From positions 1 through 47,121 of the forward strand of contig CAIYXP010000399.1 in NCBI GenBank assembly GCA_903930145.1: a DNA stretch of 47,121 nt. The letters are read 5' to 3'. Every line of letters begins with the position of its first letter. Position 1 is the first letter of the stretch. The position numbers and the translations under genes are program-made. The DNA comes from an uncultured Methylococcaceae bacterium. GTDB lineage: Bacteria > Pseudomonadota > Gammaproteobacteria > Methylococcales > Methylococcaceae. A model generated the notes under the pieces. That model was not told the DNA's origin. It was given only the letters and a program-made list of their open reading frames with translations, and searched no databases. Below, piece by piece: positions 1-47,121 of the stretch.

Positions 1-78
1 ATAACCCAGTGGGAACACGAGAAGGAGATGCCGATTTTGATCTCGGATTTTTTCCGAGTCGGTTCTGCGCTTATCTAA
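1..78 (+). CDS. Possible 3' end of an upstream gene (partial)
   Basis: Frame 1 is open from the window edge to a TAA at 76-78 and gives about 25 residues ending in DFFRVGSALI. If real, it is the C-terminus of a plus-strand gene converging on zur, with the stop codons overlapping by a few bases. A small hairpin (CTCGGA/TCCGAG, 42-58) lies inside it. The family is not recognisable from so little sequence, and it could be chance. Confidence 0.3.
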   Translation: MTQWEHEKEMPILISDFFRVGSALI

Positions 79-580
79 CCAGTTCCAAAGCAGCACATTG
101 AGCGCAAAGCCCATGAATTTCGATGGCTTTGCGATGGACATGAAATCCAGCTTCGGCAATTTCCTTGGCTACGGCATTCATGACCTCCAAGGCGGGTCTT
201 TCCTCGACTTCTTGGCAGCGATTGCAGATCAGCAATAGCAGTTCATGTTGATGATCCGAGCAGTTGCAGCCAATGAAAGCATTGAGGCTTTCCACCCGGT
301 GAATCAAGCCTTGTTCGATCAAAAAATCCAAGGCCCGGTAGACCGTGGCGGGTTTGGCCGAGGTTTCCAAAGGTTTGATCCGATCCAGCAAATCATAGGC
401 TTTCACCGCCCGATGGCTTTCCCACACCAGTTCCAGCACCTTGCGGCGTATGGGTGTCAAACGTACGCCACGGTCATTACACAAAGTCTCAGCTATTTGA
501 ATGGCTTTGTTGATGCAGCCGCCATGGTCATGGCGGGGCAGTTCTGGCAAGGTTTGTGTGGGTAACGCTCCGGTAGTCAT
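71..580 (-). CDS. zur: Zinc uptake regulator Zur (Fur family)
   Basis: This is a 169-residue Fur-superfamily repressor. It resembles E. coli Zur along its length: RLTPIRRKVLELV and AYDLLDRI in the winged helix, then KPATVYRALDFLIEQGLIHRVES, which is almost the Zur signature. C119/C122 (ICNRC) and C159/C162 (LCAQC) would form the structural zinc site. C105 and C107 with nearby His residues probably belong to the sensory zinc site. With zinc bound, Zur proteins repress zinc import genes. The N-terminus is about 20 residues longer than in E. coli Zur, so a start further in is possible. A Zur-box-like palindrome lies 21 bp upstream of the start, which suggests autoregulation. The gene is divergent from ovoA. 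Confidence 0.93.
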   Translation of the reverse strand: MTTGALPTQTLPELPRHDHGGCINKAIQIAETLCNDRGVRLTPIRRKVLELVWESHRAVKAYDLLDRIKPLETSAKPATVYRALDFLIEQGLIHRVESLNAFIGCNCSDHQHELLLLICNRCQEVEERPALEVMNAVAKEIAEAGFHVHRKAIEIHGLCAQCAALELVR

Positions 581-600
581 GTCGAACCGATAATGATAAA

Positions 601-617
601 ATGTTACTATATAACAT
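601..617. promoter_or_regulatory. Zur operator (Zur box) between zur and ovoA
   Basis: The 17-bp palindrome ATGTTACTATATAACAT has perfect 6-bp arms around a 5-bp centre. It matches the gammaproteobacterial Zur core TGTTATAWTATAACA at 13 of 15 positions. It lies 21 bp before zur and 90 bp before ovoA, so it could control zur, ovoAB or both. Operator identity is inferred from the consensus and from zur being next to it. Confidence 0.75.
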
Positions 618-706
618 AACGGTTACTGAATTCAACCGTTGAACTTGAATATTAGGCAATATGTCCATACGCTATGCACTTTTGCTGGCTGTATTGAGAA
701 GAACTC

Positions 707-2824
707 ATGATACGTTCGCTTTTTCCGCGCACTCCTAGCTTGTCAGGCACTGATGTCTCGGTGATTCGAGAACGACTGTGCTTTTATTTCCATAGCACCT
801 TTGATTGTTATGAAGAGCTATTCCAAGTGCTGAATTGCGACGAGGCTTACTACAAAAAACCCATAAGCCTCAGGCATCCGCTCATTTTTTATTTTGGCCA
901 CACCGCCACATTCTTCATTAACAAACTGATTCTGGCCGGATTGATCCAGCAGCGTGTCAATCCGCGTTTTGAGTCTCTATTCGCGGTGGGTGTGGACGAA
1001 ATGAGTTGGGATGATCTTAACGAAGCCCACTATCACTGGCCGACAGTGGCGGAAGTCAAGCGCTATCGTGACCAAGTGCGGGAGGTGGTGGATTCGGTCA
1101 TTCGCACGGCCCCTTTGAACATGCCATTGGACTGGAAAAATCCTTGGTGGGCAATCCCCATGGGCATTGAGCATGAGCGAATTCATTTGGAAACCTCATC
1201 GGTGTTGATCCGTCAACACGAGCTTAAATACGTGAAACCCCATGAACATTGGCAGCCCTGCCGACAAACCGGTCCAGCGCCGAATAATGAAATGGTCAAC
1301 ATTCCGGCGAGTTCGGTCAATCTGGGCAAGGACAAGGGTTCACCCTACTACGGTTGGGATAATGAATATGGGCATCACACTGCCGATGTTGCGGCATTCC
1401 AAGCATCGCGTTATCTAGTTAGCAATGGCGAGTTTTTGCCATTTGTCGAGGCCGGTGGTTATGCTGATGAAACAGTGTGGGAAGAGGAAGGGCTTGGTTG
1501 GAAAAAGTTTGCAGAAGCAACCCATCCCACGTTTTGGGTGACTGATGCCGGGGCTTGGAAGCTTAGGCTGATGCTTGAGGAAGTCGCCATGCCATGGGAT
1601 TGGCCGGTGGAAGTCAATTATCATGAGGCCAAGGCGTTTTGCAATTGGAAGGCCAAAATCACTGGCAAAACTGTTCGATTGCCAACCGAAGACGAGTGGC
1701 AATGCTTATTTGCACAATCCAGTCTGGAAGAGGTGCTGGAAAATATCATTGCCCCGGCCAATATCCATCTGGATCATTTTGCCTCGCCTTGCCCGGTCAA
1801 CCACTACCGTCATGGTCAATGGTACGATGTGCTTGGCAATGTTTGGCAATGGACAGAAACCCCGGTTTATCCGTTTGACGGTTTCGACGTGCATCCGCTT
1901 TATGATGATTTCACCACGCCCACTTATGACAATCGCCACGCAATCATCAAAGGCGGCTCGTGGATTTCCTGTGGCAATGAAGCCATCAGCAGTTCCCGTT
2001 ATGCATTCCGCCGCCATTTCTTCCAACATGCTGGCTTTCGCTATGTCGTTTCCAATGCCCCAGTCACTCAGGTGGCTTCCAATTATGTGACTGACCTCTT
2101 GTTGTCATCCCATCTTGAGCAACATTATGGTGACAAGCATTTTGGTGTTCCCAATTTTATGCAAACATTGGCTGAATTTGCCATTCAAAGCATGGGTGAC
2201 AGGCCCGCCCATCATGCATTGGACATTGGTTGTTCGATGGGACGCGCCAGCTTTGAATTGGCGAAACATTTTGAGCAAGTGACCGGGCTTGATTTCTCGG
2301 CTCGCTTCATTAGCCTTGCCGATCAAATGGCAACGCAGGGCTTGATACGCTATACCCCGGTTGAGGAAGGGGAGTTGGTGAGTTACCAAGAACGTCGATT
2401 GGCCGATTTAGGCTTGGACAATGTCAGGCACAAAGTGGAGTTTTTCCAAGGCGATGCCTGCAATCTCAAGCCAATATTCAAGGGCTATGATTTGATTCTA
2501 GTCACCCACCTGATTGACCGGGTTTATAGCCCAAGGAAATTCTTGGAAAATGTCCATGAAAGGCTCAATGCTGGCGGAATTTTAATCATAGCCTCTGCCT
2601 ATGACTGGTCGAAAGAACATACTCGACGAGAAGAATGGATAGGTGGGTTCAAAAAGGACGGTGAAAGCTACACCACTTTGGATGGCTTGAAGGAAATACT
2701 GGGTGAACATTTCGATTGTGTCGGTAAGCCATCAGAAATTCCATTTGTATACCGGGAAACCCGGCGCAATTTTCAGTATATCTTAAAGGAAGTGACTGTT
2801 TGGGAGAGAAAACATGTCTATTGA
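707..2824 (+). CDS. ovoA: 5-histidylcysteine sulfoxide synthase / methyltransferase OvoA
   Basis: This 705-residue enzyme has the full OvoA layout. An N-terminal DinB-like domain carries candidate iron-binding histidines H65, H156 and H160 (GHTATFF and HERIHLE). A formylglycine-enzyme-like (FGE-sulfatase) domain follows at about 190-450, with RLPTEDEWQ, DVLGNVWQWTETP and KGGSW. A C-terminal SAM-dependent methyltransferase begins at about 500 (LDIGCSMGRASFELA). OvoA joins cysteine to histidine C5 with oxygen and non-haem iron, giving 5-histidylcysteine sulfoxide; its methyltransferase domain later N-methylates 5-thiohistidine to ovothiol A. The FGE-like methyltransferase fusion separates OvoA from EgtB of ergothioneine synthesis. 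The ovoB start overlaps its end by 11 bp, which implies translational coupling. The ribosome binding site at 707 is weak. Confidence 0.93.
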   Translation: MIRSLFPRTPSLSGTDVSVIRERLCFYFHSTFDCYEELFQVLNCDEAYYKKPISLRHPLIFYFGHTATFFINKLILAGLIQQRVNPRFESLFAVGVDEMSWDDLNEAHYHWPTVAEVKRYRDQVREVVDSVIRTAPLNMPLDWKNPWWAIPMGIEHERIHLETSSVLIRQHELKYVKPHEHWQPCRQTGPAPNNEMVNIPASSVNLGKDKGSPYYGWDNEYGHHTADVAAFQASRYLVSNGEFLPFVEAGGYADETVWEEEGLGWKKFAEATHPTFWVTDAGAWKLRLMLEEVAMPWDWPVEVNYHEAKAFCNWKAKITGKTVRLPTEDEWQCLFAQSSLEEVLENIIAPANIHLDHFASPCPVNHYRHGQWYDVLGNVWQWTETPVYPFDGFDVHPLYDDFTTPTYDNRHAIIKGGSWISCGNEAISSSRYAFRRHFFQHAGFRYVVSNAPVTQVASNYVTDLLLSSHLEQHYGDKHFGVPNFMQTLAEFAIQSMGDRPAHHALDIGCSMGRASFELAKHFEQVTGLDFSARFISLADQMATQGLIRYTPVEEGELVSYQERRLADLGLDNVRHKVEFFQGDACNLKPIFKGYDLILVTHLIDRVYSPRKFLENVHERLNAGGILIIASAYDWSKEHTRREEWIGGFKKDGESYTTLDGLKEILGEHFDCVGKPSEIPFVYRETRRNFQYILKEVTVWERKHVY

Positions 2825-3977
2825 TTTTGATACCATCATTCCCCGCGAAGGCACTGATTCGGTCAAATGGGATGGTAGGCAGGGGGTTTTCAATAGTGAA
2901 GACCTCATTCCCATGTGGGTGGCGGATATGGACTTTGCCGTGCCGGAGGCCATCAGCCGTGCGCTCGTGGCTAGGGCCGAACATCCCGTGTTTGGTTACA
3001 CGCTGGTGGCGGATAGTGTTTACGAGGCATTAATCCACTGGATGCGCCAACGCCATGGCTTTGAAGTGCAACGGGATTGGATCATCTTGTCTCCAGGCGT
3101 CGTGCCTACGCTCCATGCTTCGGCCTTGGCGTTTGCTCAAGCAGGGGAGGGCGTAATCGTACAACCGCCCGTGTATTTCCCGTTTTTTAGCGCCGTCACC
3201 GAGACAGGTCGAAAACTGATTCTAAACCCATTAAAGTTGGACAGTGGGCGGTATACCATCGATTTCGATCATTTGGAGCAATGTGCAGGGCAGGGCGCTA
3301 AATTATTAATGCTATGCTCTCCGCATAACCCGGTCGGAAGGGTATGGTCCGAGGATGAATTGCTTAAGATATTGGAGATAGCTCGTCGGCATGATTTGAT
3401 AATATTGTCCGATGAGATACATCACGATTTGATATTCCCGGAGGCTAGGCATATTCCCTTGCAAGTGTTGGCAGGGGATGCGGCTAATATTGTGACTGCC
3501 GTTGCCCCTAGCAAAACTTTCAACATCCCCGGTTTGGGGCTGTCTGCGCTAATTGTACCCAACCCCAAGCATAGGACGGCTTTGCGCAAAGCATTTGAAC
3601 TATTGCATACCGGCGCATCCAATCCGTTCAGCCTAGTGGCTTTTGAAGCCGCTTATCGTGAGGGCGAAGAATGGTTGGAGGCATTATTGGTTTATTTGAC
3701 CGAAACCCGTGATTTTGTCGCTCAATATCTAGCCCGGCATATTCCGAAAATTAAACTGATTCAGCCTGAAGGGACTTATCTGCTTTGGCTGGATTGCCGG
3801 GAGTTGGGTATGTCCGATAGTGAATTGAGGCAGTTTTTCATTCATCAGGCCAAAGTTGGCATGAACCCCGGCACGGTGTTTGGCGAAGGCGGCAGTGGGT
3901 TTATGCGGATGAATATCGGCACTTCAAGGCTGGTGGTTAAGGAGGCGTTGGAGAGAATACAAAAGGCTTTGAAGTGA
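2814..3977 (+). CDS. ovoB: PLP-dependent sulfoxide lyase OvoB (MalY/PatB family)
   Basis: This 387-residue protein is a fold-type I PLP enzyme of the MalY/PatB C-S lyase family. It shows the N-terminal SVKWDG segment and MWVADMDFAVPEAI, CSPHNPVGRVW, LSDEIHHDL, and the Schiff-base lysine K234 in APSKTFNIPGLG. By position directly behind ovoA, its role is most likely cleavage of 5-histidylcysteine sulfoxide to 5-thiohistidine, the middle step of ovothiol A synthesis. On sequence alone it could be a general cystathionine beta-lyase; the 11-bp overlap with ovoA is the main reason for naming it OvoB. A degenerate reading frame overlaps its stop codon. Confidence 0.85.
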   Translation: MSIDFDTIIPREGTDSVKWDGRQGVFNSEDLIPMWVADMDFAVPEAISRALVARAEHPVFGYTLVADSVYEALIHWMRQRHGFEVQRDWIILSPGVVPTLHASALAFAQAGEGVIVQPPVYFPFFSAVTETGRKLILNPLKLDSGRYTIDFDHLEQCAGQGAKLLMLCSPHNPVGRVWSEDELLKILEIARRHDLIILSDEIHHDLIFPEARHIPLQVLAGDAANIVTAVAPSKTFNIPGLGLSALIVPNPKHRTALRKAFELLHTGASNPFSLVAFEAAYREGEEWLEALLVYLTETRDFVAQYLARHIPKIKLIQPEGTYLLWLDCRELGMSDSELRQFFIHQAKVGMNPGTVFGEGGSGFMRMNIGTSRLVVKEALERIQKALK

Positions 3978-4165
3978 AGCCTGTCGCGCCTTGGCGTCTG
4001 GTCAAGGTGGAGGCAGGGAATGAATATCGCTTGGATGTGACTTTTATGGATGGTCTTAAAGGGTTCGTTGATTTAAGCCATTCAACAAACAGGCTGCTGG
4101 AAACCTGAATTGTCTCAATAATCGGTGCAATATCCCTATTGGGAGAATGCCAAAAGACGATAAAC
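3974..4165 (+). pseudogene. Decayed DUF2442-like remnant
   Basis: A GTG overlapping the ovoB stop opens a 44-codon frame ending at 4108. Its product contains APWRLVKVEAGNEYRLDVTF and MDGLKGFVDLS, which resembles the N-terminal half of DUF2442 proteins. Past the stop, other frames around 4120-4165 give IIGAI and WENAK, reminiscent of the DUF2442 C-terminal WPNG/WENG motif. This suggests a frameshifted relic of a small antitoxin-like gene. The reading is by eye and the family link is tentative. Confidence 0.4.
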
Positions 4166-4192
4166 TGAAAATCAGGTTTATTCGTGGCTTGC

Positions 4193-4229
4193 TGCCCCTA
4201 TCTTTCTATAATGCTTGAGGGTAGGGGCA
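4193..4229. terminator. Weak hairpin between the ovo genes and the cytochrome gene
   Basis: TGCCCCTA (4193-4200) and TAGGGGCA (4222-4229) can pair across a 21-nt loop. There is no strong T-tract. Its position between convergent genes fits a weak terminator. Confidence 0.3.
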
Positions 4230-4245
4230 ACTTAGTTTACTACCA

Positions 4246-4593
4246 TCAGAGTGAAAGAATCCAATCCACCAGATTTTGGGTGTCTGCAGGGCTGTCGGAT
4301 TCCAAGATTTTATGGCCTTCTTCATGACCATCCGGGAATTTGACTTTTTCCCCCGATGTCAGATGGTGGGTTAGCTTGGCTTCTGCATCGGGCATTGCCT
4401 TGTATTTGGCGGCAATTTTTTTCCAAGCAGGCCCTACTTTATCTTTGTCGATGCCGTGGCAAAGTAGGCAAGTGTTTTTCTTAGCCAAAACTTGTGCGGC
4501 TTCAGCATCGAACGCATAGGAATTGGATGATGAGGTAAGTGCGATAATTGCTGTCAGGCTGTTGAGTAAAAGAGAAAACCGTATTTGTTTCAT
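4246..4593 (-). CDS. Periplasmic class I c-type cytochrome, atypical axial ligand
   Basis: This 115-residue protein has a signal peptide (about 1-27, ending NSYA) and one haem site, CLLCH (C42, C45, H46), followed by the conserved GPAW of cytochrome c551/c552 proteins. It should be a soluble periplasmic electron carrier. The usual C-terminal methionine ligand is absent: the expected region reads KFPDGHEEGHKILES, with H90 and H94, and the only Met in the mature protein is M67. A His/His or other ligation is therefore plausible. The gene stands alone, downstream of a bidirectional terminator and convergent with ovoB. The redox partner is unknown. Confidence 0.85.
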   Translation of the reverse strand: MKQIRFSLLLNSLTAIIALTSSSNSYAFDAEAAQVLAKKNTCLLCHGIDKDKVGPAWKKIAAKYKAMPDAEAKLTHHLTSGEKVKFPDGHEEGHKILESDSPADTQNLVDWILSL

Positions 4594-4660
4594 GAAGTTC
4601 TCCCAAAACTGGTTATGTAATTTTAAAGGGCGTGGTTTGGCTAAAAGTGGCTAGGCAAAA

Positions 4661-4690
4661 AAAAGCCCAGTCATTGACTGGGCGTTTTTT
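4661..4690. terminator. Bidirectional rho-independent terminator
   Basis: GCCCAGTCA (4665-4673) pairs with TGACTGGGC (4675-4683). An A-tract lies on the left and a T-tract (4685-4690) on the right, so it can work on either strand. It would end transcription of the minus-strand gltX-tRNA group before the cytochrome gene. Confidence 0.85.
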
Positions 4691-4732
4691 ATTTCGGCCT
4701 CGGACTTCACCAGTTATACATTAACTGTATAG

Positions 4733-4808
4733 TGGCGTCCCCAGGGGGATTCGAACCCCCGTCGCCGCCGTGAAAGGGCGGTGTCCTAGGCCTCTAGACG
4801 ATGGGGAC
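4733..4808 (-). tRNA. tRNA-Glu (anticodon TTC)
   Basis: Read on the minus strand, this is a 76-nt cloverleaf. Acceptor GTCCCCA pairs with TGGGGAC, a G discriminator and encoded CCA follow, the T loop is GTTCGAATC, and the anticodon loop CTTTCAC gives TTC. It sits between tRNA-Ala and the terminator. Glutamyl-tRNA synthetase is encoded just upstream on the same strand. Confidence 0.95.
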
Positions 4809-4828
4809 TAAAGGCTTTCAAGCAGCTT

Positions 4829-4904
<76 letters not shown>

Positions 4905-4957
4905 AAGCAACTTGAGCCACCCATTATAAGGGGTCTTGAACCTCGCGTCTAGTCTGT

Positions 4958-6373
4958 TTAGGTGGATTTTTTTAGATTATTTGCAATATAGTCAACCGCC
5001 CGGTCTATCCTCGCCAAGGTTTTGCTTTTCCCTAACAAGGCAAGGGTGACATCAATCGGCGGTGAAACGGTAGTGCCGGATACGGCAACGCGAAGCGGTT
5101 GCGCGATTGCACCCATTTTGACCTCCGCTTCCTTTGCCATTGCTTCGATGGCAGCATGTATCGATTCCTTGTCCCAAGCTTGCAATTCAGCCAAACTGTC
5201 GCGCAAATCTTGCAATAGCAGGGAACTGTCAGCGGTCAGGTTTTTTTGCGCGGCCTTATCGTCATAGGCATCGAATTCCCGGTACAGAAAAGCGCTGCTT
5301 TTCGCCATGTCCACCAAGGTCTTGTTGCGTTCACGTTGGGCTTTGACCACTTCCACCAAGTCCGGCCCTTCGGCAGGGTCAAGCCCTAACTGACCCAAAT
5401 GCCAGCGCAGATGATGGGCGACATGCAACGGGTCGGAATGCATCAAATAATGATGATTCAACCAGATCAATTTCTCTGGGTTGAATGATGAGGCCGATAC
5501 GTTGATGTCTTCCAATTCGAACAATGCAATCATTTCATCCACGGAAAAAATTTCTTGATCCCCATGCGACCAGCTTAAGCGAACTAAATAATTCAACAGG
5601 GCTTCAGGAAGATAGCCCTCATCGCGGTATTGCATCACACTGACCGCGCCGTGGCGTTTGGAGAGTCTTGCCCCGTCCGCTCCCAAGATCATCGGCACAT
5701 GGGCGTAGATCGGCACCTCCGCGCCCAAGGCTTTGAGGATATTCATTTGGCGCGGAGTGTTGTTCAAATGGTCATCACCCCGGACGACATGAGTTACCCG
5801 CATGTCCAAGTCATCGACGACAACGCAAAGGTTATAAGTCGGCGAACCATCGGAACGGGCGATGATCAGGTCATCCAACTCCGAGTTACTGACTACTACA
5901 CGGCCTTTGACTTTATCCTCGATCACCACCTCGCCGTCATCTGGGTTGCGGAAGCGGATGACCGGGGACACGCCAGCGCGGGGCGAGGGGTTGTAGCGGC
6001 AGCGACCATCGTAGCGAGGTTTTTCCTTGTTTTCCATCTGCCGGTTGCGCAGATCGTCCAATTCTTCTTTGCTGCAATAGCAATGGTAGGCATGGCCGGT
6101 GTCCAATAATTGATGGATGATTTCCTTGTAACGGTCGAAACGATGGGTTTGATAGAATGGCCCTTCCTCATAATCCAAGCCCAACCATGTCATGCCTTCC
6201 AAGATGGCATTGACCGATTCTGCCGTGGACCGCTCCAAGTCAGTGTCTTCTATCCTAAGAATAAACGTGCCGCCGTGCTTGCGGGCATAAAGCCAAGAAA
6301 AGAGCGCCGTGCGCGCTCCGCCGATATGTAAATAGCCGGTGGGGCTGGGTGCGAATCGTGTGCGTATGCTCAT
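4958..6373 (-). CDS. gltX: Glutamyl-tRNA synthetase
   Basis: This 471-residue class I aminoacyl-tRNA synthetase charges tRNA-Glu with glutamate. The HIGH-type motif appears near the N-terminus ([20 protein letters not shown]), and the KMSKS-type motif as LSKRH around residue 240. [12 protein letters not shown] and the zinc-region CRYNP are also typical, and the length is normal. It is followed on the same strand by tRNA-Ala, tRNA-Glu and a strong terminator, so enzyme and cognate tRNA are probably co-transcribed. Confidence 0.97.
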
Positions 6374-6602
6374 GGACGGGTCCGATTAGGGTGAAGCGGA
6401 AATGCGTAATGATACCAAATCGAGCGGTTTGGAGCGTCAAAGCTTGCTTTGGCACAGCAATTTTCAGTAATGAGTTGCAGTCCCGCCGCCCGTCAGATTT
6501 AACGTGGATTATTGCTTGGATTTAGCCAGCTTGGGGTCTATGCGGTGTTTCATGGTGGGTTTGCGAGATTCCACTTACTGGTAATAAGTTGTAGAAATAA
6601 AC

Positions 6603-6800
6603 TCATGCCGCTCGTAGCTCATCGCCTATTTCTATAGGTAGCAACCCTGCCTTTTTTGCATCAAGGATGACAATTTCACCAATTCCTTGTTCAGTCATGC
6701 CGATATTGACATTCCAGTTTAGGGAAATATCGCGGACTATATTATCCTTATTAAACTCAATCACAAGAATATCATCTTCGGGGTCATAACTCATTTTCAT
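6603..6800 (-). CDS. DUF2283 family small protein
   Basis: This is a 65-residue protein beginning MKMSYDPEDDILVIEF, the hallmark of DUF2283, with D.KKAGLLPIEI near the end. The start at 6800 is chosen because GGAGGA lies just upstream and the ATG overlaps the stop of the preceding DUF4258 gene (ATGA). DUF2283 genes often follow DUF4258 genes; an antitoxin-like role has been suggested but is not shown here. Confidence 0.8.
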   Translation of the reverse strand: MKMSYDPEDDILVIEFNKDNIVRDISLNWNVNIGMTEQGIGEIVILDAKKAGLLPIEIGDELRAA

Positions 6801-7075
6801 GGAGTATCCTCCTCTAATCGCCAATCTACCATAACAGTTTTTACAATAACTGCTTGGGCTAATAACACCGCAGTGCAAACTAGATTATCTTTTCTATCGC
6901 TGTAATGTTTGAATATCCAAAAATCCGAAGTTGAGGCGCGGCGTAATTCTCCTGTTTCGATCAAGTCCATCAACATCGCTTCAGATACTCCTCTTTTTTT
7001 CATTCGGTCGCGCACATGATGCGTCAGCCGAATGTTTCGCCCAAAGCGTTGACTATACGGAATAATTTGGCTCAT
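6797..7075 (-). CDS. DUF4258 family small protein (possible toxin-like partner)
   Basis: This 92-residue protein has the DUF4258 pattern: LTHHVRDRMKKRGVSEAMLMDLIETGE early, then a C-terminal beta region ending VIVKTVMVDWR. The fold is thought to resemble RelE/BrnT-like nucleases. The start at 7075 (ATG) is preferred over the TTG at 7081 because AAGG is properly spaced. It overlaps the following DUF2283 gene by 4 bp, an arrangement typical of toxin-antitoxin pairs, but no function can be assigned from sequence. Confidence 0.75.
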   Translation of the reverse strand: MSQIIPYSQRFGRNIRLTHHVRDRMKKRGVSEAMLMDLIETGELRRASTSDFWIFKHYSDRKDNLVCTAVLLAQAVIVKTVMVDWRLEEDTP

Positions 7076-7081
7076 ACACAA

Positions 7082-7621
7082 ACCTTGTCATTAGGGCAGG
7101 AACGTTTTATGGATTTTGTCGTACCACTTTGTATAGGTTTTGTTGCTTATACTTTGATTGAAGATACAATCGAATCATTCACTCAATGTTTTGCGCATTT
7201 CATTATAAAGCATCCAGCGCAAGCTGTGTTCCGCCATCAACTTGGAACCGCTCATTCGGCGCAATACACAGTGGAGCTGCTCGTGGGTTTGGCTTTGGGG
7301 CATCACAGCAATTCTGATTATGGCAAAAATGTCGTCATTCTGGCATGGATGCCAGAATCCAGTGCCATGGAGGGTAATTTGTCGATTGCATGAGTCTTTG
7401 ATTAAGCCAACGATATAAACCATAGTTTGCCATCCTCGGACGCTGATTCCGTCGTCCATGACGGAATGACGGTTCATTTTCAACGCGTTAGCTCATAATG
7501 AGAATTGCTGGGGACATCCACAAACTCCTTGTTTCAATGAGGTGATAGGAGGAAAATATTGCCGGGTTCGCGTCCGCGCCTGAACGCAAACTCTTTTCTC
7601 ATTAAATTGAAGGAATATCCA
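7082..7621. other. Gene-poor stretch with dispersed palindromes
   Basis: No convincing gene lies between the DUF4258 and PEP-CTERM genes. Two palindromic fragments occur: ATTCTGGCAT/ATGCCAGAAT at 7337-7358 and ATTCCGTC/GACGGAAT at 7446-7467. Both look like dispersed repeat sequence. The left copy of an 18-bp direct repeat (7494-7511) is also here. Confidence 0.6.
7494..7511 (+). repeat. 18-bp direct repeat, left copy
   Basis: CATAATGAGAATTGCTGG occurs here and identically at 8961-8978. The two copies bracket about 1.47 kb that holds the PEP-CTERM gene and the tandem repeats. Confidence 0.7.
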
Positions 7622-8227
7622 ATGAAAGCGTTACCAAATCCATTGACTGCCCTCGTCCTGCTGGCCGGGATGGGCCTTGCCTCCACTGCCGAAGCCGCGC
7701 TGATGTCCAGACTCGGCGGGTTGGCCGTGTACGACACTGACTTAAACATCACATGGCTGGCGAATGCCAATGCCAACGGCACAATGAATTGGACTGCCGC
7801 CAATGCCTGGGCAGCCGGCTTGAATGTCGGCGGCTACACCGGCTGGCGTTTGCCGACCGCGCTGAATGCCGACGGCAGCGGTCCATGCGGTCCCGACTAC
7901 AACTGCATCAACAGCGAACTGGGGCATTTGTTTTACACCGAAGGGGGTTTGACTCAAGGCCAGAGCATTACCAGTTCTGCTGTTTTGTCAAATTTATTTT
8001 CTAATATGCAAACCTTCATTTACTGGTCCGGTACTGAGTACGCGCCCAATCCTAATAGCGCGTGGTACTTCAGTACTATCAATGGCGTCCAGAACTACGG
8101 CAATAAGGACAATAACCGCTATGCGTGGGCCGTGCGCTCTGGCGATGTCCCAGAGCCGGGCGTGATGGGGTTGTTGGGGATTGGCGCATTGGCTTGGGCG
8201 GGTACTAGGCATAAGCGGCGTGGGTGA
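7622..8227 (+). CDS. Exported PEP-CTERM protein with a DUF1566-like domain
   Basis: This 201-residue protein has a signal peptide (about 1-24, ending STAEA), a DUF1566/Lcl-like core (VYDTDLNITWLANAN, WTAANAWAAGLNVGGYTGWRLPT, YWSGTEY, YAWAVRSG), and a C-terminal PEP-CTERM tail: VPEP, a hydrophobic helix, then RHKRR. Such tails are processed by exosortase/EpsH during export to the outer surface or exopolysaccharide. The start at 7622 follows GAAGGA at the right distance. Two cysteines (CGPDYNC) may form a disulfide. No exosortase gene is in the window. Ligand and role are unknown. Confidence 0.88.
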   Translation: MKALPNPLTALVLLAGMGLASTAEAALMSRLGGLAVYDTDLNITWLANANANGTMNWTAANAWAAGLNVGGYTGWRLPTALNADGSGPCGPDYNCINSELGHLFYTEGGLTQGQSITSSAVLSNLFSNMQTFIYWSGTEYAPNPNSAWYFSTINGVQNYGNKDNNRYAWAVRSGDVPEPGVMGLLGIGALAWAGTRHKRRG

Positions 8228-8285
8228 TTTGGGTTTCTGGATGATTCGACCCTTTGGTGGGTTCCGGGGTCCAATGCGGTTGACT

Positions 8286-8364
8286 CAGCAGTAGGTCGGC
8301 ATCCCCATGCCGACAACAGACTTGTTTATTTCTGTGGCGGCAAAGGCTTGTCGGCCTACTGCTA
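8286..8364. repeat. Nested inverted repeat behind the PEP-CTERM gene
   Basis: TCGGCAT (8296-8302) and ATGCCGA (8307-8313) form a hairpin. The flanking AGCAGTAGG (8287-8295) is repeated inverted near 8356-8364 as CCTACTGCT, giving a longer stem. It resembles dispersed REP-type elements and may also act as a terminator for the gene before it. Confidence 0.55.
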
Positions 8365-8773
8365 GCGGCAACTTTCATCAGGGGTAGAGAGAACCGCAAC
8401 AGTCCTAGCGGCTACCTTCATCAGGGGTAGTGAGAAACGCTACAGTCGCAGCGGACACCTTCATCAGGGGTAGTGAGAAACGCTACAGTCGCAGCGGACA
8501 CCTTCATCAGGGGTAGTGAGAAACGCTAAAGTCGCAGCGGACACCTTCATCAGGGGTGGAGAGAAACGCTACAGTCGCAGCGGACACCTTCATCAGGGGT
8601 AGTTAGAAACGCTACAGTCGCAGCGGACACCTTCATCAGGGGTGGAGAGAACCGCAACAGTCGCAGCGGACACCTTCATCAGGGGTGGAGAGAAACGCTA
8701 CAGTCGCAGCGGACACCTTCATCAGGGGTAGCGAGAAGCGCTACAGTCGCAGCGGACACTTTCATCAGGGGTA
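8364..8773 (+). repeat. 43-bp tandem repeat array, ten copies
   Basis: The word TTCATCAGGGGT recurs exactly every 43 bp at 8374, 8417, 8460, 8503, 8546, 8589, 8632, 8675, 8718 and 8761. Units are contiguous and differ by a few substitutions; the first, second and last are the most divergent. Each unit contains CGCT and AGCG words about 8 bp apart that could form a small stem. As 43 is not a multiple of three, the array is not coding. Confidence 0.9.
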
Positions 8774-8836
8774 GGGAGAAATGTCTCCGGGCAAGGGAGA
8801 ATTGTCTCCGAGCTAGGGAGAACCGTTTCCGGGTCA
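8774..8836 (+). repeat. 21-bp tandem repeat, three copies
   Basis: Three diverged 21-bp units (8774-8794, 8795-8815, 8816-8836) directly follow the 43-bp array. Each starts GGGAGAA; the first two continue to TCTCC and are dyad-symmetric, while the third has TTTCC. Confidence 0.75.
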
Positions 8837-9058
8837 TGGAGAAGTGGAACAAGCGCGGGGTAAGCGTTAGAAATGATTTATCGTTGCGCCTTTGCGTCGT
8901 TGCGTGAGGTTTTCTTTTGGAACGATGACATCACAATGCCTAAGCCATAGTGCTTCAGGCCATAATGAGAATTGCTGGCAAAGGAATCCGATGATTTGCC
9001 AAAACAGCCAAGACGGATTACAGTCTAAGCGTTTTTAGCGTTTAACGAGGCTGTTTCC
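8837..9058. other. Intergenic sequence with dispersed-repeat words
   Basis: No gene is visible. The stretch contains a direct-repeat-like phrase (TTGCGCC.TTTGCGTCGTTGCG, about 8883-8905) of the sort common in bacterial intergenic regions, and the right 18-bp direct repeat at 8961-8978. Confidence 0.5.
8961..8978 (+). repeat. 18-bp direct repeat, right copy
   Basis: An exact copy of the 18-mer at 7494-7511, in the same orientation, about 80 bp upstream of the radical SAM gene. Confidence 0.7.
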
Positions 9059-10147
9059 ATGGATGCCATCATCAATCCTTCCGAGGCTTTTCCGACTCGC
9101 CATTGGCGCAAGCTAGACGACGGGCGAGTCGAATGCCAAATCTGCCCGCGTTTGTGCAAGTTGCACGAAGGCCAGCGGGGCTTATGCTTTGTGCGTGGCA
9201 ATGTGGGCGGTGCGGTGGCCTTGCTGTCGTATGGCCGCTCCAGCGGGTTCTGCATTGATCCAATAGAAAAAAAGCCGCTCAATCATTTCTTGCCGGGTAC
9301 ACCGATATTCTCCTTTGGCACAGCGGGTTGCAACCTTGCTTGTAAGTTCTGCCAGAATTGGGACATCAGCAAATCGCGGGAAATGGACCGCTTGATGGAT
9401 CAAGCATCGCCGGAAGCCATCGCTTTTGCCGCCCAACAGACGGGTTGCCGTAGCGTGGCCTATACCTACAACGACCCGGTGATTTTCCACGAATATGCCA
9501 TTGATACCGCGATAGCCTGTCGGGAAGTCGGTGTTCGGTCGGTGGCGGTTTCCGCCGGCTTCCAGTGCGCCGAACCCCGCGCCGAGTTTTACCAGTACAT
9601 GGATGCGGCGAACATCGATCTGAAAGCCTTCACCGAGGATTTCTACCATCGCTTGTGCGGCGGGCATTTGCAAGCGGTGCTGGAAACTTTGGAATATATC
9701 AAACACGAAACCAACGTATGGCTGGAAATCACTACCTTGCTGATTCCCGGTGAAAATGATTCCGAGGCCGAATTGGAACGCTTGACGCAATGGGTCGTCG
9801 AAAAGCTAGGGCCGGATGTGCCGCTGCATTTCTCCGCCTTCCACCCTGATTGGAAAATGTTGAACACGGTAGCCACCCCGCCGTCGACCCTGATTAAGGC
9901 AAGGCAAATCGCCCTGAAAAACGGCATCCATCATGCCTATGTCGGCAATGTGCATAATAGAGATGCCGCCAGCACTTGGTGTCATCAATGCGGTCATTTG
10001 TTGATAGGTCGGGATTGGTATGAGCTTTCCGAATGGAACTTGACCGACAGCGGAACCTGCCGCCATTGCGGTGCAAGTTGTGCCGGGGTGTTTGATACCC
10101 ATCCGGGGGCTTGGGGGGCGAAGCGTCAAGCCGTCAGGATGGGTTAG
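9059..10147 (+). CDS. AmmeMemoRadiSam-type radical SAM enzyme
   Basis: This 362-residue protein has the radical SAM cluster motif CNLACKFC (C91, C95, C98) in the FGTAGCNLACKFCQNW context typical of the AmmeMemoRadiSam family, which is related to pyruvate-formate-lyase activases. The N-terminus carries CQICPRLCKLHEGQRGLC, and the C-terminus has two CxxC pairs (CHQC and CRHC) that could bind zinc or a second cluster. The family is usually found with Memo-like and AMMECR1 proteins in a widespread but poorly understood system. Neither partner is in this window. The substrate is unknown. Confidence 0.88.
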   Translation: MDAIINPSEAFPTRHWRKLDDGRVECQICPRLCKLHEGQRGLCFVRGNVGGAVALLSYGRSSGFCIDPIEKKPLNHFLPGTPIFSFGTAGCNLACKFCQNWDISKSREMDRLMDQASPEAIAFAAQQTGCRSVAYTYNDPVIFHEYAIDTAIACREVGVRSVAVSAGFQCAEPRAEFYQYMDAANIDLKAFTEDFYHRLCGGHLQAVLETLEYIKHETNVWLEITTLLIPGENDSEAELERLTQWVVEKLGPDVPLHFSAFHPDWKMLNTVATPPSTLIKARQIALKNGIHHAYVGNVHNRDAASTWCHQCGHLLIGRDWYELSEWNLTDSGTCRHCGASCAGVFDTHPGAWGAKRQAVRMG

Positions 10148-10208
10148 TCGGACAGAATCCATTCGTCCGTAGGCAATTATCAGGAGTCCTTTGCAATCTG
10201 GCTAGGGA

Positions 10209-11411
10209 TTATTTGGCAATGGTGATGCTCGGTATGCCAACCCTTGGCACCTCGGAGATGGTCATTTGAAAGATTTGGGCCAATAAGACGAAGGCTTTTT
10301 TATTCCATTGGTAGCCGTGGTCGGGTTTGAGGCTGTAATAACGCCCTTTGTAGGCGATCCCATCCTCAAGATTAAAGAACGTGTTCCTGCTTTCGTCAAT
10401 GGCTAGAGTGAAAGCCGGGTTTTCCGTCACAGGTGGGGTGCGGGGGTCTCGTTCAATCGGGCGTTCCGGCGTGTCGGCAATCGTGTCCCCGATGAAAGCC
10501 AAGATATTGCCAAAACTGCGCAAGCGGAATTTTCCCCGCATGGGATATTCCCCGCCGGGATACTCGGGGCGGATGTCGATGAACAGTTCATTTGGGGCAA
10601 AAATCTCGTTCAGATCATTAAGTTGCTTACGTTCCTCATCAGACAGCATCATGGGATCATAGTTTGTGATCAAAATTTCGCCCGTAATGAGTTTGGAGAG
10701 TTGATATTCATGTTTCTTGGCCTCAAGGACGACGGAATACTCCGCCGCTTTCAAGGCTTGGAAACCTTCGGCGGTGAATTCGCTGACTGGCAAGTTCCAA
10801 CTGCGTTTAAAAATCACTGGCTCGGCATGCAACTGGTGGCGGTCTTGAATCGACGACAAGTGCAAAACCACTTGGCGGAACTTCTCATAACTTGGATCGT
10901 CGGGGTGGTTTTGGTAAACCACCTCCCGTCCGTTTTCCCAGGAGCGAAATTCTTGGGCCACAAGGCGCAATAACAAATCCACATCAATGTTCTGCCGCAG
11001 CAGCAAGGTCATTTGGTTTTCTTGCAGCGGCCTTAACAAGCGTTTAGTGAACTCCTCACCTTCCATCGGGACTATGCTGACGGTGGGGTTGTCCGAGGCT
11101 GACACGCCTAATTGCGGCGTAATTAACGAGCCAATGTCTCCGGTGGCTGCCGCCGCCATGCCGGCGGTGGCTTGGAAATTGAAGGTAGCCGCGATATTGG
11201 AAATGCCGGAGAAGGAAAACGGGTCATTGTGTCGGGCGCGGGCAATATTGAGTAACAATTGCTTGGTCAATATGTCGGCGGAAGCTTGGTTATAGGCGAT
11301 GGTGGCGTGATCCAAGGCAATGGGCGACAGGCATCCCGACAGACCCAGAAATATTACCAACATGATTGAGCGCAAGACAAGCAGATGAGTACGTTGCTGG
11401 GAGTTTGGCAT
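10209..11411 (-). CDS. Hypothetical lipoprotein
   Basis: This 400-residue protein has a clear type II signal: positive N-terminus, hydrophobic stretch and lipobox LSGC with C27. The mature part begins ALDHATIAYNQASADILTKQLLLNIARARHNDPFSFSGI, a pattern I associate with uncharacterised proteobacterial lipoproteins. A glycine/alanine-rich segment follows, and the rest is mixed alpha/beta with no catalytic motif I recognise. It lies convergent to the radical SAM gene and 73 bp downstream of the coiled-coil gene on the same strand. No function can be assigned. Confidence 0.8.
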   Translation of the reverse strand: MPNSQQRTHLLVLRSIMLVIFLGLSGCLSPIALDHATIAYNQASADILTKQLLLNIARARHNDPFSFSGISNIAATFNFQATAGMAAAATGDIGSLITPQLGVSASDNPTVSIVPMEGEEFTKRLLRPLQENQMTLLLRQNIDVDLLLRLVAQEFRSWENGREVVYQNHPDDPSYEKFRQVVLHLSSIQDRHQLHAEPVIFKRSWNLPVSEFTAEGFQALKAAEYSVVLEAKKHEYQLSKLITGEILITNYDPMMLSDEERKQLNDLNEIFAPNELFIDIRPEYPGGEYPMRGKFRLRSFGNILAFIGDTIADTPERPIERDPRTPPVTENPAFTLAIDESRNTFFNLEDGIAYKGRYYSLKPDHGYQWNKKAFVLLAQIFQMTISEVPRVGIPSITIAK

Positions 11412-11484
11412 GATTGGGTTTATAGTTCGCTATTATTTTGACCCTATGATAAGCCTTCTTTCCGGGAAAGTAAGCTAAGCGAAC

Positions 11485-12417
11485 TCAAATGTTTTCCAAA
11501 GATTCCACCAATACCGAATCCCCAAACATTTCAATGCCCAGACGCTCCCCCACTTGTCTCGCCCGCGCATCAATCATGGGCGATATGACGATAAGCCGGC
11601 TGGCCTTGCGGTCATGGCGTTGCTCATAAAACCGGGCTTTGCGCTCGAAGATGTACATGCCTGCCTTGTCGATGGACGATTTAAGTTCCATCAGAATCAG
11701 GGTTCCGTTCACGATAATCACATCCAGTTCGATCTGATCTGGCCTGCCAAACACCGTGCCTAAGTCATCATATTCCGTGACATTCAGCACCTTGATGTCG
11801 AAGTTCTTTTCCAACACCGAGGCTAAAGCATCACGGAAGGCTTTTTCGGATGACAGCCCCCAACGCGCCCCGAGTGCGCCCACCGTGCGGTCATGTTTGC
11901 GGTTCATTGCCATGATTTCTTCATGCACTCGGTCAAATTCTTCGCGATGGGCCTTTGCCTCTTGTTCAGTTTCCTCTCGGTGTTGTTTCCATTTATGTTC
12001 GGATTCTTCCCGCTGTTCTTTTCGTTGTCGTTCGGATTCTTCGCGCTGTTCTTTTCGTTGTCGTTCGGATTCTTCGCGGTGTTCCTTCCATTGTTTTTCG
12101 GATTCTTCCCTCATGCGACGCAGTTCAGCTTGGTTTTCATACCATTTGCGGTTGTTCTCCTCCCATTTGCGGTTGTCCTCCTCCCATTTGCGGTTGTCCT
12201 CCTCCCATTTGCGATTTTGTTCCTCCCAACGCCGGTTGCTGGTTTCCGTGTCGCGTTCCAGTTTCGCAAACAGCCGGTCAAAACGGTCTTCGGTTTGCTG
12301 TTTCGGGGCGAATTCCTGGCGCGACAGGCGCAGAATCAATTCCTGTATTTCCGGGTCGGTGTGAACCAGTTGGGGAAGTTCTTGTTTGATGAGTTCGCGG
12401 AGTTCGGCGGTGTTCAT
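11485..12417 (-). CDS. Coiled-coil protein with PD-(D/E)XK-like C-terminus (DUF3782-like)
   Basis: This 310-residue protein has three parts. Residues 1-60 are helical. Residues 61-95 are five heptads of the type NRKWEED, followed at 103-168 by six 11-residue repeats of the type REESERQRKEQ, making a long charged coiled coil. Residues 175-310 contain GLSSEKAFRDAL, then D232 in IELDVIIVNG and E244-x-K246 in MELKSS, the acid-ExK pattern of the PD-(D/E)XK nuclease fold. The layout matches DUF3782-type proteins, whose role is unknown. Nuclease activity is inferred only. It could form one unit with the 65-residue and ROK genes upstream on the same strand. Confidence 0.8.
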   Translation of the reverse strand: MNTAELRELIKQELPQLVHTDPEIQELILRLSRQEFAPKQQTEDRFDRLFAKLERDTETSNRRWEEQNRKWEEDNRKWEEDNRKWEENNRKWYENQAELRRMREESEKQWKEHREESERQRKEQREESERQRKEQREESEHKWKQHREETEQEAKAHREEFDRVHEEIMAMNRKHDRTVGALGARWGLSSEKAFRDALASVLEKNFDIKVLNVTEYDDLGTVFGRPDQIELDVIIVNGTLILMELKSSIDKAGMYIFERKARFYEQRHDRKASRLIVISPMIDARARQVGERLGIEMFGDSVLVESLENI

Positions 12418-12487
12418 TGGATGCCTTTTGCGGTGGACGGGCAGGATGAGATTTTATTCGATATTATCATTGGCATGAAGAAGAATA

Positions 12488-13384
12488 TTATTTCCCCCAC
12501 AACCAAGCCGCCCCCCTGACCCCGCTGGAATCGCCAAATTTAGGAGGGGCCAGCAAAGTATCCACCCGGTCTGAGAAGACATATTCCCCCCATAATTTCG
12601 GCACGTTGTCATACAAGCGGCGACAGTTGGACAAGCCGCCACCCAGTACGATCACATCGGGGTCTAAGATGTTGATGACATGAGCCAAGGCACGGGCGAG
12701 ACGGTCTTCGTAAACCTTAAGACTATGTTCACAGTCCACATTCCCGCTTTCAGCATTTTCGACGATTTCCACGGAGGTCAGCATCTGGCCTGTGGTTTCC
12801 CAATGAGAGTGGGAAAGGCCGGGTCCCGACAGGAAGGTTTCAATGCAACCCATGCGCCCACAGTAGCAGGACGGTCCAGGCCGCTCGTCGTCCTTAGGCC
12901 AAGGCAAAGGGTTATGCCCCCATTCCCCAGCAATGGCATTAGGGCCGGAAAGCGGTTTGCCATTGACGATAATCCCTGCGCCCACTCCAGTTCCAAGGAT
13001 CACCCCGAATACGATGCCTGCTCCTGCTGCCGCTCCATCGGTGGCCTCGGACAGGGCAAAGCAATCGGCATCATTGCTGATGCGGACGGGGCGGCCTAGC
13101 CGTTGTTCCAAGTCTTGCAGTAAAGGTTTGCCGTTCAGGCAAGTGGAATTGGAGTTCTTCAACAAGCCTGTCGCTTTGGAAATGGCTCCGGGGGTGCCGA
13201 ACCCTACATGGCTTTGAACGCCGATCTCGTCCCAAGCCTCATGAACCAGTTGCGTAATGGCATCCAAAGTGGCTGCATAGTCGCCTTGTGGTGTCGGTAT
13301 GCGCTTGCGCATCCGTTCCCCACCTGCCGAATTCAAGCCAATCAGTTCGATTTTAGTCCCTCCCAAATCAATGCCAATTTTCAT
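12488..13384 (-). CDS. ROK-family sugar kinase (fructokinase-like)
   Basis: This 298-residue ROK kinase probably phosphorylates a hexose such as fructose. It shows the phosphate-binding IGIDLGGTKIELIGL, NSTCLNG, NDADCFALSEA, GTGVGAGII, the catalytic AGEWGHNPLPWP and the zinc motif CYCGRMGCIETFLSG. The match to E. coli Mak is strong throughout. The start at 13384 (MKIGIDLGG) is chosen by family length; an in-frame GTG at 13408 overlaps the stop of the preceding small gene (GTGA) and could be used through coupling. Confidence 0.9.
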   Translation of the reverse strand: MKIGIDLGGTKIELIGLNSAGGERMRKRIPTPQGDYAATLDAITQLVHEAWDEIGVQSHVGFGTPGAISKATGLLKNSNSTCLNGKPLLQDLEQRLGRPVRISNDADCFALSEATDGAAAGAGIVFGVILGTGVGAGIIVNGKPLSGPNAIAGEWGHNPLPWPKDDERPGPSCYCGRMGCIETFLSGPGLSHSHWETTGQMLTSVEIVENAESGNVDCEHSLKVYEDRLARALAHVINILDPDVIVLGGGLSNCRRLYDNVPKLWGEYVFSDRVDTLLAPPKFGDSSGVRGAAWLWGK

Positions 13385-13404
13385 GTCATGCATGACGCAA
13401 GCAC

Positions 13405-13602
13405 TCACAAACCCATGATCTTGACTACACGTTGCCCCGGTTGCGGTTCTGCGGCCACGACTCGGGTTGCCGGTTTCTCTATCGCCATTTCAATGCCGCC
13501 GCCCAAGGTTCCGGCAGTTCTGACAATGACGACGGAGTTGGGACTGATCAACTCGTCGTGAATCAACCGGTTGAGGGTGTCGAGAAGTTCTTGTGTGGTC
13601 AT
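13405..13602 (-). CDS. Small conserved-looking protein, 65 residues
   Basis: The product starts MTTQELLDTLNRLIHDEL and has an SVVIVRTAG strand and a glycine-rich turn (TLGGG). A good ribosome binding site (AAGGA) lies about 8 bp upstream, and its stop overlaps a possible GTG start for the ROK kinase. This supports a real gene co-translated with the kinase. I do not recognise the family. Confidence 0.65.
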   Translation of the reverse strand: MTTQELLDTLNRLIHDELISPNSVVIVRTAGTLGGGIEMAIEKPATRVVAAEPQPGQRVVKIMGL

Positions 13603-13666
13603 GTGTCATCCTTCAATCTGGTTTGTATAACGGCCATGAGGTTCAAAACATAGAGAAGATATACAC

Positions 13667-14095
13667 CTAATCGCTGAAAATTCCGGTAATCGATTCCCAT
13701 ACGGTCTTTTCTCTTTGAATTTTGGGAATCATGACGGTGACATCCTTTTTCGCATCGCTGGCGGGTGTGTCGGAAGGCCGCATGTCGCCTTCAACCCCGA
13801 TCAATTCGTCATTCCTGAAGAGGGTAGTGAGCCTCTTTTGGACGCGGTCTTCATTGCCCGGTTCGTTGGAATAGACATAATCCCATCGATTGACATGGAA
13901 AGTGTCTTGGATTAAGGGTGTACCCATGACAAAGGCAACTTGACGCTTGGTCATGCCGGGTTTCAACTGGTTGACCATATCTTGCGTGAAGATGTTCCCT
14001 TGGTGTATGTCGATCCGGTAGATAAACGGCATCCGAAAATCGTTTGAACAGGAGATGGTCGCTAAACAGGCGATTAGAACAAGATGCTTACGCAT
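13667..14095 (-). CDS. bamE: Outer membrane assembly lipoprotein BamE
   Basis: This is a 142-residue SmpA/OmlA-family lipoprotein and a component of the BAM complex that inserts outer-membrane beta-barrels. The signal peptide ends in the lipobox TISC. The domain core reads NIFTQDMVNQLKPGMTKRQV, then FVMGTPLIQDTFHVNRWDYVY, which is the BamE signature. The start at 14095 is the ATG right before the signal peptide; the frame stays open further upstream only as antisense to fur. Divergent from fur, a frequent arrangement in gammaproteobacteria. Confidence 0.93.
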   Translation of the reverse strand: MRKHLVLIACLATISCSNDFRMPFIYRIDIHQGNIFTQDMVNQLKPGMTKRQVAFVMGTPLIQDTFHVNRWDYVYSNEPGNEDRVQKRLTTLFRNDELIGVEGDMRPSDTPASDAKKDVTVMIPKIQREKTVWESITGIFSD

Positions 14096-14176
14096 GGTAT
14101 GATAATAATGTTTGTTGGTGCATAGTGCGCCATGATACCCGATTCGGGTGAAAAAAAGAGCAGGAGGTTTGGTGTC

Positions 14177-14629
14177 ATGCCAGAAAATATCGTAAAAAAG
14201 GAAAGTCAGCACATCAAAAAGGCTGGGCTTAAGGTCACCTCGCCCAGAGTTAAGATTCTTGAAATGCTGGAAAACCGTTCCAACTCCGAACGCCATCTGA
14301 CCGCCGAAGAGGTCTACAAGACCTTGTTGCAAGAGGGCGAGGAAATCGGTTTGGCGACCGTCTATCGAGTTTTGACCCAGTTTGAAACTGCCGGTTTGGT
14401 CAAACGGCATCATTTTGAAGGCGGCAATTCTGTCTTTGAATTGGAAAGCGGAAAACACCACGACCATTTAGTCTGCGTCAAATGTGGGCGGGTTGAAGAA
14501 TTCAATGATGAACTGATTGAACAACGGCAACGGGAAATTGCTTGCAACCTGAATTTCAAATTGACCGACCATTCGCTTTGCCTCTACGGCTTATGCCAGC
14601 AATGCCAGACCTGCTTGAACGAAGTCTGA
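14177..14629 (+). CDS. fur: Ferric uptake regulator Fur
   Basis: This is a 150-residue iron-responsive repressor. It contains IKKAGLKVTSPRVKILEML, EEIGLATVYRVLTQFETAGLV, HHFEGGNSVFELE, KHHDHLVCVKCG and the C-terminal CLYGLCQQCQTC. Two CxxC pairs should bind structural zinc, and the HHDH region is the regulatory metal site. The start at 14177 is preferred to an upstream ATG at 14132 because AGGAGGT lies at 14162-14168. It is divergent from bamE and leads into the lol genes 58 bp downstream. Confidence 0.95.
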   Translation: MPENIVKKESQHIKKAGLKVTSPRVKILEMLENRSNSERHLTAEEVYKTLLQEGEEIGLATVYRVLTQFETAGLVKRHHFEGGNSVFELESGKHHDHLVCVKCGRVEEFNDELIEQRQREIACNLNFKLTDHSLCLYGLCQQCQTCLNEV

Positions 14630-14687
14630 CTTCGCTTTTTCGCGTCAAACCCCAAAAAACTCTGCGTCAACACCCTATTCTAGGAAC

Positions 14688-15935
14688 ATGTTTAAACCAC
14701 TTATTGTTTACATTGGTCTGCGCTACACGCGGGCCAAGCGGCGTACCCGTTTTATCTCTTTTATCACCCTAACCTCAGTGCTGGGCATCGCTTTGGGGGT
14801 CACTGCGCTCATCACGGTATTGTCGGTGATGAATGGCTTTGAGGCCGAGTTGCGCGAGCGCATTCTCGGCATGACCTCCCATGCAACGATTACTGGGGAA
14901 AATAGCGTATTGCGCGATTGGCCGAGCTTGGAGTCATCGCTAAAACAAGAAAGCCGCGTGTTGGGTTGGGCACCCTATATCGAAGGCCAGGCCATGATAA
15001 GTTCCGAGCATCGTGTTAGCGGAAGCATGCTAAGGGGAATATTGCCTGAATACGAATCCAGGGTTTCGGAAGTGACCAAGCATATTGTTGCGGGCAAGCT
15101 CGACGGCCTGAAGCCGGGGGAATTTGGCATTATTTTGGGCGAGGAATTGGCTAACTATCTTGGGGTCATGGTCGGTGACAAGATTACGGTCATCACCCCT
15201 CAATTGACCTCGACACCCGCCGGCATTTTGCCTCGCTTGAAGCGGTTTACCGTCGTTGGCATGTTTAAGGTGGGTATGTTTGAATTCGACCGCAACTTGG
15301 CCTTGATCCAAATCGACGATGCCGCCAAATTGTTACGCATGGATGATGCCGTGTCGGGACTGCGGCTCAAGCTTGACGATCTGTTTTACGTGCATGAGAT
15401 TGTTAGGGAAATTAGCCCAAAACTACCGGGGAGTTACTATATTTCCGACTGGACCCAGGCGCATAGCAATTTCTTTCGCGCCATTCAAACGGAGAAGCGC
15501 GTGATGTTCATCATTTTGTTGCTGATCGTCGCGGTGGCCGCTTTCAACATTGTGTCCACTTTGGTGATGGTGGTGACCGACAAACGCGCCGATATTGCGA
15601 TATTGCGCACTCAAGGCATGACTCCCTCCGCAGTGATGGGCATTTTTATGGTGCTGGGTACGGTCATTGGCTTGTTTGGGGCATTATTAGGCTGCCTAGG
15701 CGGTATTGCTTTGGCGCTGAACGTGGAAACCATCGTCCCCTTCATCGAACGTTTGTTCGGGACGCATTTCATGTCGGCTGATGTGTATTACATCAGCGAA
15801 TTGCCCTCTAAATTGCTATGGTCGGATGTCTGGCAAATCACTGGCATGGCTTTCCTGCTGTCATTGCTCGCCACCATTTACCCGGCTTGGCAAGCATCGC
15901 GTATCAAACCGGCCGAGGAGTTGCGTTATGAGTAA
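14688..15935 (+). CDS. lolC: Lipoprotein-releasing ABC permease (LolC/LolE family)
   Basis: This 415-residue inner-membrane protein has the Lol layout: an N-terminal membrane segment (about 22-48) after [18 protein letters not shown], a large periplasmic MacB-like domain to about 265, and a C-terminal FtsX domain with three membrane segments. [18 protein letters not shown] and [18 protein letters not shown] are family signatures. With LolD it extracts lipoproteins from the inner membrane and passes them to LolA. Only one permease gene is next to lolD, so it may be a LolF-like protein replacing LolC plus LolE, or a second permease may be elsewhere. lolD overlaps its end by 8 bp. Confidence 0.92.
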
Positions 15936-16602
15936 GCCAGTGTTGGAATGTGCCAACCTGCACAAGAGCTTCAATCAGGGTGGGCTCAACGTGGATGTGT
16001 TGCAAGGTGTCAACATTTCCGTCAATCCCGGAGAAAGGATTGCCATCATGGGGGCTTCCGGCTCGGGCAAATCCACGTTGTTGCATTTGCTGGGTGGCTT
16101 GGAATCTCCCTCACAAGGCAAAGTGGTGCTTGATGGTGTGGACATCGGCACATTGAGTGAAAAGAAATTAGCCCAACTGCGTAACCGTGCCTTAGGTTTT
16201 GTCTATCAATTCCATCATTTGCTGGGTGAGTTCAGCATCTTGGAAAACGTCGCGATGCCTTTGTTAATAGGCGGTGAAGGTGTCGTTGAAGCCAAGCGGC
16301 AAGCGGCTGCAGTGTTGGACCGGGTTGGCTTGGGCAGTCGGGTTTTGCACAAACCCGGGGAGTTGTCTGGGGGCGAACGCCAACGCGCCGCTATCGCACG
16401 AGCCTTGGTGACCCGCCCACTCTGTGTATTGGCGGATGAGCCTACGGGCAATCTCGACAGTAAAACGGCCGAAAAAGTCTATGAATTGATGCTTGAGTTA
16501 AACCGGGAGTTTGGCATTAGCTTCCTAGTGGTGACTCATGATTCTCATCTTGCGGGTCGAATGGATCGCGTACTGCACATGGAGGACGGGTGTTTGGTTT
16601 GA
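15928..16602 (+). CDS. lolD: Lipoprotein-releasing ABC ATPase LolD
   Basis: This 224-residue ABC ATPase has Walker [10 protein letters not shown], the LolD-typical [24 protein letters not shown], signature LSGGERQR, Walker B CVLADEP and the H-loop VVTHD. The start at 15928 follows GAGGAG and overlaps the permease stop by 8 bp, which gives translational coupling. It powers lipoprotein release by the permease encoded before it. Confidence 0.95.
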
Positions 16603-16611
16603 ACCAGTGAG

Positions 16612-19600
16612 GTGCAACATTTACCCATCTGCATGAAAAACCCTTTCCTTCATCCCTTGCTAACCCGGCGCGTTTGGCTGTCGGGGGGGCTGTTTGTCGG
16701 TTTTGCCTATTTCTTTGTGCTTTATGTGCAATCGGAAAAGCAAATTGACCAAGCCAACTATCTGCGCTTTCAGTCATTTTTGCTGGCAGATGAATTGCGA
16801 CAGTCTTCGGATGATTTGTCACGAATGGCCCGAAGTTTTGTCGTGACAGGCCAACCGTCCTACCAAGCCTATTATCGAGAAATCCTAGATATCAGAAATG
16901 GCCAAATTCCTAGGCCCGAGGGTTACCAGTTTTATTACTGGGACATGGTCACCTCTTATAAGAAACCAAGCCGTTTTAATTCCCAAAGTTCTATTCCATT
17001 GATCGAGTTAATGCGCGATGCGGGTTTCAGTGCGATGGAATTCAGCAAACTTGAAGAGTCCAAGGCCAATTCCGATGCTTTGACGGCTATCGAATTTGAA
17101 GCCATGCGATTGGCATCGACCGTGGGTGCCGAGGCTGAATCGCAACGGGACAAGGCCATCAAAATGTTATTTGATGACCGTTATAACCAAGCCAAAGCCA
17201 CCATCATGAAACCCATAGGGGAGTTTTATGAAATGTTGGACCAACGCACATTGGAAGCCATCCACCGTGCTGAACAGTGGGCCGAAGTTCTTCGTTATTG
17301 GGTTGCTTTGATTGGCTTGGCCTTGGTGGTCATGGTATGGAACACCTACAAGCTTTGGCGTTCCACCTTGGATGGCATCATTTTTGACCGTCAGCAAGGA
17401 ATCGTCGCGCTGAGCGAGAGTGAACAGAAATTAAAAGCGGTAGTTGACATCCTGCCCATTGGTCTATGGATACTTGACGAGAAGGGTGGGATCATCTCGA
17501 CTAACATGGCTGCTGAGAAGATTTGGCATGGAAAACGTCATCCGGGTATTGGGCATTATGCTGAATACCGGGCTTGGTGGCCTTCTGGAAAACTCATAGG
17601 GCAGGATGAATGGGCAGCGGCTCGGGCTCTTGGTCAGGGTGAAACCACACTTGACGAGCAGATCGAAATTGAGTGTTTCGACGGTGCGCGCAAGACCATT
17701 CTTAATTCGGCCTTGCCTCTCTGTAATAGTGAGGGCCGTATCACTGGCGCAATTGTCCTCAACAGAGACATCACGGCCATCAAACAAACTGAAGAAGCCT
17801 TGCAACGGATTCAAACCCTACTCAACGAAACGGGTAAAATGGCCCATGTCGGTGGATGGGAATTTGACATTATAAGCAAGGAGTTAATTTGGACGGAGGA
17901 AGTCTACCGAATCCACGAAGTGGATTTGACTTACTGCCCAACAATAAGCTCGGGAATAGCTTTTTACACACCTGAATCCAGGCCGATCTTGGAAAAGGCC
18001 ATAAAACGTGCCATCGATAACGCCGAGCCGTTTAATCTGGATTTGCAATTCATCACCGCCAAGGGCAACCGCCGTTGGGTTCATTCCGTTGGCAAGGCAG
18101 ACCATGACCGGGGTAAGGTGTTGGGCGCTTTTCAAGACATCACCGAGCGCAAATTTGGGGAGGATGCCTTGCTGTTTTTGGCAAAATCTGGCGGTCAGAC
18201 AACTGGGCAGGGTTTTTTCGAGTCATTGGCAATCTATTTAGCCGAGAAATTGCACATGGATTTTGTCTGTATTGATCGTTTGGAAGGGGACGGTCTGAAT
18301 GCCAAAACCTTGGCTGTTTGGAATGATGGCAAATTTGAAGACAATATTATTTATGCATTGAGGGACACCCCTTGCGGTGATGTCGTGGGCAAGGTGATTT
18401 GTTGCTTCCCTGCTTCGGTTTGCCAGTTTTTCCCAAAGGATGAAGTGCTTAAAAATCTGAATGCGGAAAGTTATGTCGGAGCGACCTTGTGGAACCATAT
18501 TGGGAAACCCATTGGGCTGATCGCGCTGATTGGTCAAGAACCCCTGCAAAATAGGCCATTGGCAGAAGCCGTATTGAAAATAGTGGCGGTGCGAGCCGGC
18601 GCTGAACTGGAAAGGCTGGAAACCGAGCGTGCGCTGATAGAGAGCGAAAAACTATATCGATCTCTGTTTGACAACATGCTCAACGGGTTTGCTTATTGCC
18701 AAATGTTGTTCGAGCAGGGCCAGCCGGTAGATTTCATTTATTTGAGTGTCAATAATGCATTTGAAACCTTGACTGGATTAAACCAGGTCGAAGGTAAAAA
18801 GATATCCGAGGTGATTCCCGGCATTCGCGAATCTGACCCTGAGTTGTTTGAAATCTATGGCAGGGTGGCCTTGACAGGGGTTACCGAGCGGGTTGAGATT
18901 TTTTTGAATGCCTTGGGAATTTGGCTTTCGATTGCGATTTATAGCCCCAAACATGAATATTTTGTGGCGATATTCGAGGATATTACGGATAGAAAGCGAG
19001 CGGAAAATGAAATCAAGCAACTGGCTTTTTATGATGCCTTGACGGGCTTGCCCAATCGACGCTTATTGTTGGATCGTTTGCGTTTGGCCTTGATGTCCAG
19101 TATGCGCAGCCGTCGCTCTGGCGCTATATTGTTCATTGATTTGGATCACTTTAAAGTGCTCAACGATAATTTTGGGCATGATCAAGGCGACTTATTGCTG
19201 CAACAAGTGGCGCAACGCTTGATGAGTTGTGTCCGCGAGAGCGATACCGTGGCTCGCATGGGAGGGGATGAATTCTTAGTGATGTTGGTGGACTTGTCCG
19301 ACAAGACGCAAGAAGCAGCCATTCAAGCTGAGAGCGTCGGTGAAAAAATATTGGCCGTCCTGAATTTGCCTTATTTTCTGGGTAGCCATGAACACCATAG
19401 TTCGACCAGTATCGGCATCACCCTGTTCGACGGCCAAAAGTTCAGCGTGGAAGATTTGCTGAAACAATCCGACCTCGCCATGTATCAAGCCAAATCGGCG
19501 GGACGCAATACGCTGCGCTTTTTCAATCCAGATATGCAGGAGGCGTTGGAGGTGCGGGCCACACTGGAAAAGGAATTACGGGAAGGTTTGAAAAATGAGC

Positions 19601-20307
19601 ATTTCAGAGTGTATTACCAGCCTCAAGTGGATCAGCGGGGTGTCCTCACGGGTGCGGAAGCCTTGGTGCGTTGGCAGCATCCCAGCCATGGCCTGATGTC
19701 CCCCTGTGAGTTTATTGCCCTAGCCGAAGATACCGGGTTGATACTGCCCTTAGGGAATTGGGTATTGGAAACTGTTTGTGTATTGTTGGCTAGATGGGGG
19801 AGCGAAGAGCAAACGGCCAGTGTGAGTTTGGCGGTGAATGTCTGTGCTCGCCAGTTCCACGCCCCCGATTTTGTGTCAGAGGTGTTAAGGGTGTTGGAGC
19901 AAACCGGTGCCAACCCGCAACGATTAAAGCTAGAACTTACTGAGAGCCTGTTGCTCGACAATGTGGAAGATACCATCGTCAAGATGACGGCATTGAAGGC
20001 TCATGGCGTGTCTTTTTCACTGGATGATTTCGGCATCGGCTATTCTTCGCTCAGCTATTTGAAGCGCTTGCCCTTGGATCAGTTGAAGATCGATGTGTCA
20101 TTTGTCAGGGATTCGTTGACCGACCCCAATGATGCGGCCATCGTTCGCACCATCGTGGCCTTGGGCCAGACCTTGGGTTTGGGGGTGATTGCCGAGGGGG
20201 TTGAAACTGAGTCGCAGAGGGATTTCTTGATCCAACTGGGTTGTCACGCTTTTCAGGGCCATTTGTTCGGTAGGCCAGTGCCGGTGGAGGAGTTGTTAGT
20301 GGCTTAG
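16612..20307 (+). CDS. Membrane PAS/GAF-GGDEF-EAL dual c-di-GMP enzyme
   Basis: This 1231-residue protein has an inner-membrane sensor half: TM1 at about 21-40, a periplasmic domain with DELRQSSDDLSRMARSFVVTG, and TM2 at about 227-248. Then come two PAS domains (about 270-393 and 400-513), a GAF-like domain (520-665), a third PAS (680-798), GGDEF (801-970) and EAL (985-1228). The GGDEF motif is intact (884-888), with an RxxD inhibitory site (RESD, 875-878). EAL is intact (1016-1018), with DDFGIGYSSLSYLKRLPLD. Both synthesis and breakdown of c-di-GMP are possible. The GTG at 16612 or ATG at 16633 may be the start; it begins just after lolD. The signal is unknown. Confidence 0.9.
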   Translation: MQHLPICMKNPFLHPLLTRRVWLSGGLFVGFAYFFVLYVQSEKQIDQANYLRFQSFLLADELRQSSDDLSRMARSFVVTGQPSYQAYYREILDIRNGQIPRPEGYQFYYWDMVTSYKKPSRFNSQSSIPLIELMRDAGFSAMEFSKLEESKANSDALTAIEFEAMRLASTVGAEAESQRDKAIKMLFDDRYNQAKATIMKPIGEFYEMLDQRTLEAIHRAEQWAEVLRYWVALIGLALVVMVWNTYKLWRSTLDGIIFDRQQGIVALSESEQKLKAVVDILPIGLWILDEKGGIISTNMAAEKIWHGKRHPGIGHYAEYRAWWPSGKLIGQDEWAAARALGQGETTLDEQIEIECFDGARKTILNSALPLCNSEGRITGAIVLNRDITAIKQTEEALQRIQTLLNETGKMAHVGGWEFDIISKELIWTEEVYRIHEVDLTYCPTISSGIAFYTPESRPILEKAIKRAIDNAEPFNLDLQFITAKGNRRWVHSVGKADHDRGKVLGAFQDITERKFGEDALLFLAKSGGQTTGQGFFESLAIYLAEKLHMDFVCIDRLEGDGLNAKTLAVWNDGKFEDNIIYALRDTPCGDVVGKVICCFPASVCQFFPKDEVLKNLNAESYVGATLWNHIGKPIGLIALIGQEPLQNRPLAEAVLKIVAVRAGAELERLETERALIESEKLYRSLFDNMLNGFAYCQMLFEQGQPVDFIYLSVNNAFETLTGLNQVEGKKISEVIPGIRESDPELFEIYGRVALTGVTERVEIFLNALGIWLSIAIYSPKHEYFVAIFEDITDRKRAENEIKQLAFYDALTGLPNRRLLLDRLRLALMSSMRSRRSGAILFIDLDHFKVLNDNFGHDQGDLLLQQVAQRLMSCVRESDTVARMGGDEFLVMLVDLSDKTQEAAIQAESVGEKILAVLNLPYFLGSHEHHSSTSIGITLFDGQKFSVEDLLKQSDLAMYQAKSAGRNTLRFFNPDMQEALEVRATLEKELREGLKNEHFRVYYQPQVDQRGVLTGAEALVRWQHPSHGLMSPCEFIALAEDTGLILPLGNWVLETVCVLLARWGSEEQTASVSLAVNVCARQFHAPDFVSEVLRVLEQTGANPQRLKLELTESLLLDNVEDTIVKMTALKAHGVSFSLDDFGIGYSSLSYLKRLPLDQLKIDVSFVRDSLTDPNDAAIVRTIVALGQTLGLGVIAEGVETESQRDFLIQLGCHAFQGHLFGRPVPVEELLVA

Positions 20308-20337
20308 CCTGTAACCATGCCAAACTGTTGAATTAAG

Positions 20338-20453
20338 CCGTTCGTGGTAAGCCTGTCGAAGACTCTCCCGAGCGAAGTCGAAGGGCATGAAGGTTCTTAA
20401 TTTTAGTTACTTGGCATTTTCCATTCACCCTTCGACTTCGCTCAGGGCGAACG
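20338..20453. repeat. Dispersed inverted repeat between convergent genes
   Basis: GAGCGAAGTCGAAGGG (20370-20385) and CCCTTCGACTTCGCTC (20428-20443) are perfect 16-bp inverted arms about 42 bp apart. They are flanked by CCGTTCGTGGTAAGCCTGTC on the left and GGGCGAACGG on the right. This is the widespread proteobacterial intergenic repeat type. Lying between convergent genes, it may act as a terminator. Confidence 0.75.
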
Positions 20454-20500
20454 GAAAATTCCTGTGTCAATAGCATTGCCATTTTAATAGCGTTGCCACC

Positions 20501-21097
20501 CTATTTGCCGATTTCTTCCCTATGCTTCAGCATTCGCATGAAGTTGCTGTAGGTCTCCCTGACCATGAGCGGTGTGTCCAAGGCGATGTTTCTATATTTG
20601 CGCAGTTGCAACTTATGCAATACGGCCCTGCGCCACAGAAATTGAACGCCAAAATAGCCTAACACCGCCCCTGCATTCATTAGAATGAAGCAGCCTAATA
20701 GTAGGGGTGTGCCGAGTTCCATGGCTTTTTCTATGGAAAAAAGTTGGGAAAACTGTTCAAATTGGAAAGAGCCTTGACCTAACACCCAAGAACCGATTTT
20801 GTACGCCACATAATACATGGGCAGCCAAGTCACGGGATTGGTGATCCAGACCAATGCGACAGAAATCGGCAGATTGGCGTTGAAATAAATCGCAAGGACG
20901 GCAGCAATCACCATTTGCCAAGGCAGGGGAGGGGTGTACATGGCCCAAAAGCCTACGGCAAATGCCATCGAAACGGAACGCCGGTTGAGATGCCACAAGT
21001 TGGGCCTATGCAATTTTTCTCCGAGAAATTCCAATCCTTTGATAGCTTTTATTTTTTCTCGGTCGGGCGTGAAGCGCAGTAATAGTTTTTTGGACAT
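20501..21097 (-). CDS. DUF2062 membrane protein
   Basis: This 198-residue protein has three or four membrane segments. It begins MSKKLLLRFTPDREKIKA, then LHRPNLWHLNRRSVSMAFAVGFW and PLPWQMVIAAVLAI, followed by NLPISVALVWITNPVTWLPMYY, the hallmark of DUF2062. The start at 21097 follows AGGA about 12 bp upstream; longer in-frame starts run into the divergent comEC gene. The function of the family is unknown. Confidence 0.85.
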   Translation of the reverse strand: MSKKLLLRFTPDREKIKAIKGLEFLGEKLHRPNLWHLNRRSVSMAFAVGFWAMYTPPLPWQMVIAAVLAIYFNANLPISVALVWITNPVTWLPMYYVAYKIGSWVLGQGSFQFEQFSQLFSIEKAMELGTPLLLGCFILMNAGAVLGYFGVQFLWRRAVLHKLQLRKYRNIALDTPLMVRETYSNFMRMLKHREEIGK

Positions 21098-21170
21098 GGG
21101 TTCAGTTTTTCCTGAAAGGTACGGTGTTTTTGTTCTTAAAGCCTTCATTCTACGTCTTGGATAATAAAAG

Positions 21171-23474
21171 TTGAATGAAATTTTGTCTTCCAACAAAGCT
21201 TTTTCTCTACGACTGCATTTGACCGCAGTAGCGGGGATAATTTCCGCGCAACAATTTTCGACACTCCCGCCGTTTTGGGTCATCGTTTGTGGCTTGATTG
21301 TGGCTGTGAGTCTGTGGTTTGCACAGTGGCGAATGCTTGCCGTTTTCTTGCTTGGAATGGTGTGGGCGTTGAGTTTTGCCAGTTTACGTCAGCAAGACCT
21401 GTTATCTTCGGTATTGGAAAGGCAGGATGTGTTAGTCGAAGGCAGGGTTGCCGGCATTCCCGTTGAGTTTGACCAGGGTTTGCGGTTCGTCTTACGTACC
21501 GAGTCGGTCTTGGAACCCATGGGGGCACAATTGCCGTCTCAGTTCCGTCTCAGTTGGTATAAGAAGGATGCAAAGGTAAAGGCCGGCGAGCTTTGGCGTT
21601 TGCGGGTTCGCTTGAAGCGCCCACATGGTTTTTTCAATCCAGGGGGGATGGATTATGAACTGTGGATGTTCTCCCAAGCGCTTGGGGCCAATGGCTATGT
21701 CCGCGAAGATGCCACTAACCAGAAGCTGGATGATGCCCCTAGTTTTTCGCTTCAGGGCAACAGGCAAAAACTTTATGATCTGCTGAGCAAAACCCTGGCT
21801 GGCAGTGATATGGCCGGCATTGTCATTGCCTTGGTCATGGGTGCGGAAAATGCAATCAGTCAAGCGCAATGGGATGTTTTGCGACGCACTGGCACGGCCC
21901 ATTTGGTGGCTATTTCCGGTTCCCATATCAGCTTAATCAGCGGCATGGTTTTCTTGCTGGTGCGCTTTGCTTGCTCAAGATTGGGTATCAAGCGCCACCC
22001 GCCTCAAAACATAGCGGCATCTGCGGCTTTCATTGCAGCCTTGTGGTATTCGGCATTGGCGGATTTTGCCATTCCCACGCAAAGGGCGTTGATCATGATC
22101 TTTATCGTCATGGCGGCGATCATCACCCAGCGCAATGTCAGGCCCATACCCACGCTTGCCTTGGCTTTGTTTGCGGTGAGTCTACGCGACCCTTGGGCAG
22201 TGTTGTCACCGGGCTTTTGGTTGTCCTTTGGTGCGGTTGCGCTCATCCTGCTGGTGATTGCCGGTCGTCTGCGACCGTCGGGTTGGTGGGCAGACTTATG
22301 CAAGATCAATTGGGCCACGTCGTTGGGCTTGGCACCGCTGTTACTGATTTTTTTCCAGCAAGTTTCTTTGATTTCCCCCATAGCCAATCTGTTAGCCGTG
22401 CCAACCATAGGATTTGCGCTAACGCCGGTATGTCTGGTGGGTGCGCTCTTGCTCGGCATTATTCCGCCGGTGGGAGAGTTAATATTGCATGGGTCGGAAT
22501 TTATGCTGGGATGTATTTGGTGGGTGCTGGAAAGGCTCTCCGACTTGCCTTGGTCGCAGTGGCAACATGCCTCGCCGCCCGCTTGGACCTTGCCGCTGGC
22601 TTTGCTAGGTTCGGCACTTTTATTGGCCCCAAAGGGCATTCCGGCCCGTTGGCTGGGTTTGGTGTTGCTGATTCCTGCTTTGACCCATGTGCCGCCACCG
22701 CCCGAGACAGGCCATTTCCGGCTGACCCTGCTAGATGTCGGTCAGGCGTTGGCCGGTGTCGTGCAAACTAAACAGCATAATTTAGTGTTTGACACGGGGG
22801 CCAAGCTAGGCAAAAACTTTGACACGGGTGAAGCGGTCGTTGGGCCGTTTTTAAGGCAGCAGGGCATGAATGTGATTGACGTGTTGGTGGTCAGTCATGG
22901 TGACAATGACCATATAGGCGGGGCGGACTCCCTTTTACAAGATTTTGCCGTTGGTCAAATCTATAGTAGTGTGCCAGACAAATTGCCCGCCCCAGTGGAA
23001 CCTTGTCGTAACGGATTAAGTTGGGAATGGGATGGTGTCCGTTTCGACCTACTGTCGCCATTTGGCACCTTGGGCAACGAAAATGACAATTCTTGTGTGC
23101 TGAGGGTCAGTTCGCCCTTCGGTTCCACGTTGTTCACGGGCGACATCGAAAAGAACGCGGAAGCCAAACTGGTGGAACACTATGGCGAAAACTTGCAGAC
23201 CGACATCTTGATCGCCCCGCACCATGGCAGCAAAACCTCATCCAGCAAAGCATTCCTGGATGCAGTGAAGCCGTCTTATGTGTTGATTCCCACAGGTTAT
23301 CTCAACCGCTGGAATTTCCCGCATCCCGATGTCATGAAGCGGTATCAGTCAATCAACGCCACTGTGTTGGATTCGGCGCATTCTGGGTCCATCACGGTCG
23401 AGCCAAATGTGTCATTGCCAGAATCTTACCGTCAAACCCATGGACGTTATTGGAATGCCAAACCCGATCATTGA
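21171..23474 (+). CDS. comEC: ComEC/Rec2 DNA-uptake channel
   Basis: This 767-residue protein carries DNA across the inner membrane during natural transformation. The N-terminus has membrane helices and an OB-like DUF4131 domain (about 30-190). The Competence domain (about 210-480) contains ALVMGAENAISQAQWDVLRRTGTAHLVAISGSH and YSALADFAIPTQRALIM. The C-terminal metallo-beta-lactamase domain (about 510-767) has LLDVGQALAGVV, SHGDNDHIGGADSLL and APHHGSKTSSS, so the nuclease-like metal site looks complete. The likely start is a TTG at 21171 with a weak ribosome binding site. It is divergent from the DUF2062 gene. Confidence 0.93.
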   Translation: MNEILSSNKAFSLRLHLTAVAGIISAQQFSTLPPFWVIVCGLIVAVSLWFAQWRMLAVFLLGMVWALSFASLRQQDLLSSVLERQDVLVEGRVAGIPVEFDQGLRFVLRTESVLEPMGAQLPSQFRLSWYKKDAKVKAGELWRLRVRLKRPHGFFNPGGMDYELWMFSQALGANGYVREDATNQKLDDAPSFSLQGNRQKLYDLLSKTLAGSDMAGIVIALVMGAENAISQAQWDVLRRTGTAHLVAISGSHISLISGMVFLLVRFACSRLGIKRHPPQNIAASAAFIAALWYSALADFAIPTQRALIMIFIVMAAIITQRNVRPIPTLALALFAVSLRDPWAVLSPGFWLSFGAVALILLVIAGRLRPSGWWADLCKINWATSLGLAPLLLIFFQQVSLISPIANLLAVPTIGFALTPVCLVGALLLGIIPPVGELILHGSEFMLGCIWWVLERLSDLPWSQWQHASPPAWTLPLALLGSALLLAPKGIPARWLGLVLLIPALTHVPPPPETGHFRLTLLDVGQALAGVVQTKQHNLVFDTGAKLGKNFDTGEAVVGPFLRQQGMNVIDVLVVSHGDNDHIGGADSLLQDFAVGQIYSSVPDKLPAPVEPCRNGLSWEWDGVRFDLLSPFGTLGNENDNSCVLRVSSPFGSTLFTGDIEKNAEAKLVEHYGENLQTDILIAPHHGSKTSSSKAFLDAVKPSYVLIPTGYLNRWNFPHPDVMKRYQSINATVLDSAHSGSITVEPNVSLPESYRQTHGRYWNAKPDH

Positions 23475-23510
23475 AATCAGGGTCTTGCCTGACAGTAAAC
23501 GCCAATATCC

Positions 23511-23575
23511 TTGGTCTGGGTAACAACCCAGCCAATCAGTGGTCTCATGCTATTAGTCCTAAACATTCGTTAGGA
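23511..23575 (+). other. Two hairpins in the glyA leader
   Basis: CTGGGT/ACCCAG (23516-23531), extended by TTGG/CCAA around a one-base bulge, and TCCTAA/TTAGGA (23557-23575) lie between comEC and glyA. Neither has a strong T-tract. They may be a comEC terminator, a leader structure or chance. No known riboswitch core was recognised. Confidence 0.3.
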
Positions 23576-23655
23576 ATAAAATTTCTTATAAGGCTCATAG
23601 TGCCATATAAGGTAGAATAGATGTCTTAAACGTATCCAAAGAGTAGGGTCAAATT

Positions 23656-24912
23656 ATGTATAGCAAGGGTATGGAAATCGCCGGTTTCGACGATGAGTTG
23701 TGGGCCGCGATACAGAACGAAGAAAAACGGCAAGAAGAACATATCGAACTGATTGCTTCAGAAAATTACGCCAGCTTGCGCGTGTTGCAGGCGCAAGGCA
23801 GTGTGTTGACCAACAAATACGCTGAAGGCTACCCAGGCAAACGCTACTATGGCGGTTGTGAATATGTTGATGTGGTGGAGACGCTCGCCATTGAACGGGC
23901 CAAAAAGCTATTTGGGGCAGATTTTGCCAATGTGCAGGCACATTCCGGTTCGCAAGCCAACGCTGCCACCTATATGGCGCTGGTCGAGCCAGGCGACACC
24001 ATTTTGGGCATGAGTTTGGCCCATGGTGGACATTTGACTCATGGAGCCAAAGTCAACTTTTCGGGTAAGATTTACCATGCCTATCAGTATGGCTTGGACC
24101 CGGCGACAGGTGAAATTGATTACAACCAGGTTCATGATTTGGCTCTTCAACATAAGCCGAAAATGATTGTGGCCGGTTTCTCAGCGTATTCCCGAATCGT
24201 GGATTGGCAGCGCTTCCGCGACATTGCCGATGAAGTTGGGGCCTATTTTGTGGTGGACATGGCTCATGTGGCGGGTTTGGTGGCCGCAGGGCTTTATCCA
24301 AACCCAGTGCAAATAGCCGATGTAACCACTACCACGACGCATAAGACCTTGCGTGGTCCTCGTGGAGGCTTGATTTTAGCCAAGGCCAATCCAGACATTG
24401 AGAAAAAACTCAATTCACTGGTGTTTCCGGGCATTCAGGGCGGGCCGTTGATGCATGTCATTGCCGCCAAGGCAGTCGCTTTACTGGAAGCTTTGCAGCC
24501 CGATTTCAAGCATTACCAAGCCCAAGTGCTAGAAAATGCCAGGGCAATGGCCGAGGCATTCATCGCTCGCGGTTTCAACATTGTCTCTGGTGGCACAGAC
24601 AACCATTTGTTCCTGGTCGATCTGATTTCCCACGGATTGACTGGCAAATTGGCGGATGCAAAACTGGGTGAAGCTTTCATTACCGTCAATAAGAATGCCG
24701 TACCCAACGATCCGCAATCGCCTTTTGTCACCAGCGGCATACGCATAGGCACACCTGCCGTGACCACCCGTGGCTTCGGCAAGGATGAATGCATCGAACT
24801 CACTGGCTGGGTTTGCGATGTGTTGGAAAACCCAGAAAGCGACGAAGTGATTCATCGAGTTAGGAAACAAGTGCTTGAGCTTTGCCATCGATTCCCGGTT
24901 TACCCGCAATAA
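23656..24912 (+). CDS. glyA: Serine hydroxymethyltransferase
   Basis: This 418-residue PLP enzyme interconverts serine and glycine with tetrahydrofolate, supplying one-carbon units. Signatures include [51 protein letters not shown] and the PLP lysine K230 in [14 protein letters not shown]. The length is normal. In many gammaproteobacteria glyA is followed by nrdR and ribD; here nrdR is absent, and a strong terminator stands between glyA and ribD. Confidence 0.97.
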
Positions 24913-24918
24913 TAGTGG

Positions 24919-24949
24919 GGGCGGGTTCAAAACCCGCCCTTTTGCTTTT
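24919..24949 (+). terminator. Rho-independent terminator after glyA
   Basis: GGGCGGGTT (24919-24927) pairs perfectly with AACCCGCCC (24931-24939) across a 3-nt loop, followed by TTTTGCTTTT. It should separate glyA from the riboflavin genes. Confidence 0.9.
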
Positions 24950-25005
24950 GGGGTGTGAGTCTTCAGCATTCCTATTTCATAGGAAAATGGTGATGCAGCC
25001 AACCC

Positions 25006-26130
25006 ATGACTTTCTCTTCAATGCCAGACATGAAAATCACTCCTGGAGATGCGCAATTCATGGCCCAAGCCATACGCTTGGCGGAACGCGGTTTCAACAC
25101 GACTTCACCCAATCCCCGGGTTGGATGTGTGATCGTGCGAGACGGAAAGGTCGTGGGTGAAGGCTGGCACGAGCGGGCTGGCCAACCCCATGCCGAAGTG
25201 CTGGCTTTGCAAGCTGCCGGTGAACTGGCGCGGGGAGGGACTGCTTATGTCAGCTTGGAACCCTGTTGCCATCAAGGCAAGACCCCGCCCTGCACACAAG
25301 CCTTGATTCATGCCGGGGTTAGCCGGGTAGTAGCAGCCATGACCGATCCGAATCCTTTAGTGTCAGGCAAGGGCTTGTCTTGTCTTCAGTCTGCCGACAT
25401 CAAAACCTCCGTCGGTTTGTTGGAAGCAGAGGCCAAGGCACTCAACCCCGGATTTGTTAAACGCATGACGACGGGCCGACCTTGGTTCTTCAGCAAATTG
25501 GCGATGAGTTTGGATGGACGCACGGCGATGGCCTCCGGGGAAAGCCGCTGGATCACCGGCCCGGAAGCCCGGCACGATGTTCATCGTTTGCGCGCACGGA
25601 GTTGTGCGATTCTGACCGGCATTGGGACCGTTTTGGCTGACGACCCATTTCTGACCGCACGTGTTGCGGACACCAACTTAGAACGCCAACCGGCTCGCGT
25701 GGTCGTGGATTCACGCTTTAGATTGCCGCCTACTGCCAAACTGCTCACTCAGCCGGGGCGTACCCTGCTGTTAGGTTTGGAAGCAGAAGCAGCGAAAGCT
25801 CAAGCTTTGCAGGAAGCAGGGGCGGAAATCCATTTTCTACCCGCCGGCTTGGATGGAAGAGTGGATTTGAATGCGGCAATCGAATTGCTTGGTGAGCTTC
25901 AATTCAACGAGGTCATGGTGGAGGCAGGCGCGACGCTAAACGGCGAATTGCTGCGTGATGGGTTGGTGGATGAATATGTGGTTTATCTGGCACCTTGTGT
26001 GCTCGGTGACGAAGGCAGGGGATTGTTTCATTTGCCGGGTTTGGAATTGATGGCGGATCGGTTTGAGTTGGCTATAAAAGATGTACGGAGCGTGGGGAAG
26101 GATATTCGAATAACGCTGAGAAAAGTTTGA
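25006..26130 (+). CDS. ribD: Bifunctional pyrimidine deaminase/reductase RibD
   Basis: This protein of up to 374 residues performs the second and third steps of riboflavin synthesis. The N-terminal deaminase has SPNPRVGCVIV, the zinc ligands of PHAEVLAL and SLEPCCHQGKTPPC. The C-terminal reductase (about 150-374) starts at RPWFFSKLAMSLDGRTA and contains SRWITGPEARHDVH and EAGATLNGELL. The start is uncertain: ATG codons at 25006, 25021 and 25030 are all in frame, and the family favours the later ones. It is the first gene of the riboflavin cluster; four foreign-looking genes separate it from ribE. Confidence 0.95.
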   Translation: MTFSSMPDMKITPGDAQFMAQAIRLAERGFNTTSPNPRVGCVIVRDGKVVGEGWHERAGQPHAEVLALQAAGELARGGTAYVSLEPCCHQGKTPPCTQALIHAGVSRVVAAMTDPNPLVSGKGLSCLQSADIKTSVGLLEAEAKALNPGFVKRMTTGRPWFFSKLAMSLDGRTAMASGESRWITGPEARHDVHRLRARSCAILTGIGTVLADDPFLTARVADTNLERQPARVVVDSRFRLPPTAKLLTQPGRTLLLGLEAEAAKAQALQEAGAEIHFLPAGLDGRVDLNAAIELLGELQFNEVMVEAGATLNGELLRDGLVDEYVVYLAPCVLGDEGRGLFHLPGLELMADRFELAIKDVRSVGKDIRITLRKV

Positions 26131-26156
26131 GATAAACATGCATATATCCAAAATTC

Positions 26157-26483
26157 ATGAAGCCGCTTAGTTTTGTCGGTTCGTCGCTCGATGATTTGCG
26201 AGATTTTCCTCTTGAGGTCAGACGCGAATGTGGGCGCGAACTAAATCGTGTTCAAAATGGATTGATGCCAACTGATTGGAAGCCAATGTTGCAGATTGGG
26301 GCGGGTGTCTATGAATTAAGGGTACACATATTGGGAGAATGGAGAGTGATTTACATCGCCCGACATAAAGATACCGTTTATGTACTCCATGCCTTCCATA
26401 AAAAGACCCAACAGACCCGGCAATCGGATATTAACCTCGCAAGAAAACGCTATCAAATATTGGAGATAAATCATGATAAATGA
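26157..26483 (+). CDS. HigB/RelE-type toxin (Gp49-like)
   Basis: This 108-residue protein resembles phage-derived Gp49-like/HigB toxins: SLDDLRDFPLEVRRECGREL, then YELRVHILGEWRVIYIAR and VYVLHAFHKKTQQTRQSDI. Such toxins are ribosome-associated mRNA nucleases of the RelE fold. It overlaps the next gene, a HTH antitoxin, by 11 bp, the toxin-first order of higBA-like pairs. The codons are more AT-rich than in ribD, suggesting acquisition. Confidence 0.88.
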   Translation: MKPLSFVGSSLDDLRDFPLEVRRECGRELNRVQNGLMPTDWKPMLQIGAGVYELRVHILGEWRVIYIARHKDTVYVLHAFHKKTQQTRQSDINLARKRYQILEINHDK

Positions 26484-26784
26484 AGTCGATCAAAATGAGG
26501 AACGAATTATAGAATCGTGTGGCAATGTTTTCATTGATCTAGGCTTTCCATCAGAAGATGCTGAAATCTATGCATTGAGATCAGAGTTGATGAATCAATT
26601 GGAAATGGTCTTGTTGCAGCGCGGTTGGACTGTTGAAGAAGTCGCAAAGCGCTTGAATATTGGAGTGAAACGGGCAAATGAACTGCTCAGTGGAAAGTGG
26701 CAAAATTTTAGTTTGGATATGCTGGTTACCCTTGCGGCAAGAATTGGTTTAAAAGCTAAAATGGAATTGATAGAAACTGTTTAG
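26473..26784 (+). CDS. HigA-type XRE antitoxin
   Basis: This 103-residue protein has a helix-turn-helix at about 55-80 (WTVEEVAKRLNIGVKRANELLSG) and the tail SLDMLVTLAARIGLKAKMELI, typical of the XRE/HTH_37 antitoxins that pair with Gp49-like toxins. It would neutralise the upstream toxin and repress the operon. The extended N-terminus with FIDLGFPSEDAEIYALRSELM is normal for the family. Confidence 0.88.
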   Translation: MINEVDQNEERIIESCGNVFIDLGFPSEDAEIYALRSELMNQLEMVLLQRGWTVEEVAKRLNIGVKRANELLSGKWQNFSLDMLVTLAARIGLKAKMELIETV

Positions 26785-26804
26785 TATCTTGTTATCAAAC
26801 AATA

Positions 26805-27854
26805 GTGGCTGAAATGGGAAAGATTACCCGACTTGAATTGGAAAACTTCACCTGCTTTGAAAAATTGGGTTTGGAATTTTCCGAAGGCGTTAATGTGTTG
26901 ATTGGTGTCAATGGAACTGGCAAGACGCATATATTGAAAGTGCTTTATGCGGCTTGTGCGATTACGGTGGGAGAGGATAGGGGCAAATATTTATCAACTG
27001 AACTATGTAGTATCTTTAACCCTTTTGTAAATGGACTGGGGCGTCTTTCCCGTCGTCCGATTGAACAGGGTCAAGAAACCAAAATCAAGATTTGCACGGA
27101 TAATGGCGTAACTCTAGACTTATTGTTTTTACCAAGATCAGATGATTACTATTTAAAAGAACATGAGGAAAAAGGAAGCCCTAAATGGTCTGAAGAATCA
27201 TTGGAAAGTGTTTACATCCCAGTTAAAGAAATGTTAGCCCATGCTCCAGGCTTTATTTCTCTGAATCATAAGCGTGAAATTTCTTTTGAGGAAGTCTACG
27301 TCAATGTCATCACGCAAGCTTATTTGCCAAAGTTAAGAAAATTGCCAAATCTTGAATATGAAAAAATCTTCAGAGAATTGGGCAAGGCAATAAACGGAGA
27401 AGTCATTCTTAAAGGCGAGCATTTTTTTCTGAAAAATGAACAAGGCGAATTTGAATTTAGTTTGCTGGCCGAGGGTGTGCGCAAGTTGGCATTAATTTGG
27501 CTTTTGATTCAAAACGGCTCATTGAATCCGGGTGCTATCCTATTTTGGGACGAACCGGAAGCCAACCTCAACCCTTCTCTGCTTGGTTTAGTGGTTGAAA
27601 CTTTATTGGAATTGCAACGACAAGGTGTCCAGATATTTTTAACGACACATAATTATGTGCTGCTTAAAGAGTTTGATTTGGGTAAGAGAAAAGACGATGC
27701 CGTCCGCTATATTTCCTTGTTTCGAGAGAATGACTCTGATCCGGTTACCTCGCATTCCACTGACGAATACCTAGCCATCAATCCTAATGCAATTGCTGGA
27801 ACATTTGATGATTTATACGATAGGGAAATCAAGCGTAGCCTTGCGGGAAATTAA
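26805..27854 (+). CDS. SMC/OLD-like AAA ATPase (candidate defence ATPase)
   Basis: This 349-residue protein has an ABC/SMC-type ATPase core. The opening is ITRLELENFTCFEKL, Walker A is GVNGTGKT (34-41), a signature-like LLAEGVRKLALI follows, Walker B is ILFWDEPEANLNP (acid near 249), and the H-switch is FLTTHNYVLL. It lacks the TOPRIM domain of OLD nucleases and the long coiled coil of SMC proteins, so it resembles AAA_15/AAA_21 proteins found in defence pairs such as Septu or PARIS. The GTG at 26805 or ATG at 26814 may be the start. The next gene starts 2 bp after its stop and is the obvious partner. AT-rich relative to the rib genes. Confidence 0.85.
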   Translation: MAEMGKITRLELENFTCFEKLGLEFSEGVNVLIGVNGTGKTHILKVLYAACAITVGEDRGKYLSTELCSIFNPFVNGLGRLSRRPIEQGQETKIKICTDNGVTLDLLFLPRSDDYYLKEHEEKGSPKWSEESLESVYIPVKEMLAHAPGFISLNHKREISFEEVYVNVITQAYLPKLRKLPNLEYEKIFRELGKAINGEVILKGEHFFLKNEQGEFEFSLLAEGVRKLALIWLLIQNGSLNPGAILFWDEPEANLNPSLLGLVVETLLELQRQGVQIFLTTHNYVLLKEFDLGKRKDDAVRYISLFRENDSDPVTSHSTDEYLAINPNAIAGTFDDLYDREIKRSLAGN

Positions 27855-27856
27855 AT

Positions 27857-28366
27857 ATGGCTGTCATCGTTGAAGGTGATATTCAAATTACTATTCCAGA
27901 TAACGCCATAGCTCGCAGGTTCGATGAAAACTCCCTTCATGGTTTGAGTCATTGCATGAAAGCCGTAGATTATATATTTGAATTAACTGATAGAATTGTC
28001 TTTTTTGAATGTAAAGACCCAGACGATCCAAATGCTAAAATCGATAAGCAGGAAAAGTTTTTCAAGGATTTAATGAGCGGAAAAATTGACTCAGATTTAA
28101 AAACAAAATTTCGAGATTCGTTTCTTTATGAATGGGCTTATGGACGTACAGAAAAACCAATACATTTTTGGGTTTTGCTAGGTGCAGAAAAATTGGATCG
28201 CAGCCAATTATTGGTTCGCACCGAAGCATTGAAAAGGCAATTACCCGTCAATGGGCCGCAAGGAAAGCCTTGGAAAAAACCATTCGTAACAGCTTGCATG
28301 GTGATGAATCTTGCGGCATGGAATGACCAACTTTCTGAGTTTCCAGCAATTAGACTTTCAGCTTAG
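27857..28366 (+). CDS. Small PD-(D/E)XK-like partner of the ATPase
   Basis: This 169-residue protein follows the ATPase by 2 bp. I do not recognise a named family. Residues D38 and E51-x-K53 (VDYIFELTDRIVFFECKDP) fit the acid-ExK core of restriction-type nucleases, with an N-terminal helix (LHGLSHCMKAV) before the motif, as in that fold. PIHFWVLLGAEK and KKPFVTACMVMNLAAW resemble further core strands and a helix. I infer a nuclease-like effector or sensor working with the ATPase; catalytic activity is unproven. Confidence 0.6.
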   Translation: MAVIVEGDIQITIPDNAIARRFDENSLHGLSHCMKAVDYIFELTDRIVFFECKDPDDPNAKIDKQEKFFKDLMSGKIDSDLKTKFRDSFLYEWAYGRTEKPIHFWVLLGAEKLDRSQLLVRTEALKRQLPVNGPQGKPWKKPFVTACMVMNLAAWNDQLSEFPAIRLSA

Positions 28367-28426
28367 CCCAAAAATATTTTAATCCTCCTAATCTTTCATT
28401 AAATCCATTAAGTAAACGGAATCCAG

Positions 28427-29083
28427 ATGTTCACCGGCATCATACAATCCATAGGCACACTAGCCAACATCGAATCCAAAGGCGGGGATTCCCGCCTCAC
28501 CATAGCTACTGGCAAGCTTCCGCTAAGCGACGCAAAACTGGGCGATAGCATTGCCGTCAGCGGTGTGTGCTTGACGGCGGTGGAACTTGGCGACGGGCGG
28601 TTTAGCGCCGACGTGTCCCGCGAAACCTTGAGCCGAACCACGCTAGGCAAACTGAAGTCAGGCTCTCGTGTCAATTTGGAATTGGCACTGACACCCACGA
28701 CCCGGCTAGGCGGGCATATCGTCTCCGGGCATGTGGACGGGGTGGGCGAGGTGGTCAGTCGTAGTGCCGATGCGCGCTCTTGGCGTTTCGTCATTGAAGC
28801 CCCCGCCAACTTGGCGAAATATATTGCCGAAAAAGGCTCCATTTGTGTGGACGGGGTCAGCCTGACCGTCAATGGCGTGGATGGCAAGCGCTTTGACTTG
28901 AATATCGTACCGCATACTTTGGCGGAGACGACCTTGGATGAATTCCAACCGGGACGCAAAGTCAATTTGGAGGTGGACTTGCTGGCCCGTTATTTGGAAA
29001 GGCTGCTGCTGGGTGAAAAAGCGGCTTGTTCTTCTGGGGGCATCACGGAGGAATTACTTGCCAATAGTGGCTTTATCAAGTAA
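28427..29083 (+). CDS. ribE: Riboflavin synthase alpha subunit
   Basis: This 218-residue enzyme dismutates 6,7-dimethyl-8-ribityllumazine to riboflavin. It starts with the conserved MFTGIIQSIGTL. Its two lumazine-binding repeats contain VSGVCLTAV with GHIVSGHVDGVG, and VDGVSLTVNGV with FDLNIVPHTLAETTL. The length is normal. In the usual cluster it follows ribD directly; here it is separated by the toxin-antitoxin and ATPase genes, and its upstream region is AT-rich with a poor ribosome binding site. Confidence 0.95.
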   Translation: MFTGIIQSIGTLANIESKGGDSRLTIATGKLPLSDAKLGDSIAVSGVCLTAVELGDGRFSADVSRETLSRTTLGKLKSGSRVNLELALTPTTRLGGHIVSGHVDGVGEVVSRSADARSWRFVIEAPANLAKYIAEKGSICVDGVSLTVNGVDGKRFDLNIVPHTLAETTLDEFQPGRKVNLEVDLLARYLERLLLGEKAACSSGGITEELLANSGFIK

Positions 29084-29109
29084 CAAAGTTTTAGCAAGGG
29101 GCATATGTA

Positions 29110-29478
29110 ATGGGCAAGCTACTCAACGCCTATTGGCGGTCTGGCGCACTCGGGAAAATCGGCTTTTGGGGTTCAGTGGCATCCCTCGTAAGCCTGCTCA
29201 TTATGTTTGTGCCGCAAAACAGTGGTTCGCAAACTGCGCCAGAACCCCAACTTCATCAAGATGGACATAATCAGGCTATTGCCATTCAAGGTAATGACAA
29301 TAAAATCAATTTACCAGATGATAAAGACGAAGTTGCAGAATTGATCGAAATTCTGGAACTTAGAAGAATTGCCAATCCCATTGTACAATCAGAAATCGCT
29401 AACTATCTTAAAACAATTGGCTTGTTGCTTCCATTTATATGCACACCCGAAGAATTACTAGGAGAAGAGGATGAATGA
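29110..29478 (+). CDS. Small membrane-anchored accessory protein
   Basis: This 122-residue protein has one N-terminal membrane helix (about 17-36, IGFWGSVASLVSLLIMFVP). A short linker carries DGHNQAIAIQGNDNKINL, similar to the GNNN-type beta repeats seen after membrane anchors in accessory proteins. An acidic helical tail follows (DEVAELIEILELRR). The next gene overlaps its stop by 8 bp. No family is named with confidence; it is a likely insertion between ribE and ribB. Confidence 0.6.
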   Translation: MGKLLNAYWRSGALGKIGFWGSVASLVSLLIMFVPQNSGSQTAPEPQLHQDGHNQAIAIQGNDNKINLPDDKDEVAELIEILELRRIANPIVQSEIANYLKTIGLLLPFICTPEELLGEEDE

Positions 29479-29668
29479 CGAGATTATTGACGAAGTTCGG
29501 TCTATCAAGGAATCCTTGGCTGAAGAGTTTGACTTTGATATTCGCCGCATTTTCGAGGACATTAAACGCTCCGAAGTCCAAACCGAGTTGGAAGGCTGGC
29601 ATCATGTCCAACCGGCAGCGGTTTTGTCTGAGTCGGCATTTCGAAGAGTCCGTTTTGCCCGTGATTGA
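29471..29668 (+). CDS. Small acidic helical protein, possibly antitoxin-like
   Basis: This 65-residue product starts MNDEIIDEVRSIKESLAEEF and continues FDIRRIFEDIKRSEVQTELEG, a pattern common to small genes near toxin-antitoxin loci. Its last 20 or so residues, up to the palindromic element, look unlike the usual ending, so the 3' end may have been altered by repeat insertion. It overlaps the preceding gene by 8 bp. Confidence 0.6.
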   Translation: MNDEIIDEVRSIKESLAEEFDFDIRRIFEDIKRSEVQTELEGWHHVQPAAVLSESAFRRVRFARD

Positions 29669-29677
29669 ATTTGTTCT

Positions 29678-29776
29678 GGTTCCCACGCTCCAGCGTGGGA
29701 ACCAGGTTTGTCCAGCTCCTGCGGGTATGCGACGCAGGAGCGCCGATCTCTGCATTCCCACGCTGGAGCGTGGGAA
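29678..29776. repeat. Triple palindromic element upstream of ribB
   Basis: Three stems lie in a row: GGTTCCCACGCT/AGCGTGGGAACC (29678-29703), GCTCCTGCG/CGCAGGAGC (29715-29741) and TTCCCACGCT/AGCGTGGGAA (29755-29776), all perfect. The outer two are copies of one dispersed REP-like palindrome. The element ends 32 bp before the ribB start and may affect its expression. Confidence 0.88.
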
Positions 29777-29808
29777 CGAGAGAAAACGCTAAGTTGAAAA
29801 CACCGTCA

Positions 29809-30918
29809 ATGAATACGATAGAAGAAATCATCGAAGATATAAGACAAGGCAAAATGGTCGTCATCATGGATGACGAGGATCGCGAAAACGAGGGGGATTT
29901 GGTATTGGCGGCTGTCCATACGAGGCCGGAGGATGTCAATTTCATGGCTCGTTATGGTAGGGGCTTGATTTGCCTGACTTTGACTAGGGAACGCTGCCAG
30001 CAATTGCGTTTGCCATTGATGGTGAACGAGAACAAAACCCCGCACTCCACCAATTTCACTGTCTCGATAGAGGCGGCGTCGGGGGTCACTACCGGCATTT
30101 CCGCTGCTGACCGGGCGCGCACCATCCAATGTGCGGTCGCCCCGCAAGCCAAGCCGGATGATTTGGTTCAACCGGGCCATGTGTTTCCTTTGATGGCGCA
30201 ACCGGGTGGAGTGTTGAACCGGGCCGGTCATACCGAGGCGGGCTGTGATTTGGCTCGTCTTGCCGGTTGCGAACCGGCGGCGGTGATTGTGGAAATCCTC
30301 AACGAAGAAGGTTCGATGGCGCGGCGGCCTGAGTTGGAGGTTTTTGCCAAGCAGCATGGTTTGAAGATCGGAACCATTGCCGATTTGATCCATTACCGCA
30401 TACAAAACGAACAAACGATAGAACGCATTTGTTCGTGTGATTTTCCCACCGAATTCGGACAGTTCAGACTCCATGCCTATCAGGATTTGATCGACAACAA
30501 TCTGCATTTGGCGCTGACGATGGGGCAGGTTTCCGGTGAAGATCCGGTGTTAGTGCGGGTGCATGGTAGAAGTTTATTGTGCGATTTGTTCAGCGGCAAA
30601 CGGGAATTAACGGCTTTTCCGATACGCAAAGCCATGCAAAAAATTTCCGAAGAGGGTCGTGGATTATTGGTGGTCATTCGCAAGGAGGAAGATGCAAAAT
30701 CCTTAGTCGAACGCATCCATCAATACAGCATGGAAGATATTGGCGTGGAGATTCCCGCAGGCGATGCAGACCGCGATGATTGGCGCACGACAGGCACGGG
30801 CGCTCAAATCTTGGCTGATTTAGGCGTGCGCAAGCTCCGCGTCATGGGTTCACCCAAAAAATACCTAGGGCTTTCAGGGTATGGGCTGGAAGTGGTTGAA
30901 AATGTCGTATTTGATTGA
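29809..30918 (+). CDS. ribB: 3,4-dihydroxy-2-butanone-4-phosphate synthase with degenerate GTP cyclohydrolase II domain
   Basis: This is a 369-residue RibBA-type protein. The N-terminal DHBP synthase domain (about 1-200) is complete: MDDEDRENEGD, HSTNFTVSIEA and GHTEAGCDLARLAG. It makes the four-carbon precursor of riboflavin. The C-terminal part (about 205-369) has the RibA fold pattern (FGQFRLHAYQD, GTGAQILADLGVRKLRVMG, LSGYGLEVVE). However, the zinc cysteines of true cyclohydrolase II are missing: where they should be it reads RVHGRSLLCDLFSGKREL. That activity is therefore probably absent, as in several gammaproteobacteria. The start at 29809 is set by homology; the frame continues upstream into the palindromes. 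Confidence 0.92.
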   Translation: MNTIEEIIEDIRQGKMVVIMDDEDRENEGDLVLAAVHTRPEDVNFMARYGRGLICLTLTRERCQQLRLPLMVNENKTPHSTNFTVSIEAASGVTTGISAADRARTIQCAVAPQAKPDDLVQPGHVFPLMAQPGGVLNRAGHTEAGCDLARLAGCEPAAVIVEILNEEGSMARRPELEVFAKQHGLKIGTIADLIHYRIQNEQTIERICSCDFPTEFGQFRLHAYQDLIDNNLHLALTMGQVSGEDPVLVRVHGRSLLCDLFSGKRELTAFPIRKAMQKISEEGRGLLVVIRKEEDAKSLVERIHQYSMEDIGVEIPAGDADRDDWRTTGTGAQILADLGVRKLRVMGSPKKYLGLSGYGLEVVENVVFD

Positions 30919-33900
30919 ATTCTTGAGTCAATTGGCAGAAAGTTTGGGGCTAGGCTTGGTTCAAGCTTCCGACCGGCATTGGGTGTTAGTCCCCGATTGG
31001 CTGTTGCTGGTATTTGTCCTTATCTTAGGTTTGAGCTTTGCATTGTTGCAAGCGAAGCGAAAGCGAACGGAATTGGCCAAACAAGAGTTGCTGGATCGTT
31101 TTCGCAAGATTGCCAGCCGTGTTCCTGGCGTCGTTTATCAGTATCGCTTGCGTCCCGATGGCTCGTCCTGTTTCCCTTATGCCAGTGAGGGTATGCGCGA
31201 TATTTATCGGGTTGATCCTGAAGAAGTCAAAGAAGATGCCTCAAAAGTGTTTGCGATTCTTCATCCTGATGATGCAGACGCTGTTGCTGAATCCATTTTG
31301 GCGTCAGCCAAAACCCTGACCCCTTGGCAGTATGAATATCGGGTCAAATTTGACGATGATACCGTGCATTGGTTGTATGGAAATGCTTTACCACAAGCCG
31401 AAGCCGATGGCTCGGTATTGTGGCATGGATTTATCACCGATATCACTGAGCGCAAACTGATTGAGGAAAAGTTAAGCCAAAGTGAAAGCCATTACCGGGA
31501 GATTTTTGAAAATTCGGCTGACACGCTACTCGTTATTGGCATGGATGGCCGAATTATAGATGCCAGCCCTAATTGCATAGCGCTTTATGGTTATGTCCGT
31601 TCTGAAATGATCGGTATGGGTATAACTGAGCTTATTCGCCGCGATCACCAAAACAAAGTCAAGGAAGGTATGGATGCCGTCACTCAAGGCCAACGCTATT
31701 ACGTGGAATCGGTTGATCTGAAAAAAGACGGAAGTCTTGTATCGGTTGAGGTGTGCGCTTCGCCATTTAACCACGAAGGGAAACCAGCAATTATATGCTC
31801 AATCCGTGATATATCGGAACGAAAAAAGACAGAAGAGTTACTGCACAAAAGCCAAGAATTGTTTTCTCTGTTTATGCTGCACTCTCCCATTTATGCCTAT
31901 ATTAAGGAGGTGACGCCTACGGAAAGCCGGGTCATCCAAGCCAGTGATAATTTTCAACAGATGATCGGCATTTCGTCCACGGATATGAGGGGAAAGAGCA
32001 TGGATGAGCTTTTCCCTAGTGAATTGGCTGCGAGGATTTCGGCTGACGATTGGACTGTTGTCAGTAAAGGTGAGGTGCTTAAGCTAGAGGAGCATTTTGA
32101 TGGTCACGATTATTCAACGATCAAATTTCCGATAGTCCAAGGGGATAGAACCCTGCTGGCAGGTTATAGCATTGACATAACTGACCGCAAACTCATTGAA
32201 AATGCGCTGCAAGAAAGCGAACACCGTTTTCGGATGATGGCCGATAGTGCGCCGGTGTTGATTTGGATTGCAGGGCTAGACAAGCTGTGCTTTTTTTTCA
32301 ACAAGGTCTGGTTGGATTTCACCGGTAGAACTTTGCAACAGGAAATGGGCAATGGATGGACGGAAGGGGTTCATCCAGACGATTATCAGAATTGTATAGA
32401 CATTTATAGGTCTTCCTTTGATGCACGCCAGTCATTTTCGATGGAGTACAGGCTACGCCGGTACGATGGCGAATTTCGCTGGATACTTGACAACGGCGTA
32501 CCCCGTTTTGATGAGCACGGAGTTTTTCTCGGTTACATCGGTTCGTGCATGGATGTCACCGATCTCAAGCAGTTGAATCAAGAGTTAACTGCAAGCCAAC
32601 AACGCTTAAAACTGGCTTTGGACGGCGGTGACATGGGAATGTGGGATTGGCATATACCGAGTGGCAGGGTTCTATTCAATGAACGGTTTTGTAAGATGCT
32701 AGGGTGTTCTCTTGAAGAAATCGAACCCCACGTCAGCAGTTGGGAACAACGGGTGCATCCTGACGATTGGCCGACCATCAACGCAGCTTTAGAACCGCAT
32801 CTGAGAGGGGAAACTTCGGCCTACGAATCCGAGCATCGGATGCTGCATAGGGATGGTCATTGGATTTGGGTACAAGACCGTGGCAAGGTAGTCGAGCGTG
32901 GCGACCAAGGGGAAGTTCTTCGTGTGGTGGGCACTCATGTCGACATTAGTCAACGCAAGGAGGTTGAGTCGGCTCTGCAACGGGCCAAGGAACTGGCCGA
33001 GGAAGCGACTAGGGCCAAAGGCAGTTTCCTCGCCAATATGAGTCATGAAATCCGCACACCTTTGAATGCCATTATCGGCATGGCATACCTCGCACAGCAG
33101 ACTCAATTGACACCCCGGCAACGCAATTATCTGGAGAAAATCCATCTTTCCGGGCAGCATTTGCTAGGCATCATTAACGATATATTAGACTTTTCAAAAA
33201 TAGAAGCTGGCAAATTGTCGGTCGATTACACTGGGTTTGTCTTGGACAATGTATTCTCCATGGTGAGGAATATCCTTAATGACAAGCTAAAGGCCAAGGG
33301 ATTGAACCTTATCGTCACCATCAGTTCTGACGTACCCCATGAGTTGGTTGGAGATCCGTTGCGGATCAGCCAGGTGTTGGTCAATTTCGTCGGTAATGCA
33401 GTTAAATTTAGTGAGTCCGGTGACATCCAGTTGACGGTTAATTTGGTCGAAGACCATGATCAGGGTGTATTGTTACGATTCTCGGTGACGGACTATGGCA
33501 TCGGTCTGACTGAAGAACAGCAGAGCCAGTTGTTCCAGCCATTCGTCCAAGCGGACATTTCGACCACCCGTTTATATGGCGGCACTGGGCTAGGTTTGGT
33601 CGTCAGTAAAAATTTGGCGGAATTGATGGGTGGTTCGGTGGGCGTGGAAAGTGAGTTCGGTCAAGGCTCCACCTTTTGGTTTACGGCCCAGCTTGGCAAG
33701 GCAAGCATTCGTTTGGGGGATGATGGTTTAAATCTTGATTCTCTCCAAGCGGCAGATGCCACAGGAGCAGCGATGGACGTTAAAACGCCCCTAGAGAAGC
33801 TGGAAAGCATCCATGGCGCACGTGTGCTGTTGGTTGAAGATAATGAGATAAACCAAGAAGTGGCAACTGATTTTCTTGTGGGGGCAGGGTTGGTGGTGGA

Positions 33901-34600
33901 AGTGGCTGAAAATGGGCGGATTGCCTTGGACAAAGTTGCAAGCGCACCCTATGACCTCGTACTGATGGATATGCAAATGCCCGAAATGGATGGACTTACG
34001 GCGACCAGGGAAATTCGCAAAGATAAGCGGTTTAAGGATTTGCCCATTGTGGCGATGACAGCCAATGCCATGGCATCTGACCGGGAGCAATGCCTTCTGG
34101 TTGGCATGAATGACCATTTGGCTAAACCCATTGTTCCCAACCAGTTATATGCCATGTTGGGAAAATGGATAAAGCCTGACTACACAAAAACCAAGCCAAT
34201 TATGGATGTCATTGCCGAATCGACCACGACTTCAACCTGTTTGCTTGAGGACATACCGGGGCTAAATGTTGCGATTGGTATGAATCAAGTCATGGGCAAA
34301 CGCGATTTCTATCATCGGATACTTCACAAATTCGTCGCACGTCATGCCGACGCGGTTGAACACATAAAATCCAGTCTGGATCGGCATGAATTTGAAGAAG
34401 CCCATCGCACTGCGCATACTTTAAAAGGGGTTTGTGGCACTATTGGGGCCACTGATTTGCAGGAGCAGGCTGCGAAATTGGAAAAAGCCATTAAAGACGG
34501 TCTTACAGAAGAACAGATTGATGAGCTAATAGTAATAATTAGCCCAAAATTGAAGGAATTGACTGAAAACATTATCAAATGTTTGGGAAATCTAACCTGA
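30902..34600 (+). CDS. Multi-PAS hybrid histidine kinase with receiver and HPt
   Basis: This protein of about 1232 residues has one N-terminal membrane helix (about 28-50) and five PAS-type domains (roughly 66-186, 197-310, 318-430, 438-553, 566-690). A HisKA domain has H715 in [20 protein letters not shown]. The ATPase domain has GNAVKFSESG, DYGIGL and GGTGLGL. A receiver carries D1023 (LVLMDMQMPEMDG), and a C-terminal HPt carries H1172 (RTAHTLKG). It can run a full phosphorelay internally and pass phosphate to another receiver. The ATG at 30902 overlaps the ribB end by 17 bp; an in-frame ATG lies at 30881. PAS domains often bind haem or flavin, which would suit the location, but the ligand is unknown. 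Confidence 0.92.
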   Translation: MSYLIEFLSQLAESLGLGLVQASDRHWVLVPDWLLLVFVLILGLSFALLQAKRKRTELAKQELLDRFRKIASRVPGVVYQYRLRPDGSSCFPYASEGMRDIYRVDPEEVKEDASKVFAILHPDDADAVAESILASAKTLTPWQYEYRVKFDDDTVHWLYGNALPQAEADGSVLWHGFITDITERKLIEEKLSQSESHYREIFENSADTLLVIGMDGRIIDASPNCIALYGYVRSEMIGMGITELIRRDHQNKVKEGMDAVTQGQRYYVESVDLKKDGSLVSVEVCASPFNHEGKPAIICSIRDISERKKTEELLHKSQELFSLFMLHSPIYAYIKEVTPTESRVIQASDNFQQMIGISSTDMRGKSMDELFPSELAARISADDWTVVSKGEVLKLEEHFDGHDYSTIKFPIVQGDRTLLAGYSIDITDRKLIENALQESEHRFRMMADSAPVLIWIAGLDKLCFFFNKVWLDFTGRTLQQEMGNGWTEGVHPDDYQNCIDIYRSSFDARQSFSMEYRLRRYDGEFRWILDNGVPRFDEHGVFLGYIGSCMDVTDLKQLNQELTASQQRLKLALDGGDMGMWDWHIPSGRVLFNERFCKMLGCSLEEIEPHVSSWEQRVHPDDWPTINAALEPHLRGETSAYESEHRMLHRDGHWIWVQDRGKVVERGDQGEVLRVVGTHVDISQRKEVESALQRAKELAEEATRAKGSFLANMSHEIRTPLNAIIGMAYLAQQTQLTPRQRNYLEKIHLSGQHLLGIINDILDFSKIEAGKLSVDYTGFVLDNVFSMVRNILNDKLKAKGLNLIVTISSDVPHELVGDPLRISQVLVNFVGNAVKFSESGDIQLTVNLVEDHDQGVLLRFSVTDYGIGLTEEQQSQLFQPFVQADISTTRLYGGTGLGLVVSKNLAELMGGSVGVESEFGQGSTFWFTAQLGKASIRLGDDGLNLDSLQAADATGAAMDVKTPLEKLESIHGARVLLVEDNEINQEVATDFLVGAGLVVEVAENGRIALDKVASAPYDLVLMDMQMPEMDGLTATREIRKDKRFKDLPIVAMTANAMASDREQCLLVGMNDHLAKPIVPNQLYAMLGKWIKPDYTKTKPIMDVIAESTTTSTCLLEDIPGLNVAIGMNQVMGKRDFYHRILHKFVARHADAVEHIKSSLDRHEFEEAHRTAHTLKGVCGTIGATDLQEQAAKLEKAIKDGLTEEQIDELIVIISPKLKELTENIIKCLGNLT

Positions 34601-34654
34601 GCAAGGTTTAAATTCTATCATTTCGACTTATCCAATCGTGTAAGATAATCATCT

Positions 34655-37600
34655 TTGACTTTTGTTAGTTCCCTGTGGTTTCTTGAACTACCGAAGAGAG
34701 TGATTAGTTTGCCATTCGTTTTTACACACCGGCTTTTTTCCCTTGCCTTAGCTTATTTTGTCACAGGCAGGCTGGGGTTGATGTTGCCCTTCTTTGGTTC
34801 GAATATTACCTTGGTCTGGTTGCCGACCGGCATTGCCGTCGCTGCTTTGATGCGCTGGGGGTATGGGTTATGGCCAGGGGTTTTTATTGGGGCTTGGCTG
34901 GTCAATTTTAGCTTGGGTTCGCCATTGTGGGTGGTGACTGGCATTGCTGTGACCAACACCCTAGGCCCGCTGTTAACCGCTTATCTATTTGGCAAACTAT
35001 CATTACACCCCGAACTTGACCGGGGGAAAGACATTCTTCTTTTGGTCATCGCTTCGGCGATGGGAATGTTTGTGAGTGCTGGTGGTGGTGTGGGTAGTTT
35101 GGTCTTATTTGGCTTGTTGCCCTCTCGGGATACGGTTTCAGCACTGCTATGCTGGTGGGCTGGGGATTTTGTCGGGGTATTGTTGGCCGCCCCCTTGTTG
35201 CTTAATTTTTCCCGGCAGGCATTGGCAGTATTATGGCGACAGAGATTTGAATTTGGCATTTGGCTACTGATAACGCTGGCTGTGTGCTGGGTAATCTTTT
35301 TTCTCGATTTCAGCGACTATGGCGCTTACCTACCTAGGGCATTTGTTGTCATCCCCTTAGTCGTCTGGGCAGCCTTGCGTTTTGATCTATTAGGCTCGTC
35401 TTTGGCGGGATTGATCGTTGTCATTATCGCTACGCTGGCGACGAGTTTGGGGCATGGTCCTTTTTTTACGCTAGATGAGCATCCGGGATTGTTTTCGCTG
35501 TGGCTGTTTCTGATTACCTTGGTCATACTTGGCTTGATGGTGGCATTGTTGCAGTCGGATCGAATGCGCAGGATGGAAGACTTGCGCAGGAGTGAAGCTT
35601 TCACTGTCAGCGTGTTGGATTCATTGTTGGCGCACATTGCCGTGCTTGACGGACAAGGGACTATCATCGCTGTCAACCAAGCATGGCGGCGGTTTGCAGA
35701 AGAAAACGGTTTGCCGGGGCAATTAGAAAGTTGTATTGGAGTCAATTATTTAAGCATTTGCGAGAAATCAGCCGGTCAATATAATGAAGAGGCTGAAAGA
35801 GTCAAAGCGGGGTTGCTGGCTGTGTTGGCAGGGGAGCTTGACGAATTCTATTTGGAATATCCTTGCCATTCGCCGACGCTAAAGCGATGGTTCTTGCTGC
35901 ATGTATCCCCTTTGAAAGACATCGGTAAAGGCGTGGTCATGGCCCATCACAACATCACCGAGCGCAAGCTGGCTGAACAGGAAAAACAGGAGTTGCTGGA
36001 TCGCTTCCAAAAAATCAACAGCCGGATTCCGGGGGTGTTTTATCAATATCGTCTGCATCCCGACGGCAGTTCCTCATTGCCCTATGCCAGTCAGGGCATC
36101 AATGACATTTATCAGGTTAGCGCAGCAGAAGTCATGGAACATTCTGACCGATTGTGGAGTTTTACTCATCCCGAGGATTTAGAGGCTCTGGAAGCTTCCA
36201 TCAAAGCTTCGGCTAGAGACTTAACTCCCTGGCAGCATGAATATCGCATCAGATTTGACGATGGAACAGAGCGTTGGTTGTATGGTAACTCGATGCCGCA
36301 ACGTGAAGAGGATGGTTCGGTGCTTTGGCATGGCTTTCTAACCGATATTACTCAGCATAAGAAAGCCGAACAAGCCTTACGGGAGAGCGAAAGCCGTTTC
36401 CGGCTGATGGCCGATTGCGCGCCAGTATTAATTTGGATGTCTGGGCTGGACAAACGCTGTTTTTATTTTAATAAGGTATGGCTGGAATTCACCGGGCGGA
36501 CACTTGGGCAGGAATCGGGCAATGGTTGGTTGGAAGGTGTGCATAAGGAAGATGCTCGGCATGTGGAGAAAGTGTATACCACCGCCTTTGGCAAAAGGGA
36601 GGATTTCACCATTGAGTATCGCTTGCGCCGCTTCGACGGTGAATATCGATGGGTCATTGACCATGGAGTGCCACGTTTTGGGGAAGATGGCGAGTTTATT
36701 GGCTATATTGGGTCTTGCTTTGATTTTACCGAGCGTAAGCAGGCAGAGGATGAGTTGCAACAAAATCAGGAATTGTTTTCTTTGTACATACGGAATTCGC
36801 CTATTTTCACCTACATAAAAGAGGTGACACCCAGTAAGAATGCTGTCTTGCAAGCCAGCGAAAATTTCATTGAAATAATTGGGCTTCCGGGTAGTGAGAT
36901 TGCCGGAAAATCCATGCATGAACTGTTCCCACCTGAGTTTGCCGAGAAAATCATTGCCGATGACTGGGCGGTTGTCGAAAAAGGTGAGGTGTTAAAATTG
37001 GACGAGGAACTTCATGGTCGCCATTTCACTTCAATCAAGTTTCCCATCAATCAAGGCGACAGAACCTTATTGGCGGGTTACACCATCGACATCACCGAAC
37101 GAAAAGAGGCTGAGCTGGCCTCGCATAAGGCAAAAGAATTGGCTGAAGAAGCCATAAAGGTCAAGAGCAGCTTCCTAGCCAACATGTCGCATGAAATACG
37201 GACACCGATGAATGCCATTATCGGCATGGCCTATCTTGCCGGCCAAACTGAATTGACACCGCAACAGCGTGATTATATGGATAAGATTAGGCAGTCAGGG
37301 CAGCACTTAATGGATATCATCAATGACATTCTGGATTTTTCCAAAATCGAGTCCGGGAAGCTGACCCTGGAAATCATTGAGTTTGAATTGGCAGATGTGT
37401 TTATCACCGTTTCTAACTTGATTGGGGGTAAGGCGAAGGACAAAGGAATGGAATTGGTGTTTGACATTGCTAAAGACATGCCGGAGCTTTTCATCGGTGA
37501 TCCACTGCATTTAAGACAAGTATTGGTCAATTTTGGTATTAATGCCGTTAAATTCAGTGACAAAGGAGTTATCCGTTTTAGCGTTGACATGCTGGAGGAT

Positions 37601-38671
37601 AGTGGACAAGAAGTGCTTCTACGCTTTGCTGTGACGGATCAAGGCATAGGGCTGACTCCCGATCAAAAAAGCCGGTTGTTCCAGTCGTTTAGTCAAGCGG
37701 ATGCCTCGACGACACGGCAGTACGGGGGTAGTGGCTTGGGTTTGGCCATTTGCAGAAATTTGGCGGAGCTGATGGGCGGTTCGGTGGGCGTAAACAGTGA
37801 AATTGGAAAAGGTTCCACTTTCTGGTTTACTGCCCGGCTTCGCAAGTGCCAATGTGGTTTAACCCAACCGGATTCAAGCGGGTGGTCAAAACCGGTGCAA
37901 GACGATCTAGGCTCGGATAAGGACTCTTTTGATCAAACCAGTCGGGTTGGGATTGACAGAATCCAAGGTGCCAGAATTTTGCTGGTGGAAGACAACGAAA
38001 TCAATCAATTGATATCGATGGCGTTACTGCGTAGCATCGGGCTTGAAGTGGATCTGGCTGAAAATGGCAAAATCGCGGTGGAAAAAGCCATGACGGGACG
38101 TTACGATTTGGTTCTGATGGATACACAAATGCCGGTAATGAATGGTTTTGATGCCACCCGTGAAATTCGCAAGTTCAAGAATTTTCAAGACTTGCCCATC
38201 GTGGCGTTGACAGCCAATGTATCAGGGTCCAGCCGTGTTCAATGCTTGGATGTTGGCATGAACGATCATTTGGCAAAACCGATTGATCCAGACCGGCTGT
38301 TCGCTGTTCTGCTTCAGTGGATTCAACCTAAGCAAGATTCTTCCACGGCGAGTGGCCCTGACATTTTAGTCCACGCAGTCAAAGATAATAATCCAGCTCC
38401 TGTTAGTTTGGCTAAGGGAAACCATGCGGCAGTTGATTCTCCAGAAAGCTACCAACAAATCAAGCGGGTTGTAGAAACAATGTTAGTATTGCTGACTAAT
38501 TACGATAGTGCTGCTTTGGATTGGTTGTCGGATCACAGAAAATCACTACAGGCAGCGCTAGGCAAGGATTTTGTGCGCTTTGAGCATGACGTACGCAATT
38601 TTGACTTTGTAAAGGCACTTCAGTTGATAAAAAGTGTTTCAAATGATGGGCGACTGCCACTCGCAGAATAG
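34655..38671 (+). CDS. MASE1-PAS hybrid histidine kinase
   Basis: This protein of up to 1338 residues starts with a MASE1 membrane sensor (about 25-305, around eight helices, with [13 protein letters not shown] and [19 protein letters not shown]). Four PAS domains follow (about 312-438, 452-568, 577-695, 704-818), then HisKA with H846 ([18 protein letters not shown]), the ATPase domain ([16 protein letters not shown]) and a receiver with D1156 ([13 protein letters not shown]). The C-terminus ([19 protein letters not shown]) is helical and has no HPt histidine motif. Three of its PAS domains closely match those of the preceding kinase, so the two are paralogues. The start is uncertain: TTG 34655, GTG 34700 or TTG 34709, with GAAGAG suiting the last. 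Confidence 0.9.
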
Positions 38672-38724
38672 CTATTTAATTGGTCTACAATAGATTAACT
38701 GTTTACAGAAATTAAAGGTACATT

Positions 38725-39846
38725 ATGCCAGACCGAAATTTAAATTTATATCACAAGATGACTGTACTTGTCGTTGATGACGCGACAGAAAACTTGATGT
38801 TGATGCGAGACTTGCTTAAGGATCATTATCAAATCAAGGTGGCGAAGGATGGTGAGACGGCATTGAAGATTGCCCAATCAGAAGCAAAACCGGACATTAT
38901 CCTGCTTGACATCATGATGCCCTGCATGGATGGTTACGAGGTTTGCCGACAATTGAAGGAAGACAAAAAAACTTCATCAATTCCAGTCATTTTTCTGACT
39001 GCCAAGTCTGAACCGGAAAGTGAGGCTTATGGTCTGGAAATCGGTGCGGTCGATTACATCACCAAGCCAATCAGTCCCCCGATTGTGTTGGCTAGGATCA
39101 AGTCCCAGTTGCAAATCAAAGCAGCCAACGATTTTTTGGTAGACAAGGCTGTTTTCCTCGAACAGGAAGTGGTCAGGCGAAGTTTGGAAGTGTCTGCCAT
39201 CCAAGAGTTGACCATGGTTGCCATGGCTTCATTGGCGGGCTCCCGACTCCATGAAACCGGTAAACATCTCCGCCGAACTCAGTATTTCGTCAAAGCGCTG
39301 GCTGAAAGGTTGAGATTTAACCCAAGGTTTGTCAGTTTTTTGTCGGATTACAATATTAATATGTTGTTTTGGGTGGCACCCTTGCATGACATAGGCATGG
39401 TTGCTGTGCCAAGCCACATTCTTCTGAAGCCGGGCGACAACCCGTTAACATCGGAAGAGTTTGAATTAATCAAAGCTCATACCACGATAGGATATGAAGC
39501 CATACAGAAAGCGGAAAAAGCATTGAAAATTAATGGTGATTATCTTGATATTGCCAAGGATGTCATCCTCTGCCATCATGAGAGGATGGATGGTAGTGGT
39601 TATCCGTGTGGGCTAGTTGGCGAAGAGATACCCATTGCAGCACGCTTAATGGCAATTGCCGATGTTTACGACGCTCATGTCAGCGACCGCATCTACAAAG
39701 GACGCGTATCACATGAAAAGGCTGTCGAAAGCATGATTGAGGGCAGGGGCAGCCTGTTTGACCCCGACATGCTGGATGCCTTTTTGGATATCAAAGACGA
39801 TTTCCGGGCAATTAACGCGAACTTTCGAGATGTTCTCTGTAGTTGA
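38725..39846 (+). CDS. Response regulator with HD-GYP c-di-GMP phosphodiesterase
   Basis: This 373-residue protein has an N-terminal receiver (about 10-130; VLVVDDATENLML, phosphoacceptor D62 in LLDIMMP, K in TKPIS). A linker helix follows, then an HD-GYP domain (about 165-365) with LHDIGMV (H221, D222) and HHERMDGSGYP (284-294). The RpfG-like layout predicts hydrolysis of c-di-GMP controlled by phosphorylation. It lies 53 bp after the second hybrid kinase, so one or both kinases, especially the one with an HPt domain, are likely phosphodonors. It stands before ribH within the riboflavin cluster. Confidence 0.93.
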   Translation: MPDRNLNLYHKMTVLVVDDATENLMLMRDLLKDHYQIKVAKDGETALKIAQSEAKPDIILLDIMMPCMDGYEVCRQLKEDKKTSSIPVIFLTAKSEPESEAYGLEIGAVDYITKPISPPIVLARIKSQLQIKAANDFLVDKAVFLEQEVVRRSLEVSAIQELTMVAMASLAGSRLHETGKHLRRTQYFVKALAERLRFNPRFVSFLSDYNINMLFWVAPLHDIGMVAVPSHILLKPGDNPLTSEEFELIKAHTTIGYEAIQKAEKALKINGDYLDIAKDVILCHHERMDGSGYPCGLVGEEIPIAARLMAIADVYDAHVSDRIYKGRVSHEKAVESMIEGRGSLFDPDMLDAFLDIKDDFRAINANFRDVLCS

Positions 39847-39890
39847 GCATCAAGCTTAAGCCATGGGCTGATATGATGATTTTTTTCATC

Positions 39891-39910
39891 AAATATAATC
39901 GTTTATAATT
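39891..39910 (+). promoter_or_regulatory. Possible promoter before ribH
   Basis: The AT-rich leader has two TATAAT words (39894-39899 and 39904-39909) before ribH. A short stem GATGA/TCATC around a T-run lies just upstream (about 39876-39890). No good -35 box is evident. If active, it would let ribH-nusB be expressed apart from the kinase genes. Confidence 0.35.
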
Positions 39911-39934
39911 TAATATCTAAAACTGGGATTCAAA

Positions 39935-40414
39935 ATGTCAACTATAAAAACCTTTGAGGGTCACTTTGGTGCCGCTGGGATGCGCTTTTGCATTGTAGCC
40001 TCCCGCTTTAACAGTTTCATTGTCGATCAATTGGAGGCTGGAGCCATTGATGCCTTGGTTCGCCATGGCGCAAGCATTGAAGACATTCATGTCGCCAAGA
40101 CTCCGGGGGCGTATGAATTGCCTTTGGCTGTACAAGCGGCGGCCGCCAGTAAACGCTATGATGCCATTATCGCTGTCGGCGCGGTGATTCGAGGTTCCAC
40201 CCCGCATTTTGACTATGTGGCGGGTGAGTGCGTCAAAGGCATCAGCAGTGTTTCCTTGAAACTGGGCATTCCGGTAAGCTTTGGGGTGTTGACGGTGGAT
40301 TCCATCGAACAAGCCATTGAACGGGCTGGGACAAAAGCTGGCAACAAAGGCGCTGAAGCGGCCTTATCTGCCGTGGAGATGGTCAACTTGTTGCGTGGAA
40401 TGGAAATTAAATGA
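39935..40414 (+). CDS. ribH: 6,7-dimethyl-8-ribityllumazine synthase
   Basis: This 159-residue enzyme condenses the RibB and RibD-branch products to lumazine, the substrate of RibE. Signatures are [37 protein letters not shown], and [17 protein letters not shown] with the catalytic His. The length is normal. nusB overlaps its stop by 4 bp. In the common cluster it follows ribB(A) directly; here three signalling genes intervene. Confidence 0.96.
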
Positions 40415-40857
40415 ACCGTTCACAAACGAGGATTCTTGCACGGCGCAGTGCCATGCAAGCCATTTACCAATGGCAAATGACTGGCTACAACCTTGCCGAA
40501 ATTGAACGCCAGTTCATTGAGGAGCATGGTTTGGGCTATGCCGATCCGGCCTATTTCAATGAACTGCTGCATGAAGTGCCTAAAAATCTTGATACCATTG
40601 ACAATGCACTGTCTGAATTCACTGACCGTCCCATCAGCGAAATCGACCCGGTGGAGCGTGCAGTGCTTAGGATAGGGGCTTATGAATTGCTTCATCGCCC
40701 CGAACTGCCGTTCAAGGTCATTCTTAACGAAAACATCAATTTGGCCAAGACTTTTGGTTCCATCCATGGGCATAAGTTCGTTAACGGGATTTTGGACAAA
40801 GTTGCCCACAAAATAAGATCGGTCGAAATTGCTGCCTACGTCAATAAAAAAGGCTGA
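40411..40857 (+). CDS. nusB: Transcription antitermination factor NusB
   Basis: This is a 148-residue, all-helical RNA-binding protein that works with NusE (S10) at boxA to allow rRNA transcription through terminators. It shows [44 protein letters not shown] and [14 protein letters not shown], with the C-terminal [11 protein letters not shown]. It overlaps ribH by 4 bp (ATGA), the conserved ribH-nusB coupling. Confidence 0.96.
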
Positions 40858-40883
40858 CCCATTTCAAATCTAACAAGAATAAC

Positions 40884-40918
40884 TTGGTAGTTTTGGTTAT
40901 TCCTGCCAACTTTTTTTT
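40884..40918 (+). terminator. Rho-independent terminator after nusB
   Basis: TTGGTAG (40884-40890) pairs with CTGCCAA (40903-40909), including one G-T pair, followed by CTTTTTTTT. It probably ends or attenuates the transcript before thiL. Confidence 0.7.
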
Positions 40919-40941
40919 GGTCTTCGTTTCTGGTAAGTCCC

Positions 40942-41904
40942 ATGTCTATTGGAGAATTTGAATTAATCAGGCGTTTTTTTACGCGCCCCCCGCGCCGTTT
41001 CGACGTGGTGCAAAGTGTTGGCGACGACTGTGCGCTGTTAAGGCCGCAAACCGGCAAGTGTCTGGCGATTACGATGGACACCTTGGTCGAAGGCGTTCAT
41101 TTCATGGCTGGGACCAACCCGGAAAACTTGGGGCACAAAGCATTGGCAGTCAGTCTTAGCGATTTGGCTGCAATGGGGGCAACTCCTGCTTGGGTCACGC
41201 TGGCGCTTACTTTGCCGGACCCGGATGAGCGTTGGTTGAACGATTTTTCCAAAGGCTTCGCCACACTGGCCGACCAGTATGGTGTGGAATTGGTGGGTGG
41301 TGACACCACCCGAGGCCCGCTGTCCATTACCGTCCATGCCATTGGGTTTGTCGGAGAGGAAGGGGCTTTGCGCCGATCTGCCGCCTGCTGGGGGGACGGC
41401 ATTTACCTGACTGGCGAATTGGGTTTGGCTGGGCTAGGTCTGGAAATATTGCTTGGAAAATCAACTCAAAATGTGCCCGAGGCAGTGGCAAAGTTGGAGC
41501 GTCCGCAACCCCGTGTCAACGCGGGCATCAGCTTGGCAGGTTTAGCCAATGCCTGCATTGACGTTTCAGATGGGCTGGCAGCCGATTTGGGTCATATTTT
41601 ACACGCAAGCGGGGTAGGTGCGACGCTCGATTGGACTGCCTTGCCGTTGCCGTCGCCAGTCAGGCAATACATTGACATGGGCGGTGATCGCTGGATGCCT
41701 TTACGGGCTGGCGATGATTATGAAATTTGCTTCACGGTTGCGGCTGAACGTGAAATTGAACTGGTAAGCAAGATGGGAGAATTTGGCTGTTCTTGTGTCC
41801 GCATTGGTCATATCGATCAACAAATGGGTTTGCGATTGAGGCAGGGCGGCATGGTTATTGACTTGGCCGAAATCGGCTATCAACATTTTCCTGTTGTGGA
41901 CTGA
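40942..41904 (+). CDS. thiL: Thiamine-monophosphate kinase
   Basis: This 320-residue enzyme phosphorylates thiamine monophosphate to the active diphosphate. AIRS-like motifs are clear: VQSVGDDCALL, MDTLVEGVHF, KALAVSLSDLAAMGATP, GGDTTRGPLSI and CIDVSDGLAADLGHI. Length and order (nusB-thiL-pgpA) are typical of gammaproteobacteria. Confidence 0.96.
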   Translation: MSIGEFELIRRFFTRPPRRFDVVQSVGDDCALLRPQTGKCLAITMDTLVEGVHFMAGTNPENLGHKALAVSLSDLAAMGATPAWVTLALTLPDPDERWLNDFSKGFATLADQYGVELVGGDTTRGPLSITVHAIGFVGEEGALRRSAACWGDGIYLTGELGLAGLGLEILLGKSTQNVPEAVAKLERPQPRVNAGISLAGLANACIDVSDGLAADLGHILHASGVGATLDWTALPLPSPVRQYIDMGGDRWMPLRAGDDYEICFTVAAEREIELVSKMGEFGCSCVRIGHIDQQMGLRLRQGGMVIDLAEIGYQHFPVVD

Positions 41905-41908
41905 AACG

Positions 41909-42403
41909 ATGTCCAGCAAGCGTGAAAAAATCCCTGCCAAGCGGATACTGCAAAACCCTATTTGCTTTTTGGCCTTTGGTTTTGGTTCAGGACTCGCGCC
42001 GATTGCGCCGGGAACTTTCGGTACGTTAGCTGCCGTACCTTTCTATCTTATGCTTGCAAACCTACCAATTCCGGCCTATTTGGGTGTGACGTTTCTGCTA
42101 TTTCTGATCGGCGTTTGGTTGTGTGGTCGATGCGAGCAAATTTTGGGCGCACAAGATCATTCAGGGATTGTTTGGGATGAGTTTGTGGGGCTGTTCATCA
42201 CCCTTGCTGGTGTCACGCCCTCGCTGTTCACAGTGACAGCGGGTTTTTGCCTTTTTCGCCTATTTGATGCGCTGAAGCCTTGGCCGATTAGCTGGTTGGA
42301 CCGTCGCGTCCATGGCGGATTGGGCATCATGCTTGACGATGTGTTGGCAGGGGTTTTTGCTTGGCTGGGCTTACGCCTTTTCCTCAATGTTTGGCCTGTT
42401 TGA
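41909..42403 (+). CDS. pgpA: Phosphatidylglycerophosphatase A
   Basis: This 164-residue inner-membrane enzyme makes phosphatidylglycerol by removing phosphate from its precursor. It has the PgpA pattern FGSGLAPIAPGTFGTLAAVP, VWDEFVGLFITL and RLFDALKPWPISWLDRRVHGG, with three or four membrane segments. The ATG at 41909 lies 4 bp after the thiL stop and is chosen over an upstream in-frame ATG inside thiL. Confidence 0.94.
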   Translation: MSSKREKIPAKRILQNPICFLAFGFGSGLAPIAPGTFGTLAAVPFYLMLANLPIPAYLGVTFLLFLIGVWLCGRCEQILGAQDHSGIVWDEFVGLFITLAGVTPSLFTVTAGFCLFRLFDALKPWPISWLDRRVHGGLGIMLDDVLAGVFAWLGLRLFLNVWPV

Positions 42404-42408
42404 TAGTG

Positions 42409-43146
42409 ATGTCACGTTTTTCCATGCGTCTAAGTCGGTTTTTATTGTTGGGATTGGTTTTGACAAGCCTAAGTGCTTGTGTCTGGCTACGCCTATTGGA
42501 ATTGAAAAACCAGTTGTCAAATTTTGACGAAAACTTCACCACCGAGGCAAGCGACCATTTTACCTTGGTATTTAAAAACCCAGTGTTGATTAATGACGAT
42601 TTTGTCACGCTGGCCAAGCTTCAACCGACCATCAAAGAATCGACACCGACAGGGAGCCGGTGGATTCAAGCCTTCCACAAGATCGACGGGAAAGGCAAAA
42701 TACAACCGGGGATTGAGTTTTTTTTCACCTTGGATTTTGACCAAGATGATCGCTTGACCCGCTGGGACTTTTCTAAATTGTTCATGACCATGGTGCCGGC
42801 ACAGTTCTTTGAGGACTCGATCCGTTCACTCGCCAAAGGGAAAGTCGATGAGGCAAACCATCGGTTCAAGGTTGACCCAAAAGACCGGGCCAAAATATCG
42901 GTAAAACCTCCCACGTTGCAACAGATCAAGGAAGCCATGGGGGAACCTGTGGAAAAGACCAAGGAAGACGGAAAGAATGTGTATGTTTACCGGTTTCTAG
43001 TTGATTCCCCGTGGATAGACCCAGACCACCAAGACCGGCGCATTACCAATGTCAGTCTTTATTTCGACCCCAAGACTGACGAATTGACAAGGATGGGCGG
43101 GCGTTTTATCGGGCTTAAGATCAACATCAATTTGGTAAAAGATTGA
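42409..43146 (+). CDS. Hypothetical lipoprotein
   Basis: This 245-residue protein has a type II signal peptide ending in the lipobox LSAC, then a mixed alpha/beta mature part: DENFTTEASDHFTLVFKNPV, IEFFFTLDFDQDDRLTRW, then PPTLQQIKEAMGEP and NVYVYRF. The last part recalls BamE-like proteins, but no family is recognised with confidence. It starts 6 bp after pgpA (42409, or 42424 as an alternative) and is probably the last gene of that unit. It ends only 6 bp before the convergent transporter gene. Confidence 0.8.
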   Translation: MSRFSMRLSRFLLLGLVLTSLSACVWLRLLELKNQLSNFDENFTTEASDHFTLVFKNPVLINDDFVTLAKLQPTIKESTPTGSRWIQAFHKIDGKGKIQPGIEFFFTLDFDQDDRLTRWDFSKLFMTMVPAQFFEDSIRSLAKGKVDEANHRFKVDPKDRAKISVKPPTLQQIKEAMGEPVEKTKEDGKNVYVYRFLVDSPWIDPDHQDRRITNVSLYFDPKTDELTRMGGRFIGLKININLVKD

Positions 43147-43152
43147 TTGGAA

Positions 43153-44784
43153 TTATTGTTTCATAAACCTTGGCTGCCGTTCGCTAGGCACTGCCTCCAA
43201 TAGTTTTCGAGTGTAGTCTTGTGAAGGATTAAACAATACTCGTTCGACTGGCCCGATTTCCACTATTTTTCCGCCACGCATGACGGCCACTTGATCGGCC
43301 AGTTCCGCAACCACTGCCAGATCATGGCTGATGAATAAGTAGCTCAAGCCTTCCCGAGTGCGCAAATCCTTTAATAGGGTTAAGATTTGTTTTTGCACGG
43401 ATACGTCCAAGGCACTGGTCGGTTCATCGCAGACAATCAGCCTAGGATTGACCGCCAAGGCACGGGCAATGCATATCCGCTGCCTTTGTCCGCCTGAAAA
43501 TTCATGCGGGTAACGCAGCCGTGCATATTTGGTCATTCCCACCGCTTCCAGCAATTCTTCTGAGCGCTGCCGCCGTTGCTGTTCCGTCATTTCAGGTTGC
43601 AAAGCCCTAATGCCTTCTTCGATGATATCGCCCACCACCATGCGCGGGTTCATGGATGAAAAGGGGTCTTGGAAGATGATTTGCATAGACTTGCACCTTT
43701 GGCGGCGGGCCTCGCCTGTGGAGCCGGTGACATCCATGCCGTCAAAGATGACTTGACCACCCGAACTGTCAATGAGGTTGAGGATGGCTTTGCCGAGGGT
43801 AGTCTTGCCACAACCGGACTCCCCTACCAAGGCCAAGGTCTGGCCTTTAGGCAAGCTGAAGGAAACCCCATCCACTGCACGGACATGATCGACCACGCGC
43901 TGGAACAAACCTTTCTTGATCGGGTAGTAAACCTTGAAGTCGTTAACTTCCAGTAGCGCAGGGGAAGTGGCCGATTTTTCACGTCCAAGGCAACTCTCCA
44001 ACCTAGGTCGGGCATCAAATAATTGTTGGCTGTAAGGGTGTTGAGGGTGGGCAAAAAAGGGTTCACTGTCAGCCGCTTCGACGATTTCACCCGTGCGCAT
44101 CACCGCCACCCTGTCGGCGATGGTGGACACGATGCCGAGGTCATGGGTAATCAACCATAATGCCATGCCGGTTTCTTGTTGCAGACGCTTCAATAGCTCA
44201 AGGATTTGCGCTTGAATGGTGACATCCAAGGCCGTGGTTGGTTCGTCGGCAATCAACAAGTCGGGTTCCCCCGCTAAGGCAATGGCGATCATGGCCCTTT
44301 GTCTCATGCCGCCGGAAAATTGATGCGGGTATTCGTTTAGGTGTTGGACTGGTCTAGGCATTCCAACTTGCCGCAACAATTCCACCGCACGGGATTTCAC
44401 ATCAGCGGCACTCAGTTCAAAATGTAGGTTTAACACTTCGCCAATTTGCTGCCCAATGGTCATGACAGGGTTGAGGGAACTCATTGGGTCTTGGAAGATT
44501 ACCCCAATGCGCTTGCCTCTGATTTTGCACATTTCAAATTCGGGCAGGTTAAACAGGTCAACGCCATCCAGCTTGGCATAGCCTTGCAGTATATGCCCTC
44601 CTAGTGGCAACAGGCGTAACACCGACAAGGCTGTCACCGACTTGCCAGAGCCAGATTCGCCGACTAGGGCGAAAGTTTCCCCATGATGAATGTCAAAGCT
44701 AATGCCTTTGACGGCAGGAACTTGTTCGATGCCTTGGCGAAATGCAACATGGAGGTCTTTGACCGAAAGCAGTGGTGTGTCCAT
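43153..44784 (-). CDS. Peptide ABC transporter, fused ATP-binding protein (YejF/DppDF-like)
   Basis: This 543-residue protein carries two complete ABC ATPase domains. The first (about 1-260) has [16 protein letters not shown] and [14 protein letters not shown]. The second (about 275-540) has [16 protein letters not shown] and [14 protein letters not shown]. The fusion of two oligopeptide-type ATPases is typical of YejF, part of a peptide or microcin C importer. The likely partner permease is encoded upstream on the same strand, with a DUF1015 gene in between. The transported substrate cannot be told from sequence. Confidence 0.9.
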
Positions 44785-44804
44785 GATATGAACTTGTATG
44801 GCTG

Positions 44805-46136
44805 CTAAGGCGTGATTTTTCTACATTCCAAGTAGAACCGTTTTTCATCCGCTTCGCCCATGGAAAAGGTCTTGCGTGGCAATGCACCATCCTTGGCAAT
44901 GCTTTTGAACAAGCTGAACTTCGAAAGGGCAGGCAGTATGAAGCCTATCGAATCGGGTTTGTTGCTCAATTTTATAACGGCCTCTTCACCATGGATGTAA
45001 TCCAATTCCGCCGTTAGGCTGTGTTTCAGAAAGTCGTCCAGGAAAGCTTGAAGTGAGGCAACTTCAAGGGTTAATCTAGGGTTTTGGATCAAGGCCACCC
45101 CATAGCTACCTTGGGCTATAAAAGGGATTGCATGGGTTTTTCCATCGGTATAAGATTCGGCAATTTCTTTTGCTTCCTTAATCGATTTGCATACCTTTAG
45201 AAATAGTTCCATCCCATTATCAAGAAAGTATCGTTCCATGCGTTCCAATACCTTGTCGGGAGGTGCTTTAAACAGGACTCTGTGGATGGCTTCGAATTCC
45301 AAGCCTTCGTCATGAAGATTGACCAATTCCACCAAGGCATAACGCGATGGATGTTCCATTATCGAATCATCAGTCGCTTCAGCCTTGTTTTTCTCCCAAA
45401 TGGCTTTGGCCGTGGCAAATGAATGGTTGCCATCACCCATTGCAAACAGCAAAATATTGCGGTCGTCAACGGGTTTGTCAATGTCAGGGCCAGCCAAGCG
45501 GGTTATGGCTTCGGCTATGGTTTGTATGTGATTTGGGTCGTCAATTAGATAACCCTTAATATGACCGCCATCCAGCATCAAGTCAACATCGTAAAGCTTT
45601 TCCAAACCGAGCTGGAATAATGGTTCAATGACGGTTTTGTCCGGGTCGTCGATCAGCACCATGATATGGGGCAGTTCGATTTTCGCATTCTCCCGTACTT
45701 TGATTCTCGGCGGCAAGCGTTCCACAATGGTGCCTTCCGTGGCCCTGATCAGGCTTTTGGAATCAGCGCTGTAATCATAGTGTTCCAAGTCGAGTGCGAC
45801 GATCAAACCCTTGCGAGACGGGGCGTGTGAGGTTTTTCGATCCACTAAAATAAATCCAGGCGACTGTTCAATCAGCGTAGCATTATCTAGGTATTGTTCC
45901 ATCGCTTGGTTGATATTGCTGATGCGTTCATTCTTGTCAGCATCTTCAAGATAAATTTCAGGAAAAGTAAGCCTCAAAGTCGAGGGAGCAGCGCCCACAA
46001 TTTCTTCAACTTGATCCCAGTAATCTGCTTGTGAGGTATATTGGTCACAAGCGATGACCGCCCAGCGGGTCAGGTCCATTTCAGGGTTTGGCAAGAGGAT
46101 GGTGGGGATTTTAAGACCTATGTTATCTAAGTTCAT
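44805..46136 (-). CDS. DUF1015 family protein
   Basis: This 443-residue cytosolic protein has the DUF1015 pattern: WAVIACDQYTSQADYWDQVE near the start, TLRLTFPEIYLEDADK, GFILVDRKTS, GLIVALDLEHYDYSADSKSL, and the central MGDGNHSFATAKAIWE. The family is widespread but uncharacterised and has been linked by context to serine or phosphoserine metabolism in some organisms. Here it lies 20 bp upstream of the transporter ATPase on the same strand, so a joint role in peptide or amino-acid use is possible. Confidence 0.88.
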   Translation of the reverse strand: MNLDNIGLKIPTILLPNPEMDLTRWAVIACDQYTSQADYWDQVEEIVGAAPSTLRLTFPEIYLEDADKNERISNINQAMEQYLDNATLIEQSPGFILVDRKTSHAPSRKGLIVALDLEHYDYSADSKSLIRATEGTIVERLPPRIKVRENAKIELPHIMVLIDDPDKTVIEPLFQLGLEKLYDVDLMLDGGHIKGYLIDDPNHIQTIAEAITRLAGPDIDKPVDDRNILLFAMGDGNHSFATAKAIWEKNKAEATDDSIMEHPSRYALVELVNLHDEGLEFEAIHRVLFKAPPDKVLERMERYFLDNGMELFLKVCKSIKEAKEIAESYTDGKTHAIPFIAQGSYGVALIQNPRLTLEVASLQAFLDDFLKHSLTAELDYIHGEEAVIKLSNKPDSIGFILPALSKFSLFKSIAKDGALPRKTFSMGEADEKRFYLECRKITP

Positions 46137-46253
46137 ATTGGATTCTTTGTTTTATGATGTTTAATGATGGATAGATAGCCTGAGTTTTGGGGTAATCAGT
46201 CATGACTTCCCGGACTATGGCGTGATGAGGGGTTAAAGCTGCCATTGACGTTT

Positions 46254-47121
46254 TTATTCCGCCCGCCTTGGGTCAAACGCATCCCTGACTGCATCGGCAA
46301 ACAGGTTGGCCGCCAAAACCAGTGCGAACATGAATACAAAAGCAGCCGATAGCGACCACCATACTACAGGCTCACGGGCCATTTCCAACCTCGCGCTATT
46401 AATCATATTACCCCAACTTTCCGTAGTGGGGTCTACGCCGATATTCACATAGGATAAGACCGCTTCGGCCAGAACTAAAGAACTGAAATCCAAGGCGACA
46501 GAGATCAACACCAAGTGAAACACATTAGGCAAGATATGGCGCAGCAATATCGTCGACTGATGGACGCCTAAAGCACGTGCCGCCTGAACATATTCCAATT
46601 CGCGCAATTTCAGAGTTTCAGCCCGCAATAAACGACATAAACCAGTCCAGCTAGTCAATCCTAGAATCATGCAAAGAAACAATAACCTAAAATCGGCACG
46701 TAAGGCAAGGCTGGCAAATTCGTCTTCATGTCGCGCCATGTACGCTTGCATCAACAACATGGAAGCGGCGATAAGCAATACACCGGGAATCGAGTTAAGC
46801 GTAGTGTAAATGTACTGGATAATGTCATCCACCCAACCGCGAAAATATCCCGCTAGTATGCCTAAAGCCAAAGCCAAGGGCAAGGTGATAAAAGTGGTCA
46901 ATGTGCCTATGAGCAAGCCCGTGCGAATGCTTTTCAGGCTTTGGAAAAAAACATCCTCACCCACCTTGTCAGTGCCAAACACATGGTATTTTAAACTCAA
47001 TTCGCCCAAGGCAAAACTCGTCAAAAGCAGTAGCAATAGGGTCAACAACACTGCCCGCCATGGCACGTCAGTCCTTCCTTCTGTAATTTCCATTGTGCAG
47101 GGGACAAATGCCATCTTGATC
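46254..47121 (-). CDS. Peptide ABC transporter permease (DppC/YejE-like), partial
   Basis: At least 286 residues are in the window, and the frame stays open to the window edge. About five membrane segments are visible. FGTDKVGEDVFFQSLKSIRT is the DppC-type entry motif, EYVQAARALGVHQSTILLRH is the EAA loop that contacts the ATPase, and DAVRDAFDPRRAE is the typical C-terminus. Family members have a longer N-terminus, so the true start is probably outside the window; the first ATG inside is at 47114. It likely pairs with the fused ATPase downstream. Confidence 0.88.
   Translation of the reverse strand, partial: IKMAFVPCTMEITEGRTDVPWRAVLLTLLLLLLTSFALGELSLKYHVFGTDKVGEDVFFQSLKSIRTGLLIGTLTTFITLPLALALGILAGYFRGWVDDIIQYIYTTLNSIPGVLLIAASMLLMQAYMARHEDEFASLALRADFRLLFLCMILGLTSWTGLCRLLRAETLKLRELEYVQAARALGVHQSTILLRHILPNVFHLVLISVALDFSSLVLAEAVLSYVNIGVDPTTESWGNMINSARLEMAREPVVWWSLSAAFVFMFALVLAANLFADAVRDAFDPRRAE

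Follow-up and report, generated by a model that had tools for sequence, protein, structure and literature searches.

The described systems closest to the locus studied here are the bacterial intergenic minisatellites or VNTRs (covered in part of PMC2884548) and the short palindromes known as REP or palindromic units, together with their inverted doublets, the REPINs (parts of PMC3116915 and PMC2884548, the former also mentioning clusters of tandem repeats). Our locus shares with the minisatellites of the relevant section of PMC2884548 tandem units longer than 20 bp, an intergenic position and a content that differs between near relatives; unlike those, it belongs to a set of several loci that have in common a grammar of two units and a constant core, with higher-order periods that vary from locus to locus. 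As in the REP and REPIN excerpts of PMC3116915 and PMC2884548, short intergenic palindromes occur at several loci, but here 21- and 22-bp units follow one another as direct head-to-tail repeats rather than as two inverted REPs in one hairpin, and they occupy four loci in 6.0 Mb. Among the matches listed in searches of open-licence literature, no paper on the repeat itself was seen, judging by titles and abstract openings; the text of one methanotroph genome paper (PMC4210602) contains the words 'tandem repeats'.

The window, by which we mean the whole 47,121-nt stretch analyzed (contig C399 of genome G000, a 6.0-Mb assembly in 542 contigs), carries a composite array at 8364–8856 on the plus strand. 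Nine full 43-bp units (8364–8750), each consisting of the 22-bp unit AGCGGACACCTTCATCAGGGGT and the 21-bp unit AGnGAGAAACGCTACAGTCGC, are followed by a final 22-bp half unit (8751–8772), which the plain 21-bp units adjoin directly and in register: three with the core GGAGAANNGTCT and the dyad GGAGA-N4-TCTCC (8773–8835) and a decayed fourth beginning ATGGAGAAG... (8836–8856). Tandem Repeats Finder (TRF) called a period of 43 at 8374–8781 (9.5 copies, 92% matches) and a period of 21 at 8773–8833 (2.9 copies, 82% matches). Self-match of the array reached 92.6% at lag 43 and 78.6% at lag 21, compared with tops of 32% and 48%, respectively, among 200 base shuffles. The original prediction had described ten near-identical 43-bp repeats switching abruptly to three 21-bp dyad repeats, with short complementary words inside the units. 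The period, the switch between 8772 and 8773, the three in-register 21-mers and the complementary words are all found in the window; only the count of 43-mers changes, as the tenth stops at half a unit and the first 21-mer stands in for its other half. Judged by eye, two of the three 21-mers carry the dyad without a mismatch, and the remaining one shows a single G-T.

In position, the plain 21-mers correspond precisely to the second part of a 43-mer, and that second part matches the 21-mer consensus at 11 of 21 positions (p = 0.006, without shifts). No clear likeness was seen between the first part and the consensus (8 of 21, p = 0.13) or between the two parts of the 43-mer (7 of 21, p = 0.32).

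Upstream of the array lies a plus-strand gene for an Lcl_C domain protein with a PEP-CTERM sorting motif (7559–8227; start codon uncertain), and downstream, on the same strand, the gene of an AmmeMemoRadiSam system radical SAM enzyme (9059–10147; TIGR04337), in agreement with the earlier placement between a surface-protein gene and a metabolic gene. The array had also been called noncoding; no ORF of at least 100 aa from a start codon exists between 8227 and 9059. Stops fall in every frame of 8364–8836, but one plus-strand frame runs from stop to stop for 102 codons within the array, or 375 nt including its surroundings. Abutting the array on the left is an imperfect inverted repeat (8287–8363; 29-bp arms, 76% complementary), a part of which, GGTCGGCATCCCCATGCCGAC, recurs exactly, among 278 loci, at the orthologous locus of the sister genome G001, near a second array of that genome (C67) and twice in one locus of G005. 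A promoter scan returned one site (9 of 12), compared with 0.5 expected. The best matches of the radical SAM protein among 80 listed loci come from Methylocaldum and other Methylococcales (74–76% identity); going by this protein, the window genome is Methylococcales-like and probably that of a methane oxidizer.

A search for further arrays of the same unit, suggested by the original prediction, was productive. The 21-mer core led to three more loci in the window genome—C396, C433 and the short C333 with two units only—and a DNA search, which gave matches in two of 61 genomes, recovered from G001 the orthologous array (C104) and two further 43-bp arrays (C67 and C250); one more locus lies in G002 (C510). 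Two building blocks make up this family: the 22-bp one starts with AGCGGACA, the 21-bp one has the core GGAGAANNGTCT, and when the arrays are written out, one phase is common to both. The higher-order period is 43 at C399, C104, C67 and C250, 85 at C433 and 106 at C396, all of them sums of 21- and 22-bp units. At C67, 43-mers are followed by 21-mers as in the window, but with two divergent units in between.

To delimit the family we used R2, a covariance model of two 21-mers. In the window genome it gave 20 matches at E ≤ 1 (150 of 1287 candidates scored), 18 of which lie at the four loci in array sense, unlike the many dispersed copies of REPINs; the other two were weak, one antisense inside the C396 array and one at C171. 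At E ≤ 0.001, R2 matched the four G000 loci, two G001 loci (C104 and C67) and the G002 locus, and no others. This amounts to three of 61 relatives under stricter filters and three of 38 family members, with no match in the other four of the seven genus genomes nor in 31 more family genomes. In a sample of 369 genomes from the class, which did not include the sister genomes, the tandem 43-bp pattern occurred in that of the window and in none of the 368 others. All seven genus genomes have the radical SAM gene; within 1.5 kb on each side of it, R2 recovered the 21-mers of the window and of G001 and found no match in G002–G006, where the 700 bp upstream of the gene differ by eye. Nor was there a match at E ≤ 1 at 21 of the 80 listed radical SAM loci (Methylococcales-type and others). 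So far, then, the family is restricted to the genus, in three of its seven genomes, with none found outside among the genomes searched; draft contigs can break in arrays (C250 starts inside one), and array absence is therefore provisional.

The orthologous arrays of the window and of G001 have 9.5 copies each. On the simplest reading of the unit distances, however, the G001 array has one additional unit at its left end and one at its right end and lacks two in the middle. The flanks are nearly the same: the 21-mers (64 nt) and the next 222 aligned nt are 100% identical with at most two gap positions, and the 136 bp to the left of the array show 97.8% identity. Gain and loss of units inside an array produce just such a pattern of equal length, differing content and near-identical flanks. 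Units turn over between two sister genomes, as observed in one genome pair with equal total copy number. The original prediction had proposed a comparison of copy number and held that constancy, together with no transcription and no other copies, would mark a neutral minisatellite; the total length is indeed constant in the one sister genome having the array, but other copies exist and the unit content differs. Two further differences between these genomes lie outside the repeats considered here. The PEP-CTERM gene (7559–8227) and the matching G001 stretch, whose coordinates are approximate, share about 75% identity over 636 aligned nt with 65 gap positions. Moreover, G001 has 13.6 exact copies of the heptamer CCCCTCG (L125:4009–4103) in the gap between two window-aligning blocks, an array absent from the TRF list for the window.

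We favor, with a probability of roughly 60%, the reading that these arrays form a genus-restricted, multi-locus family of intergenic minisatellites with short palindromes, in which two short units share one phase; they would change by slippage or recombination and might be bound by a protein. In the window, a 22 + 21 pair would have been amplified as a 43-bp higher-order unit, in register before the plain 21-mers; growth, shrinkage and homogenization of arrays would follow from slippage during replication or from unequal recombination among the units. Head-to-tail units within the range of about 10–100 bp, high identity among them and a unit content that varies between close relatives (G000 versus G001, one pair) are what a minisatellite displays. 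Against plain drift, the core GGAGAANNGTCT is too constant, and the 43-mers of different loci share GCGGACANYTTCATCA while their other half differs; in addition, turnover was seen in one genome pair, and total copy number is equal there. If neutral, the family would serve as a genus-specific marker and as a clean example of how higher-order repeats of 43, 85 and 106 bp arise from one 21/22-bp phase.

How constant the core is can be read from 41 units of six loci, in which ten columns (GGAGAA plus GTCT) required 8 parsimony changes versus 74 in the other eleven, the two central columns of the 21-mer alone accounting for 13 and 10. With 46 rows (40 distinct units plus a duplicate and five units that are decayed or at an edge) the figures were 19 core versus 96 other changes. 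When changes were scattered evenly and the ten lowest columns taken as a null, none of 20,000 draws reached the observed core value; the caveats are that the tree comes from the same 21 columns, that units recombine and that the core was chosen once the data had been seen. With these caveats, a constant core in a variable surround is what an array of DNA-binding sites presents, and it hints at recognition by something; fixation before amplification could explain part of the constancy. Unit distances are nearly equal within and between arrays (6.00 versus 6.28).

The arrays might accordingly be clustered DNA-binding sites, with a putative regulator or nucleoid protein seated on the GGAGAANNGTCT dyad, on GCGGACANYTTCATCA or on both along one face of the helix, a reading that we regard as possible but rather doubtful. 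It would account for core columns that are nearly invariant between strongly variable central and flanking ones, for the dyad symmetry of the 21-mers and for the GCGGACANYTTCATCA common to the 43-bp arrays of three loci with a differing other half. Spacing would suit it as well, 21 bp being about two helix turns and 43 bp about four, but the 22-bp units break exact helical phasing. The symmetry, too, is incomplete at the DNA level: in 13 of 41 units the right arm reads TCTTT beside an unchanged GGAGA left arm. Moreover, no array was found in four of the seven genus genomes, so there is no conserved regulon, and the constancy itself is subject to the reservations about tree, recombination and post-hoc core given above. 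Single GCGGACANYTTCATCA sites outside the arrays amount, across the seven genomes, to one exact site and 32 with one mismatch, with none for the reversed pattern; 26 of these 33 were examined, and all 25 distinct surroundings lie in open frames of at least 483 nt rather than in intergenic DNA. Given this position in open frames, we put the excess of isolated sites down to codon use.

A fuller version of the idea, in which an undescribed DNA-binding protein of the genus would recognize two types of site, GCGGACANYTTCATCA and GGAGAANNGTCT, in fixed alternation, and array length would tune local chromosome structure or the expression of neighboring exported-protein genes, seems to us unlikely. 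Should the constant core prove to be a recognized site, it would point to an unknown methanotroph DNA-binding system with array length as a tunable trait. Given how much more constant the core is than the rest of the unit, a protein may bind at regular spacing, as originally suggested.

Less probable still is a role for the transcribed array, its hairpins acting in RNA as 3′-UTR stabilizers, as a terminator-like buffer or as a protein sponge. The regular RNA hairpins that the original prediction considered possible were not supported: on neither strand is the fold of the 477-nt array in the window better than that of its dinucleotide shuffles (z = −0.89 and −1.40), and Rfam gave no match at gathering score there, E ≤ 10 yielding only matches far below gathering. 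The C396 array, richer in 21-mers, outdoes its shuffles in folding (z = −5.05 and −4.18), but many near-identical palindromes give such folding by themselves. Across the 40 distinct 21-mers, the five dyad pairs are formed in 97.0% of cells versus 96.4% after shuffling (85 of 500 shuffles as high), and the covariation score of the dyad, 0.215 versus 0.198, does not exceed that of shuffles (67 of 500 as high); a 42-column alignment showed no covariation either. The dyad does outscore versions slid by 1–3 columns (29–72.5% paired), as expected for a structure read from the same sequences. On the GGAGAA-sense strand, all five pairs are kept in 35 of 41 units if G-U is allowed and in 20 of 41 if it is not; the changes from TCTCC to TCTTT retain G-U pairing on this strand, which we hold to be weak support, and one unit carries the double change AAAGA/TCTTT. 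Three terminator-like sites were seen where 0.6 would be expected; two of the three lie within 43-bp units, on the minus strand. Against an RNA role also speaks the G002 array, which is on the strand opposite its 5′ neighbor, a 907-aa ORF that we take to be secA from reading its sequence alone. We infer that the array has no dedicated RNA role. A CsrA-type sponge was also considered, on the familiar features of CsrA sites: GGA is kept in the 21-mers but sits in the dyad stem, and many 43-mers have no GGA in their second part.

That the arrays derive from a mobile element with repeated transposase end sites, for example of IS21 type, either as its relics or as its amplified ends, is very improbable: some IS21 ends have two similar repeats of about 20–25 bp in a layout comparable by eye, and the window genome contains istB-like fragments, but six plasmid istB genes (six right and five left ends) gave isolated matches only (one GCGGAGA, two GGAGAA and one TTCTCC) and no paired repeats, the loci of the best three of seven genomic istB-family matches lack unit sites and are located elsewhere, no IstA or IstB occurs among the scanned neighboring proteins, and no array match was found in plasmids (window and C396 queries), phages (C396 query) or viral contigs (two exact patterns). 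Ends of an IS21 element are thus not supported, the units not being at the ends of istA–istB.

Several arrays have a gene in common among their neighbors. Gene X (P0003), which encodes 205 aa without a Pfam or NCBIfam match, is intact immediately downstream of the arrays at C396 and C250, and only a 3′ remnant of it is left beside those at C433 and C510 (copies and remnants at L129:6270–6887, minus strand; L127:342–959, plus strand; L128, about 6629–6745; and L186, about 2671–2790). The remnants give the impression that the part of the gene between the array and its surviving 3′ end has dropped out. As a general array partner gene X was discarded, the 21-mer model being present in only three loci (L208, L220 and L211) of 30 gene-X matches scanned; the C250 locus (L209) has 43-mers only.

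A second, unrelated kind of tandem repeat, with units of 31, 39 and 32 bp and an inverted repeat like CAAGGCTTGCCTTG, occurs at L128:5509–5808 and 5822–5916 and at L259:10687–10841. Its 31-bp form is repeated 9.7 times at a distance of about 1 kb from the C433 array and contains the inverted repeat CAAGGC-TT-GCCTTG; by eye, single sequences like CAAGGCTTGCCTTG were also seen close to the arrays at C67 and C333. A 375-kb part of the genome (contigs of known length, a non-random choice) held no noncoding array with a period of at least 10 and at least five copies outside long open frames, with one exception, an 18-bp call of 5.4 copies that overlaps the palindromic array at L259 (32 bp, 4.8 copies). 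Tandem repeats occur inside genes as well. About 1.4 kb from the C433 array, L128:2595–5348 encodes a 917-aa protein with a NACHT N-terminal domain (NNH3), a NACHT-like part and pentapeptide repeats, the coding end of whose gene contains a 15-bp tandem repeat. In the window, 33-bp and 21-bp tandem repeats lie at 11997–12238 inside the reading frame of a DUF3782/PDDEXK nuclease-like protein (11485–12417, minus strand).
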